Assembly (NCBI GenBank): GCA_024280835.1 | Contig: JAJRPJ010000011.1 | Coordinates: 62,001 to 126,000, forward strand | DNA from: Candidatus Zixiibacteriota bacterium | Lineage (GTDB): Bacteria; Zixibacteria; MSB-5A5; GN15; JACZUZ01 | Direction of reading: 5' to 3' | Length of the DNA stretch: 64,000 bases | Part shown: in pieces, positions 1 to 64,000 of the stretch | How the letters are laid out: every line of letters begins with the position of its first letter | How positions within the stretch are numbered: position 1 is the first letter of the stretch | The notes under the pieces: generated by a model | Seen by the model: only the letters and a program-made list of their open reading frames with translations | Database searches by the model: none | Told to the model about the DNA's origin: nothing | Position numbers and translations under genes: made by a program

Positions 1-350
1 CCCTCGACCCAGACAAAATCGCACCTGTCGAAAATTCCGACTGGGCGTTTTCGCGTAACAAGAACACAAGACTAGAACGCCTCAAGGCAGCTGCACAAAT
101 AAATTTCCTGTTGGGGTATCACTATGGACAAATCGGCATCTTTGATAGCGCGATACAGTACACCAGTGATGCGATTCGGCTCGACTCCTCACTATCTGAG
201 GCGTATGTCAATCTAGTTCTTGGCTACTTATCACAAGGTGAAATTGCGGCGGCAAGAACAGTCTATGGAATAGCCCAAAAGAAGCTTACTGCAGACAGGG
301 CGGATGACAACCTAATTCGCCTTCAGCAAATAATGAGCAATGTCCAATAA
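1..350 (+). CDS. TPR-repeat protein, 3' fragment
   Basis: The reading frame is open from base 3 to a TAA at 348-350, so this is the C-terminal ~115 residues of a gene that begins outside the window. The visible part carries tetratricopeptide-like helices (for example FDSAIQYTSDAIRLD followed by SEAYVNLVLGYLSQGE), which fit the A/B helix spacing of TPR units. TPRs are protein-interaction scaffolds, and nothing here points to a particular partner. The gene converges on the minus-strand outer-membrane operon, and both share the hairpin at 398-437 as terminator. An internal TTG at 111 could be called as a start, but the frame upstream is open and codes for TPR-like sequence, so I treat the gene as truncated by the window edge. 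Confidence 0.75.
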   Translation, partial: LDPDKIAPVENSDWAFSRNKNTRLERLKAAAQINFLLGYHYGQIGIFDSAIQYTSDAIRLDSSLSEAYVNLVLGYLSQGEIAAARTVYGIAQKKLTADRADDNLIRLQQIMSNVQ

Positions 351-397
351 ATGGAATCACACTTCCATGCCCTCACTAAAGTCCTAAACTGGATCAC

Positions 398-437
398 AAA
401 AAAAGGGCTGAACCTGCATGAGGTTCAGCCCTTTTTT
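398..437. terminator. Bidirectional intrinsic terminator
   Basis: A near-perfect inverted repeat (AAAGGGCTGAACCT, loop GCATG, AGGTTCAGCCCTTT) has an A-run on its left and a T-run on its right. On either strand it is therefore a GC-rich hairpin followed by U residues. It lies between the convergent ends of the TPR gene (stop at 350) and the minus-strand lipoprotein gene (stop at 515), and should serve both. Confidence 0.9.
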
Positions 438-514
438 ATTCTATCGATTCTTATCTATCGCTTCAAGAGAGCTTGTTAGCCTCTTGTTGAATATAGCTTC
501 GGAACTTTGCTTTC

Positions 515-3079
515 CTAATAACTTTGTTCGTCAGCGGCAGCTTGAATACTTTTCATTTCCATGTAGTCGTGTAACTGCTGCTCATACTCTAATTGGTTCT
601 TGAAGTAACGTTTACCAGCAAAGGCTTCGTTAATCAGATCCTGTCTATTGGCTTCAATCGAGCGTGTCAGTTCAAGATACTGACTGGCATACTTGCCACT
701 TGGCGGAGCAACTGGCTGTACTGGAGAGCCGAAACTCGGGCCGCCCCATGGACGTGCAAAGAGCCAATCCATCATTGTGTTAAACGCAGGCTGGAATGAA
801 ACTGGATCAAGCGGAATTGGAGTAAACTGCCAATGCGAAGTGCGGAAGAATCCGCCATCAAGACGAACAGCGACAACAGTTCCTTGCATATCACCAAAAT
901 CCAAATCCCAGAACGGATACTTCGCCTCACCAAAACGTGATTTATAGAGATACAATGTTTCAGTTCCACGGGAAGTTGTCGGAATTGTAAAACCTACATC
1001 TGGCAACGCCGCGATAGAATCCATATACGGGAACTGCTGAACAACAATGAAATCCCGTGAACAAGTATTTCTATCTGTCCAGAGAAGCATATTACGTAAA
1101 CGACTCGTATCGACTGATAGAGCAGGAAAATCACTTGACGAAACTAATTCCGAAGTCGCGGCTCCAATAAAATCTTCACTACGAACAGCAGGCAGACATC
1201 CAATGTTAGGATCACAAGCAACAACTCGCTGTCCGGCCATACCTACCCATGCTGGCTCAAAACCACCCTGAATACCGAATAACTGAGCATACGTTGGCGA
1301 GAGACCACTACTACTGGTAGAAATACCGTATTGATAAGGTATCAATGAGATGTCAGATAGAGGAGCTTTTGCTTGAAAGGACGATCTACCCAAAGTCCAG
1401 TAGTTGTTTCCTGAGAGGAGTCCTTGCACCAAGAATTGATTGGGATCACCAAGTTCTTGACCGAAACCAAACTCTTTGTTCAAGTTTTCTTTGAGAAAAA
1501 TAACTACTTTGTGCTTTAAAACATCTCGCAATGTAGCAGAGAAAGGTGAACTAAAGGCCGCAACGTTAAGAAAATCTGGAGCTGTGCCCCACGCCTTTTG
1601 ACGACCACAGACCGCAAACTGTGCAGGTGTCAGAACAAGACTATCATCAAAACAGGGCTGGAAACTTCCAGTGTCAAATCCAAAGTTACCATCAGGTCCA
1701 ACAAACCCAGGAATCCATTTGTCAAGATAGCCTGCAAATGCGCCTTTAACGAGATTGTACGACTGTGTAGCTGTAGTAGCTGCGTTTTCGCCACACGGCA
1801 TATAGGCGCCATTATGATTCCTTCTCCGAACCGCGCTGTTAAAAGTCAATATCAGCAAGTCTCTCTCATGTCGAGGATTGATTACTGGCAACAAAGAGAA
1901 GAAAGGTGTCGGATCTGGTACAAAAGCATCGTCACGCGAACGCACCCAAAAGAGGAAAGAGTTCTGACGTGTCGTGTCAGCGCCACTCCCAGCAACAACA
2001 GATGGGTCATCACGGAACACATCAAATAAGTTCACTGACCTATCGGTTGTCCAAGTGCTCTTGGTGACTGGGTCATAAGAGAATCGAATCAAACGAGATG
2101 AGGAATCCGTATTCAGAGAGTCTAAGTCAAGGGAGTCCAATCTAGCCAAATCAAGGATTGAATCAAATGCGCCAAAGTCTGCCAACAATAGCCTTGCCGC
2201 GGCGGTTGTATCGATTTCCAATGTATCTACTTTATCGATATGAACCGAAACGGTTAGGAAACTATCCAATGTATTGCCGAGACTATCTGGTGCATGAGCA
2301 AAAGTTGAATCTACGAGAGTATCGGTCTTTGTGAAATCGAAAGTAGTGTCAATGAGTGTGTCTCCAATATTGAAGACATTCGTTGTCGCCAAGAAGACTG
2401 GAATGACAAAGCTGTCAATGATAAGCGTTGATTCCGCCTGAGTGTATGGTCCAAAGAACCTCCACTCAAACTCCAACGGAATACCTTCCTCTACACCTGG
2501 GAAGTCAAGTGGATCTGTACCAGTCCAGTCCAAAGGAATACCACCCTGACCGAACTGTTGCTGAACAACATTTACAAACGCTCCTCCAGCAGCCACAATC
2601 GGAGCTACACGAGTATCAGGGAAATGGTCATTTCTACCGAACGTTCTGTAGACGATTGAAGAAATAGCGCCTTTATCATCCACAGCTACTAAGAACATAT
2701 ACTGCTGAATGAAGACTGTAACTGGATTGGCAAAGTCAGCCGCCAAAGAAACAGTGTCGCGGCTAGCTGGATCATCTAGGGTTACGGTCTTAACCGTCCA
2801 TTCCTTAAACGGAATATTACTAAGTGCATACTCTTCTGGTGTCATGCCAGCTGGGACATCACTAACTAGTGCGACTACATAACGAAACTCTACAATACGG
2901 CCATCAATGTCAGTGCCTATCCAATTGACTATTGGATTAGCGGAGAAAATTGAGCCGTCTGGTGGAACATTGACAAAACGAACCTCAGGCCTCGAATTGG
3001 CCAATGGATCACCAGAAAACCCTTTCGAACAACCGCTGTAAACAATTGAGCTGAGTACCAGCGCAACGACAAAGAACAA
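515..3079 (-). CDS. Large putative outer-membrane lipoprotein, last gene of the TonB/PorV operon
   Basis: An 854-residue protein with a hydrophobic N-terminus ending in a lipobox-like VYSGC, so a lipid-anchored envelope protein is likely. Next comes an Ig/FN3-like stretch with the motif GTDIDGRIVEF, then a long region without a family I recognise. No sorting domain is visible at the C-terminus, which ends in a charged helical tail. It is the third gene after a TonB receptor and a PorV-like barrel, so it may be a surface partner of that receptor (inference). The 5' end is odd. The TTG at 3079 leaves a signal peptide without its basic n-region and has no ribosome binding site. An ATG at 3117 with AAAGG 8 nt upstream is in another frame, and one extra base in the A5 run would join it in frame. 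The true start is therefore uncertain. Confidence 0.75.
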   Translation of the reverse strand: MFFVVALVLSSIVYSGCSKGFSGDPLANSRPEVRFVNVPPDGSIFSANPIVNWIGTDIDGRIVEFRYVVALVSDVPAGMTPEEYALSNIPFKEWTVKTVTLDDPASRDTVSLAADFANPVTVFIQQYMFLVAVDDKGAISSIVYRTFGRNDHFPDTRVAPIVAAGGAFVNVVQQQFGQGGIPLDWTGTDPLDFPGVEEGIPLEFEWRFFGPYTQAESTLIIDSFVIPVFLATTNVFNIGDTLIDTTFDFTKTDTLVDSTFAHAPDSLGNTLDSFLTVSVHIDKVDTLEIDTTAAARLLLADFGAFDSILDLARLDSLDLDSLNTDSSSRLIRFSYDPVTKSTWTTDRSVNLFDVFRDDPSVVAGSGADTTRQNSFLFWVRSRDDAFVPDPTPFFSLLPVINPRHERDLLILTFNSAVRRRNHNGAYMPCGENAATTATQSYNLVKGAFAGYLDKWIPGFVGPDGNFGFDTGSFQPCFDDSLVLTPAQFAVCGRQKAWGTAPDFLNVAAFSSPFSATLRDVLKHKVVIFLKENLNKEFGFGQELGDPNQFLVQGLLSGNNYWTLGRSSFQAKAPLSDISLIPYQYGISTSSSGLSPTYAQLFGIQGGFEPAWVGMAGQRVVACDPNIGCLPAVRSEDFIGAATSELVSSSDFPALSVDTSRLRNMLLWTDRNTCSRDFIVVQQFPYMDSIAALPDVGFTIPTTSRGTETLYLYKSRFGEAKYPFWDLDFGDMQGTVVAVRLDGGFFRTSHWQFTPIPLDPVSFQPAFNTMMDWLFARPWGGPSFGSPVQPVAPPSGKYASQYLELTRSIEANRQDLINEAFAGKRYFKNQLEYEQQLHDYMEMKSIQAAADEQSY

Positions 3080-3281
3080 AAGAGATTTCGTATTTTTATG
3101 CTTCTTGTGGATATCATCAATAATGCCTTTAGCGAGGTTTATCTGCCAGATTTCAAACTGTCTTGCAATATGTCTTCAATATATCGATAGTCCTATCGAC
3201 TGGTCATCCTGTGCTACTTCTTGGCCCAAAGACCATGCTTCATTATTACTTTGCTTATCATTTCCTAAAAATACGAGACTG

Positions 3282-4283
3282 CTAAAATACGAGACTGAAG
3301 GTGAATCTATGCACTTCAGTGAGAATTTGATAATTTTGGTAAGCGTAATCGATACGCATTTCACGCTCTTCGCCAAACGGTAAACGCACACCACCGCCAA
3401 ATGTCAGACCGACGCCAACGCTACGCACAATCGCGCCGTCAACAATTTCGAACTTTGAATCTAAATCTTGGTTGACGCGAACTCCACCACGAAGCGCATA
3501 TTTGTCATGAAACCAGTATTCCATTCCGCCCTGATACTTCTCTAGGTTATCAGCAGGATGAGAACCCTCCATCGAGAGGATTGCCAAATGATCTGCCGAC
3601 TGAACAAGATTGATAGAAGCGCCGAAGTGGAAGTTAATCGGCAACGGCGTCGCACTTTCAATATGAGTCATATCAGGACCGAAGTTTGTGATAGACATCG
3701 CAACTTTGAAATCTCTGAATCCAGTATTGTAAATTGTTCCAATATCAGCCGCCCAACCTGTCGCACTAACATCAGCTAAGTCAGAACCGAGGAATTTCAT
3801 TGTAAAACCAACTGAAAATCTATCAGTCAGATAACGACCATAACTTAAAGCCAATGAGTATTCACCAGCTGAGAAAAATCTGCCCGTCCCTGTGGGGTTA
3901 TTGTAATCGGTCTCAAGGATGTTACCAGTCGAGAGGAATGAGGCGCTAATACCTAAGACACCACCAATCGATTCCATCGGTAACCCCAAAGCAAAGAAAC
4001 TGAGGCTAAGGTCCGAAGGAAGCACCACTTGAGTAAACATGGCTTCTTTGTAAAACAAATACGGCAGACCTGCGGGGTTATAAAAAACCGCAGAGACATC
4101 ATCGACAACCGCAGTGAATGCTCCACCCATAGCCATCCCACGAGCAGAAATTTCGAGTTCTAGCGATTGTATACCCGTTGAACCGACTTTGGCTTGTGAG
4201 TGAGCAGCTGTTGAAAACAGCGCCATCGCGCAAATGGCCAAAGCACCAGATTTGAGGGTATGTGTCAGTCTCTTATATTGCAT
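3282..4283 (-). CDS. PorV/UPF0164-family outer-membrane beta-barrel protein
   Basis: About 333 residues from ATG 4283, chosen because AGGAAGGGGAA lies just upstream and a signal peptide follows directly (SGALAICAMALFSTAAHS). The longer frame to 4487 has no such support. The mature N-terminus has the family hallmark ARGMAMGGAFTAVVDD followed by AVFYNPAGL. The rest alternates in a beta-barrel pattern and ends in an aromatic residue, LVF. The family is FadL/OmpP1-like; in type IX secretion systems PorV shuttles cargo to the attachment complex, and other members are of unknown role. It is the middle gene between a TonB receptor and a large lipoprotein. A second copy of this arrangement lies at 36-43 kb. 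Confidence 0.85.
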   Translation of the reverse strand: MQYKRLTHTLKSGALAICAMALFSTAAHSQAKVGSTGIQSLELEISARGMAMGGAFTAVVDDVSAVFYNPAGLPYLFYKEAMFTQVVLPSDLSLSFFALGLPMESIGGVLGISASFLSTGNILETDYNNPTGTGRFFSAGEYSLALSYGRYLTDRFSVGFTMKFLGSDLADVSATGWAADIGTIYNTGFRDFKVAMSITNFGPDMTHIESATPLPINFHFGASINLVQSADHLAILSMEGSHPADNLEKYQGGMEYWFHDKYALRGGVRVNQDLDSKFEIVDGAIVRSVGVGLTFGGGVRLPFGEEREMRIDYAYQNYQILTEVHRFTFSLVF

Positions 4284-4574
4284 AATTCCCCTTCCTACAG
4301 GATTACCGCACGAACTTATCTCAGAAAACAACTTCTCTGATTGTTCTGATTTTGTAATGACTATGTGATGACAACCAGTCTTGATGGCAACAAATCTTGC
4401 CGTAGAAGATTTTGCAACCAGTTCTGGTGGAGCAATTAATCTATCGCGCCAACGAAAATGTGTTCTATTGTCTTCACTTCTAGTCAATGCGGAATGTCAG
4501 GCCTCATCTTTTTTGAAAATATTGTCTTAATCTAATGGTAATCCCACCTAGTAAATCGGTAGGCCGTAACTTTC

Positions 4575-7500
4575 TTACAAACTCATTTGAAGGCCTAAAC
4601 GGATTTCACGTTCAGCGGCAAATCTCAAAGGGTTATTCTCAAAGATACTGCCACCTTGAATCACTCCACTATTGACAGTTCCAGCGCTGGCCAGACCTGT
4701 CGCTCCAAATACTGTACGCGGATACTGGTTATTGAAAACATTGTTCACCCAGAGAATTGCTTTGTAGCTGACTCCAGCGACACGGAAGTTCTTCTCGACA
4801 CGCGCGTTGAAGAGCAAACGACTTGGGCGACGGAATGAATTCGTTTCAGGCGAGGTTCCCAAAGGCAACAACAAGTTAGGGAAATCGCGAGTTGGAGTGA
4901 ATGGACGACCACTCTCAAATGTTCCTTCAAAACTCAGTGTCCAATCATCTAGGATCGGAATACCGAAGAGTGACGCTTCACCATCTTTCGGAACGACTAA
5001 CTGTATAGCTGTCTTGACTAGGTGACGCACATCAAAATCAAGCGCTTTCTCACCAAGCGGCTGACGATCAATTTCAAAGTCATTGAGGAAGTTGTTGTTG
5101 GTCGGTGAATCCTTTCCGAAAGCGAAGGCGTATGTATAATTCACTTCACCTGTCACAATACCGCGCCGTTTGTTGAGCGTTAACTCAAATCCCCGACTAC
5201 GAGCATACTGACTGTTTTGGAATTGCCTGACACGCAACGCTCCGATTCTTACAGTCCCCTGAGCAACTTTATCAAACTCATCCTTATAGTAACCACCGAT
5301 TGTCATGACGTATGAATCAGAGAGAGCATACTGGAGACCAAAACTGTATTGGATGGTTTTTTCGAAATCAAGATTGTAGTTACCGATGACATCATTTCTG
5401 TCAGCTGACGAGGTGTTTCTACCATAAAGTAGATCAAATGTCGGCAACTGATAGAAGTGACCGTAGTTAAAGAACACTTTGGCCTTATCAGAGATAGGAT
5501 ATGAGAAACCAATACGAGGTGAGAACTTCTGTCTGTCACCAACAATGACACCAGTGTTAAGATCATCGTTCAAGGCGATTTCAAGCAAACCATCGGATTG
5601 AACAAAGAAGTCCCAACGGAAGCCAAGTGAAGCGATCATCGAACCGTATTCGAGTTTATCGCGGAAATACATTGAACCCTGCGTCGGCTTGTAAGCGAAG
5701 AAGTCTCTCGCTGAGCCAATAGTCGGGAATTCACCACCATCTGGGCGGCCAGTGTATGGTTGATATGGACGGCGAATGTCATTAAAATCGAAGTCATCTG
5801 CGTGGACTTCGAAGCCAGCTTTTAGATCATGCTGGGCAAACGTACGGTTGACCTTGATCTCAGCGCCAAGAGTATTGACAGTGTGCTCTGTCCAACGCGC
5901 ATCGGTTGAATAGGTGCCGACATCAAGGAATCCATCGCGACCATCATATCTACCGTTCTTATCCAAATCCACATAGAGTTCGCCTGGATCATACACACCA
6001 TTAGGACGATCAAAAACACTATTGCCGTTCAAATCAACAAAAGGAATTCCAGCTGACCAAAGATTTGGATTAGGCCCGTCATAAACAGAGTTTCTGTTGA
6101 GATCCTGATTCTCAGGTCCGATGGCAATCAAGAAGACATCAATACCTGGGTCATAAACACCATTACCATTAACATCAGTAAACGGTTCACCTAATGACTG
6201 ATCGCCATCTGTAAACGGCTCGGCATTATCCTCTTCGATTCTATCACGTCTATTAGAATCATAAACGCCATTACCGTTTGTATCTTTAAACGGGTCACCA
6301 GCATCCCAAACTCCATTACCATTGCGGTCATTGAAAGTCTCACCTTCAAGACCATCAGCCACACCGTTCTGATTAAACTGGAAGTCACGAACTTTAAACG
6401 TACCCAGCAAAGCGTTTAGCGCTGGATTACCCCAAGCGTTGCCCGTTTGAACATCTGTATACTGGACATTCTCGCCAAAGTTCTGGTTAGGCCCTGAGAG
6501 CCCTTGACCATATGAAAGTGTGTCGGGAATAGTATTGACAAGTTCCTCTGGTGGTGTGTAGACACCATTATTATCAACGTCAGAAAACGTTTCCCACAAG
6601 TCCTGCTGCAAGAACTGATCAGGGCTCATAATCAAGCCTGGATGACTCGGGTCAGTCGGAGCGTTTTTAACATTATTATGCTTGTACGAAACAATCACTT
6701 CGTAGTTAAAGTTTTCTGAAAGCGAGTGTGTCATCTTCACAGACGCCAACTTCCAGTCACGCTGATTCATCGGCACTGTACCTGGGGTGAAGCGGTTTGC
6801 CCAATCAGCAGCGGTGCTAAAGAACGGAGTCTTGCTAAATGTACTCTGATAAGAAAGAATGAAGCGCATATTACCACGAGGTTTGAATGCGACATTTGTA
6901 TTCAAATTGTATGAATTATTCAAACGCTCAGGCAATGCCACACCGAGGATGCTAGTATTGTCAAAAGAGCGATTACCTGTACCATTGATATAATCGAAGG
7001 GATTGAAAGCGCCGTCACTCTTCTCCATCTCAGCGTAGAAGAAATAGGTTAGCTCTTTGTCCTTCATGAAATTGATGCCAAGAGCTGGAAGAAGTCTGGT
7101 TGAGAGAAATGGATCTGGACCAGCTAAAGTGAATCTGTAATTATCATAATTACGTGAGAATGAATTCAACTTCGCGGTTCCAAAGTCATCTGTAATAAAG
7201 CGCATATTGAGAATTGTGCGATCCTTGGGGCCGGTTTGGGAGGTAATCTTGATAACCCCTGAAAGCGCATTACCGTATTCAGGGTCAAAGCCATCTTTGA
7301 TAACCTGAATCTCAGCAGCCGATCCAGCCACAAGAGAGACACCACCAATTACAGGTCCAGGGCCACCCACAGGGTCTCGGGTGTTGACTCCATCAACGAT
7401 GTAAGCAATTTCTCCAGCGCGACCACCGCGAATATGAATCTCGCCTTGATCTGACTTAACAACACCCGAAACAGTGCTTAGCAAATCATCAACAGAGGTT

Positions 7501-8051
7501 ACCGGACGAGCCTGAATTTCTTTGGCCGTAATGTTTTGCACGGAACCAGTTTTGTACTTATCGATAAGCTGCGTACTAAAGACTTCAATTCCCTCAAGTG
7601 TAGTAGCTTCAGTGGACATCTTTACATTGCTTTCAGCAGTAAGATCGGAGTAAACAGGAACGCCTTTAATTACACGCTTCTGGTATCCAATGTTCGTGTA
7701 AACAACATCATAAGTGCCTGGGAGAACTAGGCGAATATTGTAACGACCATTTTCGTCGGTTGTCGCTCCCTGTTCAGTGCTAACAATCATGACTGTCACG
7801 CCAAAGATTGGTTCTTTTGTCTTTTTGTCTGTAACAACACCTTTAATCTGACCATAGTCCAAAGCCACAGAAGTGTCAGCCCATATACCTAGAGCCAGCG
7901 CGACAAAAACAAAAGTCAACGCAACGCGCAAAACACTTGCGCTGCGTGAACGCAACAAACTCGGTTTACTGCTAGTATTATCAATCACTTCATCAACCAT
8001 CCCGACGTTGGTAAGAATTTTATTACACATAGATGTTCTCAATGACCTCAT
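4575..8051 (-). CDS. TonB-dependent receptor with internal Ca-motif repeat insertion
   Basis: About 1158 residues from ATG 8051, supported by GGAGGG upstream; a longer frame to 8078 lacks this. Order: an N-terminal hydrophobic segment near residues 50-70, a carboxypeptidase-regulatory-like beta sandwich (QIKGVVTDKKTKEPIFGV), a plug domain with an IRGGRAGEIAYIVDGVNTRD-type motif, then a long barrel. Such receptors take up large or scarce ligands through the outer membrane using TonB energy. Residues ~565-710 hold repeated D-x-N-x-N-G-x-(Y/W/F)-D motifs inside the barrel, with an isolated copy near residue 487, probably in extracellular loops. It is the first gene of an operon with a PorV-like protein and a lipoprotein. 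The substrate cannot be told from the sequence. Confidence 0.9.
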   Translation of the reverse strand: MRSLRTSMCNKILTNVGMVDEVIDNTSSKPSLLRSRSASVLRVALTFVFVALALGIWADTSVALDYGQIKGVVTDKKTKEPIFGVTVMIVSTEQGATTDENGRYNIRLVLPGTYDVVYTNIGYQKRVIKGVPVYSDLTAESNVKMSTEATTLEGIEVFSTQLIDKYKTGSVQNITAKEIQARPVTSVDDLLSTVSGVVKSDQGEIHIRGGRAGEIAYIVDGVNTRDPVGGPGPVIGGVSLVAGSAAEIQVIKDGFDPEYGNALSGVIKITSQTGPKDRTILNMRFITDDFGTAKLNSFSRNYDNYRFTLAGPDPFLSTRLLPALGINFMKDKELTYFFYAEMEKSDGAFNPFDYINGTGNRSFDNTSILGVALPERLNNSYNLNTNVAFKPRGNMRFILSYQSTFSKTPFFSTAADWANRFTPGTVPMNQRDWKLASVKMTHSLSENFNYEVIVSYKHNNVKNAPTDPSHPGLIMSPDQFLQQDLWETFSDVDNNGVYTPPEELVNTIPDTLSYGQGLSGPNQNFGENVQYTDVQTGNAWGNPALNALLGTFKVRDFQFNQNGVADGLEGETFNDRNGNGVWDAGDPFKDTNGNGVYDSNRRDRIEEDNAEPFTDGDQSLGEPFTDVNGNGVYDPGIDVFLIAIGPENQDLNRNSVYDGPNPNLWSAGIPFVDLNGNSVFDRPNGVYDPGELYVDLDKNGRYDGRDGFLDVGTYSTDARWTEHTVNTLGAEIKVNRTFAQHDLKAGFEVHADDFDFNDIRRPYQPYTGRPDGGEFPTIGSARDFFAYKPTQGSMYFRDKLEYGSMIASLGFRWDFFVQSDGLLEIALNDDLNTGVIVGDRQKFSPRIGFSYPISDKAKVFFNYGHFYQLPTFDLLYGRNTSSADRNDVIGNYNLDFEKTIQYSFGLQYALSDSYVMTIGGYYKDEFDKVAQGTVRIGALRVRQFQNSQYARSRGFELTLNKRRGIVTGEVNYTYAFAFGKDSPTNNNFLNDFEIDRQPLGEKALDFDVRHLVKTAIQLVVPKDGEASLFGIPILDDWTLSFEGTFESGRPFTPTRDFPNLLLPLGTSPETNSFRRPSRLLFNARVEKNFRVAGVSYKAILWVNNVFNNQYPRTVFGATGLASAGTVNSGVIQGGSIFENNPLRFAAEREIRLGLQMSL
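5936..6340 (-). repeat. Block of DxNxNG calcium-type repeats inside the TonB receptor
   Basis: On the minus strand this stretch encodes at least six variants of D-x-N-x-N-x-x-(Y/W/F)-D, such as NDRNGNGVWD, KDTNGNGVYD, TDVNGNGVYD, QDLNRNSVYD, VDLNGNSVFD and VDLDKNGRYD. They are separated by short linkers rich in G, P and E. The pattern resembles EF-hand or thrombospondin-type-3 calcium loops, which are uncommon inside a TonB receptor barrel. Confidence 0.8.
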
Positions 8052-8631
8052 ACGACTCCCTCCGAATTCAACGCCCAATAAGCGCTCTCTCGAATTCTGC
8101 TTCCAGAATTGATTCTCGTAATCCAGCCCTGCGCCACCTGCGCCTGGATCCCATCTTCTTGCTCTGTTTCCCTCGGGCTTTTCCCGTCGGTTTTATATCT
8201 GGTCTGATGACCTCCGCTAATGATTGCTGACAAAGCAAATCCGAAGCGGCGCTTATCTATAACTTTTCTTTTGTTTGTGTCTTAAGTTAAGCAATGCCCT
8301 TGCTAAACAATGCTCGTCTCGAAAAAGTTACTCAAGGTTTTGTTATTCAACTAATCCTCACAAGTCATACTTTAAGCAAGAAATTTACTCCTACTTAATG
8401 TTCAGACTCTTAATCAGTTGGATTATGCCCCACTTCGGAGCTCTCATCGTGAGGATAGTCAAACACCCTACCAAATGAAGCCAAATGAAACTTTCAAACA
8501 TATCGCCTTAACGCTGCCCTAACGCTTTCCCAACGGCCAACGTGGGGGGGGCGACATCGCCCAATAATAACAAACCATCGCTCCAGAAGTCAAGCCGTTT
8601 GCCCATTTACACGTCATAGAGAGTTTGTTGG
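8052..8631. other. Intergenic, promoter region of the TonB/PorV operon
   Basis: No convincing gene. This is the leader side of the minus-strand TonB receptor and the downstream side of the ligase gene. It contains a G8 tract at 8544-8551 followed at once by a small GGGCGA/TCGCCC inverted repeat. Short open frames here lack ribosome binding sites and family resemblance. Confidence 0.5.
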
Positions 8632-9864
8632 CTAATTTGCTAGTTGTTTAGACTCACTTTCTGTCCTTTTTGAAGGCGCTTTTACTGGCTTCTCGGCCAT
8701 TGTCCCGTGTTCAGAACAAGCCCCAGAGGTCAATATCCCACGCGAACTTGACACCAAACCAGCGCCATCTTCATGAAAAATGTCTTCTTGAAGATTGTCT
8801 CTGTGAGGACTGTCTCCGTGAGGACTGCCTAGATAAGGATTATCTTTGTGAGGTGAATTAGTGAGAGAGAGAAATTGGCGGTTTGTGTTGGGTACAACAT
8901 CAGTCAGCCCAACCGTCCCGACAATATAATCAATATCGGCCAAATGTCGAGAAACTTCTGCCATTTGTTGTGAAGTAATAACTGGCGCGCTAAGCCCTTC
9001 GCCAAAGATAGCCATGAATGCCTTGCGCAATTCATGTGGCCTTAGTTCTGTTGATATACCTTGGGCGAATAAACCTGTGCCCGTAGATGACGAATCTGCG
9101 CCTTTACCCTGCTTACTATAACACTCATTATGGGTAGATTTGTTTCCACCAGCGCGTAACTGATTTTCTTGGCTTGTATCTTTTCGGAGCGGCCTATCAA
9201 ATAATGCGGGGTGCCGAACGACTCCGCCAAGCTTAATAGAGCCATGCTGAAAAAAGCGCCCACCCTGAACCCTTTGCGCCGAAGCGACAACTTTCATCCC
9301 CTCGACGGTCAACTCATGACGTGCAGTCGAAACAAAACAATGCGGGCTTTGGCGATCTTGGCGGTGCGCTGGAACATACCCCACACTTTTTTCAGCCTGA
9401 GCATCCAGCCCCGCCTCACGCATGAATCGCAGAAGAGCCTTAACAATTAGCTCAGCAATCTCTTTGCCAGCAGCCAATGGAGTGGCCCCTCCTTCTTGCT
9501 TATCCTGAACCCGTGTGACAAAAGAATAGGTCAGCTCAGCCGAATCATGATAGATAGCCCTACCACCAGTCACTCGCCTTACAGCGTTCTCACCTGCTAA
9601 CAGCGCCCCACAATCAATTGCTCGGCGCCATGACTGGTTGCGACCAATACTGATTCCAGCAGGCTCCCAGCGATATATCCGCAGAAACGACTCACCCATA
9701 GCTAACGGAGCCGACTCAGCCATCCAAGAATCGAGGGCCATATTCAAAGTCGGGGAAAAGGCTAACCCATCAGGGCAAATACCTGAAGACGGTATTACCG
9801 AAAGTAGAGTTTCAATCGACCCTATTGTCTCTAGTGAAATAGCTTTAGTATCTGTGAAATTCAT
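8632..9864 (-). CDS. Lipoate/octanoate protein ligase family (BPL/LplA/LipB fold)
   Basis: A 410-residue protein. The signature RRVTGGRAIYHDSAELTYS near residues 95-113 matches the lipoate/octanoate-binding loop RRxxGGGxVxHD. A second motif, VEGMKVVASAQR, supplies the conserved lysine. These enzymes attach lipoyl or octanoyl groups to the E2 and GcvH subunits. The ligase core occupies about the first 330 residues. The last ~80 form a low-complexity tail from a 15-bp repeat plus a basic end, which is not part of the family. ATG 9864 is the first start available, and no strong ribosome binding site is visible. It stands alone between two intergenic gaps. Ligase and transferase activities cannot be separated from sequence alone. 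Confidence 0.8.
   Translation of the reverse strand: MNFTDTKAISLETIGSIETLLSVIPSSGICPDGLAFSPTLNMALDSWMAESAPLAMGESFLRIYRWEPAGISIGRNQSWRRAIDCGALLAGENAVRRVTGGRAIYHDSAELTYSFVTRVQDKQEGGATPLAAGKEIAELIVKALLRFMREAGLDAQAEKSVGYVPAHRQDRQSPHCFVSTARHELTVEGMKVVASAQRVQGGRFFQHGSIKLGGVVRHPALFDRPLRKDTSQENQLRAGGNKSTHNECYSKQGKGADSSSTGTGLFAQGISTELRPHELRKAFMAIFGEGLSAPVITSQQMAEVSRHLADIDYIVGTVGLTDVVPNTNRQFLSLTNSPHKDNPYLGSPHGDSPHRDNLQEDIFHEDGAGLVSSSRGILTSGACSEHGTMAEKPVKAPSKRTESESKQLAN
8781..8855 (-). repeat. 15-bp in-frame tandem repeat in ligase C-terminal tail
   Basis: Five adjacent degenerate 15-bp units (TGTCTCTGTGAGGAC and TGTCTCCGTGAGGAC are the closest pair) encode pentapeptides on the minus strand, such as HGDSP, HRDNL and QEDIF. 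The repeat sits outside the conserved ligase core. Confidence 0.8.
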
Positions 9865-10443
9865 TTAGTAAGACTCGTCCAGTAACTTTACACTTCCATT
9901 TATTGATTAGGCGCCACTCTGACTTAACATGCGAACCAGTTTCATGCCGTCCACCTAGCTCAAATAAGTCCTTCATAACTAGCCGTAACCTTGTAGGAAT
10001 GGCCTGCCAAGCGCCTTACTTGGCAGACTACAACCCCCGAGGCACGCACCCAATTAAAACATAAGCGGCGCCAATTATCCACTCATAGTGTAACTCTTTG
10101 AATAGCAACTACATGACCTTCGCTCGCCTTTTACTAATTACGCTACAGCGCAATACTTGCGTCGAGAAAACAGGCAGACAATCGGCCTTCAAATATAAAC
10201 AATTGCTACATAATAGCTTACAATACGGCTACCCATAATAGACCTGCAATGCCGATATTACGAAACTCTCGCAATATCGCAGATAATTACGATTGGGGGG
10301 GTAAGCGCTCGCTCTCCCAATAGAGGTCATCGGAAAGTCAGAGAAAATCTCTGGCAAAACCAAGTATTCTACTGATGTTGGATGGAGTATCAATTGCAAA
10401 AGATTGGATGGACTAAATGATTGACAAGAAACCCAAACAACAA
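9865..10443. other. Intergenic, no gene seen
   Basis: About 580 bases upstream of the ligase gene and downstream of the sigma-54 activator gene. It holds a G7 tract at 10295-10301 inside a weak TTGGG/CCCAA inverted repeat. I find no RNA gene and no open frame with coding character. The ligase promoter should lie here but cannot be placed. Confidence 0.45.
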
Positions 10444-13400
10444 CTAATGGACTGGCCCGAGGTCGTTAAAATTAATGTCGTATTGTTTGATTTTCAATCG
10501 TAAAGTTGACTCTGGGATATTCAGTTTTGCGGCGGCATGCTTCTTGACACCATGAGACTGCTCGAGAGCTTGAGCGATGAAGCGTTTCTCATGTGCGGCG
10601 ATGAAATCATAAAGTGAAAAATCGATTTTTCCATCCGACCAATTCATTGCCGTTTGGTCAACAGCAATAGAGTCTTTATCCAGACCAACCGCCTCTGACA
10701 AACCACTTCCAGCTACATTATTAGAACCAGTAATTTTTACTGAAAGCAGTTCAGGAGTAACTCGCTTAGACTCTCCAGCAATTAAACACAGCTTCTTCAC
10801 TTCGTTCTCGAGTTCACGGATATTACCTGGCCAGTCGTACTTGACCATAGCCGCAATCGAATCAGGGGAGAAAGTAATTCCACTGCCTTCGCTAAAGCGC
10901 TCTATCAAAAGAGGTATATCTTCTTTTCGCTCGCGCAGAGAAGGTAGATGGAAACACAAAGCCGAAAGTCGATAGTAAAGATCACTTCGGAATGTCCCTT
11001 TTTCCATCGCTATTTGCAAATCAACATGTGTCGCTGAAATAATGCGCACATCAACTTTGCGAGGAGTAGACTCACCTAAACGCACCACTTCTTTTTCTTC
11101 TAGAACACGTAATATCTTAGCCTGAACTGTCAGTGGCATATCGCCGATTTCATCGAGAAAAAACGCTCCGCCATCGGCTTCTTCAAATAGACCCGGTTTG
11201 TCTCTATCGGCGCCAGTGAAAGCTCCGCGCACATAACCAAACAACTCAGACTCAAGCAAAGTCTCAGGCAACGCCGCGCAATTAACTGAGATGAACCTAT
11301 GCTCGCGACGATTTGAATTGTAGTGAATGGCTTTGGCTAAGAGATCCTTGCCGCTTCCTGTTTCACCAGTAATCGTAATAGAAATATCAGAATTGACAAC
11401 CTGACGAATACGTGTCAGCATCTCGAGCATTTGTGGACTGCGTGTCAGAATTGTCTCGAAACCAACTTTTTCCTGCATCTGCTCTTTGAGACGCTTGTTG
11501 TCTTCCAACAAGCGTTGCTTTTGTGATTGAGCTAATTCCAAAGCGACAAAGTCGGAGAACCCAACCGCCAAATCCAATTCTTCCTGAGAAAACGGCTTGA
11601 AACTCTCAAAAGTGTTACTTTGCCTGGCCCCAAGTTGACCATCTGCGTTATCACATAACCTATCGAGGTACATATAACCAATAGTTTCATTGGCCACGCG
11701 CAATGGCGTCACAATCACACTATTAACTAAGGTCCTACTAGACGACGGGGCTAATTCATTGATATATGGGTCAATCGAACTATCAAAAATAATTGTCGGG
11801 CGCTCAATCGAAAATTCCTCGCCGAGCAACTTATCGAATGAACCAACAAAAGCCACACGTTCGTTTTCAGTCATTCCAGGTGTGCTGAAAATCTCCCGAG
11901 TATTCTCAGAAGACATAACAATAACTCTGTCAGCGCTAGTTCTGGCGCCTAAAGTTTCTATGGTCTTGAACATATCTCCGCTGTGGCAAGAACTGTCCGA
12001 GGAGACGCTGTCTGAGTCTCCAACAAAACCTCCGAAAAGGCTGAATGGATTAGCTCTAGAAATTGAATGAGCAACCGCATCAGTAGCATAGGAAGCAAGC
12101 GCCAATTCAACCTTGCGAAGCTTCGAACTATCTCCCAAGGTCTCAAAGATTCCTCGTGCACGGCGCAAAGGAGCATAACCATCGCTGAACTTACCTGCTT
12201 GGAAACAGGCCGCCGCAAAGGCAAATTCCGCCTCGGCTGAATATATAGCAACTCCCAATCCTTCAAAAACTGAAACAGCTTCGTTCAAAGCTTTTAGTAC
12301 AAGTTCATTCTCCGAAGCGCCATAGATATGCTGTGCGCGCATCAAAGTCTGTGCCAGAATAAATGGATCTCCTACAGCCCTGAGTATTGCTATCCCCTGA
12401 TCAAAATTATGAGCGGCTTGTTTGTCTGCCTTACTACTGTCGCTTGATCGTAGAGCATACAAATGACCGAGCAACGAATTGCATACACCTTGCTCAACTT
12501 TTTCACCCAAACGCTCACAACGCTCAAGAGTTTGCTGGGCTAATGAAAAGGCATCGTCATATAGCTCAAGCCCCATCAGAGCCTCGGTCAATAGTCGACC
12601 GATTTGGGTAACCAAAGCCGAATCAGGCGCTAACTCCTTGGACTCAGCAAGTGACTCAGTCAAAATCGTACGAGCTAAACGATAGTCACCCTGCATTAGA
12701 GCAACTAGACCACGGTATTCGGCAAGATTGAGACGCTCGCGACCCAGATTATTTGCTTCAATCAATTCATGCGCTTGCGCATAACGCTCCTCACACACGC
12801 TAAAATCACGACGCAAAGAACTCAAGTAACCTAAAGACAACAGTTTACGAGTAGCTGGCAAATCTAATTTGTTCTTGAGATCATGCTCGAGGGCTTTTAG
12901 AAGTAGCTTTTCCGCCTCATCCCAGCGACCTGTATAAATATGCAAGCGGCCAATATTACTACGCAATATCAGTTCTCGGCCAGGGTCACCTTCGGCAAGA
13001 ATTAGAGCATCCTGAAGAAACTCAGTGGCTTTGCTATATTCAGAACGAATTGAAGCAATTTTAGCCAACTCATTCAATCCCAAAACCACACCAGGTCGAT
13101 GCTCAGCTCGTCTAAATGCTGAAATTGCATCGCGAGCGCGCATATCCGCCTCGCTGAGTTCACCAGTAAGTGAGTAACATTTTGAGAGATTCCAAAGAAC
13201 ACGACCGACTCGGCGGTTCATCGAAGAAGGGGCCAACAATTCAAGCGCTGAGAGACCGCATTCAATCGCTTGTTCGTAGTTTCCGGATAGAAGATTACTT
13301 TCGCTACTCAGCGACAAAAATAGACCGCGCTCCAGCCCAGCAGACGCAAACGCCTCGGGTGGTAACTTAGCTAATTCCTCTATGGCCAATTGCGGCCGCC

Positions 13401-13476
13401 TGTGAAGAAACAGCTCTTCGACAGACAGCAAACGCTGGTCAAACTCGGCCAGTGGATGTGAGGACGGATTAATCAT
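10444..13476 (-). CDS. Sigma-54-dependent transcriptional activator with TPR and GAF domains
   Basis: About 1010 residues from ATG 13476; a TTG at 13506 is an alternative, and neither has a clear ribosome binding site. The first ~450 residues are TPR-like helices, followed by a GAF-like sensory domain (~residues 490-650) with a coiled segment. The AAA+ domain has Walker A GETGSGKD, the sigma-54-contacting GAFTGA loop and Walker B FFLDEIG. The C-terminus is a Fis-type helix-turn-helix (KKHAAAKLNIPESTLRLKIK). The intact GAFTGA loop predicts ATP-driven opening of sigma-54 promoters. TPRs in place of a receiver suggest a protein- or peptide-sensing input (inference). The gene follows a small secreted protein gene on the same strand. 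No -24/-12 promoter was convincingly found in the window. Confidence 0.9.
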   Translation of the reverse strand: MINPSSHPLAEFDQRLLSVEELFLHRRPQLAIEELAKLPPEAFASAGLERGLFLSLSSESNLLSGNYEQAIECGLSALELLAPSSMNRRVGRVLWNLSKCYSLTGELSEADMRARDAISAFRRAEHRPGVVLGLNELAKIASIRSEYSKATEFLQDALILAEGDPGRELILRSNIGRLHIYTGRWDEAEKLLLKALEHDLKNKLDLPATRKLLSLGYLSSLRRDFSVCEERYAQAHELIEANNLGRERLNLAEYRGLVALMQGDYRLARTILTESLAESKELAPDSALVTQIGRLLTEALMGLELYDDAFSLAQQTLERCERLGEKVEQGVCNSLLGHLYALRSSDSSKADKQAAHNFDQGIAILRAVGDPFILAQTLMRAQHIYGASENELVLKALNEAVSVFEGLGVAIYSAEAEFAFAAACFQAGKFSDGYAPLRRARGIFETLGDSSKLRKVELALASYATDAVAHSISRANPFSLFGGFVGDSDSVSSDSSCHSGDMFKTIETLGARTSADRVIVMSSENTREIFSTPGMTENERVAFVGSFDKLLGEEFSIERPTIIFDSSIDPYINELAPSSSRTLVNSVIVTPLRVANETIGYMYLDRLCDNADGQLGARQSNTFESFKPFSQEELDLAVGFSDFVALELAQSQKQRLLEDNKRLKEQMQEKVGFETILTRSPQMLEMLTRIRQVVNSDISITITGETGSGKDLLAKAIHYNSNRREHRFISVNCAALPETLLESELFGYVRGAFTGADRDKPGLFEEADGGAFFLDEIGDMPLTVQAKILRVLEEKEVVRLGESTPRKVDVRIISATHVDLQIAMEKGTFRSDLYYRLSALCFHLPSLRERKEDIPLLIERFSEGSGITFSPDSIAAMVKYDWPGNIRELENEVKKLCLIAGESKRVTPELLSVKITGSNNVAGSGLSEAVGLDKDSIAVDQTAMNWSDGKIDFSLYDFIAAHEKRFIAQALEQSHGVKKHAAAKLNIPESTLRLKIKQYDINFNDLGPVH

Positions 13477-13620
13477 TTCGCACGGCGTTAAAACAAACGA
13501 TGGCAATTAACAACTGCCGATGGTGGGGGGATCGTCTGCTTTACTCTCTCCTATTCAAATTTTCGACGCTAAACGATAGCGCAATAACTACTTACAATTG
13601 TCGCATTCCCTCATACTAAA

Positions 13621-13950
13621 CTAGAAGTTTTTCTGCTGACTAGCTTCAGTCTCGCCATTCGGATTCTCAAGAGCCATTCTACCTAGAAACGTAAAGTTCG
13701 TAACAAAGTAGTTGAAACTATGGCTGACGAAAGTGAGAAGACCATCCGTTCCAATATAAACGGTACCCAAATACAGAGGCTCAATAAAGCCCGTACCATC
13801 ACCATTTGGAGTAGTTCCAGAACTGACATTATCACCTGAACTGCCGTCTGAATCCCAAGGGTTCTCACCACCAAAAGCGGGGATTGAAACTAAACTCAAC
13901 ATTGCGACAAGGCACAGAAGAGCGCTAAATCTCTTGAGTATCTCTTTCAT
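13621..13950 (-). CDS. Small secreted protein, function unknown
   Basis: A 109-residue protein with a textbook signal peptide (KRFSALLCLVAMLSLVSIPAFG, cleavage after AFG). The ~85-residue mature part is rich in G, S, D and N, then has a hydrophobic aromatic stretch. AAAGGCAAG lies 5' of the ATG. I recognise no family. It is followed on the same strand, after ~145 bases, by the sigma-54 activator gene, so the two may be linked functionally, for example a secreted signal and its regulator, but nothing proves this. Confidence 0.65.
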   Translation of the reverse strand: MKEILKRFSALLCLVAMLSLVSIPAFGGENPWDSDGSSGDNVSSGTTPNGDGTGFIEPLYLGTVYIGTDGLLTFVSHSFNYFVTNFTFLGRMALENPNGETEASQQKNF

Positions 13951-14422
13951 AATATCTTGCCTTTGTTGACCCGTTCCGACGACCTAACGCATTTGTTAAA
14001 ATCACGTCGGTCGACTCTTTCTTAACTTTTCTTTTCGATAAAACCTTACATCCAGCCTCACGGTGGCTGCCCTGAGAACCTGTCGGCCCATTTGGTCATC
14101 TCCGAAAACCAGACACATACGCGACATCAAATCATTTATCCGCATGACATATGCAAATACATCCATCCATAACTACCAAAGTAGCCTGAACAAAAATGAA
14201 GCGCGGGTGAGGCGCAAAAGTTAGCGACTAATTCTCTGGCTAGCCGTAACGTGAATATTTCTTGCCCTCTACACTATAAGGCGCAGAAAATGCGGTGTCA
14301 AGGACTATTTTGGCCACCACGCCACCCAAACCTCTCAAATCAACCAGTAAAACTCCTCCGATCTAGAAAGAATCACCGAGAGCGCAGATCCTGCGCCGCA
14401 GCGACACTATCCGCATCCACGC
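13951..14422. other. Intergenic, no gene seen
   Basis: About 470 bases between the small secreted protein gene and the end of the large exported protein gene. I see no tRNA, no strong hairpin and no coding frame. The promoter of the small gene presumably lies near its left end. Confidence 0.45.
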
Positions 14423-17140
14423 TCACATAATCACCACAATCTTGCCGAGTTGAGTCTGGCCTGAGGGTGTTTCGACTACAAAATAGTAAATCCCAGAGAC
14501 CACCACTTGTAAATTTCGAGAGATAACATCCCAAGTATCGTGCATGGCCGAGGGGTCATTGGCTGGTTTGTCGTGAATTATCTGGCGAATCAGATCACCA
14601 TCTAAAGAATAGACACTAATCACGCACTCGGGAGGCAGATTCGTAAAATGAATTAGACGATTACGCTCGTCGGCAAAATCCTCACGCCCACGCCCTTCGA
14701 AGCCTTGCGCACGATAATTGCCGTTGACCCGATATGGATTCGGATAGGCAATTACATTCAAGCCATTCGGAATAGTTGAATCAACCCTATCCTGCGCCAA
14801 GGCTTCAACCGCAACCGCAGTTGGGCTAGTTTCCAGGAAACCTAAATCGGAGCCAGGCGAGCCAAAATCAAATGATGTCACCGCCACAAAATATGGCTGT
14901 GAAGGCAATAAATTATCAAGTGTTAGCGCGTATTCATAGAACTTAAAACCCTTGCCATCGGCGGTTAATTCGCCCCCCTCGTAGAAAACATTTTTGCCTG
15001 TCAATGGGTCTTTGTACCAAGTGTCCTCGGTGAAAGCCTTACCGAGATCGAGAGTGTGCGGTCGTGGTTCGTTTGGGAATAGCTTGTGAATCGCTGTTAG
15101 ATCAGACAAGTCGCTTTGATTGTAATCCTGTCTGGTAAAATAGAATGTCGAATCACCAACAATCAGCGGATTGTCGATACCGTTGAATAATGGGTCATAC
15201 CGCGAACTTCCGCGCGCATAGGCGATTTGGATTTCGCGTTTGGAAAACGGCTTGCGAATCACAATCCAAGGATGTTTGCCGAAAAAACGTTTGACAAAAA
15301 CAAATTGCGTATAATCCTCAATATCGAAACTCGAAATCAAAGCCATATCCGAACGACGTGGTGTCAGTCCGACATAGACACGGTACCCCTCAAAATCAAG
15401 CTCATTGGTGAAAATATCAGGAGTCGTCTCGGATTCTAAACCATTCCATTCGACAACCAATTTACCAAATGAGGGACTGATGCGCATCGCAGGCGCAGGC
15501 GGTGGAGACGCCGCGCGAAAATCTGGCACACCATCACCAGTGAAATACGTTGTGTCAATGACACTGATGAAACTGACTGTATCGACAGCAAAAGTCGTCT
15601 CTGACGGAGCGGCGTTCTCATCAACAACAAAAGTTGTTTCAATAACAGGCACAGCATCATTGACACAAGTATGGAACTTGCCTTTGTAACCATCGCCATC
15701 AGTGTCAAAACCAGGATTATCATAAACCCAACCCGCCCAAGTCGCGTTTTTGATTAGCTCTGAAAAATCTAAATTGTCGATATACGGCTGGGGATTGTAC
15801 GGATCCCAATTGTCCTGAACATTAGTCGCCGAAGTATGAAAGTTCTCACCACCAACCCAAGCGAATGTGAAAGGAATGTTCTCGCCGGGTTTCAAATCGA
15901 ATGGGCCGACTGAAAGCATGCTACCGACGACGCCTCCCATAGCGATTTTGGCAGCGCTGTCAGGTGGCGGAAGCCAGCCAACGGAACTAAAATCTATCGC
16001 TGAAAGTAGTTGGTCATAGTCGACTTCTCCAGAGGACATTACATAATATGTGTTGCGGTCACCGAAAGGTCGCGCATCATCGAATCCAAAGTTTCGAAAA
16101 GGACGCGAAGTTGTACCGACCTTACGGGGTCCAAAGTGCTGGTGTCCTTCCCCCGGTCCTCTGTACCACCAATTGTAGGAGAGTTTCTTGAACTGGCTTA
16201 TTGGGCGTAGGACTCGTAACCCAATAGCGCTTGTTACCGAGAATTGATCGAACTCATCCTTGGAACTGTTCGGGTTGCCATCATTGTCGGCGCTCCAAAC
16301 AACATCAAAACCCGAATTGAATGAGGCGCCACAGTCACCAAACGCGAAGGCTGGAGGCTTGGTGAGCCGACCGACAATATCGTCAACACCGGTAATTCTT
16401 GCGCCACTAACTGAACCTGCAAGCCACAGTCCCAAATATAACTTCGAAAGTTGGCGTACACCGACATTGGTAATTCGATAATCAAAAATGATGAAATCAT
16501 CAGCATGTGACAAACTCCAAGCGTAGCTCGTCTGTTCAATTTTCAATCCCAATGGGCGATGTTCGCGCTGGTCAACAAAATCAATGGCGACAAAATTGGG
16601 ATGAGTTACGGTATCATAAAAGACGACGGAGATATCCTGCTCAGAATGGGCGAGATTTGGGAAAACATTGTCTATGAGACTTCGCACCTGCAATGTCTCG
16701 CCCTGTGTTTCTTGAGTGTTTTTGGGAAGCGGGAAGAACTCAGCTAAACCCGAGACAAGCGTGTCGCGACCAAGCAGGGCGCCTATCAGAATACTAGGTG
16801 TCGGAAAAGAGGTTTCTGTTTTTCGGGGATACTGCGCGAGGGAACTACCGCCAAAAGTTGTAAAGTCGAGAGTTTGGCCGATAAATCCGTAGTTGGTTAC
16901 GATAGTTCGCAGATTCCCAACATCATGAAAAGCGGATTGCAAGTATGGCCTTAGTGTTACAGCGCTCTTTAGAGAGCGAGGATTCATCGATTGTCCACTG
17001 AAATACTGAGACAGACTATCTTCATGTTGTAACTCATGACCAAAAGAGACTTGTGCTAAACAACAAAGCCAGCCAACGCATAGAACGCTCAACTTCAATA
17101 AGTTGCCTACAACTCGATTCGACTCTGTCATAACACTCAT
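14423..17140 (-). CDS. Large exported protein with type IX / FlgD-like C-terminal sorting domain
   Basis: About 905 residues from ATG 17140, with AAGGCAAG upstream and a signal peptide soon after (LLKLSVLCVGWLCCLAQVSFG). The body has no catalytic motif that I recognise. It contains an FN3-like stretch beginning PAMRISPSFGKLVVEWNG. The last ~120 residues start with VIAYPNPYRVNG and run to VVSGIYYFVVETPSGQ, the layout of FlgD-Ig / type IX type-A sorting domains that direct surface attachment. The frame continues to 17242, but that extension lacks a ribosome binding site and would bury the signal peptide. It is similar in design to the exported protein at 37.5-40.3 kb. The role is probably an extracellular or surface protein with unknown substrate. 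Confidence 0.8.
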   Translation of the reverse strand: MSVMTESNRVVGNLLKLSVLCVGWLCCLAQVSFGHELQHEDSLSQYFSGQSMNPRSLKSAVTLRPYLQSAFHDVGNLRTIVTNYGFIGQTLDFTTFGGSSLAQYPRKTETSFPTPSILIGALLGRDTLVSGLAEFFPLPKNTQETQGETLQVRSLIDNVFPNLAHSEQDISVVFYDTVTHPNFVAIDFVDQREHRPLGLKIEQTSYAWSLSHADDFIIFDYRITNVGVRQLSKLYLGLWLAGSVSGARITGVDDIVGRLTKPPAFAFGDCGASFNSGFDVVWSADNDGNPNSSKDEFDQFSVTSAIGLRVLRPISQFKKLSYNWWYRGPGEGHQHFGPRKVGTTSRPFRNFGFDDARPFGDRNTYYVMSSGEVDYDQLLSAIDFSSVGWLPPPDSAAKIAMGGVVGSMLSVGPFDLKPGENIPFTFAWVGGENFHTSATNVQDNWDPYNPQPYIDNLDFSELIKNATWAGWVYDNPGFDTDGDGYKGKFHTCVNDAVPVIETTFVVDENAAPSETTFAVDTVSFISVIDTTYFTGDGVPDFRAASPPPAPAMRISPSFGKLVVEWNGLESETTPDIFTNELDFEGYRVYVGLTPRRSDMALISSFDIEDYTQFVFVKRFFGKHPWIVIRKPFSKREIQIAYARGSSRYDPLFNGIDNPLIVGDSTFYFTRQDYNQSDLSDLTAIHKLFPNEPRPHTLDLGKAFTEDTWYKDPLTGKNVFYEGGELTADGKGFKFYEYALTLDNLLPSQPYFVAVTSFDFGSPGSDLGFLETSPTAVAVEALAQDRVDSTIPNGLNVIAYPNPYRVNGNYRAQGFEGRGREDFADERNRLIHFTNLPPECVISVYSLDGDLIRQIIHDKPANDPSAMHDTWDVISRNLQVVVSGIYYFVVETPSGQTQLGKIVVIM

Positions 17141-17350
17141 CACCGGTCTTGCCTTAGCAGGCCATCGGATCCAACATAGCCTACAATATTTGGTGAGTGG
17201 CGTGTACGCTGGGGAATGTTTTGACAAAGTTTTTCTGCCCAAGCGAAACAGAGGGGATGCCTCTCATTTAGTTTAGTATATAGTCGAGGGCTTGTTGTGT
17301 CAAGCGCAAAGTTGTGGCGTTGGCTGTGAGAGCCAAAAGAGCGGCATCAT

Positions 17351-17435
17351 TGTCATGCTGAGCGTAGCGAAGTATCTTATTGGATGTTAGCAAGGACGAA
17401 TCATGGAAAGACACTTCACTACCTTCAGTGTGACA
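17351..17435. repeat. REP-like pair of inverted palindromic units
   Basis: A 24-nt unit beginning TGTCATGCTGAGCGTAGCGA (17351-17374) is matched by an inverted, diverged copy at 17412-17435 ending in GTGTGACA. The two arms can pair across a 37-nt spacer. The motif is of the TGTCAxxCTGAGxGxAGxGAAG type seen as a dispersed repeat in many bacterial genomes. It sits in the intergenic space after corC/hlyC and before the exported protein gene. Confidence 0.65.
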
Positions 17436-17488
17436 ATCGCCGCAACACCTACAACATCTGGAGTTAGGTAATGATTCGGGCAGTTACA

Positions 17489-18748
17489 TCAACTCTTGTA
17501 ATCAACGCGAACACGGTCGATACGTTGGCCGTCGAGTTTGCTGACACTTAGTGTCAGCTTGTTCCACTTGAGTTCCTCGCCCACTGGCGGGACAGAACCG
17601 CAAAGGTCGTATAGTAGGCCGCCAACAGTTTCAAACTCTTCATCGTCGTAGGTTATCTCCAGACGCTCGGCAAGTTCCGCCAATGGAAGATTTGCATCAA
17701 CATCAAAGACTCCAACAGTAATCTCGCGAAAGTCAGCAATTTCGCTATCATGTTCATCTTGAATATCACCAACGATTTCTTCCAAAATGTCTTCAAGCGT
17801 CACTATCCCGGCAGTGCCGCCATACTCGTCGACCACAAATGCCAAATGAACTTTCTTAATTTTGAAAGCCGCCAACAAATCATCAATTCGCATATCCGAC
17901 GGCACCACATATGACTCACGAACATAATCTGCAATCGAGAACTTCTCCTCACTGACAGGCGGTCGTGTAAAAATATCCTTGATATACAAGACACCTTTGA
18001 TATTATCTATCGTTTCTTGATAAATAGGATAACGCGAATGACCATGTTTAGCGGCAACTTCTCTGACTTTAACAAGCGGCGTCGTAATTTCAATCGCCAC
18101 CAAATCTACACGCGGTGTCATAATCTCCTGCGCCTCAGTAGTATCAAGATGGAAAATACTCTCAATCATCTCGCGCTCATCTTCTTCGATAATCGTCCCA
18201 TGAGCGCCAACTTGACCAGCTAATGATTCAATCGCTCGCTCGACAATTTCTTCTTTGACATCCTCGCTAAGAGGTGTTGTCCGCTTCAAAATCGAACTGC
18301 GATGCAGACGGATATAGAAATGACTGAGCATGAAAGCCACGCGTAACACAGGTATCAAAGCCAAAAAACGGCTATCGACACTCTGCAAAGACCTACGTCG
18401 CGGTAGCGCCTCAAGAGCTACAAAAGCCAAGGTAACTCCCAAGAACAATGAGATAGCAAAAGCCAGCAAAGGCGCCAAAGACAGAGAGCTCGCTATTGTG
18501 GGATAGAGACTAAAGGACAAGACACTGACACTGAACAAAGTCAACCACTTAAAAAAAGTAGCGGACTGCATAATAGCGCCTGTGTCATCAGAAATTTCCT
18601 GTAAGAAAAGCTTCCGTGGATCATCATCATCAGGTATCAACGAATCAAGCTGATCAGCATCCACAAAAACCGAAGTAGCAAAAACAGATGTCAGATAACC
18701 CAAATAAATCGCGGCCATCGTCACTACTGAGAACATTACTATTAACAC
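17489..18748 (-). CDS. CorC/HlyC-family membrane protein with paired CBS domains
   Basis: A 419-residue protein, GTG start at 18748, 21 bases after the ybeY stop. The N-terminal ~135 residues hold about three hydrophobic helices (a DUF21-like membrane part). Two CBS domains follow (EIMTPRVDLVAIE... and SDMRIDDLLAAFKIKK... ending in DEYGGTAGIVTLEDILEEI), then a CorC_HlyC C-terminal domain. The family is linked to cation (Mg/Co) efflux or tolerance, with CBS domains acting as nucleotide sensors. Its place directly after ybeY is a conserved gene order, also seen in proteobacteria as the ybeY-corC pair. An in-frame ATG at 18736 is an alternative start. Confidence 0.88.
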   Translation of the reverse strand: MLIVMFSVVTMAAIYLGYLTSVFATSVFVDADQLDSLIPDDDDPRKLFLQEISDDTGAIMQSATFFKWLTLFSVSVLSFSLYPTIASSLSLAPLLAFAISLFLGVTLAFVALEALPRRRSLQSVDSRFLALIPVLRVAFMLSHFYIRLHRSSILKRTTPLSEDVKEEIVERAIESLAGQVGAHGTIIEEDEREMIESIFHLDTTEAQEIMTPRVDLVAIEITTPLVKVREVAAKHGHSRYPIYQETIDNIKGVLYIKDIFTRPPVSEEKFSIADYVRESYVVPSDMRIDDLLAAFKIKKVHLAFVVDEYGGTAGIVTLEDILEEIVGDIQDEHDSEIADFREITVGVFDVDANLPLAELAERLEITYDDEEFETVGGLLYDLCGSVPPVGEELKWNKLTLSVSKLDGQRIDRVRVDYKS

Positions 18749-18769
18749 TTTTACATTAACTCCATGACA

Positions 18770-19219
18770 TCAATTGCTCGCACTCAGCGCCAGCGTAAGA
18801 TTTGCCAAGGCGGCAAGCTCTAGCGCTTCCATCGTCTCTGCGGTCTCGTCATTGTCATGATCGTATCCGAGGACATGAAACAACCCATGACACGTCAGTC
18901 TTAACAACTCAGTCGAAAGACTGTGATGGAACTCACTAGCCTGCTCTTTCGCCCGTGGAACTGATATATATATCTCACCAATCAACCCAGAAAATTCGTT
19001 TCTCTCAAGAGTGAACGAAAGTACATCGGTAGTTTTGTCCAACTGCCGATACTGCTTGTTTAACTCACGCACTCGCTCATCGCCAGTCACTATTAAATTA
19101 ACTTCTGAGTTTGCAATGGCGCCTTCTTGCTCTCCGATTATTTCAGCCAAAGCCTCCAACTTTTTTCGCGGAAGGCGTACCTCAGAGTGGACATTATCTT
19201 TTAGGATATTCAGGCGCAA
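18770..19219 (-). CDS. ybeY: Endoribonuclease YbeY
   Basis: A 149-residue protein of the size typical for the family. The zinc-binding signature HGLFHVLGYDH is complete, with all three histidines. YbeY is a metallo-endoribonuclease involved in 16S rRNA 3'-end maturation and 70S quality control. The conserved core STELLRLTCHGLFHV precedes the metal site. It lies 10 bases after the HD hydrolase gene and 21 bases before the corC/hlyC-like gene, within the phoH-pgpH-ybeY order that is conserved widely in bacteria. Confidence 0.95.
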   Translation of the reverse strand: MRLNILKDNVHSEVRLPRKKLEALAEIIGEQEGAIANSEVNLIVTGDERVRELNKQYRQLDKTTDVLSFTLERNEFSGLIGEIYISVPRAKEQASEFHHSLSTELLRLTCHGLFHVLGYDHDNDETAETMEALELAALANLTLALSASN

Positions 19220-19229
19220 ATTATTTGCT

Positions 19230-21473
19230 CTATTTTTTGCTGGTTGTCTTTAACGACGGATAAGGCACACGCTGGTGGAAAACACCCGTGAGGATCTGAG
19301 CAAAAGCATCACGGATTTTCCCTAAGTCCGCCAATGTCAAATCACACTCCTCTAGCTCGCCTGCATGATAACGACTATCGATAATACTTTGCGCCAGCGT
19401 AACAATTCGCGCAGGCTTCGGATCCTCAAGTGTCCGACTAGCGGCTTCAACACCATCAGCGAGCATCAATATCGCCGCTTCTTTGGTTTGCGGAGTCGGG
19501 CCGGGGTAATGAAACTCTGGCTCAATGTCAACCGAAGCTCCTTGCTCTAAAGCGCGATTATAGAAGAATGACATGATCATTGTGCCGTGATGCTCTTCAA
19601 TAAAGTTCATCACCTCATCCGGCAAGTCTGCATTTTCAGCCATCTGCCGACCACGCTTAACATGTGACGCCAAAATAATAGCCGACATTGTCGGAGTGAT
19701 AGAATCATGTTTAGACTTGAGACCAACTTGGTTCTCAATAAAGTACTCTGCAATTTCCATCTTACCAATATCATGGTAATAAGCGCCCACACGAGCTAGC
19801 AGAGAATTGGCGCCGATTTCTTTGGCTGCGGCTTCTGCTAATGAGCCAACGACAATAGAGTGGTGGAACGTCCCTGGAGCTTCCAGCGCCAAGCGCTTCA
19901 ACAGTGGACGATTAAGATCTGACAATTCCAGCAAAGTGATATCTGTCGCAAAACCAAACAGCGACTCGAAGAATGGCAAAGCCGCGGCAGCGGCAATAGG
20001 GGTAATAAAAGCTCCCAAGAGAGCATCGAGCATATCATCGCTGTAATTTACGTAATCAATCGACGTCAAGTATCCCAAGACCAAAGCCAGAGCAACACCT
20101 ACCGCTCCCAAGTAGAGCATGGTGCGGAACAATTGCTTGCGTTGCCTAACTCCAGCAACTGAATAAGCGCTAAGAGAACCCGCGCAAACTGCAAACAACG
20201 TCAATGAAAAATCAAACTGATTCAGAGCTCCAAGCAACAAAGCAATAAACAATGACGAGACCACCCCTAGTCGTATATCAAACAAAATAGCAAACATAAT
20301 CGGAGCCAAAGCCACAGGATAAGCAAACATATTTAACTCATAGCGTACACAAAGCGCGATTACCAACAACTCCAAACCAACAATCAGCAAAACCGCCAAC
20401 AGTTTTGGCGAGGAGCGAAAAATATCCTCTCTAAAAACTTTCAAATACAAATATAGCAAACCAAAGATCATCGCTATCAAAGCGATATGCGAAACCAAAG
20501 GCAAATAAGCTTTCAGGAAGCTCTCCTGCTGGGCGATGTCTTTGCGAATAGACGCATATCTGCGTAACAAATCCACCTGCCGAGCTGTGACAGGTTGACC
20601 CGCTCGAATAATTAGATCGCCAACATCAGCTTGCTCTTTTATCTCTTTGATTGCCGCCAATTCCAACACTTCTCGGCGCTTCATTTCCTCAGTTGCAATT
20701 GTTAGATTCGGAACAATAAAGTGCCTGCCTACTTCGTAATGCAATTCTACATTAATCGCCGAATCACGAGCCAATGTATTGAGAGCGCTCAACAATCGAG
20801 ATCGCGCCAACTCAGGATCAAGCGCTTGAGAGATAGGTAGGAGTGTTTCTCGACGTCCCATCCGTACAACAATCGGGCGCCCAGCATACTCTTTCAATTG
20901 ATCAATTGAAGAAAGCACTCCACTAAAATAGATATTCTCATTCAGAATTGATTGCAACCTGACCACGACTGTACTCAGGGAATCGGCGTGGTAAGCTTCG
21001 CGCAATGAGGCGCTCGACATAAAGGGAAAGTCACGCGAAAGAATTTCAGCATAAACGCCAAAGTCATTGATTGAATCTAAAGTAAGACTATCGCGTAAAT
21101 CCTGCGCTTCCGAAATGAACTTGGCCAGAAACTTCCCCACTGAATCAACGACAGTCGAATCATAGTCCATAACTATCGGAGAGGCATTGCGCGCAATACG
21201 ACGTTCTTCGGCTAGCTCACCCTCAGTCTTCCGCAGAGTAATAACAATTGGCGCAATGAAGTCCTCACGGGCTCGATCTCCCTCTTGGGGAATAAAAACT
21301 GGCGAAAATAAATCACTCTGCGGATAGAAAACACCAACAGTCACAATCGCCAACGCAAACAGGACAACCCTAAAGACTTTTTCGCGCCGGCGATTACCAT
21401 GCCGATTACGACGAGTCCGAATTTTCAGCGCACGCTTAATAGCGCGACGAGATTTTGTTATCGAAGAGAACAT
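19230..21473 (-). CDS. pgpH: 7TM-HD phosphohydrolase, PgpH-like
   Basis: A 747-residue protein. It has a short cytosolic basic N-terminus, one transmembrane helix (VVLFALAIVTVGVFY), an extracytoplasmic 7TMR-HDED-type domain of ~270 residues, a cluster of about seven transmembrane helices (~330-520), and a cytosolic HD domain with FHHSIVVGSLAEAAA and YYHDIGKM. Characterised family members degrade cyclic di-AMP. No diadenylate cyclase gene is in this window, so the nucleotide is inferred from family only. It sits 40 bases after phoH and 10 before ybeY, in one operon. Confidence 0.9.
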   Translation of the reverse strand: MFSSITKSRRAIKRALKIRTRRNRHGNRRREKVFRVVLFALAIVTVGVFYPQSDLFSPVFIPQEGDRAREDFIAPIVITLRKTEGELAEERRIARNASPIVMDYDSTVVDSVGKFLAKFISEAQDLRDSLTLDSINDFGVYAEILSRDFPFMSSASLREAYHADSLSTVVVRLQSILNENIYFSGVLSSIDQLKEYAGRPIVVRMGRRETLLPISQALDPELARSRLLSALNTLARDSAINVELHYEVGRHFIVPNLTIATEEMKRREVLELAAIKEIKEQADVGDLIIRAGQPVTARQVDLLRRYASIRKDIAQQESFLKAYLPLVSHIALIAMIFGLLYLYLKVFREDIFRSSPKLLAVLLIVGLELLVIALCVRYELNMFAYPVALAPIMFAILFDIRLGVVSSLFIALLLGALNQFDFSLTLFAVCAGSLSAYSVAGVRQRKQLFRTMLYLGAVGVALALVLGYLTSIDYVNYSDDMLDALLGAFITPIAAAAALPFFESLFGFATDITLLELSDLNRPLLKRLALEAPGTFHHSIVVGSLAEAAAKEIGANSLLARVGAYYHDIGKMEIAEYFIENQVGLKSKHDSITPTMSAIILASHVKRGRQMAENADLPDEVMNFIEEHHGTMIMSFFYNRALEQGASVDIEPEFHYPGPTPQTKEAAILMLADGVEAASRTLEDPKPARIVTLAQSIIDSRYHAGELEECDLTLADLGKIRDAFAQILTGVFHQRVPYPSLKTTSKK

Positions 21474-21513
21474 AGTCTATAATTCTTGGCGCAAAAATCA
21501 CGCAACTATTCCG

Positions 21514-22581
21514 TTAGTCAGACAAGCTACTCTTATCACTACCGCTCTCACTGTCGCGGTCATAAGCCATAATAATCTGCTGAACTAAACGATGACGCAC
21601 AACATCTTTTTCGCTGAGTCGGATAAATTTCAATCCTTCGATATTACCCAAAACACGTTCAGCGCTCATCAAGCCAGAATCTTTCTTGTTGCTCAAATCA
21701 ATCTGTGTCACATCACCAGTGACAACCGCCTTGGAGTTCTCACCTAAGCGAGTAAGAAACATCTTCATTTGCGCAGTGGTTGCATTCTGCGCCTCGTCCA
21801 GCACCACAAAAGCATTGTTCAATGTTCGGCCACGCATAAAAGCCAAAGGCGCGATTTCAACAATATTGCTCTCCATCATCTTCTTAATTCGATCTGATGG
21901 CAACAAATCATTGAGAGCGTCATAAATTGGACGCAAATACGGATCAATCTTATCGCGAATATCACCTGGAAGAAAACCAAGTGACTCCCCTGCTTCAACT
22001 GCTGGTCTCACAAATATTATCCGCTTAACCGCCCCAGACTTCAAATATGAAACAGCAGCTGCAACTGCCAAAAACGTTTTCCCTGTACCCGCGGGACCAA
22101 TCGCAATAACTACATCAGACTGACTGATGGCATCCATGTACATCCGCTGTCCAATAGTCCGCGGCTTGACACCATTATCGCCAAGACTTCTCGTCCCAGA
22201 GTCACTACTGGATTGTCGCATTTGCTTGGCTGGACCTTCTCCACCGCCCTTGATAATATCAATCGCATAGCGGATATACTGCTCGGTTGAAGATTCGCCG
22301 TCATTGACACGACTAATCAAATCGAGAAACAACTCTCGTATTTGTCCGACTTCTTCAGGGCGCCCCGCGATATTTATAGATTCACCTCTGGCGGTGATAC
22401 GCGAGTCGAAGGCATCTTCAATCTGCCGCAAAAAGACATCGTGATTCCCGAAAAGCAAAGCCACATCAACCCCAACCAAAGAGACCGTTACTGTCGATTC
22501 GGAATCAGAGGCGGAGCTACGCGTATCATCGGATTGCGCTGACTGTTCTTTTGTATTCTTACTCATAGAGTTAGCTGACAA
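21514..22581 (-). CDS. phoH: PhoH-family ATPase (YbeZ type)
   Basis: A 355-residue protein with Walker A GPAGTGKT and Walker B FVVLDEAQN, followed by TTAQMKMFLTRLGENSK, the standard PhoH signature. The N-terminal ~110 residues resemble the small KH-like domain of YbeZ-type proteins (VDVALLFGNHDVFLRQIED). These are RNA-linked ATPases usually encoded next to YbeY. Short S/T/D-rich extensions flank the core at both ends. The start lies 11 bases after the aspS stop, and the operon continues with pgpH and ybeY. Confidence 0.93.
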   Translation of the reverse strand: MSANSMSKNTKEQSAQSDDTRSSASDSESTVTVSLVGVDVALLFGNHDVFLRQIEDAFDSRITARGESINIAGRPEEVGQIRELFLDLISRVNDGESSTEQYIRYAIDIIKGGGEGPAKQMRQSSSDSGTRSLGDNGVKPRTIGQRMYMDAISQSDVVIAIGPAGTGKTFLAVAAAVSYLKSGAVKRIIFVRPAVEAGESLGFLPGDIRDKIDPYLRPIYDALNDLLPSDRIKKMMESNIVEIAPLAFMRGRTLNNAFVVLDEAQNATTAQMKMFLTRLGENSKAVVTGDVTQIDLSNKKDSGLMSAERVLGNIEGLKFIRLSEKDVVRHRLVQQIIMAYDRDSESGSDKSSLSD

Positions 22582-22592
22582 AGCGATAATGA

Positions 22593-24506
22593 CTATTCGC
22601 TCTTAATCAACAATGATAACTCCTCTAATTGTTCTGGCTCCAATTCCGACGGTGAACCTTCCATCAAGGCTGTCGCTGACGCAGTCTTCGGAAACGCGAT
22701 AACTTCGCGTATAGAATCCACACCGCACATATTTGCCACTAACCTGTCCAGACCAATCGCCACCCCACCATGCGGTGGAGCTCCATATTCCAGCGCCCGT
22801 AGCAAGAATCCGAACATCCGCTCAGCGCGCTCATTCGAAATTCCGAGAATATTGAGAACCTTCTCCTGCAATCCTCGATGGTTGATACGAATTCCACCAG
22901 AGGCAATCTCACTACCATTGTAAACCAAATCATACTGATTGGCGTGAATTCGACTCCAAGGATGATCAGGGTCTGTCGGAGACAACTTTGAATTCAATCC
23001 TTCTTCAAGCAAGTGCATCTCTTCTTCAATCGGGTGCGAAACAATATTATGCATCGCATCCCAACGACCTGCGTCCTCATCATATTCAAAGAGCGGGAAG
23101 CCAGTCACCCATAAGAAACAATTACGACTCTCATCGATGAGGTCATGTTTCTTACCCAGATGCAAGCGCAATTGACCAAGAATAGCCTCTGTCTTCAAGC
23201 GTTTATCGGAGATAATCAGTAATGAATCTCCCTTTTGACAGTTCGCCAACTTACAAATCTCGTCCTTAAGCTCCTCACCAATAAACTTCAAAATCGGCGA
23301 ACGATCTGCTTCATCACCTCTCAGAACATACGCCAATCCACCTGCTTCATGACCTTTGACGAAATCCGTTAGCTCATCTAAATGCTTGCGTGAATACGAA
23401 GCCCCGCCCTTAAGCGTCAGAGCCTTGACCACTCCCCCCTTGGCAACATTATCACTAAAGACAGAGAACCCACACCCTTTGACCGCCTCAGATAGATCAA
23501 CTAACTCCATCTCAAAACGCAAATCTGGTTTATCTATTCCCCAACGATTGATAACTTCGTCATAGGAATAACGCGCAAACGGCGCCTCAAGTTCATAAGC
23601 CTTAACTTTTTTGAAAACATGTTGCAAGACAATCTCGATATTCTTAAAAACATCATCAGGCGTCACAAAAGACATCTCGACATCAATTTGCGTATGCTCT
23701 GGCTGTCTGTCCGAGCGTAAATCCTCATCGCGCAAACAACGCGCAAGCTGGAAATACTTATCAAACCCTGAAACCATCAAGATTTGCTTGAGCAATTGTG
23801 GCGACTGTGGCAACGCATAGAACTTACCAGGATGAACACGTGACGGAACCACATAGTCTCGGGCGCCTTCAGGAGTCGAACGCATCAACAGTGGTGTCTC
23901 GATTTCCAGAAAATCTAGCTCCGCAAACTTTTCACGCACAGCCATCGTCACTTCATGACGGATACGAAACAACTCCTGCATCGGTTTACGACGTAAGTCC
24001 AAAAACCGATATTCAAGGCGTAGATTCTCATTAGAAGGAGCAGTGTCTTCAACTTCAAATGGCGGTGTCTTAGAGGGATTCAGAACTTCAAATCTCTCGA
24101 CAACAACCTCAATCTCACCTGTAGCGAGCTTCTTGTTTGTCGTACCCTCTGGACGCTTCCTGACCACACCAATAACTGCGACAACATCTTCATGACGCGC
24201 CCCTGCTGCGGCGTTATGCGTCGCCTCTGGGACATCTTTGGGATTGACAGTCACTTGCGTCAGGCCATATCTGTCACGCAAATCCAAAAAGAGAACACCA
24301 CCAAGATTACGATACTCCTGAACCCAACCATTTAGACGAACAGTTGTTCCAATATGAGACGTGTTTAACTCACCAAGAGTATGTGTCCGCTTCAATTCTG
24401 CAAAATAAGTCATGGTTGTCGCGGTGGTCGTTTCGGTAGAATCCGTCTTTTTAGTCGCGGCCGATTGATTTGATTCTTTTGAATCATTTGAATAGGAAGC
24501 TGTCAT
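22593..24506 (-). CDS. aspS: Aspartyl-tRNA synthetase
   Basis: A 637-residue class II synthetase with an N-terminal OB-fold anticodon-binding domain (VRLNGWVQEYRNLGGVLFLD), motif 2 (FQLARCLRDEDLRSDRQPEH), a bacterial GAD insertion and motif 3 (GVAIGLDRLVANMCG). It charges tRNA-Asp, or also tRNA-Asn if non-discriminating, which sequence alone does not settle. ATG 24506 gives an unusual 31-residue S/T/K-rich extension before MTYFAELKRTHTLGELN, the normal family start at ATG 24413. Neither ATG has a clear ribosome binding site, so the shorter start is possible. First gene of the aspS-phoH-pgpH-ybeY-corC set. Confidence 0.95.
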   Translation of the reverse strand: MTASYSNDSKESNQSAATKKTDSTETTTATTMTYFAELKRTHTLGELNTSHIGTTVRLNGWVQEYRNLGGVLFLDLRDRYGLTQVTVNPKDVPEATHNAAAGARHEDVVAVIGVVRKRPEGTTNKKLATGEIEVVVERFEVLNPSKTPPFEVEDTAPSNENLRLEYRFLDLRRKPMQELFRIRHEVTMAVREKFAELDFLEIETPLLMRSTPEGARDYVVPSRVHPGKFYALPQSPQLLKQILMVSGFDKYFQLARCLRDEDLRSDRQPEHTQIDVEMSFVTPDDVFKNIEIVLQHVFKKVKAYELEAPFARYSYDEVINRWGIDKPDLRFEMELVDLSEAVKGCGFSVFSDNVAKGGVVKALTLKGGASYSRKHLDELTDFVKGHEAGGLAYVLRGDEADRSPILKFIGEELKDEICKLANCQKGDSLLIISDKRLKTEAILGQLRLHLGKKHDLIDESRNCFLWVTGFPLFEYDEDAGRWDAMHNIVSHPIEEEMHLLEEGLNSKLSPTDPDHPWSRIHANQYDLVYNGSEIASGGIRINHRGLQEKVLNILGISNERAERMFGFLLRALEYGAPPHGGVAIGLDRLVANMCGVDSIREVIAFPKTASATALMEGSPSELEPEQLEELSLLIKSE

Positions 24507-25190
24507 TGTCTGGCTATGCGCTCTTAATCTTTCTAGGTTGATCTTGTAACTTCACAAAAATTCTTTTTTCAGCAAAACTATTTGTCGAGACTGCTTATCG
24601 AAACTACTTGTCAGAATTGCTAATGGGAGTCTCTCATTCCATTGGAGTTATACACACTAACTCGCTATGAATCCAGCAACTCTCTCTTCTACAGTATCGG
24701 CGGATTCTATTCTCTTGCTCACCATTCTGGCCGATCTGAGAGTAAGCTAATCTCCTACTAATGCTACCCGATAGTGGCCAACTTTTCAATGGACGACAAG
24801 AAAACTTTCAGGCCCTCAGAACCACCAATCAACGGCCGAAAATACTACTCCTCAGCCCCAGCATTGTCAACTATCAGCCCGCTCCAGTCAAGACCAAAGC
24901 CGAGAATCGCAACCAGCCAGAACGTTTTCTGCTTTTAGGCTAGCCTATATGGCCCCTTTATAGCCAATGGATAGTTATTGGGTTGACATTCAACAAGATA
25001 TGACAATATTGTTGTTGCTGAGGCCATCAAGCCCAACTTTTCTTGTTTTGGTCTTCAGATTTGGTAAGAACCGTACATGGAGCCGTCCATTTCAAAGAAG
25101 AACCGACGGCTAACAATACAGACAAGTAACCGTCAGACAAGAAGTTACCATACAACAAAAGCGCCGAAAAACCAGATTGAGAACAAACTA
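24507..25190. other. Divergent intergenic region
   Basis: Between aspS (leftward) and the EIIA-like gene (rightward); promoters for both should lie here. A plausible rightward promoter is annotated separately at 24983. Short frames in this stretch lack ribosome binding sites. If the EIIA-like gene starts at ATG 25077 instead of 25191, this region ends at 25076. Confidence 0.45.
24983..25012 (+). promoter_or_regulatory. Possible sigma-70 promoter for the EIIA-like gene
   Basis: A perfect -35 box TTGACA at 24983-24988 is followed after 18 bases by TATTGT at 25007-25012, a 4/6 match to the -10 box. It points towards the EIIA-like gene ~180 bases downstream. The -10 match is weak, so this is tentative. 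Confidence 0.4.
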
Positions 25191-25697
25191 ATGGGATTAA
25201 ATATCGCTCGCTTCATGTCTGAAGAGATGATAAAACTAGAGATGGAAACCATTGTACCCGAATTTGTAGAGGGTTCAAGTGTCGAAAAGTGGCGCCTAAA
25301 AAGCAAAGAAATGATTATCGGCGAATTGGTAGACATTCTCGAACAATCTGGCCGAATTGGTAACCGCTCCAAATTTCTCACAGATTTCATAAATCGCGAA
25401 AGAAAAGCCACAACCGCGATAGGCTATGGCATAGCCATCCCACATATCCGCTCCATGCAAGCCAAATCGTTCATGATTGGCTTTGGGCGGAGCTCCTCTG
25501 GATATGATTTTGGCGCTTTAGATCAGGACCCCACCAAACTGTTCTTTGTCATGGCCGCTCCACCCTACGATGACATGCAATATCTGAGAGTTTTCAAAGC
25601 TCTGGCCGAAATTCTTCGCTACGAAACCTTTCGCCAAGAATTATCCGAAGCCACAACACCCTATGAAATCATCCGCGCTATAGAGTCCATGGGCTAA
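25191..25697 (+). CDS. Orphan PTS EIIA-like protein (fructose/nitrogen type)
   Basis: About 168 residues from ATG 25191 (ARFMSEEMIKLEM); ATG 25077 would add 38 residues of basic, low-complexity sequence not typical of the family. The fold is PTS EIIA type 2: DILEQSGRIGNRSKFLTDF, then AIGYGIAIPHIRS with the phosphorylatable histidine in the IPH motif. In PTS chains this His takes phosphate from HPr, and stand-alone versions (PtsN-like) act as regulators. No EIIB, EIIC, HPr or EI gene is in the window, so a regulatory role is more likely than sugar uptake. A membrane protein gene follows 19 bases later. Confidence 0.82.
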   Translation: MGLNIARFMSEEMIKLEMETIVPEFVEGSSVEKWRLKSKEMIIGELVDILEQSGRIGNRSKFLTDFINRERKATTAIGYGIAIPHIRSMQAKSFMIGFGRSSSGYDFGALDQDPTKLFFVMAAPPYDDMQYLRVFKALAEILRYETFRQELSEATTPYEIIRAIESMG

Positions 25698-25716
25698 GCT
25701 CCACAGCTAGGAATTT

Positions 25717-26640
25717 ATGGAAACTTCAAGTATACCCAACGCGGCCCCACAGGCGCTTCGCACTGGTAAGCCTCGTTCATTTTGGATGATAATCGGCCTT
25801 TCGGTTATCACCTGCGGAATATATTACATCGTCTACAAATTTATGGTCGCCTCAGAATTGAAGAAGGCAACCTTTTGGGGCGAGGACGAATCCTTCAAAC
25901 CCTCAACCTTCATGATTCTCTTCGGAGCCTATGTCGTATTGAGCTATGTCTTACCGATGGTCTTTGGAATTGCAGTCTCGATGAAAGTGTTCATCTCAAT
26001 GCTTTCCAACTCTGGAAACTTTGACCCAAGCAATTTCGCCCTACAGAACACGTACCAACTAGGATTAAGCATTTTCACGATAATGGCCAGCGCTGTCGGG
26101 TACTATGTCGCATACTATTTCTTCAAACTAAACGATATTGCTGCGGCTAAAGTCGGCGCCAAGCCGCTCAGTATTAGACCAGTGTTCATCGCCTACAGTA
26201 TTTTCTTCGCCGTCATGTTGCTAAACTCGCTAATGGAAATCGCCGTTGTCGTCCTAGACTTAAACACGAAGATGGCTAACAGTATGAACGATATCGAAAA
26301 TCTCAGCCTCTCGACACTCGGCCCCATCCTTATGGTGGTGGTAATGGGGCTGGGCATGAGCTTTCTTATGCTAGTTTCGCTACTCTACTTCCTCTGGAAA
26401 CAAACCGAATTAGTTAATCATGTTTGGGAAGCTGGATATTTCACAACCCCTCTCAATAATTTCGCCTACAATACTCAGCCGAGCGGCCCGATCTCCTATC
26501 CAGCTACTCCAACTATTCCTCAACAGACTCAACCACTTCAACCGCCTCCAACTCAGGCGCCACCCGCGCCTCCTAGCGGCCCCGTCGAGCCTGAACAAAA
26601 CGACCTACCAAAAGCGCCGCCAGAAAACCCAGTTTCATAA
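25717..26640 (+). CDS. DUF4234-like membrane protein with proline-rich tail
   Basis: A 307-residue protein with a good AGGA ribosome binding site. It begins with a segment typical of DUF4234 proteins (SFWMIIGLSVITCGIYYIVY), followed by about four further hydrophobic helices up to residue ~230. The last ~60 residues are a P/Q/T-rich cytosolic-looking tail (PPPTQAPPAPPSGPVEPEQ). Function of the family is unknown. It probably shares a transcript with the EIIA-like gene just upstream. Confidence 0.75.
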   Translation: METSSIPNAAPQALRTGKPRSFWMIIGLSVITCGIYYIVYKFMVASELKKATFWGEDESFKPSTFMILFGAYVVLSYVLPMVFGIAVSMKVFISMLSNSGNFDPSNFALQNTYQLGLSIFTIMASAVGYYVAYYFFKLNDIAAAKVGAKPLSIRPVFIAYSIFFAVMLLNSLMEIAVVVLDLNTKMANSMNDIENLSLSTLGPILMVVVMGLGMSFLMLVSLLYFLWKQTELVNHVWEAGYFTTPLNNFAYNTQPSGPISYPATPTIPQQTQPLQPPPTQAPPAPPSGPVEPEQNDLPKAPPENPVS

Positions 26641-26739
26641 AAAACTTCATAGGGCAGCTTCATATGACACCGCCAGAAGTTTTCACTGTCGCGATACGCA
26701 TTGAAAACAGCCTGACAAATGTCTTAGAAGATATTTTTT

Positions 26740-26748
26740 TGCTATAAT
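26740..26748 (+). promoter_or_regulatory. Extended -10 promoter upstream of tRNA-Ala
   Basis: The sequence TGCTATAAT contains a perfect TATAAT with the TGn extension that makes a -35 box dispensable. It follows a T7 tract. The element lies about 185 bases upstream of tRNA-Ala and could drive it and perhaps the SRP RNA. The 26755-26930 stretch it would transcribe has a short TGGAG/CTCCA hairpin but no gene. Confidence 0.55.
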
Positions 26749-26932
26749 ATCAAGTCACGTCTCTTCTGGGGTTGCATTTTTGGTAAATATGTATTTATTG
26801 CGCGGCGTGAGCATGGAGATTTCTGCTCCAGAGTTTCTGATAGAGTAGCTTATGGTAGAGCCTTCGATATGATCTATCGTCACAGAAAACAGGCTTACTT
26901 TTGGAAAGGCCGTTTGGGAAGTCCATAACTTG

Positions 26933-27005
26933 GGGCCTGTAGCTCAGTTGGTAGAGTGCTGCGTTCGCAATGCAGAGGTCACCGGTTCGATCCCGGTCAG
27001 GTCCA
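26933..27005 (+). tRNA. tRNA-Ala, anticodon CGC
   Basis: A complete cloverleaf can be drawn. The acceptor arm is GGGCCTG paired with CAGGTCC (one G-U), the D arm GCTC/GAGT, the anticodon stem CTGCG/TGCAG with loop TTCGCAA, so the anticodon is CGC (codon GCG), and the T arm ACCGG/CCGGT with loop TTCGATC. The discriminator base is A. CCA is not encoded, so it must be added after transcription. Confidence 0.96.
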
Positions 27006-27081
27006 CTTTAAGATTTGGTGATTGCAATAAGTAGTGTTGTTTTAGTGAATAGTTAGTTTTTTGCAGCTTGAATGAAAAATT

Positions 27082-27196
27082 AGATCAGCGGTTGGGCCCT
27101 GTGCGAGTCTGACCTACCGAACCCCGTCAGGCCTGGAAGGGAGCAGCGGAAGGTAAGGTTACGAACTGTGTTGCAGATCAGTCTGGCCGCTGATCT
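27082..27196 (+). ncRNA. ffs: Signal recognition particle RNA, small bacterial type
   Basis: It contains the hallmark domain IV core GTCAGGCCTGGAAGG followed by GAGCAGC, with the GGAA tetraloop and the asymmetric loop that binds Ffh. The ends pair as AGATCAGCGG with CCGCTGATCT, closing a ~115-nt rod. An A and then seven Ts (27198-27204) follow directly, so the closing stem doubles as an intrinsic terminator. It lies 76 bases after tRNA-Ala and upstream of dnaX, a gene order seen in many bacteria. Confidence 0.95.
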
Positions 27197-27204
27197 ATTT
27201 TTTT

Positions 27205-27515
27205 GTTCATTTTTGTTCCCGTTCTTCTTCTCGAAACAAAGTTTCCCTCAGCCTGACCCCTCATTTGCCTGACACCCTCAGCAATTTCTACTTTTGTGAC
27301 ACTGTTTTCTTCAATTCTCGTAAATGTTACCCCGATTCATTTGCGCTAGCCTGACAATTACCTATTTTGTCGCATCACCCGTCATCGGACGGTTCTCTGG
27401 ACTAGTCCAGGAAAATGTATTCAACAAAGTAGATTCCACAACTATTGCTGTGTAGCTTATTCTTAGGTCACAGAAGAGCTGAAGAAACAGTAAGAAGAAA
27501 CGGTAACGATAAAGC
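27205..27515. other. Intergenic, dnaX leader
   Basis: About 310 bases between the SRP RNA terminator and dnaX. I see no RNA gene or clear promoter. The dnaX start has only a weak purine-rich stretch (AAGAAGAAACGG) upstream as a ribosome binding site. Confidence 0.45.
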
Positions 27516-29393
27516 ATGTCCTATCAAGTCTTAGCCCGCAAATATCGCCCCCAAACATTCGATGAGGTCATCGCGCAGGGCCATGTCACCAAGACCCTCT
27601 CCAATGCTCTGGCCTCTGGTCGCATTGGCTCGGGCTATCTCTTTTGCGGTCCACGTGGCACTGGCAAAACAAGTGTCGCGCGTATCCTCGCCAAATCTAT
27701 CAATTGCGACAAAGGTCCGACCTCCACTCCTTGTGGAAAATGTGACTCCTGCCTAACTATTGGCACCGAGGGTTCAATTGACGTCCGTGAAATCGACGCC
27801 GCCTCAAACACTGGAGTCGATGATGTCCGCATTTTGCGCGAAAACATTCGCTACGGGCCCAGCGCAGACAACCGCAAACGAATCTATATCATCGATGAAG
27901 TCCATCGTCTCTCAGGCGCGGCATTCGACGCTCTACTCAAAACTCTCGAAGAGCCACCGGCGCATGCGATGTTCATTTTCGCCACCACCGACCCGCAAAA
28001 AGTCCCCGATACAATTCACTCGCGCACACAACGTTTTGATTTTCGCCGAGTAAATGTTTCAGAATTGGCCACAGCCCTCGGCGTCATTGCCGAAAAAGAG
28101 GGTGTCAAAGTCAGTGAAGACGCTCTGCGGCTAATTGCTCGCCGTGGTGAAGGATCTGTGCGAGATTCGGTCTCATTACTCGATCAGATTATTTCATTTT
28201 CAAGTGACAATATCACCGCCGAACATGTCAGCGAAGCTCTCGGACTTGTTGACCAGGAGTTTCTTTTCAATTTTGTCGAAGCTCTCGCGCGCGCAGATTG
28301 CTCCAGCGCATTATTGAAAGTCTCCGAACTAGCCGACAGCGGCGCAGACATCCGCGAATTTATTCGCGAACTCTCGCACCATTTCCGCTCGCTGACAATC
28401 CTCCGCTCCGCTGGATTGAAAACAGCCTCAAAAGTCCTCAACCTTTTGGAGAGCGAACTACAGCGCCTCCAAAGCCAGCTGGACTTTTTCACCGTTGGTG
28501 ATTTGGTGCGCCTAGCCGACATTTTGATAGCCGCCACTCGCCAATTGAAAGATGTGGAACCCCGCTGGACTCTTGAAATGGCCACAGTCAAAATGGCCTA
28601 TCTCGAATCAACAGTGACAATCGAGGAAGCTCTTGCACAATTGCAGGCGGGGGCCACCCTCTCAACGTCACCCGCTTCTGGAGCCACCACCGAGCAAAAA
28701 AAAAACTCTGATTTATTCGCAGGCGCCTCACGGCCATCCCGTTTCACTCCCCCAGCGCCAAAAGTGGCCTCAAGGGTAACCACAAATCTAGCAACAGGCT
28801 CTTCAACGAGCGCTCAATCCAAGTCAAGCGCAACTCAATCCCACACATCAGCAACAACGACAGCAACTGCTTCTGCTGTTTCAGCATCTCCCAAAGTTGA
28901 TGTTACGCGCATTAACACACCGACAATTCGGCAACATTGGTCAGCCTTTATGGCCTCTCTCAAAGGACCCAATCGAATGCTAGCCTCGCAATTGGCAATG
29001 GCCTCTGTTAGCGAAGTTCATGAGAATCAGATCACCGTCATGTTCCCGAGTTCGGCTCCCACCCAAAAAAGCTTGGTGGAAAAACCGAATTACCGTGTAC
29101 AAATAGAGCAAGCTCTCAAAGAGTTTTTTGGAGCGCCATTGCGCATAAACTACGAGATTGATTCAGACGTAGGCACAGCCAGCATGGGATCTCAACCTGT
29201 TCCTAATAACTTAGATGACCCAAGAGAGGCTCCGAGACAATCTACTGGACAACCCGCTGGACAGGCCGCAACCATTATCGATGAGACTGGAGAGTCGGCC
29301 AAACTCTTAGCCGAAGACAGCCGCCTGAGAACCATCATGGAGCAAGTCGACGGCGAAATCGTGCGAGTTCGTGATGTGAAAAGTCAGTCATAG
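27516..29393 (+). CDS. dnaX: DNA polymerase III subunit gamma/tau
   Basis: A 625-residue clamp-loader ATPase beginning SYQVLARKYRPQTFDEVIAQ. Walker A is GPRGTGKTS, the zinc-binding cysteines are in TPCGKCDSC, and the sensor 1 region contains IFATTDPQKVP. Domains I-III end near residue 370, followed by an S/T/A-rich linker and a C-terminal tau-specific region. An A10 tract at codons 394-397 lies just after domain III, and a -1 slip there gives a stop after two codons, so two products (tau and a ~398-residue gamma) are predicted. First gene of dnaX-ybaB-recR, a widely conserved cluster. Confidence 0.96.
   Translation: MSYQVLARKYRPQTFDEVIAQGHVTKTLSNALASGRIGSGYLFCGPRGTGKTSVARILAKSINCDKGPTSTPCGKCDSCLTIGTEGSIDVREIDAASNTGVDDVRILRENIRYGPSADNRKRIYIIDEVHRLSGAAFDALLKTLEEPPAHAMFIFATTDPQKVPDTIHSRTQRFDFRRVNVSELATALGVIAEKEGVKVSEDALRLIARRGEGSVRDSVSLLDQIISFSSDNITAEHVSEALGLVDQEFLFNFVEALARADCSSALLKVSELADSGADIREFIRELSHHFRSLTILRSAGLKTASKVLNLLESELQRLQSQLDFFTVGDLVRLADILIAATRQLKDVEPRWTLEMATVKMAYLESTVTIEEALAQLQAGATLSTSPASGATTEQKKNSDLFAGASRPSRFTPPAPKVASRVTTNLATGSSTSAQSKSSATQSHTSATTTATASAVSASPKVDVTRINTPTIRQHWSAFMASLKGPNRMLASQLAMASVSEVHENQITVMFPSSAPTQKSLVEKPNYRVQIEQALKEFFGAPLRINYEIDSDVGTASMGSQPVPNNLDDPREAPRQSTGQPAGQAATIIDETGESAKLLAEDSRLRTIMEQVDGEIVRVRDVKSQS
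28696..28705 (+). promoter_or_regulatory. A10 slippery tract in dnaX, possible programmed frameshift
   Basis: The zero frame reads CAA AAA AAA AAC TCT. One extra A or a -1 slip gives CAA AAA AAA AAA CTC TGA, so termination follows at once. A GGAG sequence at 28680-28683 lies 12 bases upstream, similar in position to the stimulatory Shine-Dalgarno element of E. coli dnaX. A9-type tracts in Thermus dnaX cause transcriptional slippage with the same result. Confidence 0.6.
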
Positions 29394-29473
29394 TTTCAAA
29401 ACTATGGTTTCAAAATCATAGTCTCAAAAAGACCAACAAACATTCGAAAATAGAATCAAAGGAGTAATATCAT

Positions 29474-29800
29474 ATGTCAAAAGCAGGACTAGGCGGAATG
29501 CTCAAACAAATGCAGCAAATGCAGAGCAAAATGGCCGAAATGCAGGCCGAAATTGAAGCCATGGAAGTTGAAGGAACTTCTGGGGGCGGCATGGTCAAAG
29601 TTGTCACCAATGGCAAGCACGAGATAAAATCAATAACAATCGATCCCGAAGTGGTAAACTCTGAGGACATCGAAATGCTCCAAGACTTAATCATCGCAGC
29701 AATTAACCAAGCCAGCCAACGTGTCAATGAAAATCAAGCCGAAAAAATGTCAGCGCTCACTGGTGGCCTCAGTATCCCTGGCCTGAATTTGCCATTCTAA
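29474..29800 (+). CDS. ybaB: YbaB/EbfC-family nucleoid-associated protein
   Basis: A 108-residue protein with a strong AAAGGAG site. The N-terminus is a charged, methionine- and glutamine-rich helix (MLKQMQQMQSKMAEMQAEIE), then the conserved GTSGGGMVKVVTNGKHE and ITIDPEVV segments of the family. YbaB forms tweezer-like dimers that bind DNA. Located between dnaX and recR, its usual position. Confidence 0.95.
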   Translation: MSKAGLGGMLKQMQQMQSKMAEMQAEIEAMEVEGTSGGGMVKVVTNGKHEIKSITIDPEVVNSEDIEMLQDLIIAAINQASQRVNENQAEKMSALTGGLSIPGLNLPF

Positions 29801-29828
29801 CCTAGTTAAACAAAAGAAATAGACACCT

Positions 29829-30431
29829 ATGTTTCGTAGCGCCGCCTCGGTTGACAGACTAATTACCCTACTTGGCAAACTCCCAGGTATCGGCCGCAAA
29901 TCCGCAGGACGATTGGCTTTTCATATTTTGAAAATCCCACTCGAAGAAGCGCTAGCTCTCGCCGATGCAATTCGTGACGCCAAAGAAAAAGTCGGCGAGT
30001 GTCAGATCTGTTTCAATATCAGCGAAAGCTCCCCCTGCTATATTTGCAGCGACCCCAAACGTGACCGCTCATTGATTTGTGTGGTGGAAGAAGCGCTGGA
30101 TGTGCCCTCGGTGGATAAGGTAGATTCTTTTCGCGGCCTGTTTCATGTTCTCGGCGGACGGCTCTCTCCACTCGATGGTATCGGCCCAGACGACCTAAGT
30201 ATCAAAGCTCTCCTAGAGCGGATGCAGGGTGATGAACAAATCAAAGAAGTAATTATCGCCACAAATCCCAGCGTCGAGGGTGAAGCAACCGCGATGTATC
30301 TCTCGAAGTTAATTAAGCCGCTCAACGTCACTGTCACTCGCATCGCTCGGGGAATTCCCGTCGGAGCTGATCTCGAATACGCAGATGTCGTCACACTCTC
30401 ACAAGCCCTCGAAGGCCGAAGAGAGTTCTAA
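29829..30431 (+). CDS. recR: Recombination mediator RecR
   Basis: A 200-residue protein of standard length. It has an N-terminal helix-hairpin-helix (LGKLPGIGRKSAGRLAFHIL), a four-cysteine zinc finger (CQICFNISESSPCYIC), a Toprim domain beginning ICVVEEALDV and the conserved C-terminal segment VTRIARGIPVGADLEYAD. RecR works with RecF and RecO to load RecA on gapped DNA. It follows ybaB by 28 bases and is followed after 2 bases by the next gene. Confidence 0.96.
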   Translation: MFRSAASVDRLITLLGKLPGIGRKSAGRLAFHILKIPLEEALALADAIRDAKEKVGECQICFNISESSPCYICSDPKRDRSLICVVEEALDVPSVDKVDSFRGLFHVLGGRLSPLDGIGPDDLSIKALLERMQGDEQIKEVIIATNPSVEGEATAMYLSKLIKPLNVTVTRIARGIPVGADLEYADVVTLSQALEGRREF

Positions 30432-30433
30432 GT

Positions 30434-32497
30434 TTGTCCCAGCAACCCGACATACCTGAATCACCACAGCAGTCGCCACTGCATTCACCAAGATTATCTT
30501 GGGGCTGGCTAACACTAGCCTTGTCCCCTTTGATTGCGCGCCTGCTTGCAACACAGGTTGAAACTAATTGGTGGGGACTAAATGCCTTAGCTTTCACAGA
30601 AAATTGGTTAACCCTCACTTTCATATCTCTGGCTTTAGCGCTAATTCTTATCTGGCTAACAAAACAAAGTCCCCAAGCTCCGAGTCAAACATTCAGCAAA
30701 GTAAACACGACACTCTCTTTGGCGCTTGCGCTCCTACTCGGATTGGCGTTCTTCACCTTGGGTAGTGATTCACATTTATTCGGCTCTACCTACGCTCTAA
30801 TCGGCTCTCTAAAACAATTCGACGAGTTATATCTCCATCACTATGCCTACCTAGCAACCAAAATAGTTTCCATCTTCTATAACTCTCTTACAGGTGTCAC
30901 TGACAGAGCTCTAAATGATTCTGCCATTGCTATCCAAACTCTGTCAGCACTCTCTGGAGCGCTTTCGGTTTTTGTATGGCTAAAAATCAGCTCGAAACTG
31001 GCTCGCAACAAAGCCGAAACGATTTACTTTTTTTCTGCCGCGGTCTTATCGGGAGGAACTCTTCTCTTCTTCGGCAGTGGAGAATACTACGCGCCAGCAG
31101 TAGTCATGGTCTCGCTAATAATCCTCAGTTTCGTAACCATGATTAAATCTGAAACTGCCAGCTCTCGCTACCGTTCAGCGGGAGCTTTAGCGCTGCTGAG
31201 CATTCTAGCGCCTTTCTATCTCGCACAACTAATCTTCATCCTACCAGCTACTGTCTTTATGCTCGGCCTAGGTTTAGCGCCTGGACCGAAACGAGAACGA
31301 CTCTGGGCGATTCTCTCACTTGTAACTCTTGGCGTCATAGTCGGGATTCTCTACTGGCAAGCGCAAACCGACCTTTGGATACAAGCGCGCATTGTAGGAC
31401 TAGCTGGCAAACCACCCGAATTTGAATACACACTCTTCGGACTTAGACGAATTTTCGACTTACTCAATTCTGCATTCATCCTCTGGCCGCTGTTCCCATT
31501 AACGCTCTGGCTTTGCTTGCGCTATACGTGGCAAGAGCGCTGCGACCATCTTGTCGGTGGACTAGCAATGCTGACACTAAGTTTTGCAGTCTGGATATTC
31601 ATCAGTGATTTCCCAAATGGTTCCGCCAGAGAAATCACAACCATAGCAATGTTTGCTTTGCCCGCCTCGGTACTAGCAGCCTATCTCTGGATAAAACGTT
31701 TCAGCGAAAAAACATGGTTTGGCCGCACGACCCTAACTATTGTAATCGCGGGTGTTCTAACATTTGCGGCTATGGCGCCAGTATATGTTGACGGTGAAGC
31801 TGGAGTACAATACTTAGACCATGATTACAAAACCCGCAAGAAGCGCTACCTTAGCGGATTGGTTAATTTCCGTGATCATTATTTTTTCAAAAAAGAGTTC
31901 CCCAAAGCAGACCAATGGGAGTGGAGTTTTACTCGTAGATCACCGGCGTTTTTAGATCATCGTTCTATCCGCTTATTATACAATCGCGGAGATTTCACTG
32001 AGTCGTTAGACCGCTTAACATTATTATTAGCAACCAATCCATATTGGGCCGATCTCTATTCCACGCAAGCGGCCTCTCTCCAAGCGCTTCGCAGACTCCC
32101 CGAAGCCTTACAGGCCATCGACAAGGGACTACAATTAGACCCAGATAATCCGATGATGCTACTCGCTCGTGGAAACATTTTCAGTTCGTTAAACAAGCCC
32201 GACAGTGCAGAAGCTATGTATCTGGGAGCGTTGCGCTATGACTCGCGCAATGTCAACATTCGCAAAGATCTTGGTTTATTTTATATTGGATCAAAAAGAA
32301 CTTCTGCCGCGGAAAAACAAGGGCAAATAATCTTTGAGGATAATCCAATCAGCGCCTATTCATTCTTACTTGTAGGACTTGCGGCGTACGACCGTCAAGA
32401 TCAAGTCCGAGCACGGCGCTACCTCTCCGAAGCCCTCAAACGTGGCTTAACTGAACCCGAAGCCCAGTATGCGCGACTCGTACTTGGCCGATTATAG
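30434..32497 (+). CDS. Polytopic membrane protein with C-terminal TPRs
   Basis: 687 residues from a TTG just 2 bases after the recR stop, so translation is probably coupled. About a dozen hydrophobic segments fill residues ~20-450. An extracytoplasmic or linker stretch follows, then TPR units from ~515 on (for example LPEALQAIDKGLQLDPDNP). The layout resembles glycosyltransferase-like or O-antigen-type membrane proteins fused to TPRs, but I see no diagnostic catalytic motif, so the function is unknown. It has no evident connection with recR beyond position. A start at a later codon is possible. Confidence 0.75.
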   Translation: MSQQPDIPESPQQSPLHSPRLSWGWLTLALSPLIARLLATQVETNWWGLNALAFTENWLTLTFISLALALILIWLTKQSPQAPSQTFSKVNTTLSLALALLLGLAFFTLGSDSHLFGSTYALIGSLKQFDELYLHHYAYLATKIVSIFYNSLTGVTDRALNDSAIAIQTLSALSGALSVFVWLKISSKLARNKAETIYFFSAAVLSGGTLLFFGSGEYYAPAVVMVSLIILSFVTMIKSETASSRYRSAGALALLSILAPFYLAQLIFILPATVFMLGLGLAPGPKRERLWAILSLVTLGVIVGILYWQAQTDLWIQARIVGLAGKPPEFEYTLFGLRRIFDLLNSAFILWPLFPLTLWLCLRYTWQERCDHLVGGLAMLTLSFAVWIFISDFPNGSAREITTIAMFALPASVLAAYLWIKRFSEKTWFGRTTLTIVIAGVLTFAAMAPVYVDGEAGVQYLDHDYKTRKKRYLSGLVNFRDHYFFKKEFPKADQWEWSFTRRSPAFLDHRSIRLLYNRGDFTESLDRLTLLLATNPYWADLYSTQAASLQALRRLPEALQAIDKGLQLDPDNPMMLLARGNIFSSLNKPDSAEAMYLGALRYDSRNVNIRKDLGLFYIGSKRTSAAEKQGQIIFEDNPISAYSFLLVGLAAYDRQDQVRARRYLSEALKRGLTEPEAQYARLVLGRL

Positions 32498-32529
32498 ACG
32501 TTCCAGCTACAGACACACTTGAAGCGCCA

Positions 32530-34053
32530 CTAACCCCAACGCGAGATACCATCGAGAGCCGCAACCTTGTACGCCTCTGACAATGTCGGGTAATTAAAGA
32601 CTGAGTCAACGAAGTAATCAATCGTTCCACCAAATGACATAACCGCTTGACCAATATGAATCAACTCAGTGGCGCGTTCACCGATGATATGCACGCCAAT
32701 CAAACGCTTGTCGCTGCGACGGAAAATCAATTTGAGTAATCCATCTTGGTCATTCATAATCTGGCCACGAGCCAACTCATGGAACCGACTAATACCAATT
32801 TCAAACTCTTCACCTTTTTCACGAGCGGACTCTTCTGTCTCACCTACTAGCGACAACTCTGGAATAGTGTAAATGCCATAGGGCATCAATTCATTTATCC
32901 GTGGACTGTGAAAGTCATCACCACCATTGAAAGCATGAAAACTAGCAATTCGTCCCTGATCCATAGACACCGAAGCCAATGACGGAAAACCAATCACATC
33001 TCCGACAGCATAGACAGTCTTACAGCTAGTTCTAAAGTGTTCATCAACCTTGATCAAGCCACGTTTGTCGGTCTCAATTCCTAAGGCCTCAAGACCTAAG
33101 TTCTCAGTATTGCCACCACGTCCAGCAGAATAGAGCATACGATCAGAGACAATTCGCCGACCCGAATCAGTAGTAGTGACTACTTTACCATCCCGCACAC
33201 AAATGTCTTTGGCGCCATCACCAAGAATCAGTTTCACACGCGCTTTACGCATTAAGTACACTAGTACATCAGAAATTTCATCATCGATGAAATCCAACAA
33301 ATGTTTTCTCATATCAAGCAAAGTCACCTTCACTCCAATATGCGCAAAAATACAGGCATACTCACAACCAATCACACCACCACCGACAATTGTCATCGTC
33401 CGCGGAATCTCATCAAGCTCCAAGATAGTCTCACCATCGTAGATATACTTATTGTCGAAATCTAGATTGGGTGGATGGTACGGATGTGTCCCAACTGAAA
33501 TAATAATTTTATCAGCGGTTACAATCCGATTAGTATCTGAGCCACTGGAAATCAATATCTTATGCGGTGTCGTCAGAATGCCATAACCAGTAATAATATC
33601 AATACCGTTTCGAGATAGTTGATCGAAAATAACTTCCATCTCGTTTTGAATAACTTGATCCTTGCGGTGCATTAACTCATTAATCGTCAACTTATTCTTG
33701 AGCTCGAAATGTAGTCCATAAATTGAGCGTTGTTTAAGCCCAGCAATATAAAGCACAGTCTCCCGTAAAGTCTTGGAAGGCAGAGTACCAGTGTGAATCA
33801 TCACACCACCAATAACTGAGTGACGCTCAACAATCGCCGCGCGCTTACCTAGTTTGGCGGCCTGCAAAGCCGCTCGCTCACCAGCAGGTCCTGAACCAAT
33901 TATCAGGATGTCATAGTCATAATTCTCGGTCTTTGTCATCTGCGCTTCTACTTCAGGAACAATTTGTTCAATAGTCGTCTTCTCTTCAGAAATTCCCTTG
34001 GAGATTTCTTTAGATACTTCTTTGGATACTTTGTCTGAAACTTTCATTGCCAA
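32530..34053 (-). CDS. sthA: Si-specific NAD(P)+ transhydrogenase
   Basis: A 507-residue FAD flavoprotein of the dihydrolipoamide dehydrogenase fold. The FAD motif is IIGSGPAGERAALQAAKLGK. Where lipoamide dehydrogenase has its redox CxxxxC, this protein has GGVMIHTGTLPSKTLRE without either cysteine, the mark of SthA. The NAD(P) motif is TIVGGGVIGCEYA. SthA equilibrates NADPH with NADH. The start is TTG 34053, with AGGA 8 bases upstream (ATG 34047 is in frame). This adds ~38 residues of low-complexity sequence before TKTENYDYDILIIG, the usual start. Convergent with the recR-linked membrane protein gene. Confidence 0.92.
   Translation of the reverse strand: MAMKVSDKVSKEVSKEISKGISEEKTTIEQIVPEVEAQMTKTENYDYDILIIGSGPAGERAALQAAKLGKRAAIVERHSVIGGVMIHTGTLPSKTLRETVLYIAGLKQRSIYGLHFELKNKLTINELMHRKDQVIQNEMEVIFDQLSRNGIDIITGYGILTTPHKILISSGSDTNRIVTADKIIISVGTHPYHPPNLDFDNKYIYDGETILELDEIPRTMTIVGGGVIGCEYACIFAHIGVKVTLLDMRKHLLDFIDDEISDVLVYLMRKARVKLILGDGAKDICVRDGKVVTTTDSGRRIVSDRMLYSAGRGGNTENLGLEALGIETDKRGLIKVDEHFRTSCKTVYAVGDVIGFPSLASVSMDQGRIASFHAFNGGDDFHSPRINELMPYGIYTIPELSLVGETEESAREKGEEFEIGISRFHELARGQIMNDQDGLLKLIFRRSDKRLIGVHIIGERATELIHIGQAVMSFGGTIDYFVDSVFNYPTLSEAYKVAALDGISRWG
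33982..34041 (-). repeat. 12-bp in-frame tandem repeat in sthA N-terminal extension
   Basis: On the minus strand five degenerate 12-bp units encode VSDK, VSKE, VSKE, ISKG and ISEE. They lie before the conserved FAD-binding core and have no counterpart in typical SthA proteins. Confidence 0.75.
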
Positions 34054-34356
34054 ACCGCTTTTCCTATTCAGGTCCTACTTATTCAGTGTTGTTCTTAAGG
34101 CCAATTCAAAAATTCGTAAGCCTCTAAATACTATTATCGGACAATTACGCGCTGTCCTTCGCTATTTGAGGCCATCAATCGGGTAATGCTCCATCCATTA
34201 GAGCCGCATATAGGTGCGTCCCCACATACATTATACAGTCCAACGCAGTCTGACAAGTCTTAGAACCATGAGTTAGTAATATTTCTATCTAGACGCAGTA
34301 GATAGACGCCCCCGTAACGCCAACGAAGGGCTAGGTGGGACTACTTGGGAAGTGAT
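34054..34356. other. Intergenic, no gene seen
   Basis: About 300 bases between sthA and the peptidase-like gene on the same strand. It should hold the sthA promoter. No clear hairpin terminator or RNA gene is visible. Confidence 0.4.
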
Positions 34357-36063
34357 TTAGCGTGAAAGAATCTTGGATTCGTTCAGAGGTGAAACATCCG
34401 CCGTTAGCGAAAGTGGGAAACTAAATGAAACAGTCGAATCCGCAGAATTGAAATAAGGAGAGCTAGGATTAAAAGAAGTCAGAAATTTTGACAACAAAGT
34501 TGAAGTAGCATAATCATAAAGCCCCGCTTCATGCTCATCAAAGCGTAAACCAAATCGATACCCCTGAAACTCAGGCCCATCTGCAAACTGCTCTTCGAAG
34601 AGTTCACTAGCTGGGAAAATATTCTCTTCTAACTTGCCATAAAAAATTGTCATCGATAACTCCCCTGCGCGATCTGGTCGCGCTCTCACAAAGATACGGC
34701 CATCAGATTCAATCAAAGTCAAATTTCTGATAGTCTTGAAACGCGCCGTTTCAGCTCCATTGCCACTCGGGTCTGAGGCGCTACCAACTTTCACCAATCC
34801 CGCAGAATCACTGGCCGCCAAACCACCCAGCCCTGGACGCAAGTAGACATCTCCTCCCGCGCCATGAAACTCTCCCGAAACATACTTCGTCTCGAAACGC
34901 TCTATAATATCCTGCCAAGAAGTCCCACAATGCCTCTCAAATATCGCTCTGATATCCGCGGCAGACAATTGACGAGTTTCATCGAGATTGCCAGAGAGCT
35001 CCAAATAGGCGCCAAGAACTGCGTCCATACCAAAAACATCGACCAAACTCATCACAAATAGTCCCGATGCCGAATAAGAAATACTAGCATCCACATCGGT
35101 ATGAAAAGCCATCAATTCAAGCAGACTTTCGACATCAACTACCTCCAGACGATACAAGTAGGACGCCATATCCAACAATGCCGATGGCGCTCTTGTGGCG
35201 CGACCTCCGAGGTAAGTGGCCATCCCTTCACGCAATAAAGGTAATGTCGTCAGAGGCATTGATTGAAAACGAAAGTTCACCATCAAATGCGCAACCTCAT
35301 GGAAATGCGGCAACGCAGATGTAATCAGTGCATCAGAGGCTAGATCGTAAAACCCTCGCACAGCCACACCGGTAATACGCTGAACTTCTTGCTCATCAGT
35401 GCAAAAATAATAGTCAATCTTCTCTTTAGCCAATAATTCCATACGTTCGGACGGAATCGAAAGCAGTATGCCCAACGAATCAACAAAACTATCGAGAGAT
35501 TCAATTGTCATACCATTGGCATATTTTTCTTGACTAGGACTAATGTAAAAGCGGAAGTAACGCGATTCTCGCATTTCCCAGCCTTGTGTGACATAGTCCT
35601 GCGGAAACGTCAGCCAAGGATAATTATCAAACCTACGAACATAATAGTGATAAACACTAATTTCGCCTTTGAGTTTACCCTCAATGCGAAGTCGCAAATA
35701 GGTAGAATCCAACAACCCACCCGACTTGAGCTGAATCGCTGGACGAAAACGGGACAACTTAACAAGTGGAGAGTTCAAGTCCGCCTTTATCGAAATACCA
35801 TCATATTCAATCCCCAAACGTTCTGAGCGCAGACGCGCATACGGTGACCAGTGCATCCACGCCGATTCGATACTGCCAGATTGGACCAAATCGACATACT
35901 CCTGCAACATCCGATTACCTTCAAAGACAGGGTTTATCGGCTTGGCATCTGTGGTGACTTCTTGGCCAAACACATTACTGGTCACAGCGCCTATAGCTAG
36001 CGTTACAAATAACAACACTGACGTAACCTTGGATTGTAGAGGTCGTTTGTATTTTCGTTTCAT
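34357..36063 (-). CDS. Secreted gluzincin-like metallopeptidase (putative)
   Basis: 568 residues with a signal peptide (LLFVTLAIGAVTSNVFGQ). The zinc signature HEVAH (HExxH) lies near residue 253 in PHFHEVAHLM. About 25 residues later comes LLREGMATYLGG, supplying the third, glutamate ligand expected for gluzincins (M1-like / peptidase MA). The N-terminal ~170 residues form an SnoaL-like or mixed region without motif, and the C-terminal ~170 residues are beta-rich. It is a plausible periplasmic or surface protease. Substrate unknown. It stands between sthA and the second PorV/TonB operon and is probably transcribed on its own, since a terminator lies at 36286-36318 upstream of it. Confidence 0.78.
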   Translation of the reverse strand: MKRKYKRPLQSKVTSVLLFVTLAIGAVTSNVFGQEVTTDAKPINPVFEGNRMLQEYVDLVQSGSIESAWMHWSPYARLRSERLGIEYDGISIKADLNSPLVKLSRFRPAIQLKSGGLLDSTYLRLRIEGKLKGEISVYHYYVRRFDNYPWLTFPQDYVTQGWEMRESRYFRFYISPSQEKYANGMTIESLDSFVDSLGILLSIPSERMELLAKEKIDYYFCTDEQEVQRITGVAVRGFYDLASDALITSALPHFHEVAHLMVNFRFQSMPLTTLPLLREGMATYLGGRATRAPSALLDMASYLYRLEVVDVESLLELMAFHTDVDASISYSASGLFVMSLVDVFGMDAVLGAYLELSGNLDETRQLSAADIRAIFERHCGTSWQDIIERFETKYVSGEFHGAGGDVYLRPGLGGLAASDSAGLVKVGSASDPSGNGAETARFKTIRNLTLIESDGRIFVRARPDRAGELSMTIFYGKLEENIFPASELFEEQFADGPEFQGYRFGLRFDEHEAGLYDYATSTLLSKFLTSFNPSSPYFNSADSTVSFSFPLSLTADVSPLNESKILSR

Positions 36064-36285
36064 TTTATCAAGGCCCTAGACAAGGTTCTCAGCAAGGTTC
36101 AATAGCTTCGTTCAACATTGTTATAGCAGAAGAGAATATATAGAAGACAAACTAGATAATCAGTCGATCAGGAGCCTTCATTAGCATCCTCACAACTAAG
36201 GCATTATACCCACTGAACCTGATATTGAGCAAGTCCAAGACGCTTTCCTGACAAAAAAGGTGTTGGCCAAATGCCTCGACATCCT

Positions 36286-36318
36286 TCAAAAAAAAAGGAG
36301 CGGCAAATGCCTCTCCTT
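36286..36318 (-). terminator. Intrinsic terminator of the second TonB/PorV operon
   Basis: On the minus strand AAGGAGAGGC, loop ATTT, GCCGCTCCTT forms a hairpin with one mismatch, followed by a long run of Ts. It lies ~75 bases after the stop of the PorV-like gene at 36394. The A-run reads 36288-36296 on the plus strand. Confidence 0.85.
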
Positions 36319-36393
36319 CTTCCCCTCTATACGCGCATGCGTATCAAACCAAATTTTTGTCGGTTACAGAACTTTTCTTGCAAGCTAACTCAC

Positions 36394-37452
36394 TTAGAAA
36401 CTAAGATTTACCGAAAACCGATGCACCGAGCTGAGTCGGCCGAAACTTGACCAAGCATAGTCTATGCTTAAGTTTGATTGCGATGCAAACGGAGTGTTGA
36501 GTCCCGCCCCAAGAGTTAAGTTTTCCTCATCATAATTGATCTTATATCCTGAACGGAGGAAGAAACGCTCATGAAAACCATATTCCATTCCCAAAGAACC
36601 TTGTTGCACATTGTCATTAGGATGTTTCAACTCGCCTGCAAACGTCAACCGTGAGTTCAGACTCATATTGAAGTCGTAACCTACACCCATTCTAAACGTC
36701 AATGGCAATTGTCCAGATTCAACATTTAGCTGACCATCGGCAGCTGGATTGCTATTGCTATTGGAATCAGCTGGAATAGGAACATTAAGGTTCTGTCCGC
36801 TGAATTTGAGATCGCTACCCAAATTAGAAATGCTCATCCCCAAACGTAATGAACGCAAACCTGTGTAGAGCATGGTTCCGACATCAAAGGCAACCGCAGA
36901 AGCTCTTTCGGTAAAGATTGTTTCGGATATGTATTTGACACTTCCACCAAACGAAAACCGTGGTGTCAACTCACGCGCAAATGCCGCAGTCACAGCATAT
37001 GACGAACCATCATAAAACAGACCGTTGCCATCCTGCTGCTGTACTGTCGTCACCTCCATAGAAGGCACATTGAGCGCGGTAACTCCGACAGCCAAAACTC
37101 CCATACCCTCTATACGTGTCGCATAAACTCCATAGCTAATTCCAATATCGAGAATCCAATCACTATAGGCCATCGCGATTTGCTGTCCTTCGACTTCGCT
37201 CAACGCCGCAGGATTCCAAAAAATTGAGAAAGCATCGCCTGTGCTGGCCACTGCCGCTTCACCCATAGCCAGATAGCGAGAACCAACTCCAATCTTAAGG
37301 AATTCGCCACTAGTCGTGCCTGTCTTGGTGAACGTTTGCGCCTGAACAATCTCGGGCGCTGATATCAATAACACCTGCGCAGAGACAGCCAACGCCATCA
37401 CCAATCGAATCACGGCTGTAGACCTATTCTGTAAACTCTTAGATACTCGCAT
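36394..37452 (-). CDS. PorV/UPF0164-family outer-membrane protein, second copy
   Basis: About 352 residues from ATG 37452, chosen for GAGAAGG 9 bases upstream; a TTG six codons earlier overlaps the previous stop. Signal peptide MALAVSAQVLLISAPEIVQA, then the family signature GVGSRYLAMGEAAVASTGD followed by FWNPAAL. The remainder is a beta-barrel ending in NLSF. Members assist type IX cargo or are related barrels of unknown role. It is the last gene after a TonB receptor and a cargo-like exported protein carrying a C-terminal sorting domain, which fits a link to surface export (inference). Confidence 0.88.
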   Translation of the reverse strand: MRVSKSLQNRSTAVIRLVMALAVSAQVLLISAPEIVQAQTFTKTGTTSGEFLKIGVGSRYLAMGEAAVASTGDAFSIFWNPAALSEVEGQQIAMAYSDWILDIGISYGVYATRIEGMGVLAVGVTALNVPSMEVTTVQQQDGNGLFYDGSSYAVTAAFARELTPRFSFGGSVKYISETIFTERASAVAFDVGTMLYTGLRSLRLGMSISNLGSDLKFSGQNLNVPIPADSNSNSNPAADGQLNVESGQLPLTFRMGVGYDFNMSLNSRLTFAGELKHPNDNVQQGSLGMEYGFHERFFLRSGYKINYDEENLTLGAGLNTPFASQSNLSIDYAWSSFGRLSSVHRFSVNLSF

Positions 37453-37466
37453 TACATAACACCTTC

Positions 37467-40271
37467 TCAATTTATGACCGCAAAGCGGCCAACAAATTCA
37501 CCAGCATTCGAATCGACATGATAGAAATAGATTCCAGACGCCACCTGCTGTCCATTGAGCGAGAGCAAATCCCAAGACTGATCTCCACCGCCGGAATCGT
37601 GCTCAATAATCTTCACCAAATCTCCAGAGAGCGTATAAACACGAATTGTGCATATCTCTGGAAGGTGAGTAAAATTCAGTTTTGTAGGAGCGCTATTGTT
37701 TTCCCAGCCAGCGCGCGCAAAATAAGGATTCGGAACAACTTTTACATTCTTCAATTGACCTGTAGCCAAAGACAGGTTCACACCATCAGGTGAGAAATAG
37801 AACTCATCGTCTGGACCATTGAGCGGAGCGCCACTAATACGGTAAACATCACCAGGCTGTGCGCTGTTTGCCGAAGTGTCGAAGCGGAACATCCATGTAT
37901 GATAAGTTGGGAATGCTTCAGGATGCGCGACGACATCATAAGGGATATTAAGAATATCAATAAAGTCCCCATCAAGGGCGTCATAAACACCATTGCCAGC
38001 AAAATCGAATATCTCAACAAAACACTGTTGATTGGTAGTCATATTCCAAACTTCAAACGGCACACTAACAGGTGTCACATCATCCAGCGCATCTGTAGCG
38101 AAATTACTAGTCCCTGTAAATCGTATTTCATAATCCATTCGGAAGTGCATATTACCACCCAACCAAGAAGCTGGGAATCCGAAAGCATCAACAACAGTCG
38201 TACCCAAGAAGACATCCATACTCAAAGTAGTGTCTCCAGCTGTCGCAAAACCTGTCTGCGTCATCTGCGCCGGTGTCATTTCACCATCAAAAACAGCAAC
38301 TTGAATTCCATTGGCAATCGGGAAGAATGAAACAAGTGAATCTGCGTCAGCTTGATTCATCGAGATAAACTGAGTCGTCTGGTCCGCCAAAAGTGTATCA
38401 CCAGTAGTAGTGTCTATCAGTGACCAATATGTGGCAAAATCATCTTCGGTAAAAACAACCTTATGAGGATTTGTACCGGCCTGTTCTGGATCCAAAACTA
38501 TTGGCCAAATTGAACCAGCCGAAGAGTCCGCTGGAGCATTTCGACTAACTGTGCTCTGGGCGCTAACATATCCCGCCGCATTGGTATTAGGAATCGTTCG
38601 AACTACATTGGCGTCATTACCTGGTGTTCCAAATGCGTTCTGCAATGGGTCAACTGGAACTGAAGTATCACCAGAGTCAAAAGCCGCTAGGCAATACCAA
38701 TACTCAAATCCATTGACAACATCTGTATCAACAAAAGAGTGAGCCACAGGATCACCAGCCGAATTAACTCGGAACGTTGCTATCGTCTCATATTCGATTG
38801 ATTGGCATGATGTCGCACCATCGCGGTCCTCATCGCCCCAAGTCAGGCCAAGATTTGTGCTACGGTAGAGTTTGTAACCTTGAAAGTCCTGCTGACCACT
38901 AAGAGGATCAACAAAAGTCTCCGCGACGTTATCCCAACTCAAAACGGTCTGGTTAGCGCCAGGTGTCACCTTCAATGTCGGTGTCGGTGGCGGCTCTGGG
39001 CCAACAAAATAACTGTCAAATAGTGATTGTGCCAAATCGGCATTATTGCGGAACTCAGCTTCATCAGCCCCAGCTATGATCGCATAGACAACACGTATAG
39101 TCTTACCCGCTGGCATATCAATTCCGTTGGTGCACATGATGTAGAACTGATCATCAGGAGCTAAGGGTGTATCGAATTGCTGCTTGTCGATCCATTCATA
39201 GCGCCCCGCATCCTGGCTAGGAGTGTTTGGGAGATTGTCCCAAAGTCCAGTCCGTAGTGCGCTCATACCCAAATCATCAGGAGTCTGCAAATACTTCGTA
39301 CCCATATAGCCAGTCTTTGAATTCCAACCAGCGTCAAATCCTGTAACATCATAAGTCCAAGCAAGATTGCGGGTTGTGTCATAGTCGACTACATCATTCA
39401 AACGCCCGTTTTCATTGGTCGGAGGATGAAAACCACCCACGTCCCAATCACAGTAGACACCAAAGGCAAAATTTGAGTAGTCCGTGGTTGAAGTATTCTC
39501 AATCTCCAACACTACAAACATGAAGTTCTCGTTATAGCAAAAGTTCCATTGATAAATAGTCTGTGTCATCTCAAGGCCAAGAGCATTGAATCCTCTCGCT
39601 CCATCATTGAATCGATAATGAGATTCCTGAATTGCTACAGGACCAGCAGGACCAAATGTAGAGTCACTAGCAGAGTAGACCTGATCATAAACCCAAGCTG
39701 AGCTATCATTGTTCCAAACACGCCAACCAAGCGCAGCGCTCCCGCGGCCAGTTCCAACTGTGTCATTTGGATCATAGTTGTAGGATGTCGAATCAGTTGA
39801 AAACAAGATGTCATAAGCATTCGCCCCAGTGGCAAATGATGCTATCGGCTGAAAATCATCTTGCGTATTAGAGACTATCGTATCGCCAGAAGCTGTTACA
39901 GCTCCCATCCAATATTTTATTTCAGCCAAATAACTATGTTGTGAGTTCCGTGGCCATTCGCAGGACGGAAAATCTTCATCGGAGATGAAACTATAGCCAC
40001 CAATCAGTCCCCAGTTATCAACTGTCGTAGCGATATTCCCTTTTTCGTGAACCACCTGCTTTACAAGCGACGGCAATACCAACTGCGGAGGTGACAATTC
40101 ACCACCTTCAACTTGTTTACTGCCCTGATTCGGAGCCTTGGCGTTTACTGAATGCACTCCCGAGATTAGAATTGTTCCAAGCCCAATAACCAACAAGCGT
40201 ACGAGTGGTATTCCGTAAGATGTGTGTGCTTTCTGGCACATAGCTTTTTTATACATAGCTTTCTGATACAT
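37467..40271 (-). CDS. Large exported protein with type IX / FlgD-like sorting domain
   Basis: About 934 residues from ATG 40271, with GAGGAGAAG upstream. The first residues come from a triple 15-bp repeat (MYQKA, MYKKA, MCQKA) before a signal peptide (LLVIGLGTILISGVHSVNA). The body shows an FN3-like segment (TPTLKVTPGANQTVLSWDN), and the C-terminal ~100 residues hold VVPNPYFARAGWENN and VASGIYFYHVDSN, the sorting domain pattern. No catalytic motif was recognised. It lies between a TonB receptor and a PorV-like gene. The gap to PorV is 14 bases, so the three are one operon. Similar in design to the 14.4-17.1 kb protein. Confidence 0.82.
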   Translation of the reverse strand: MYQKAMYKKAMCQKAHTSYGIPLVRLLVIGLGTILISGVHSVNAKAPNQGSKQVEGGELSPPQLVLPSLVKQVVHEKGNIATTVDNWGLIGGYSFISDEDFPSCEWPRNSQHSYLAEIKYWMGAVTASGDTIVSNTQDDFQPIASFATGANAYDILFSTDSTSYNYDPNDTVGTGRGSAALGWRVWNNDSSAWVYDQVYSASDSTFGPAGPVAIQESHYRFNDGARGFNALGLEMTQTIYQWNFCYNENFMFVVLEIENTSTTDYSNFAFGVYCDWDVGGFHPPTNENGRLNDVVDYDTTRNLAWTYDVTGFDAGWNSKTGYMGTKYLQTPDDLGMSALRTGLWDNLPNTPSQDAGRYEWIDKQQFDTPLAPDDQFYIMCTNGIDMPAGKTIRVVYAIIAGADEAEFRNNADLAQSLFDSYFVGPEPPPTPTLKVTPGANQTVLSWDNVAETFVDPLSGQQDFQGYKLYRSTNLGLTWGDEDRDGATSCQSIEYETIATFRVNSAGDPVAHSFVDTDVVNGFEYWYCLAAFDSGDTSVPVDPLQNAFGTPGNDANVVRTIPNTNAAGYVSAQSTVSRNAPADSSAGSIWPIVLDPEQAGTNPHKVVFTEDDFATYWSLIDTTTGDTLLADQTTQFISMNQADADSLVSFFPIANGIQVAVFDGEMTPAQMTQTGFATAGDTTLSMDVFLGTTVVDAFGFPASWLGGNMHFRMDYEIRFTGTSNFATDALDDVTPVSVPFEVWNMTTNQQCFVEIFDFAGNGVYDALDGDFIDILNIPYDVVAHPEAFPTYHTWMFRFDTSANSAQPGDVYRISGAPLNGPDDEFYFSPDGVNLSLATGQLKNVKVVPNPYFARAGWENNSAPTKLNFTHLPEICTIRVYTLSGDLVKIIEHDSGGGDQSWDLLSLNGQQVASGIYFYHVDSNAGEFVGRFAVIN
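40227..40271 (-). repeat. Triple 15-bp repeat at the start codon of an exported protein gene
   Basis: On the minus strand three adjacent units (ATGTATCAGAAAGCT, ATGTATAAAAAAGCT, ATGTGCCAGAAAGCA) each begin with an in-frame ATG. The copies provide three possible starts, but only the first is preceded by a good GAGGAG site. Confidence 0.85.
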
Positions 40272-40333
40272 AATCAACTTCTTCTCCTCGGCTCTCCTGA
40301 ATCAGAGCATCTTGCTCTCTCAAAAACCCACCA

Positions 40334-43087
40334 TTAAAAACTAAACTGTAGTCCTGTACGGATAGTGCGTGGCGCCCCATAATTCTGTGGATCTTTTGCA
40401 ATAAGACTATGCAGTCTTCTAGTTTCTTCAGGTGACACAAGTCCACCGTCTGTAACATCGCGGCCATCATCATTCGGCAACCCAGTAAAGGAATACACAT
40501 TGACCACATTACGTCTGTTAAAGAGATTCTCAATCTCTACAAATACAGACAGAACTTTCTTCGATCCGCCAATATTGAAATCGCGATTGAATCGGGCATC
40601 GACAGTGTAATTCGTTGGCATTCTAAACGAATTTATGCCACCTAAACGCTGCAATGACTTTGAATCGATTTTGGAAAATGGCAAGCCAGAACCGTAACGG
40701 AACACATAGTTCATACCCCAAACGCCAGAAGCTGGCAAGATTCCAAACAGTTTCCCGCTCCAATCCGAGGAGCTTCGCATATCAATATTGAAAGTCAGCG
40801 TATGACGTTGATCAAAATCAAGCGGATAACTGGTCACTGGAAGTGTCTCACCTGGTTCTGTAATGACATTGTAATAAGCAAACAATTCTTCCGGAGAATT
40901 ACCGCGAGCAATCATGTAACTGTAGCTCAGAGTTCCATAGAAGAAGTTCGTACGGCGCTTTGAAAGAGTCACATTGAGACCCTTCACTGAACTATAATCT
41001 TCATTGGTAAATTCAGTAACAATCATATTCGGATTAGGATTGCTGGCCGTCACATCCCTAAGCGCCAGCCGTGTGGACACTAAGTTTTCAATATCCTTGA
41101 AGTAGGCCGCGACATTCAATGTTACGTTCTGAGAAAGAGCGTGATCCAGACCTATTTCATAGGCGATTGTCTTCTCTGGCTTCAAGTCAGGGTTACCAAT
41201 AAGCGGAAAACCACTGTTAAGTTCACCTTCAAGATTTGTGAACAGCGCCCAAGTTTTCGGGGGCTGGAAAAAATAGCCATAATTGAAACGCAATATTGTG
41301 TTCTCAGCGACAGGATGCGAGACACCGATTCGTGGAGACAACTGAGTCTTAGCTGTAGACGTCCGTGTGTCTCTATTAAACGGATTCAGTGGATCCGAGA
41401 GATAAGCAACTCGACTAGAAAAATAGTCAAAGCGCAAACCAGCATTTACAATAATGTCTTTGTACTCTAGCTTGTGCTGAGCATAAGCATAGTTATAAGA
41501 TGGGAAATAGTTGTACTTTTCGCCGAATGGAGTAGCATTATAGAATTGCTTCTCGTCCCAGAGAACGTCATACTTTCTAATCTCGCCACCAATTTTCAAT
41601 TGGTTACGCTTGTCAAGTTGCTTCGTGATACTCGCTGACGCCGAGTTATAACTCGTTGAACGGAAAGAATATCGCGGATTGAAATCATTACCTGTTGTAT
41701 AGCCAGTGTACCCAAATTCAGCCGCTATGTTGTAATTATCAACATGCAACGTGCCATTGGCTGGATCATACTTTCCAGTAGAATCTTCAACATAACCAGG
41801 CCAATCCTTCCAATAGACATTAAATAGTCCAGAAGGAGCACGCTTCAACTGTGTTCTATAATGGCTTATGTTCGCCTGGAAGAATGTATTTTCATTTTGT
41901 GCATAGTTTGCTCGCACTGTTAGCATGTCTGCTTGACGACGAATTTTCCCGAGTCCATCAAGATTGAAATCGTAAGAAATACCATTTACATCCAAATGAT
42001 CGTATTCATCCTGCTCAGCTAAATAGTAGGTGCCTGTAGCCGTCAGTTTGAGATTCGCTACAGGACGCATGGTTAGCTTGCCCGTTGCTGTCCGAGACTC
42101 TAAGAAATTGTGCGGCAAGTAGCCCGCATCGCGAAGTCCTTCAGCTGCGATAAAGAATGTCGTGTTTTCCATCCCAAAAATATTGAGCGGACCTGAAAAA
42201 TTAGCGCTTAACGCCTGATTGTCGCTGCGCTGTAATTCCTCAATGTCGCCCGTAAGAGGATTGTATGTCTGCGTGGAGCCATCATATAGCTTGATAGAAC
42301 CTGCGTAGAAAGAGCGTCCTTCGCGAGTCACTGCATTGACAATACCAGAGCTGGCTTCACCATACTCTGCAGGATACCCACCACTCGTAAGATTGATCTC
42401 CTCAAGGAAGTCAGGTACAATACGAATACCCAAACCACGGGTCACAGGGTCAGTCACCATAACTCCGTCATATATGTATGACACCGAACCCGAGCGACCA
42501 CCGCGGACATGCATGCCACCGTCACGGCCTCGAATGGTACCTGAGACATTCAATAGTACATCAGCAACCGAAATAGAATTCGGCAGATAGTGCATCTGCT
42601 CCGCTGTTACTATATAACGTGTGCCTGTCAAATCTTTTTGGATTAATGGCCTCTCGGCGGTAACGATAATCGGCTCGCTGATTTCGGTCGTACGCTGTCC
42701 GATTTCAAAATCAACTGGCGTCGTCAAATCAAGCAAAACTCGCGCGTCTTCTTTAGTTACAGATTCATAACCAAGAGAAGATACACGAATAGTAAAACTT
42801 CCCGCAGGCACCTGAAGGATATAGTACTCGCCATCCTCGTCGGTGATTGCTGAGTAAGGCGTACCTAGGACTTCAACATGTGCTCCACTTATGGGCTCAT
42901 CTGTTTCACTATCAACAACCTCGCCAGCAATCTTGCCTGTCAAGGCCGCCTGAACATTCGAGACACCTAAAGTGAAGATCAAAGCTCCAAAGATTGCCAA
43001 ACGCAATAACGTCCCCACGCCAGAGAACCTCTTAGAGGAAATTGACCCAACAGGCATAGGGTTGAATGATGTCGATATGTATTTCAT
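40334..43087 (-). CDS. TonB-dependent receptor
   Basis: 917 residues from ATG 43087 (a GTG at 43105 is in frame; AGGA lies 11 bases upstream of the ATG). A signal-like hydrophobic segment (LAIFGALIFTLGVSNVQA) is followed by a carboxypeptidase-regulatory-like domain (GEVVDSETDEPISGAHVEV), a plug domain with GMHVRGGRSGSVSYIYDG, and a beta-barrel ending in a typical C-terminal QFSF. First gene of a TonB > exported protein > PorV operon, comparable to the 0.5-8 kb operon. Unlike that receptor, it has no block of DxNxNG repeats. Ligand unknown. Confidence 0.93.
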   Translation of the reverse strand: MKYISTSFNPMPVGSISSKRFSGVGTLLRLAIFGALIFTLGVSNVQAALTGKIAGEVVDSETDEPISGAHVEVLGTPYSAITDEDGEYYILQVPAGSFTIRVSSLGYESVTKEDARVLLDLTTPVDFEIGQRTTEISEPIIVTAERPLIQKDLTGTRYIVTAEQMHYLPNSISVADVLLNVSGTIRGRDGGMHVRGGRSGSVSYIYDGVMVTDPVTRGLGIRIVPDFLEEINLTSGGYPAEYGEASSGIVNAVTREGRSFYAGSIKLYDGSTQTYNPLTGDIEELQRSDNQALSANFSGPLNIFGMENTTFFIAAEGLRDAGYLPHNFLESRTATGKLTMRPVANLKLTATGTYYLAEQDEYDHLDVNGISYDFNLDGLGKIRRQADMLTVRANYAQNENTFFQANISHYRTQLKRAPSGLFNVYWKDWPGYVEDSTGKYDPANGTLHVDNYNIAAEFGYTGYTTGNDFNPRYSFRSTSYNSASASITKQLDKRNQLKIGGEIRKYDVLWDEKQFYNATPFGEKYNYFPSYNYAYAQHKLEYKDIIVNAGLRFDYFSSRVAYLSDPLNPFNRDTRTSTAKTQLSPRIGVSHPVAENTILRFNYGYFFQPPKTWALFTNLEGELNSGFPLIGNPDLKPEKTIAYEIGLDHALSQNVTLNVAAYFKDIENLVSTRLALRDVTASNPNPNMIVTEFTNEDYSSVKGLNVTLSKRRTNFFYGTLSYSYMIARGNSPEELFAYYNVITEPGETLPVTSYPLDFDQRHTLTFNIDMRSSSDWSGKLFGILPASGVWGMNYVFRYGSGLPFSKIDSKSLQRLGGINSFRMPTNYTVDARFNRDFNIGGSKKVLSVFVEIENLFNRRNVVNVYSFTGLPNDDGRDVTDGGLVSPEETRRLHSLIAKDPQNYGAPRTIRTGLQFSF

Positions 43088-43991
43088 TGTGCTATTATTC
43101 CTCACAGTCGCCGTTCAGCATGCTCAGCGCTATTGAATACTCTCACTTAACAATGACTATCGCATGACAAACCGTCACACTAACTCTGCATCTCTTCAAT
43201 ATATTTATATCGTAATTCAATAATTCTAATCCTATTCACACAAGACAATTGGCAACCAGCGCACAATTGACGCCCAATAATTCAATTGCCTCTCAGGCGT
43301 TCGCTCGGATGAGCTGAGCCAGCAACAAAATGCACGGCATGTACATATCATATTATGTCGGCCGCCCGCGAAACTCCTTAACCCTTATTTGAGTCAATCA
43401 ACTATTAGAACCTCAAACAACACTATCTAATTCTTCATCCTAGCGGACTGTACATAGAGCCTCAACAGACACGACATTTATTCTCCCACTTGAACACGGC
43501 TCAAGTGATTCAGGGACTTTGTTTCTATTCAAAACAGTCACAGTCCCAAGCGCTGTTTCAATTCCACATCAAACCGAACAAGTGACTTTCTATCATCTTC
43601 CAATTGTAATATTGTTTCATGACGCAACTATTCGCATCACAACTAACACCATTGTGCCGATTAAAATCACAACCAAAACCCGACAACTCTATATCGCTCA
43701 AGCATAACCACCCTAACTCCGATACAATCAACATGTAGCCAAGCCACATCTCAGCCATAGCTAACATCTTGCCGAAAACGCGCTGACAGACATATGGCGC
43801 AATGTGGTTCAGCTTTGTGGTTCAGTTTTACTAAGATTAACTAATGGGATTCCAAGTCGACGATTCACATTTGCAGCGGAGTTGGGTATTAAAGTAGCAC
43901 AGGACACAGTATTATTTACACATCGTTCTATGTGACTACTCCGTGCCATCTCAAATTGAACCCAGTGACTTTATGAGTAGGATAAGTTTTC
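43088..43991. other. Divergent intergenic region, about 900 bases
   Basis: Upstream of both the TonB receptor (leftward) and the substrate-binding protein (rightward), so control regions of both lie here. It is AT-rich. A 13-bp tandem duplication is noted at 43803. No gene, tRNA or confident promoter was found. The length is notable in an otherwise tightly packed window. Confidence 0.45.
43803..43828. repeat. 13-bp tandem duplication
   Basis: Two adjacent copies, TGTGGTTCAGCTT and TGTGGTTCAGTTT, differ at one position. They lie ~165 bases before the binding-protein gene and could be a duplicated operator or a chance repeat. Confidence 0.5.
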
Positions 43992-45032
43992 TTGAGCGAA
44001 TTCAACAAACATAAAGCAGAGACCACTTCGCTTATCAGGATTCGCCCACTACTTCATCTGTGGATTGCCGCATTCCTGTCAACAGTAACTCTCATGCTTG
44101 CCCTATCGGGTCCGTTTGCAACGCTAGCGCTAGCAGATGAAGGCCGAGTTGTAGTTGTTCGTCAACGAGACGACAAGAACTCAAAGAGACTCATCAGGGG
44201 CATCAAATCAGTATTCAAACGTTCGGGACAATCAGCAACACTAGAAGTCATAACTGTCTCTGACATTCAACCCGATACAAAGACATTACTAGACTCACTC
44301 CATAAATTGAACCCTTCAATAATTGTGCCGCTAGGCAGCCATATCACCAGGATTCTCTCTGATTCTATTAGCTCTATTCCAATCGTCTTTGGAGCCGTCC
44401 TGCAACCCAAAGCCAGTGGATTCATTAGAGACAAGAAACACCCAAAGAAACAAGCAACTGGGGCATCACTCGATATCCCCCCTGCTCTTCAATTCAAATA
44501 TTTCAAACGCATATTTCCAAAACTAAGAGAATTGGGAGTCATTTATTCAGATGAAACTGCTAATATAATACCACATGCAAAAATTGTTGCCGAAGCCAGT
44601 GGAATTATCTTACATGCCGTGAAAATCGAAGCGCACTCAGGACGCAGTAGTGGCCGAGAGGTCAAGAAAGCGCTGGATAGTCTGCTACCAATTGTCGATG
44701 GACTCTGGTCACTGGCGGACCCTTCCGTCTTCTCACCGATTTCAACCAAACTAGTCATCAAGAGAACTTTGAAGCAAAAAATCCCATTCATGGGATTCTC
44801 TTCGACTATTGTCGCCTCAGGGGCTCTGTTTGCTCTCGACTTTGACTACAAAGACATCGGCCGACAAGTTGGAGAACTCAGTAACAAAATATTGTCTGGC
44901 GCGGATCCAAACGATCTGCCTGTAACAACACCCGATATTGTTTGGTTTCATTACAATGAAAACACATCAGTCCATGTCGCAATTGTAATTCCTGAAGAAT
45001 TGCGCGCTGTCGCCAAGGAGGTCTACAAGTGA
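43992..45032 (+). CDS. ABC-type substrate-binding protein (PF04392-like)
   Basis: 346 residues from a TTG with TAGGATAAG upstream. Signal segment near residues 24-48 (LWIAAFLSTVTLMLALSG...). The mature part is a two-lobed periplasmic-binding fold resembling the ABC_sub_bind family: PSIIVPLGSHITRIL, IPIVFGAVLQP, LRELGVIYSDET and VDGLWSLADPSVFSP. In other bacteria such proteins serve ABC importers of amino-acid-like ligands. Here no permease or ATPase gene is near. The gene instead overlaps by 4 bases a membrane sensor kinase gene, so it probably acts as the kinase's ligand-sensing partner (inference). Confidence 0.82.
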   Translation: MSEFNKHKAETTSLIRIRPLLHLWIAAFLSTVTLMLALSGPFATLALADEGRVVVVRQRDDKNSKRLIRGIKSVFKRSGQSATLEVITVSDIQPDTKTLLDSLHKLNPSIIVPLGSHITRILSDSISSIPIVFGAVLQPKASGFIRDKKHPKKQATGASLDIPPALQFKYFKRIFPKLRELGVIYSDETANIIPHAKIVAEASGIILHAVKIEAHSGRSSGREVKKALDSLLPIVDGLWSLADPSVFSPISTKLVIKRTLKQKIPFMGFSSTIVASGALFALDFDYKDIGRQVGELSNKILSGADPNDLPVTTPDIVWFHYNENTSVHVAIVIPEELRAVAKEVYK

Positions 45033-46729
45033 GCATACGCGAACTTAACAACCTACTTGGACTGCGCGGCCAATTCCTACTTCTAGTTTCTGCCGTAGTC
45101 ATCGGTAGCTCAACTATAATCGGAGTCTATCTCACCGACAAGATTGAGAGAGTCTCTCAAGAGGAAGTTATTACACGCAGCAAACAACTCGTCTCGAGTC
45201 TCGCTTACAACTCGGAATTCAGCGTATTAGTTGGAGCCGACGAAGACTTAGAGAAACTAGCTCTGGGAGCTTTCCGAGATTCTTTGGTTGTCTATGTTCG
45301 TATGTACGATCAGGACTGTAATTTGCTCTATGAGCAAGTTCGCGATTCTTACAAAGCTCTCGCTAGTGAGCTCTCACCGCAAAACGTTGGACTGCAAGGA
45401 CTAATTCCCCACTGCAACTCAATTGACCTACCGAAGGAAAGTCTAACTGGCTCATTTACTACCGAGCCAATAGAAGATCCACACGGACTGAGCTACATTC
45501 ATCTAGCATCCATCATAATGACATGGGAAAGTGACGTCGAGCGCGAACGTTTGGGGTCATTGGAAACTGGTGCAAGTAGCATTGATCACGGTTCATGGGT
45601 AGAGCTGGGACATGTGCAAATAGGCGTGGACCTTGGACCAATGAACAAGTCAATTCGTGAAACAAGACTAACTATCATCGGCCTGACTCTATTCACTATC
45701 ATATTGGCGCTTGTAGTGACAGCTTGGTTCTTGGGTATGATTATCAAACCGATTAAGTCTCTGGCTATCGTGACCGAGGAAATCTCTCAAGGTCATTTGG
45801 CAACGCGCATTGAGATTGGCCGACGTGACGAAATTGGACAACTAGCCACATCCTTCGAGCGGATGGTCGATTCGCTAATAAAATCTAGGCGTGAAGTGGA
45901 GAACTATCAAGCAACTCTTGAAGACAAGATTAGAGAGCGCACCTGTGAACTCGAAGACGCCCAAAACCAACTAGTCCAATCCGAAAAAATGGGTGCAATC
46001 GGCCAACTAGCCGCAGGTGTCGCCCATGAGTTAAACAATCCATTGGCTGGAATTCTTGGGTATTCTCAATTCGCTTTGGAAAAGTTAAGTAATCGTACAG
46101 CAGAAACTATCACGGAAAAAGACATTGCCTCATTCAACAGATACCTTGGCGATATTGAAAACCAAGCTCGTCGCTGTAAGACAATTGTCCAGAATCTGCT
46201 CAAATTCTCTCGCTCGTCACAAGATAGTGATGCCACTGAATTCGACCTTGGAGCAGCCCTAATTGAAACAGTTGAGCTTCTTAGACATCAACTCGAGATG
46301 CAACAAATACAAGTTGTCACCAAAATCACTGCCTCATCACCGGAGATTCGCGGTAATGCTGGCAAAATTCAACAGGTTGTCACTAATCTAATTATCAATG
46401 CCATGCACGCTACCCCACAAGGCGGGACAATTACTATTGGCCTACGTCATTCGCCAACTCTTGGAGAATTTGATGGCGCTGTTGAAATATTTGTCTCTGA
46501 CACAGGTGAAGGTATTCCGAATGAGATAATAGGAAAAATCTTTGAGCCATTCTTCACTACCAAAGCCGTCGGCAAAGGTACTGGCCTAGGGCTGTCTGTT
46601 AGCTACGGAATAATCCAAGATCATGGTGGTGAGATCAAGGTGACCTCAGAGATTGGAGCGGGAACAACATTTGTAATAATTTTACCACTCCAGAGTAAGC
46701 AAGATTCTGCCGATATACCACAGGAATAG
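45029..46729 (+). CDS. Membrane sensor histidine kinase with HAMP domain
   Basis: 566 residues from a GTG overlapping the previous stop (GTGA). Transmembrane helix ~14-36, an extracytoplasmic domain of ~170 residues, second helix ~213-237, a HAMP linker ([18 protein letters not shown]), a coiled coil, HisKA with phospho-acceptor H333 in [11 protein letters not shown], and a HATPase domain with N, G1 (DTGEGI) and G2 (GTGLGLS) boxes. Translational coupling to the binding protein suggests co-sensing. It has no receiver of its own, and two free receivers follow downstream. Confidence 0.93.
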
Positions 46730-46889
46730 ATTTGGTCCCTGAAAGTCAAGAAATTATCGGCTTTTGAAGGTAATGATTTAGAGTAATGTCTTGAAGTAAT
46801 GTAAGGACTAGTACAAACACTGTAGCCATTTCGCGACACAACTGGAACTATCAAGATTAATCGCAGCTAACACTATACGGGTAAAAGCC

Positions 46890-47291
46890 TTGCAAAGTAA
46901 TTACGACAAAAATAAAATGATTCTTATAGTCGACGACGAGGAAATCATGCGGGACTTCCTCGTCGAAGTCCTTGAGAACTATTCTGTAACTGCTGTTGCC
47001 GATGGCTCAGAAGCAATCGAAAAAATGGAGTCACAGAAATTCGACTTAGTTATCACTGACCTAAAAATGCCAGTAGTTTCTGGAGAAGAAGTTGTCCGAA
47101 AGGCCATCGAACTAGATCCAACCTACAAAGTCATTGTCATCTCAGGTTACTCAACACTCTTTACAGTCTCTCAATCAATCGAAAATGGAGCCTGCGCTTT
47201 TCTGTCAAAACCATTCTCAATCGACCAACTGCGCTCCGAGGTAACGAAATCTCTCGAAACAGGAGGCTCTCATAATCAACCCGCATCCTAA
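46890..47291 (+). CDS. Stand-alone response-regulator receiver
   Basis: 133 residues, TTG at 46890 (an ATG at 46917 is possible). It is a single CheY-like domain with acidic pocket DDEE, phospho-acceptor D57 in VITDLKMP, conserved S in VISGYS and lysine in LSKPFS. There is no output domain. It lies 160 bases after the sensor kinase and probably serves as a phosphate relay or diffusible target. Confidence 0.9.
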   Translation: MQSNYDKNKMILIVDDEEIMRDFLVEVLENYSVTAVADGSEAIEKMESQKFDLVITDLKMPVVSGEEVVRKAIELDPTYKVIVISGYSTLFTVSQSIENGACAFLSKPFSIDQLRSEVTKSLETGGSHNQPAS

Positions 47292-47306
47292 TGAGTGAGA
47301 ATATCT

Positions 47307-47702
47307 ATGCAAAACAATAAATCAAATACAGCAATAGTGATTGATGACACTGAAGTGATTCGTTCACTACTTAGTGAAGCTCTCAGTGAACGTGGTTATG
47401 ATGTACAAACTGCGCCCAATGCAATTTCGGGTCTCGAGCTGGTAACACAGGTCCGTCCAGAACTTATTTTCTGCGATACATATATGCCAGACCTTGACGG
47501 ATTTGAAACTATCCGTCGCATTCGAAAACTAATGCCAGAGGCGATTGTGGTGATGACAAACTCATTGCCGAGTATCGACAGCGAAGCTTCGCCAAAGAAT
47601 CAACAATATGATTACTTGCTCAACAAACCTTTCGGACTTGATGAACTATGGAAAGTACTTGAAGACATTCGGATCCATCTTAAGGACAAGTCCCATAAAT
47701 AG
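47307..47702 (+). CDS. Second stand-alone response-regulator receiver
   Basis: About 131 residues from ATG 47307; a GTG at 47295 is in frame and equally possible. A receiver with VIDDTEV, phospho-acceptor D57 in FCDTYMPDLDG, threonine in MTNS and lysine in LNKPFG. No DNA-binding or other output domain. It lies just after the first receiver and 51 bases before a receiver-kinase protein, so a multi-step relay is likely. Confidence 0.88.
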   Translation: MQNNKSNTAIVIDDTEVIRSLLSEALSERGYDVQTAPNAISGLELVTQVRPELIFCDTYMPDLDGFETIRRIRKLMPEAIVVMTNSLPSIDSEASPKNQQYDYLLNKPFGLDELWKVLEDIRIHLKDKSHK

Positions 47703-47753
47703 TCAGAATTTGCCAGACTTTTAGGTCACAAATATTGGACAAATAGTAATATC

Positions 47754-49469
47754 ATGAATAAAGCCCCGCACATACTAGTTACCGACGATGAAGAAATCAT
47801 CGTATCGCTGGTGCAGGATTGCCTGGAAGACGATGGTTTTATAGTAGAAACCGCCGACTGTGGGGCTGCAGCCGAAAAACTTCTGCAAGCACAATCATTT
47901 GACCTGCTAATTACCGACATTCGGATGCCTGATTTTGATGGTATCGAACTCTTGCGCCGAGCGAAAGTTCTCCAGCCCAATATTGGCGCCATATTCATGA
48001 CTGGATATGCAAATATCGACTCAGCTAAAGAAGCCATTAAGGAAGGCGCCCTTGACTATGTCATGAAGCCTTTCGAAATCTCCGAGATTCGAGCCTCTGT
48101 CAAGAATGCGCTCCAGAAAAAGAAAGCCTCTGAAAAGAAAAGTTCTGTAGACGAACTAGATAAAATGGCCTCATTGACACGCTCATTGTACGCAGTCGAT
48201 GACTTACCCTCGCTGGTAAAAATGTCTCTCGGTTTCGCTCTAATTCAGTGTGACATCACCAGAGGCTCCGCAGTCTACTGGTCACCCGATGAAAATGCCT
48301 TAACTCTTCTCTCCACCGACAATGGCGATACAGTAGCCACCGAGTCAGAAAGCGTCGAATTTGAATCCAATCCTCTCAACAAATTGACGGAGAGAAGCCC
48401 AGAGGTCACACGTGACTTTTTCATCTGCTCCGCATCAGAACATCCACTCGTAATTCAAGAAAATAACAAAGCAATTGAACGGCTCCTGTCTCCTGAATGG
48501 CTAAATGAAGACGAACACCTTATCAATTTCTCACTACAACGCAACAATCGCATCCTAGGCTTCTTGATGCTACCAGTAACCGCAGAGCAAATTGACAAGT
48601 ACCAACAGCAATTCAAACTCATCAGCGTAACAGCACAACACACAGCCCTCTCAATTGAAAACCTGATATTACTTGAAGAAGCCAGACAATCATACGACGA
48701 ACTACAAACTCTTCAAGAGCAGACAATCAAGCTAGAAACTTTGGCCGCGCGCGGTGAAGTCGCCGCTGAGATAGGCCATGAGCTCAAAAACTTCCTCGGT
48801 GTGGTCTATGGAAATATCTCTTTGCTGGAACTACAATTACAAAAAGGCGCCAGTGAGATGTACCCCAAATATATGACCGCTATCACCACCAATCTAGAAA
48901 AAATGAAACGATTCACCACTGAACTGATGCGTGAAGCAAAACTAGGCGGTGACAAAGAAACTATAAAAGTTAACTCGCATCTCACTGAACTAGTCGGCTT
49001 CATGCGCCCGCAAAAACGATTCACAGGTGTCGAAATTGATCTGCTAATCCCCAGTGACGAAATCTTCTTTGAAACTGATCCATTACTGTTCCAGCAATTG
49101 ATGTACAACATCGTCAACAATGCCGCGGATGCTTGCAAAGACTCGTCGGAACCGAAAATATCGATTTCCCTAAACAAATGCCCTAAGGCCTGCAGATTCT
49201 CGGTCTCAGTCAAAGACAACGGCAGTGGCATCGACCCCGAGCTTCTCAAGAAAGCATTCAATACAAGATTCACAACCAAGAAGGACGGCCATGGCTTTGG
49301 GCTCTTGGTTTGCCGTAGAATAATTGACTCCCATAATGGCTCACTAGATGTCAAGTCAGAGTCAGGCAAGGGCACAACTATCATTATGACCTTCCCAATC
49401 TCACAGAAAGTACCCGACGAGTTCACAACCAGCGCTACGCAAAAGATCAAAATTACGCCTGCCATCTAG
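47754..49469 (+). CDS. Hybrid protein: receiver, GAF-like domain, histidine kinase
   Basis: 571 residues, apparently soluble with no transmembrane helix. N-terminal receiver (phospho-acceptor D55 in ITDIRMPDFDG), a GAF-like central domain (~150-305), a coiled coil, then HisKA-like EIGHELKNFLG (H342) and a HATPase domain with NNAADACKD, DNGSGI and GHGFGL. A receiver placed before its own kinase core suggests that phosphorylation from the upstream kinase tunes this second kinase. Its target is not in the window. It is the last signalling gene before a secreted dockerin-type protein. Confidence 0.9.
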   Translation: MNKAPHILVTDDEEIIVSLVQDCLEDDGFIVETADCGAAAEKLLQAQSFDLLITDIRMPDFDGIELLRRAKVLQPNIGAIFMTGYANIDSAKEAIKEGALDYVMKPFEISEIRASVKNALQKKKASEKKSSVDELDKMASLTRSLYAVDDLPSLVKMSLGFALIQCDITRGSAVYWSPDENALTLLSTDNGDTVATESESVEFESNPLNKLTERSPEVTRDFFICSASEHPLVIQENNKAIERLLSPEWLNEDEHLINFSLQRNNRILGFLMLPVTAEQIDKYQQQFKLISVTAQHTALSIENLILLEEARQSYDELQTLQEQTIKLETLAARGEVAAEIGHELKNFLGVVYGNISLLELQLQKGASEMYPKYMTAITTNLEKMKRFTTELMREAKLGGDKETIKVNSHLTELVGFMRPQKRFTGVEIDLLIPSDEIFFETDPLLFQQLMYNIVNNAADACKDSSEPKISISLNKCPKACRFSVSVKDNGSGIDPELLKKAFNTRFTTKKDGHGFGLLVCRRIIDSHNGSLDVKSESGKGTTIIMTFPISQKVPDEFTTSATQKIKITPAI

Positions 49470-49800
49470 CTCATTCACAATAACGCTATTTTCTGATATC
49501 CAAGGTATCTTTAATACCCCTCCAAATAACTCTTGACCAAAATACATTGGTAGTATATTTTGTCTTCGGTCGACATGCTGAATCTAGGAACTCACATGTC
49601 AGATGCGAACTCCGTACAAATTTTACATCCCTCTCGAACAACGGCTATTTAGCGGTTGGATATCTTGATATTCATCTGAATATACTTTTGTGCAGTAAAC
49701 ATCAATTGATCTAGATAAGAACTGACCTAAACAGAACCTGACCTAGAAAACAATGTCCAGTTAACGCAGTTGTCAAAGTAATAGGAAGAGACCAACCAAA
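49470..49800. other. Intergenic, leader of the dockerin/LVIVD protein gene
   Basis: About 330 bases with no gene. Close to its right end GAACTGACCTA and GAACCTGACCTA form an imperfect direct repeat that could be a regulatory site. A clear AGGAAGAG ribosome binding site is present at its end. Confidence 0.4.
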
Positions 49801-52074
49801 ATGAAAAGAACCGCTATCGTCGCTTCAGTTCTAGCCATGGTTTTTGTATATGCGCAAAGTTCTGAAAACGCTCAAGCAACAGATGACCCGGCGCAAATCG
49901 CTATTGTCCCTGAATTACTCAAGACTTTGGCCTCGGCTGAAAACATCCCTCCAGAGCTGGCCTCTCTCTTACTGCCTGAAAAAGCATTCAAGAAGAACTC
50001 GCAAGCTTCTCTCGCAGACGTCCCCCTCGAAGCTCTAGCCCAAACACCTTCGTTGAGCGTTGAATGGAGCGGAGCTACACAATGGCTGACTGGTATTAAC
50101 TGGGGCGGCTCAAACTACTTCGGAAGTTTTGACATCGGTTTGAACTTCTTTGGTAGTAACATTACACCTGACCAATATGTTAAAGTCGAACTCAGATTCA
50201 GCTCCATACCTGCCGAGCAAACTCTCTGTCAAACATTCGCCAGACCAGGCTATGCTCCAGTCGGTGTCGGAACTTTCCCTGGCTCAGCTTGGGATATGTC
50301 CGATCCTGCTAATCCTCGTAGGTTGAACATAGGGTTTGTCGAATGGACTGGCGGTAACCCTCCACCAAACCTTCAATGGGATCCCAATGGAACTGGAAGT
50401 CCAATCTTTGGCAATAGAGAATACCTCTTCGTTTTCAACTCGGACTATGACGGCACAGGCCTGACCTACAACACCACAAATATCTTCAATGACAATCCTG
50501 ATGTCCTCTATGCTTGGTGGCCGCTTGTGCCGTCGGGAAGTTCTTTCTTTGAAAACGAACCAGCTACACTAACTGTCACTCCCCATTACATCACCAACCT
50601 TTATGCTATCCCCAGCCCAACAGAGTTGCAGATAAACTGGAATCTGGCGTTGGACACTGCCGACCATTATCTCCTTTACACTGGAACATCTTCCCCAGCC
50701 AATACCCTGCTAGATAGCATAGACGGAAATATCACCTCCTTTACCCACACAAGTTTAGCGACAGGTGTCCCACGTTTCTATCGCGTCGAGGCTTATGGCG
50801 CAGAAACTGTAGTAGTCGGTTGTTGTGTCACAGCAGGTGACTATGACAACAGCGGCGCATTCAACATCGCCGATGTCACTTCCGGCATAGCCAGAATCTT
50901 CGGTAGTGGACCTGCTCCAGTGTGTGATGCTGAAGCCGACGGCAATAGTGATGGATCTTTCAATATCAGCGATGTAACATTCGGTATTGCTCGCATCTTC
51001 TCAGGCGGCCCTCCTCCTCAATGCCCAGGACCAATGGGAACTCCAGCGCCACTGCTAACCACCAGCGTAGAAATTTCAGCCACCCCACAAAGCGTCAGCC
51101 TAAACGTTGAGCTCCTCGGCGCTTGGAATGGCCGCAGTAACTATGGCGACTGTTGGGGATATATTGAATCTGGAACCAACAAAGAATACGCTCTCATGTG
51201 CGCTCGCAATGAAGGCGTCAGTATTATCGACATTGATGTCACACCACCAGTCGAAGTCGGATTCATTCCCTCGATATCGCCTGGAACGGATGCCAAAGAT
51301 GTGAAAATCTACCAAAACTTCGCTATTGTCATTAAGGAAAGCGAGCCAGTGCAAATAGTAGACATCTCCGATGTCACTAATCCTGTTCAAGTCAGCACAA
51401 TTCAACCCAACGGCGGTTCCGGAGCTCATAACTGCATAGTCGACGGTGACTTTCTCTATATCGTTGGCAACCACAGTGTCGGTGGCTTAGAAGTCTTCGA
51501 TATTTCGACACCATCAGCTCCTGTTCGAATTGGAACTGGCTTTGAGCCTTTCTACTATCATGATCTCGATGTGCGCAATGACACGATGTATGCCGCAGGT
51601 ATCAACGGCAATGGTATCGACATCCTTGATGTCAGTAACAAGGCCGCAATTTCTCGCCTAGGCTTATTCAATTACACAGGCTCAGGCGCGCACAATGCCG
51701 AACTGCTAGGTGCGACTGACTATGTCGCCATAGGTGATGAAATCGGCTCATCGGGTAATCACCTGCGCATCTTTGATGTCGCCGACATTACCAATGTCAC
51801 CAAAGTCTTTGATCTGGATGTCAACCCAGCGGCGGTCGTGCATAACTGCTACGAAAAAGACGGCTTCCTCTATATCGCCTACTATACCGAAGGCCTACGC
51901 ATCTGGGATGTCGCCGACCCAACCGCGCCATTTGAAGTCGGATTCTACGACTCTGAACCGTCAGGAGCTGTGGGCTTCAACGGCGCTTGGAATGTCTTTC
52001 CGTATTTCCCGTCCGGTAAAATCATTATCTCTGATTTTAGCACAGGACTCTATGTGGTTCAAAGAACCCCATAA
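49801..52074 (+). CDS. Secreted protein with dockerin-like and LVIVD beta-propeller domains
   Basis: 757 residues with a signal peptide (IVASVLAMVFVYAQSSENAQA). Residues ~270-340 look FN3-like. Residues ~345-400 hold two dockerin-type calcium helices (DYDNSGAFNIADVTSG and DGNSDGSFNISDVTFG) with a preceding CC pair. Residues ~430-755 are LVIVD repeats (DISDVTNPVQVSTI, DVADITNVTKVFD, WDVADPTAPFEVG), a propeller of the choice-of-anchor B type. Dockerins bind cohesins in cellulosomes, but in these bacteria their partner is unclear. The strong terminator at 52102 ends it. It follows the two-component cluster, which might control it (inference). Confidence 0.85.
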   Translation: MKRTAIVASVLAMVFVYAQSSENAQATDDPAQIAIVPELLKTLASAENIPPELASLLLPEKAFKKNSQASLADVPLEALAQTPSLSVEWSGATQWLTGINWGGSNYFGSFDIGLNFFGSNITPDQYVKVELRFSSIPAEQTLCQTFARPGYAPVGVGTFPGSAWDMSDPANPRRLNIGFVEWTGGNPPPNLQWDPNGTGSPIFGNREYLFVFNSDYDGTGLTYNTTNIFNDNPDVLYAWWPLVPSGSSFFENEPATLTVTPHYITNLYAIPSPTELQINWNLALDTADHYLLYTGTSSPANTLLDSIDGNITSFTHTSLATGVPRFYRVEAYGAETVVVGCCVTAGDYDNSGAFNIADVTSGIARIFGSGPAPVCDAEADGNSDGSFNISDVTFGIARIFSGGPPPQCPGPMGTPAPLLTTSVEISATPQSVSLNVELLGAWNGRSNYGDCWGYIESGTNKEYALMCARNEGVSIIDIDVTPPVEVGFIPSISPGTDAKDVKIYQNFAIVIKESEPVQIVDISDVTNPVQVSTIQPNGGSGAHNCIVDGDFLYIVGNHSVGGLEVFDISTPSAPVRIGTGFEPFYYHDLDVRNDTMYAAGINGNGIDILDVSNKAAISRLGLFNYTGSGAHNAELLGATDYVAIGDEIGSSGNHLRIFDVADITNVTKVFDLDVNPAAVVHNCYEKDGFLYIAYYTEGLRIWDVADPTAPFEVGFYDSEPSGAVGFNGAWNVFPYFPSGKIIISDFSTGLYVVQRTP

Positions 52075-52101
52075 TCTCCAATTCGTCTTTTGAGACTATA
52101 A

Positions 52102-52136
52102 ACGGGTCACAGAAATTCTCTGTGACCCGTTTTTTG
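52102..52136 (+). terminator. Intrinsic terminator
   Basis: ACGGGTCACAGA and TCTGTGACCCGT form a perfect 12-bp stem with a 5-nt loop (AATTC), followed by six Ts. It lies ~28 bases after the stop of the LVIVD protein gene. Confidence 0.95.
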
Positions 52137-52252
52137 GTCCGCCAATAATACAATCAACATATCAAATTGGGAGATTTGGAAAAATCGGCTATATTAAATA
52201 TCTAACCAGTGCGGATAATAAGTCTGCGCTTCACTTAAGTAGGAAAACACTT

Positions 52253-55200
52253 ATGCAATCATTGGGACATCTACCATTCACAGGTCGCGATGAGGAGCTT
52301 GCGCTCCTGCATGATATCTATATCCACACCCTCCACAACGAGCGCCAAACAGTATTAATCGAAGGCGAAGCGGGAGTTGGCAAGTCGACCTTGGTCAACC
52401 GCTTCCTCGACGAACTCGGCTCCGAAGGAGCCATGATTCTAAAAACCTATGGCGCACCATCCTTCGCAGGTTTTCGCACAGTCTTTGGCGGACTCTTGCG
52501 CTCTTTCCTCTCATCGGCGACACCGCGGGATGTCAGCGCCTCGAATCTATTTGAACTAGGCACCGCAGGGGCGCTAGCTAGATTGGCTCCCGAAGTGCGA
52601 GATATGATTCCATTTGACATCTCGCCCACTCAGGAAGAACCACCCAACCCCACCCATGAGATGGAGCAAACACTAGATGGACTCCGCTTGTTCATTCTGC
52701 GTTTGGCAACTCGTAAACCACTGGTAATCCTCTTTGAGGACGCCCACTGGTTCGACTCACGAACATGGGAAGCCATCAATTCTCTCGGACGAACTCTGGG
52801 ACCATATCCAATTCTGTTTGTCATCACACTTCGATCCTCAGAACTCGACGATGAATGCGAAAGAATCTACCGCTCCCTCTGGCGCAACAAACCGACCGAA
52901 CGTGTTCTCCTCTCACGATTCGAAAGCGCTAACTCTCGCCGAATTATTGAACGACTTTTCGGTGTCACTATCGCTGATAATATTGCTCTCGAAGTGCACG
53001 ACTCAACTGGCGGCAATCCGCTCTTCATTCATGAAACACTCAACACTCTAGTCGAACGCGGACTAGTTCAGTTTAACCGCGAAACAAATACTTGGAAACA
53101 AACAGTAGAACTACAAGGCAAACTACCCTCACCAGAAGCCGCCACCTACATATTCCAAGAGAGAATAGCAGGCTTCAAAGACAGCGAAGTTGATCTCTTT
53201 CGACTGGCCGCTTTGCTTGGGCTTCAATTCAGAGCCGAATGGCTCAAAGAACTCTCAGGACTTTCCGAAGACGGATTCATCCAATTTCTCAACCGCTCAC
53301 TAAAAGCCAATCTACTTGTCTCAGATTTCCAAGGCGGACTCAGCTTCTACCATCAACTGATACAACAAAACTTACTCGACACAATCCCAGCCCAAAGACG
53401 CACAGCCCTGCGCTTAACTCTATATGAGTATTTCATCAAACGCACAAAAACCCATCCCACCGAGGGTCCCTTCCATCAGTTCTTGGCCATGCAAGAATAC
53501 GAGCCATCATTCGCGGAGCGCTATGGAGTCGATATTGTCGAACACAATTTACATGCAGCCATCAATACCTTCTCCTCATTTTCGACCTCATTGTCCATCC
53601 GCTACTTAGAAACAGCGCGAGAGGCTCTGAGTCGATTAAATCCCAACGAGCAAGAGGACTCCAAACAATTACTCTACAAGGTCTATTTCGAACTAGGACG
53701 CACTGCCCTAGAATCAGGTCGCGCCAGAAAGGCCGTCATCTATTTTCGCTGCATTTCAATGTTCCTACTAGGACATGTCACTCTCGACCTAGCAGAACAA
53801 ATCCGCCTCCTGCGCAGTTTGGCCGAAGCGCATTTCAAAACCGCGAACTACCAGCGCATCGCTAACTATGTCAACCGTGCAGTGGCGTTAGCAACTGGTG
53901 TCGACACCTCGCTGGTCATCAAAGAACTAGTGCAAATTCAATTTATCTCAGGACTCTCCCAATACAACCAAGGCCAATACGAAAGCGCAACTCGCGAAAC
54001 CGAACGTGGCCTAGCTATGCTCGCCGAACGCGAAATCCGTGACCCACAACTAGAGCTAGCTGGCCTCCGCACCAAAGGCATTATCCTCAACCGTATCGGC
54101 AGACACACTGAAGCTGAAAAAGAGTTCCTCAAATCTCTCAGCATGGCCGAAAAACTCAATGACAAACGTGAAATCGGACGCGCGCATTATTACCTAGGCG
54201 TAGTCCGTCAATACATTGGTCAATTCAATCTAGCAATGTCCTGCTACCAACGCTCAATCGCCATTTGCCGCGAAGTCGACGACCTCGACACTCTCTCAAA
54301 AATTTATAATAACCTCGGCGTACACTATAGCGAATCTGGCGACCCCAGCGAAGCCGAACGCAATTTCCGCAGAGCGCTCGAAGTCCAAATCCAAATCGGC
54401 GCGGTTTACACAGCGCTAACCTCACGTATCAACCTCGCTGGCTCAATTCATTCATCAGGACACACCGAGGAAGCGCTCGCCGAAACGAAGAAAGTGTTCG
54501 AAGAGTGCATCCGCATTAATGCTGTCAATCTCATTCCTGCGATTTTTGATTCCGAAGTAGAAATCGCTCTCGATGCTGGCAAACTTGACCATGCCAGCGA
54601 AACTCTGGATAAAATGCGCACTTGGCTTGAAACCGCTGAATCAAATTTTGGTCTCGACCAATTGAAAAAACTCTCAGGACGTTTAGCTATTCTTCGCGGA
54701 GAGTTCAAAAGCGGCTGGAAAGAGCTACAAGAAACCGTCAAAATCTATGTCGAAAAGGGTGAATCCTTCCGCGCAGCGCAAGCTATGGCCGAAGGCGCAA
54801 TCCTAATCTGTGAAACCAAGAAAAGCGGCGCCAAAATCCCAGAATCAATTCTGAAAACCGTCGAAATCCACATCAAAGAAGCGCTTAGTATCTATGACGA
54901 ACTCAATTTCAACAAACGCATCGAACAACTTCAGAAAAAAATCCTCGCCGCCGACAGCCCCACTGGCAGGTTCGGCAAACTGGTCTCAAAAGCAACAACC
55001 ACAAAACCAACTGAACCGGAAACCCATAATCGTCATCGCGCTCTTGTCCGTTGTTTCGGCCGACTAAAAGTCACTTGCCCAGGACGTCATGACGAAATCG
55101 ATGAGAAAGCCTGGCCGTCAAAAAAGGCTCGCGTCCTCCTCGCTTACCTCAGTGTCGGAACAACGCCTGGCCGCGCTCTCTCACGTGATAAAATTTGTGA

Positions 55201-55864
55201 CGCACTCTGGGGACATCTTGGACCTGACACTATCATGTCCTCATTCCATGTAACACTCTCAAACCTGCGAAAAACACTGTCGACGGAATCCACCAAGGAA
55301 TACAAGAACAGCGAAATCATCATCCATCAGGACGGCAACTACAACCTCGGGTGGGGCGACAATTACTGGTGTGACATTCAAGAATTCGACGCCCTCTACC
55401 AAAGTGGCAAACGCTATCTCAGCGAAAACAAAGTCCATCTCACAGCCCGTGACTTTGAAAAAGCCCGCGTGCTCTACCAAGGCCCACTACTTGAAGATAT
55501 GTACGACAGTTGGCTCGAAGGACCACGCGATAATTATCGTCGCAAGAATATCGAAATCTCTCAGCGCCTCGCCGAAATCTATTTCGACAAAACCGAATAC
55601 GACCGCACACTGGCCCTCTCCCAAGAAGTCCTACTCGTTGACCCAACCGAAGAACAAGCCCATCGCCTCCTGATGCTGACTCTCTTCACAATTGGCCGCA
55701 AAGCCGCCGCGGTCAATCAATACAACGCTTGCGTAAAATCCCTCCAACAACGTCTCGAAATCGAGCCAGATCAAAAAACCGTAGACCTCGCGAAATTGAT
55801 TAAATCATCCTCCGCTAAGCTCAACGAGCTCTCACCCACCAAAGCCAAAACACTATTTGTGTAG
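52253..55864 (+). CDS. Giant regulator: ATPase, TPR array, C-terminal DNA-binding/BTAD domain
   Basis: 1203 residues with a good AGGA site. The N-terminus is an AAA/STAND-type ATPase with Walker A EGEAGVGKST and Walker B-like VILFEDAHW. Residues ~430-890 are a long TPR array (IGRAHYYLGVVRQYIGQFN and similar). Residues ~925-1190 contain an OmpR-like winged helix (SRDKICDALWG... SNLRKTL) followed by a bacterial transcriptional activator domain (EFDALYQSGKRYL... YDSWLEGPRDNYRRKN). In SARP/AfsR proteins the winged helix and BTAD are N-terminal, so here the order is reversed. It is predicted to be an ATP-dependent transcription regulator. Preceded by a terminator, so it has its own promoter. Confidence 0.9.
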   Translation: MQSLGHLPFTGRDEELALLHDIYIHTLHNERQTVLIEGEAGVGKSTLVNRFLDELGSEGAMILKTYGAPSFAGFRTVFGGLLRSFLSSATPRDVSASNLFELGTAGALARLAPEVRDMIPFDISPTQEEPPNPTHEMEQTLDGLRLFILRLATRKPLVILFEDAHWFDSRTWEAINSLGRTLGPYPILFVITLRSSELDDECERIYRSLWRNKPTERVLLSRFESANSRRIIERLFGVTIADNIALEVHDSTGGNPLFIHETLNTLVERGLVQFNRETNTWKQTVELQGKLPSPEAATYIFQERIAGFKDSEVDLFRLAALLGLQFRAEWLKELSGLSEDGFIQFLNRSLKANLLVSDFQGGLSFYHQLIQQNLLDTIPAQRRTALRLTLYEYFIKRTKTHPTEGPFHQFLAMQEYEPSFAERYGVDIVEHNLHAAINTFSSFSTSLSIRYLETAREALSRLNPNEQEDSKQLLYKVYFELGRTALESGRARKAVIYFRCISMFLLGHVTLDLAEQIRLLRSLAEAHFKTANYQRIANYVNRAVALATGVDTSLVIKELVQIQFISGLSQYNQGQYESATRETERGLAMLAEREIRDPQLELAGLRTKGIILNRIGRHTEAEKEFLKSLSMAEKLNDKREIGRAHYYLGVVRQYIGQFNLAMSCYQRSIAICREVDDLDTLSKIYNNLGVHYSESGDPSEAERNFRRALEVQIQIGAVYTALTSRINLAGSIHSSGHTEEALAETKKVFEECIRINAVNLIPAIFDSEVEIALDAGKLDHASETLDKMRTWLETAESNFGLDQLKKLSGRLAILRGEFKSGWKELQETVKIYVEKGESFRAAQAMAEGAILICETKKSGAKIPESILKTVEIHIKEALSIYDELNFNKRIEQLQKKILAADSPTGRFGKLVSKATTTKPTEPETHNRHRALVRCFGRLKVTCPGRHDEIDEKAWPSKKARVLLAYLSVGTTPGRALSRDKICDALWGHLGPDTIMSSFHVTLSNLRKTLSTESTKEYKNSEIIIHQDGNYNLGWGDNYWCDIQEFDALYQSGKRYLSENKVHLTARDFEKARVLYQGPLLEDMYDSWLEGPRDNYRRKNIEISQRLAEIYFDKTEYDRTLALSQEVLLVDPTEEQAHRLLMLTLFTIGRKAAAVNQYNACVKSLQQRLEIEPDQKTVDLAKLIKSSSAKLNELSPTKAKTLFV

Positions 55865-56233
55865 CTAATTCACCGCTGATTCTTCGACGCTATTGCCCCC
55901 AATTTGGGTCCGAAAGCGCCACTTTTTACCCTTCTCTCTCCAGTATTTTCCATCTTTCACCAAATTCCCCCCAAATTCTCACTTTTTCAGCAAAATATCC
56001 TTTTTTTCTCAACCAACATTCCAATAGCCACAAACGCCGATACAGTATTAAGTTATGCCAAATAGCAGGTGTCGCAAATTCTCAAATAACCAATAACATC
56101 AACTTTTCTGAATTTTTCAGCGGATTTTAAGTCCCCTTTAACTGGCCTTTAAGTCCTCTGAATATCTTGGGGTCAGTTGCGAGGATAGAACCCAAAACAA
56201 AACTAATCCTCGAACCCAGAAACGGAATAGAAA
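55865..56233. other. Intergenic, pyrimidine-rich, no gene seen
   Basis: About 370 bases after the large regulator gene. The plus strand is rich in C and T (for example CAAATTCCCCCCAAATTCTC), with several TTTTT runs, but I find no perfect hairpin. No coding frame. Confidence 0.4.
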
Positions 56234-56791
56234 ATGAGCATCTTCGATAAGACATTTCTAACAAATAGAGACAGAACAAATAAAGACAGAATCGCCGCCA
56301 ATGCGCTAACAGCATTGACTCATAGAGGCGCCGATTCGACCTCCTTCAGCTTGAATTCAGTAGGGGCTGTGGCTTTGGACACAAAGTCAACGCTGCGGAA
56401 CGGAGACCCTAGTGGGGATTCCATCGCCACCGCTTCTTCTGAGTTTAGCGCTATCAACCAAGAAACAATCAACCGAGAAACCATCTCTGATCTTATCTCA
56501 GACGAATTCATCTCGGACAATTTGCTCGACGAATGTACAATTGACACCAATGACACCAATTCTCATAAAAGACCTGCGGGGGTATTGCGCCTGTTTGCTG
56601 AATGGACAATCGGCTTCGAACAAGCATTCCCGTGGCTACGTGGGTCATCTATTTGCGCCTTCCCCTCTTGGAGAGCGGAGGGGTTGGCGCGAATTATTTT
56701 TCCAGCGTCGCTATTGGTTGCCGCTGTTCTAAGCCACACTGAAAACTTGAGTAGACCTTGGGGCCTCCACTACAGGCCGCAGTTTCTATAG
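56234..56791 (+). CDS. Hypothetical protein, doubtful
   Basis: A 185-codon frame beginning at ATG 56234. The first ~115 residues are rich in S, T, N, D and E with low complexity. The rest includes a short hydrophobic segment (IIFPASLLVAAVLSH) and ends without family resemblance. A hairpin-forming repeat lies inside the 3' part, which is unusual for coding sequence. I recognise no homologue. It may be a fast-evolving accessory gene or non-coding DNA. Confidence 0.3.
   Translation: MSIFDKTFLTNRDRTNKDRIAANALTALTHRGADSTSFSLNSVGAVALDTKSTLRNGDPSGDSIATASSEFSAINQETINRETISDLISDEFISDNLLDECTIDTNDTNSHKRPAGVLRLFAEWTIGFEQAFPWLRGSSICAFPSWRAEGLARIIFPASLLVAAVLSHTENLSRPWGLHYRPQFL
56655..56690. repeat. Inverted repeat inside the doubtful ORF
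   Basis: GCGCCTTCCCCTC at 56655-56667 is mirrored by GAGGGGTTGGCGC at 56678-56690. The arms pair except for a TT/TT mismatch, and the spacer is 10 nt. No A or T run adjoins, so it is not a terminator. It may be a dispersed repeat unit. Confidence 0.6.
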
Positions 56792-56846
56792 TCTGATTGC
56801 CGTACTCGGGATGAAGTTTACTCCCCTAGTACTAGAAGTAAGTAAA

Positions 56847-57039
56847 AGTCACACCGCTCTAATAAAGAAGAGAGCGGACTTAACCATTAATCTGGAGGTA
56901 TGTGGATGGAGCCGCGAAAGCGGTTAAGCTGACGGCAAAAAACTGTAAGGTATGTAATCGTCACAGCCGTGTGCTCATTGAGCGTGTCGGTTGTGACGAA
57001 GACAGCAGTCGCCACTGACGGGGCGGCTGTTGTTTTTTT
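56847..57039 (+). ncRNA. Unassigned structured RNA ending in an intrinsic terminator
   Basis: Four successive helices can be drawn. CCGCTCT/AGAGCGG (56854-56877) is extended by AAGT/ACTT. AGCCGC-GAAA-GCGGTT (56910-56925) has a GNRA tetraloop. CGTCACAGCCG/CGGTTGTGACG (56959-56998) has an inner GCTC/GAGC hairpin. The last is a terminator: ACAGC...CGCC paired with GGCG...GCTGT, then T7 (57033-57039). The single-stranded parts contain two GGTATGT copies. The terminator is ~190 bases before an exported lipoprotein gene, so it may be a riboswitch-like leader or a free small RNA. It does not match any riboswitch class that I can recall. Confidence 0.55.
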
Positions 57040-57226
57040 ATGTGTGAATAGGAGTGCGTGTCATCTCGCAATGCAAAAGGAGCCTGTTTTGCGAACAACG
57101 TAACCTAGCCAAGGCGTCAAATCATCTCTTGACGATTATCAGTCATGGCGCTATATTACTTGACAGACGGGTCAAGCGCTCTCAATGCGCAGCCTTGAAC
57201 ATTGGTAATAGCGAAGGACAGTTCTC

Positions 57227-59938
57227 ATGCGCAGACCTCACATCAATGCAAATCTCGCCACAATTCTTGTAGCTTCTGTGTTCGTACTTTTGATGTGCTC
57301 CAAAGAAGACACATCACCTGTCGAGCCAGATCTCAATCCAACTATCTTGACAGTTTCTCCGTCATCGGGAGCGCCGGGAACATTGCTGAATATCAGTGGG
57401 TATTTGGTCGCTGCTGAGGACACCGCTACGGACATCTATATTGGAGGTGAATTATCTATTTTCATACGGGATAGCTCCGGGATTCAAACAATGATTCCGC
57501 TGTTTCTCGATTCAGCAAGCCACTGGCCAGCGCCACCATCAGGAGCTGTCGATGTCGAAATCCGCAAGAACGGTGAAGTAGTCGCGCAGGTCTCTGCTGC
57601 AGTGACCGTCGATTCTCTGCAACACGCCGACGGCTCCACAGAAAGGTTGCGACAGAATTTCATTAAGCTGACGAGTTCGTTGCGCGTGATTTATTCTTCA
57701 CTGCCGACTCTACCGAGCGAAGACCCACGTCTGCCTGGATATCGGAGCGCTATTCTCGCCATGCTTGATTCGCTGACATCGGCAACAGACAGCTCGCTAG
57801 CAGCAGTAATGCAGGGTACATCTACGTGGAACAACGGCCCAGCGCCGGATATGTCTCTGATGGACGGTTTGATGGCGTCATCTGGCGCTTTGGATTTTTT
57901 CAATGAAGCGGCGAATTCGCTTGGCCGGTTGACTGATTCACTGACATTGGCGCGTCAACAGGGAGACTTCTGCAGAGGAGGAGGCGAAGACATGGATTTG
58001 GCCTGTCAGATGCAGATATTTGTCGTGCTGAATGACTATGCCAACTATTTTGTCAAGCCCACTACAACAACCTACGCCAACACAGTTGGAATGGCCGCCG
58101 GATTGTTTGCCCTCAGTGGTGTCGGTGTGCCCGCTGAGGCAATTATTGGCGCACTGCTGACGGTGTTTGATCTTGTTTATGGTACAATCGCGCCAAGTCT
58201 ATTTCCAGCGGAGATTACTGAGTTTTCGTTGACAGTGGCTACAGACACTGTGGCAGTAGACGAATTGACCAATACTGCGGTCCTTGTTGCCGCAGTCAAT
58301 CATCCGGCGTCAATTCGCGCTACGCAAGTTCTCGATCTGCTTTTGAAGATGCTCGGCATTACAAAAACACGGAGCACAGACCTCATCAATAGCGCGACGG
58401 CGTTTCTCAAGAATGCTATGAGTTGGGCGCTGGGGATGTATCGGGATGCGGTAATCCAGTCAAACACCCAGAGTGGCGGAGCTATCTTCATTGACCCGAC
58501 GGCGGATATCCCAAAAATGACCTGGGGGCCGGTTATGGTCACCCATTCTGACCTTGTTCAGCTGTACAGTTTCACGGAAGATTTTATTACCGCTGACACC
58601 GGTTCGTTTGAATGGAAAGGTGTCAGTCGTGGCAAGGGACGAATTCAAGCGCGCGGACGTGGCGCCGGTGAGCGCTCTAAAGTTCTTATAGACAATGTGC
58701 TGTGTGTTGGGTGCATTTACTCCGGTGGCGCATTTGGCAATAACGCTCCGGGAACCGAGACAAAAACAGTTTGGGTCGGCGATAAAGGCAAAATACATGT
58801 GATAATAGAAGGACTGCCCGACAGTTCGGACGCCGCTGTGACTTTGACTGATCCTAATGGCGCCACAATTCCGATAATTCAGAATCGCCTGTTCAATGAC
58901 ATGAAAGCCGGAGACTATTCTGTTATCGCCAGCGATGTTCTTGCATCGGATGGAGAGGAGTATAAGCCGACACCTCAACAGTTCGACTTTCCTCTTGAGT
59001 CCGGGGATTCGCTGGTTGTTAGAATCGTGTACAGTCGTAAGAATGGGCGGTTGCTTCTTAACGTCACAGGACTTCCGCAAGGAGTCGATGGAGACGTTAT
59101 CATCCTTGATTCTTCAGGGGGAATTCAAGGCAACTACACATCGTCAGCGTACGTCAAGAATCTTGCGCCAGGGAAGTACTCTATTGTAGCCAGAAGAGTC
59201 ACCGCCGACAGTAGCGAATATGAACCGTCCCCCAAGAGTCAAATCAAGTACATTGTCGCAGACGCTGACAGCTCTGCCACTATTATCTACAGCAAGGTTT
59301 TGGAATATATAGATGTGCGAGGGACAAGTGAAGGTTGGGTAGCGCAGGTAGGATCTCAGTCTATCTCAGATGAACTCAGAAATCCAGGTCCACGCATTAT
59401 CAACCAATGCGATAATACACGTAAACATTTGACCTCGTTTCTGCCGTTTCATGGCAAAGTCCGGGCCACCAGTCTTGGGGGAACTGCTTGGGCTAGAGTG
59501 GATATCCTCGGCGATTCGACAGTGACCGGCAAGGTTAACATTATACAGTCCGCCTCTGCCGACGGTGGAGTCGCTAGTGTCAATGGCGGATATAACATTG
59601 ATATCTATAACAGTCTGCTGGATACACTGGAAGTTACACTTGAGTGGAATCTGGAGGGATTCAGCTCCAAGACCGTCCCGGGAGGCCCTGGCGGTGTTGC
59701 CATGGGGTACACTGGCTTCAAGTTATTGGGTGACAATTGCCGTGAAGTAATAAACACTTTTCCGGTTGTTGATTCATCCGGGTTGGGGACCTGGTCTTTT
59801 GGCGGAAGTTATGTAGATACGTTGACCGAGGCATACTCAATGTTCGTGACAAGGAACGACCTGTGGCTTTCAGCCAACAGTGGTACAGCTACAGCCCAAA
59901 CGAGAGTATCGATTGCTGTGAGAAAGCTGAACCACTAA
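57227..59938 (+). CDS. IPT/TIG-domain lipoprotein, large
   Basis: 903 residues, with GAAGGACAG before the ATG. Signal peptide with lipobox LLMC (C24), so a lipid anchor is predicted. An IPT/TIG-like domain follows (ILTVSPSSGAPGTLLNISG, ~residues 38-125), then a helical region (~130-420) without family resemblance. The C-terminal half is beta-rich with two repeats of a GLPxGxDxxVxxxDxxG type (LPDSSDAAVTLTDPNG and LPQGVDGDVIILDSSG). Codons use more G and C at third positions than those of neighbours, which suggests transfer or unusual constraint. It lies just after the structured RNA/terminator. Likely a surface lipoprotein of unknown function. Confidence 0.82.
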   Translation: MRRPHINANLATILVASVFVLLMCSKEDTSPVEPDLNPTILTVSPSSGAPGTLLNISGYLVAAEDTATDIYIGGELSIFIRDSSGIQTMIPLFLDSASHWPAPPSGAVDVEIRKNGEVVAQVSAAVTVDSLQHADGSTERLRQNFIKLTSSLRVIYSSLPTLPSEDPRLPGYRSAILAMLDSLTSATDSSLAAVMQGTSTWNNGPAPDMSLMDGLMASSGALDFFNEAANSLGRLTDSLTLARQQGDFCRGGGEDMDLACQMQIFVVLNDYANYFVKPTTTTYANTVGMAAGLFALSGVGVPAEAIIGALLTVFDLVYGTIAPSLFPAEITEFSLTVATDTVAVDELTNTAVLVAAVNHPASIRATQVLDLLLKMLGITKTRSTDLINSATAFLKNAMSWALGMYRDAVIQSNTQSGGAIFIDPTADIPKMTWGPVMVTHSDLVQLYSFTEDFITADTGSFEWKGVSRGKGRIQARGRGAGERSKVLIDNVLCVGCIYSGGAFGNNAPGTETKTVWVGDKGKIHVIIEGLPDSSDAAVTLTDPNGATIPIIQNRLFNDMKAGDYSVIASDVLASDGEEYKPTPQQFDFPLESGDSLVVRIVYSRKNGRLLLNVTGLPQGVDGDVIILDSSGGIQGNYTSSAYVKNLAPGKYSIVARRVTADSSEYEPSPKSQIKYIVADADSSATIIYSKVLEYIDVRGTSEGWVAQVGSQSISDELRNPGPRIINQCDNTRKHLTSFLPFHGKVRATSLGGTAWARVDILGDSTVTGKVNIIQSASADGGVASVNGGYNIDIYNSLLDTLEVTLEWNLEGFSSKTVPGGPGGVAMGYTGFKLLGDNCREVINTFPVVDSSGLGTWSFGGSYVDTLTEAYSMFVTRNDLWLSANSGTATAQTRVSIAVRKLNH

Positions 59939-60545
59939 GCCGAAGGAGGTTCAGGGTTCTTCTCTACGAAACTACTCCTGTTAGAACCAATATTGCTCCT
60001 ATGAATACAGACATTGTCTGACTCCTAATGAAAGAGGGAACGGGTATGGGTTCCGCCCTACGAAGCTCAGTAAACAGGACAGAGTTGCCTTAATATACCT
60101 TTGTCCATTAGATCCTCCTTGCTGTCCATCCCAATATGTGGGCTTATGTTTTTCTCATTTCTGAGATGTATACATTCAATTGGGGAAAATGGGGTTGCCA
60201 AGACGCGAAGTAATGCCAAGTCGGGCAAGAAATCGCCTAAGTACAGAATACAAGCGCTGCAAGAATCTAAATAGTTTGGTCGTCGATGTCAAAAGATTCT
60301 TGTTCAACTGCTTCCCTTAAATGTGTGTTCTCTGCGACAAGTCTCGTAGGCGGGTTCCGAAAGCGCTTTAGCTCGAGAGCAACCCGACACTTCAATCTTG
60401 GCGGTGATGTCGGGTTTCTATGTTCTCTGGCGCTCGCGCTGGAACCCGACCTGAACATTCAAGGGATTGTGGGGCGTGACATTCTATTTAAACCCAATGC
60501 AAGCGGCGGGCCACCCGTGCCGGAGTGGCTCAGCTTCGACGCAGT
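59939..60545. other. Intergenic, 600 bases, hairpins only
   Basis: Between the IPT lipoprotein gene and the TPR gene, which are convergent. It includes an inverted repeat AACCCGACA (60381-60389) / TGTCGGGTT (60409-60417), plus a further AACCCGAC copy ~45 bases on. Short frames on both strands (for example 60267-60458 minus and 60286-60549 plus) overlap each other and lack ribosome binding sites. I find no integrase or tRNA in the region. Confidence 0.4.
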
Positions 60546-61481
60546 CTAGCTTTTCAGTGCTTTTTTTACTTCTTCTAATCCTCGTTTTGCAAAACCGTGG
60601 AACTCTGGCCTAACTGCCTCTGATTCCAAGGATTTATTGAAGAACTTTTGGGCTTTCTTTAAGTCGGAAGTTCGAAAATAGCAGTAACCCATTTCAAAAA
60701 AAACTCTGTCCTCACTCCATTCTGGTATGCCAATTTTCAATAATTTATTGTATGCTTTTAGGGACGACTTATAGTTTCTCTCGTAATAGTAATTGCTTCC
60801 TAGGCAAGAAAAATAGAAACTCCTCGACTCCTCGGGAAGATTACCTACCTGTACACTTTCTAAGTGTTTTCTTGCTTTCCTGAATTCACACATTAGGTAG
60901 TAAACTCTAGCAATTTGATATTCAACTTGAGCAAGAGACTTTTTCGTGTTGCTATACTCCTTGAATTGCCTAGATCTGGTAAGTTTCGGCTTTGCTTTGA
61001 GAAGGGCTTTCAACGCTTCGCTGTCTCTTCTCAACATGCCTAATGACCGCCCATTGTAGTAATGCGCCCAAAATATTGTCACATCATCTAAGTACTTGTA
61101 GACTTCATTCTTGCGATTAGGGACTAGAGACAAAGCCTCACTTAGTTGCATAGTAGATTCAAAGTAATTTCCTAGAAAAAAGTTCGAAATACCAAGAGCA
61201 TTTAGAGCAGAGAAAAGACACGGCTCCTCGCCCTCCAAGGTCCTAACCTCAACCACGGCTTTCTCAAGAGGAATCTTAGCTTCCTGGAATTCATCCTTTT
61301 GATAACTACACAACCCTTCCCACATGTCGATATTCCATATATTTACCAAGTCCTCGAATTCAGCGCGCAATCGAGCCAACAGCTTCAGGCATGAGTTGTA
61401 TTTCTCTCGGTCATATGCCTGTACAACTTTGTCGAAGATGGCGTTAGCCTCATTCCATCTGATCTCATCTGAGTCTTGCAT
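60546..61481 (-). CDS. TPR-repeat protein
   Basis: About 311 residues from ATG 61481, chosen for AGAGGTATTCAA directly upstream; the frame continues to 61577, but that extension lacks a site. The whole protein is helical with TPR-like pairs (LGNYFESTMQLSEALSLVPN, YYYERNYKSSLKAYNKLLKI, YCYFRTSDLKKAQKFFNKSL). No signal peptide, so it is cytosolic. Base composition is more AT-rich than the housekeeping genes, in line with an accessory origin. Function unknown. Confidence 0.75.
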   Translation of the reverse strand: MQDSDEIRWNEANAIFDKVVQAYDREKYNSCLKLLARLRAEFEDLVNIWNIDMWEGLCSYQKDEFQEAKIPLEKAVVEVRTLEGEEPCLFSALNALGISNFFLGNYFESTMQLSEALSLVPNRKNEVYKYLDDVTIFWAHYYNGRSLGMLRRDSEALKALLKAKPKLTRSRQFKEYSNTKKSLAQVEYQIARVYYLMCEFRKARKHLESVQVGNLPEESRSFYFSCLGSNYYYERNYKSSLKAYNKLLKIGIPEWSEDRVFFEMGYCYFRTSDLKKAQKFFNKSLESEAVRPEFHGFAKRGLEEVKKALKS

Positions 61482-61788
61482 TTGAATACCTCTGGTAAGT
61501 TTAAAGCAAAAGTCTGAAGATCGAAATCCTTGTGGTCTTTCTGACAGACTTAGGTAAGCATTTGCCATTGAACGCATTACGCCGCAATGCCATGTCCACT
61601 AGTAGCTTATGTATTCTATCTAGTTCAGTTTAGTTCAGCCTGTTACTGTTTGTTTTGTACCTTGATGGGCACAAAATGGGCACAAAACACACGGCATGTT
61701 TCCACTGTCCGATACAGCAATCGATGAGCTATTGTTCGCCCCTGTTTAGAAGGACAGTATTTATTACGATAGTTACCATTCGTTTGAA
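61482..61788. other. Divergent intergenic region between TPR gene and hypothetical gene
   Basis: About 300 bases, containing the promoters of both divergent genes. It includes an 11-bp tandem repeat at 61666-61687 and the inverted repeat at 61772-61796 that overlaps the start codon of the rightward gene. Confidence 0.45.
61666..61687. repeat. 11-bp perfect tandem repeat
   Basis: TGGGCACAAAA occurs twice head to tail. It lies between two divergent genes. Its role is unknown; possibly a regulator site. Confidence 0.55.
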
Positions 61789-61796
61789 ATGGTAAC
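61772..61796. promoter_or_regulatory. Inverted repeat overlapping a start codon
   Basis: GTTACCATT (61772-61780) and AATGGTAAC (61788-61796) are perfect 9-bp complements around a 7-nt spacer. The ATG at 61789 lies inside the right arm. It could be an operator for a dimeric repressor, or an mRNA hairpin that hides the start codon. Confidence 0.6.
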
Positions 61797-62373
61797 GCGC
61801 GGAGTCTATGGCTACCGCATCAATGGCGAAGACAAGGTAACGTACAATCACTTTGATAGCTATCCCGACGTGCTTGGCGCTAGAATTTTGAAGTATGCCA
61901 GTAGATTTGGGTACTCAGCCATATACAATGCTGCCGAGCGAATCAAGCTGGTAGATAAAGATGAAATCGCTGGGAAGGAACAGGTAGGACGCTACATGCT
62001 CTATGCTGATCTAAACGTGACTGACTGCGTATTCGATAGATGGTATTGTCTTTTAAGAAATACCCAAGGGAGTCTCCATTTGTATCACAAAGATTTGGAA
62101 CACATGATTGATGCGCGTGTATTTTTGGCGGATAGCTTTCATTGTCGGTGGGCATACATCGTCAATCTTGACGATAGGAGTTTTGAAATATATCGGGGTT
62201 CAAACAGTGACCCCGAAGCAGCAGGACGCTACGCTAGCCTACAAAAAGAAAACTCCAACGATTACCACGGTGTCAAGCTAATCAATGTGATTCCACTATC
62301 AGGGCTGAAAGAGAAGCTTATCCCACCGATAGTCAACTTTTTGAATGACTACGCAAAGGTAGAGAGTGACTAG
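61789..62373 (+). CDS. Uncharacterised protein with N-terminal TRGVYGYR motif
   Basis: 194 residues starting VTRGVYGYRINGEDKVTYNH, a pattern that I associate with uncharacterised proteins of phages and accessory regions (TRGxYGFR... YNHFDSYP). No signal peptide or membrane helix. No Shine-Dalgarno sequence is visible, but the start lies in an inverted repeat, so start access may be controlled. Followed on the same strand after ~100 bases by a DNA methyltransferase gene. I cannot assign a function. Confidence 0.7.
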   Translation: MVTRGVYGYRINGEDKVTYNHFDSYPDVLGARILKYASRFGYSAIYNAAERIKLVDKDEIAGKEQVGRYMLYADLNVTDCVFDRWYCLLRNTQGSLHLYHKDLEHMIDARVFLADSFHCRWAYIVNLDDRSFEIYRGSNSDPEAAGRYASLQKENSNDYHGVKLINVIPLSGLKEKLIPPIVNFLNDYAKVESD

Positions 62374-62478
62374 AATTGTGATTCCATTCGCTGGACAGTC
62401 TCAACAACAAGCCGAACCTAGGCGTCTCATATCTAAAATCAATTCATATGACAAATTAAATGATTTCAATTCATAAAA

Positions 62479-63207
62479 CTGAAACCTAACCAGATTTACT
62501 GTGAAGATTGTATAGAAGGCCTAAAGAGAATACCTGATGAAAGTGTTGATCTAATTGTAACTGATCCACCATACATGATTAGTCAGCCAAACAAGCGAAT
62601 CATGGTTAAGGGTAGGAGTGATGTAATTCAGGATTTTGGAGAGTGGGACCACTTTGGATCCAACGAGACCTTCTTTGAGTTTACTGAATCTTGGTTCAGG
62701 GAGTGTTGTCGTGTATTGAAATCAAGTGGTTGGATGTACATTTTCTTTGATAGGAAGAAAGTTGGTTATTTTGATTTATTTCTCGCGAAGAAATACGACA
62801 TGAAAAGCAAAACGGTCTTTGCCTGGCTGAAATCCAATCCTTGTCCTTCAATACGAAAGTCCAACTGGCTGTCAGCATCAGAATTTGTTTGGGTTGGATG
62901 TAAACACAGAGGCAGAATTAGAAACTTTCTCAGTCATAAAGAAATGTATAATTACATAATTACTCCGAATAAAGCCGCATATGGTGAGACAATTCACCCT
63001 GCAGAAAAACCAAGGAAGGTGATTGAGAGATTCATAAGAGCAGGCTCAGATGTTGGAGATGTAGTACTCGATCCGTTCATGGGCTCTGGTACAACTGCGG
63101 TTGTGTGCAAAAGTTTGAATCGAAAGTACATTGGGTTCGAGTCGAACCCCCAATTTTACAAAATAGCTCTTGATAGAATAGCCAAGACCAAGACTGAAAC
63201 TCAGTAG
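62479..63207 (+). CDS. DNA methyltransferase, beta class (N6-adenine or N4-cytosine)
   Basis: The frame is open from 62464 to 63207. Motif IV DPPYMIS is encoded at 62563-62583 and motif I DPFMGSGTT near the C-terminus, an order that defines the beta class. The conserved opening KPNQIYCEDCIEGLKR begins at 62482, so a start at the first ATG (62575) would cut the catalytic DPPY. No canonical start precedes it in frame; the CTG at 62479 is shown as a placeholder. An ATG at 62460 in another frame would fuse in frame if one A of the A4 run were absent, giving MISIHKLKPNQ. No restriction endonuclease gene is beside it, so it is probably an orphan methyltransferase. Confidence 0.82.
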   Translation: MKPNQIYCEDCIEGLKRIPDESVDLIVTDPPYMISQPNKRIMVKGRSDVIQDFGEWDHFGSNETFFEFTESWFRECCRVLKSSGWMYIFFDRKKVGYFDLFLAKKYDMKSKTVFAWLKSNPCPSIRKSNWLSASEFVWVGCKHRGRIRNFLSHKEMYNYIITPNKAAYGETIHPAEKPRKVIERFIRAGSDVGDVVLDPFMGSGTTAVVCKSLNRKYIGFESNPQFYKIALDRIAKTKTETQ

Positions 63208-63270
63208 TAATGTGATAACTGAATATTCAAACGCCCTAGATGGGTGTGGCCTATCGCTTCGGAATCATAC

Positions 63271-63308
63271 AAAAAACGAAGCCCCACCAGCTTGAGCTGG
63301 CAGGGCTT
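63271..63308 (-). terminator. Intrinsic terminator of the exported protein gene at the window end
   Basis: On the minus strand AAGCCCTGCCAGCT, loop CA, AGCTGGTGGGGCTT forms a stem with two G-U pairs, followed by CG and six Ts. It lies ~28 bases after the stop of the gene at 63336. A poor U-run on the plus strand suggests it mainly serves the minus strand. Confidence 0.85.
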
Positions 63309-63335
63309 TATTGGGGCCATGAATGAAGGACTAGA

Positions 63336-64000
63336 TTACTTGAGAATGACCATTTTCCTCCGTTGGATGAAATCTCCTGAGACGAACTTTGCGAAATATA
63401 CACCACTGGCGACTTTCGCGCCCGCATCGTTTTCACTGTTCCATCTAATCACGTGATGACCAACGCCATACTCTTGATTGACTAGGGTGGTTACCTCTTG
63501 ACCCAGAACATTGAATATCTGAATCTTCACATGAGCCCTTTGTGGTAGGCTGAACGAGAAATTTGTTTCTGGATTGAATGGATTCGGGTAGTTTTGGTCG
63601 AACGAAATTGTTCCACCAGCGCTTCCTATACTAGCAACCAATTCTCGAATACCCAGCCTATATTTGGCTACTGTGCCATCTGGCAAAATCTCTGTGGCTA
63701 ACACCTGCTCTATAGTGAAATCTCCAGAGATTCTCAGAAGTACTCTCTGTCCAGATCCAATTCTTCGTTGTCCTTCCGGATCTAATAATCCAATTGTCGC
63801 ATAATTAGAAGTCTTGCTCCAATGAAGAGGAACATCAGTAGCATTTTCAACGTTAAATTTGCTACTATCAGCTATTGATACAATTAGGCTTAAACCAGTC
63901 AAATCTCTAGGCCCATCAATTGAAAAGGCACTACTTCCGTCGGATGGAGCAGTATCTTTCCACACTTCAATACTATTTGTCAGTGGAAAATCAGAGGGAT
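63336..64000 (-). CDS. Exported protein with type IX type-A sorting domain, 3' fragment
   Basis: The frame is open to the window edge, so the N-terminus is missing (about 220 residues visible). The last ~85 residues are a textbook type-A C-terminal sorting domain: FDQNYPNPFNPETNFSFSLP, then IQIFNVLGQEVTTLVNQ and ASGVYFAKFVSGDF, ending KMVILK. Upstream is a beta-rich stretch of unknown family. The domain directs outer-membrane translocation and surface attachment. It is the clearest of the three sorting-domain proteins in the window. Confidence 0.88.
   Translation of the reverse strand, partial: PSDFPLTNSIEVWKDTAPSDGSSAFSIDGPRDLTGLSLIVSIADSSKFNVENATDVPLHWSKTSNYATIGLLDPEGQRRIGSGQRVLLRISGDFTIEQVLATEILPDGTVAKYRLGIRELVASIGSAGGTISFDQNYPNPFNPETNFSFSLPQRAHVKIQIFNVLGQEVTTLVNQEYGVGHHVIRWNSENDAGAKVASGVYFAKFVSGDFIQRRKMVILK

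Follow-up and report, generated by a model that had tools for sequence, protein, structure and literature searches.

Organization of the locus

The window, meaning the whole 64,000-nt stretch of DNA analyzed here, comes from a Candidatus Zixiibacteriota bacterium and carries at 56847-57039 a structured RNA element that ends in an intrinsic terminator. Upstream of it on the same strand are a gene for a SARP-type regulator, an array of short direct repeats, and a small open reading frame (ORF), while a lipoprotein gene follows 190 nt on. The features referred to below are these:

52253-55864, forward: SARP-type regulator of 1203 aa, with an AAA_16 ATPase domain, TPR repeats, a winged-helix-like stretch, and a BTAD domain
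56126-56153, forward: probable SARP operator, TTTAAG at 56126, TTTAAC at 56137, and TTTAAG at 56148, at exact 11-bp spacing
56163-56168, forward: putative -10 hexamer TATCTT, 8 bp past the last TTTAAGT, predicted from sequence
56234-56791, forward: fast-evolving small ORF of 185 aa, open in all four genomes, with no family
56507-56533, forward: motif FISDNLLDE of the window's ORF (FISDNLQDE in general)
56651-56694, forward: strong hairpin within the ORF, z -4.3, near-identical in G001
56854-56877, forward: P1 hairpin, CCGCUCU/AGAGCGG (CCGCCUG/CAGGCGG in G003), z -4.7 in the window and G001 and -2.2 in G003
56884-56956, forward: conserved core (GGAGGU, P2, P3, AAGGUA), from a four-genome alignment and covariance model
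56894-56899, forward: unpaired GGAGGU of the core, before P2
56910-56925, forward: P2 hairpin of the core, GAAA tetraloop at 56916-56919, a modest z of -2.9
56932-56946, forward: P3 of the core, short
56947-56952, forward: unpaired AAGGUA of the core, after P3
56959-56998, forward: P4 hairpin, stem kept and sequence variable, z -4.7 in the window, -6.3 in G001, -5.6 in G003
56998-57039, forward: P5, the intrinsic terminator with its U tract (hairpin 56998-57037), z -6.1, from a terminator scan; identical in G001, including the loop
57129-57157, forward: promoter-like sequence of the lipoprotein gene, outside the element, TTGACG-17-TATATT, a sigma-70-like consensus match at 10 of 12 positions

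Elsewhere in the window, at 26933-27191, genes for a tRNA and a bacterial small SRP RNA are separated by 85 nt, and both are ordinary.

Fold of the element

Four stable helices occupy 56854-57039, the last of them being the intrinsic terminator. For the 193-nt element the folding energy is -76.4 kcal/mol, while its shuffles average -55.1 (z = -5.2) and 0/200 of them are as stable; P1, P4, and the terminator are each individually significant by fold z. Taken by itself, the core is no more stable than its shuffles (z -0.6), which indicates that the constraint on it is mainly on sequence. An earlier note on this DNA had described the helices, the GAAA tetraloop, two copies of GGTATGT, and the terminator, and all of these are present. 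The GGTATGT copies, at 56897 and 56949, are not significant as a pair: 53% of the element's shuffles contain a repeated 7-mer of some kind (16% a repeated 8-mer), and the equivalent sequences are unequal in two of the relatives, being GGTAGGT and GGTATGC in G003 and GGTCTAT and GGTAAAC in G002. A role for them as paired protein sites was rejected on both grounds.

The earlier note had also proposed an Rfam scan and a covariance search in related genomes. None of the Rfam 15 covariance models scored above its gathering cut-off on the element, and relaxing the E value (up to 10) brought only sub-threshold, chance-like matches, none of them credible.

Conservation and distribution

The element is found in all four genomes examined of its family and in none of the 129 further genomes of the class. 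With a covariance model built on the core, these 4/133 genomes were matched at E values of 3.8e-13 to 7.7e-18, and the next best match stood at 0.07; the set for the phylum-level covariance search was the same 133 genomes and added nothing past the four. A DNA search of 60 relatives recovered the sole congener examined, G001, at 83% over the element, along with core matches in G002 and G003, which represent two further genera of the family. An exact-pattern scan of GTDB species genomes returned only these three relatives, all Candidatus Zixiibacteriota MAGs (the window's own genome is possibly not in that set), an exact-core scan of viral contigs gave no matches, and no paper turned up in a full-text literature search that combined the phylum name with "noncoding RNA".

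Between the window and G001, there is a single difference in the 76-nt core and none over a terminator stretch of about 38 nt, compared with differences at 63% of fourfold-degenerate sites in the regulator gene, whose best 76-nt stretch has 69 matches. This contrast with the fourfold sites indicates nucleotide-level purifying selection on the element, the conservation of which is far beyond chance. GGAGGU and GACGGCAAARAAYUGUAAGGUA are its invariant parts.

The helices are kept with differing sequence. If the P1 stems are matched by position, three of their pairs differ on both sides between the window and G003; six pairs of P2 persist in G003, around a different loop; P4 is a long stem of very different sequence in G001 and G003; and the last feature of the G003 element is likewise a GC-rich hairpin with U after it (z -5.7). 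The greatest divergence is seen in G002, with GGAGGU and GACGGCAAAGAACUGUAAGGUA intact and with P2 (z 0.4) and P4 (z -0.8) both weak. Pairs were counted for covariation in the four-row alignment only, where P2 of G003 is one column off, and the count has no power at n = 4. After the core of G002 (contig L027, reverse strand, about 385-430), a GACGG...CCGUC helix with UUUUUU overlaps a CUCGGG...CCCGAG helix, so that the two are mutually exclusive in the manner of a terminator and anti-terminator.

The proposal of an undescribed structured RNA with a terminator is thus borne out: this is a clear RNA family without a name, from an uncultured phylum and narrowly distributed, at the level of one bacterial family.

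The regulator and its putative operator

SARP-type regulators are best known from the antibiotic clusters of Streptomyces. The protein encoded here matches Pfam AAA_16 (8.1e-22), TPR_12 (6.6e-21), and BTAD (7.3e-26), with Trans_reg_C at 0.0013, below its cut-off, and has orthologues at 85% identity in G001, 64% in G003, and 55% in G002. The ATPase domain of the G001 gene is interrupted near its start by a single in-frame TAG (L025, 4425-4427), the frame being otherwise intact and conserved; this reflects either an assembly error or a nonsense mutation. The ATPase/TPR part also has a far-below-cut-off likeness to the NCBIfam models for a TOMM kinase/cyclase fusion and an FxSxx-COOH system TPR protein, peptide-linked families whose likeness would fit a peptide-type small ORF adjoining the regulator. 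Distant relatives of the regulator in another family (G104, G106, G107, and G108; 28-29% identity) were followed as well, and the DNA downstream of them has neither operator nor element.

SARP regulators bind heptamer direct repeats with 11-bp periodicity that generally overlap the -35 region (PMC5930380, PMC10972967). The TTTAAG array agrees with 17 of 18 positions, is by far the best array in the window, occurs at period 11 only, and is preceded by a weaker unit, TTTCAG, at 56115. G000, G001, and G002 each have it as their sole zero-mismatch site, and it forms a conserved block between the window and G001. At the position equivalent to the putative -10 hexamer, G002 has TAGATT. The locus therefore has both parts of a SARP promoter, a BTAD regulator and direct repeats of 11-bp period before the target, and we infer that the regulator drives the transcript through the TTTAAG repeats.

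The element as the probable 3' end of a SARP-controlled transcript

The order regulator, FISDNLQDE ORF, element is found in the window, G001, and G002 (3/4 genomes). In G003, the ORF and element share a contig that breaks off shortly before the ORF, the assembly lacks the promoter region, and the regulator is on a different contig with another gene after it. The order ORF, P1, core, P4, terminator hairpin is common to the window, G001, and G003, and G002 has the ORF, the core, and then hairpins. In all four genomes, the core starts 9 to about 100 nt after the ORF stop. The earlier note had placed the element in a region with no gene, but this is not so on the upstream side: the upstream ORF ends about 60 nt before P1, and its equivalent frame in G003 runs through P1. 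The element thus lies between a coding gene and an intrinsic terminator on the same strand, the position of a 3' UTR, and is probably co-transcribed with that gene.

The gene on the other side of the element differs between genomes. It is the lipoprotein gene in the window, a gene for an unrelated 110-aa protein in G001, and a convergent gene in both G003 (holo-ACP-synthase-like) and G002 (phosphoribosyltransferase-like), these last two names being given by eye from the translations. A riboswitch or attenuator would be expected to precede a conserved same-strand gene, and the four genomes share none. Since the regulator, operator, and small ORF are conserved and the downstream gene is not, the element most likely belongs with the upstream transcript.

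Nucleotide-level constraint, the same gene order, a regulator and operator in 3/4 genomes, and the lack of a conserved downstream gene together make it most likely that a SARP-controlled transcript starting about 700 nt upstream has the element as its 3' UTR and terminator. The location of the G003 regulator and the unremarkable fold of the core speak against it. Once triggered, the AAA/TPR/BTAD regulator would bind the 11-bp TTTAAG repeats and switch on an mRNA of about 870 nt running to the terminator at 57039, which would encode the small fast-evolving protein and end in the structured RNA.

Where an RNA under constraint closes a regulated mRNA with its terminator and is followed by no conserved gene, post-transcriptional action is the most likely mode, in trans or in cis. 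We tentatively favor the first, in which the element would be released as a regulatory RNA derived from the 3' UTR and its invariant unpaired stretches would contact target mRNAs or a protein, while holding this to be somewhat short of an even chance. Hfq dependence is usual for such RNAs in Gram-negatives, although not universal. A search for Hfq found it in none of the four genomes and gave positives in the control genomes, which makes an Hfq-type sRNA unlikely.

Alternative interpretations

The main rival of action in trans is a cis-acting element of the 3' UTR, in which the core would bind a protein (the ORF product, CsrA, or a nuclease) and control how stable its own mRNA is or how it is translated. 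We regard this as a possible but less probable reading. Its constant place 3' of the same ORF and the failure to find Hfq in the four genomes both suit it, as do the unpaired GGA triplets of the core together with CsrA, which is encoded in 3/4 genomes (the fourth is 68% complete). GGA is not above its frequency in shuffles, however (P 0.41, 0.57, 0.45, and 0.19), and a full terminator with a conserved loop plus a second stable hairpin exceeds the needs of a protein site. CsrA-sequestering RNAs of the CsrB and RsmZ type have unpaired GGA triplets, repeated in hairpin loops, and a terminator. The element resembles them in its unpaired GGA, its terminator, and the presence of CsrA in the genomes, but its GGA is neither enriched nor repeated in hairpin loops.

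The body of the mRNA could also function as RNA, since conserved blocks and a strong hairpin lie inside the ORF. Nucleotide-level conservation between the window and G001 marks two blocks, 56633-56706 and 56748-56801, which are single copy and therefore not dispersed repeats. In G002 and G003 the interval from motif to core holds unrelated hairpins of equal strength (z about -5.5 in G001, G002, and G003); a strong hairpin is thus found there in 4/4 genomes, and its sequence is unrelated among three lineages. Over the whole ORF, changes are not in excess at third positions (54, 67, and 66 changes by codon position). These features could be accounted for if the entire transcript of about 870 nt were one large structured RNA or a dual-function RNA, with the ORF partly or wholly incidental. 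We consider this quite unlikely, because none of the four genomes interrupts the frame, its internal indels between the window and G001 (3, 6, and 9) are multiples of three and keep the frame, and codon changes in FISDNLQDE, a motif chosen for its amino acid conservation, are almost only synonymous across the four genomes. Outside the motif the ORF evolves fast; protein family searches gave no family for it, and AlphaFold gave no confident model (pLDDT 37.5). Other, mismatched sites for the DNA pattern of FISDNLQDE were chance-like, one in G007 lying inside an RNase-HIII-like protein (named by eye).

The core could also, or instead, be a translated mini-ORF at 56906-56932, in which GGAGG is followed after 7 nt by ATG, eight codons, and TGA, encoding MEPRKRLS (MEPRYAVN in G003). 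The Shine-Dalgarno spacing is good, and the window, G001, and G003 share the ATG, length, and stop even though the hairpin has indels. The mini-ORF is absent in G002, however, and constraint falls on all codon positions and extends beyond the stop through GACGGCAAARAAYTGTAAGGTA, which leaves this reading very unlikely.

Terminator-type riboswitches likewise have helices followed by a terminator, and the earlier note had held attenuation control of the lipoprotein gene to be plausible. Aptamer-like helices ahead of a terminator and the nearness of that gene fit such a role, but this reading is hardly tenable, contradicted as it is by gene order, by the promoter-like sequence that the lipoprotein gene has after the terminator, and by the lack of a match to any described class. 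The covariance search did yield homologues, but no shared type of downstream gene. The RNA that was noticed is real and undescribed, but it had been tied to the wrong gene.

Relation to known systems

As the probable 3' end of a SARP-activated mRNA, the element recalls the bacterial regulatory RNAs from mRNA 3' ends covered by a review (PMC9438474), which it resembles in structure, conserved unpaired stretches, an intrinsic terminator, and its position at the end of a regulated mRNA. It differs from them in that its genomes yielded no Hfq and its sequence is unrelated to any Rfam family. The closest parallel for the promoter is PimR of Streptomyces natalensis, a SARP-LAL regulator with a single target promoter, pimM (PMC5930380). 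Both systems have an ATPase-containing BTAD regulator and three direct repeats of 11-bp period at the target promoter. They differ in the heptamer (TTTAAGN here, CGGCAAG for PimR), in domain order (AAA and TPR first and BTAD last here), and in output, which in Zixibacteria would be a small protein and a structured RNA. In its fullest form, which we judge unlikely, the locus would be a cassette of one Zixibacteria family, in which a single-target SARP-type AAA/TPR regulator controls a structured dual-function mRNA of about 870 nt with a fast-evolving FISDNLQDE peptide and with the near-invariant 3' core as its effector.

The locus illustrates that a terminator-bearing RNA ahead of a gene need not control that gene. 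If the reading as a 3' end is true, it would link a SARP-type regulator to a structured 3' RNA as its conserved output.
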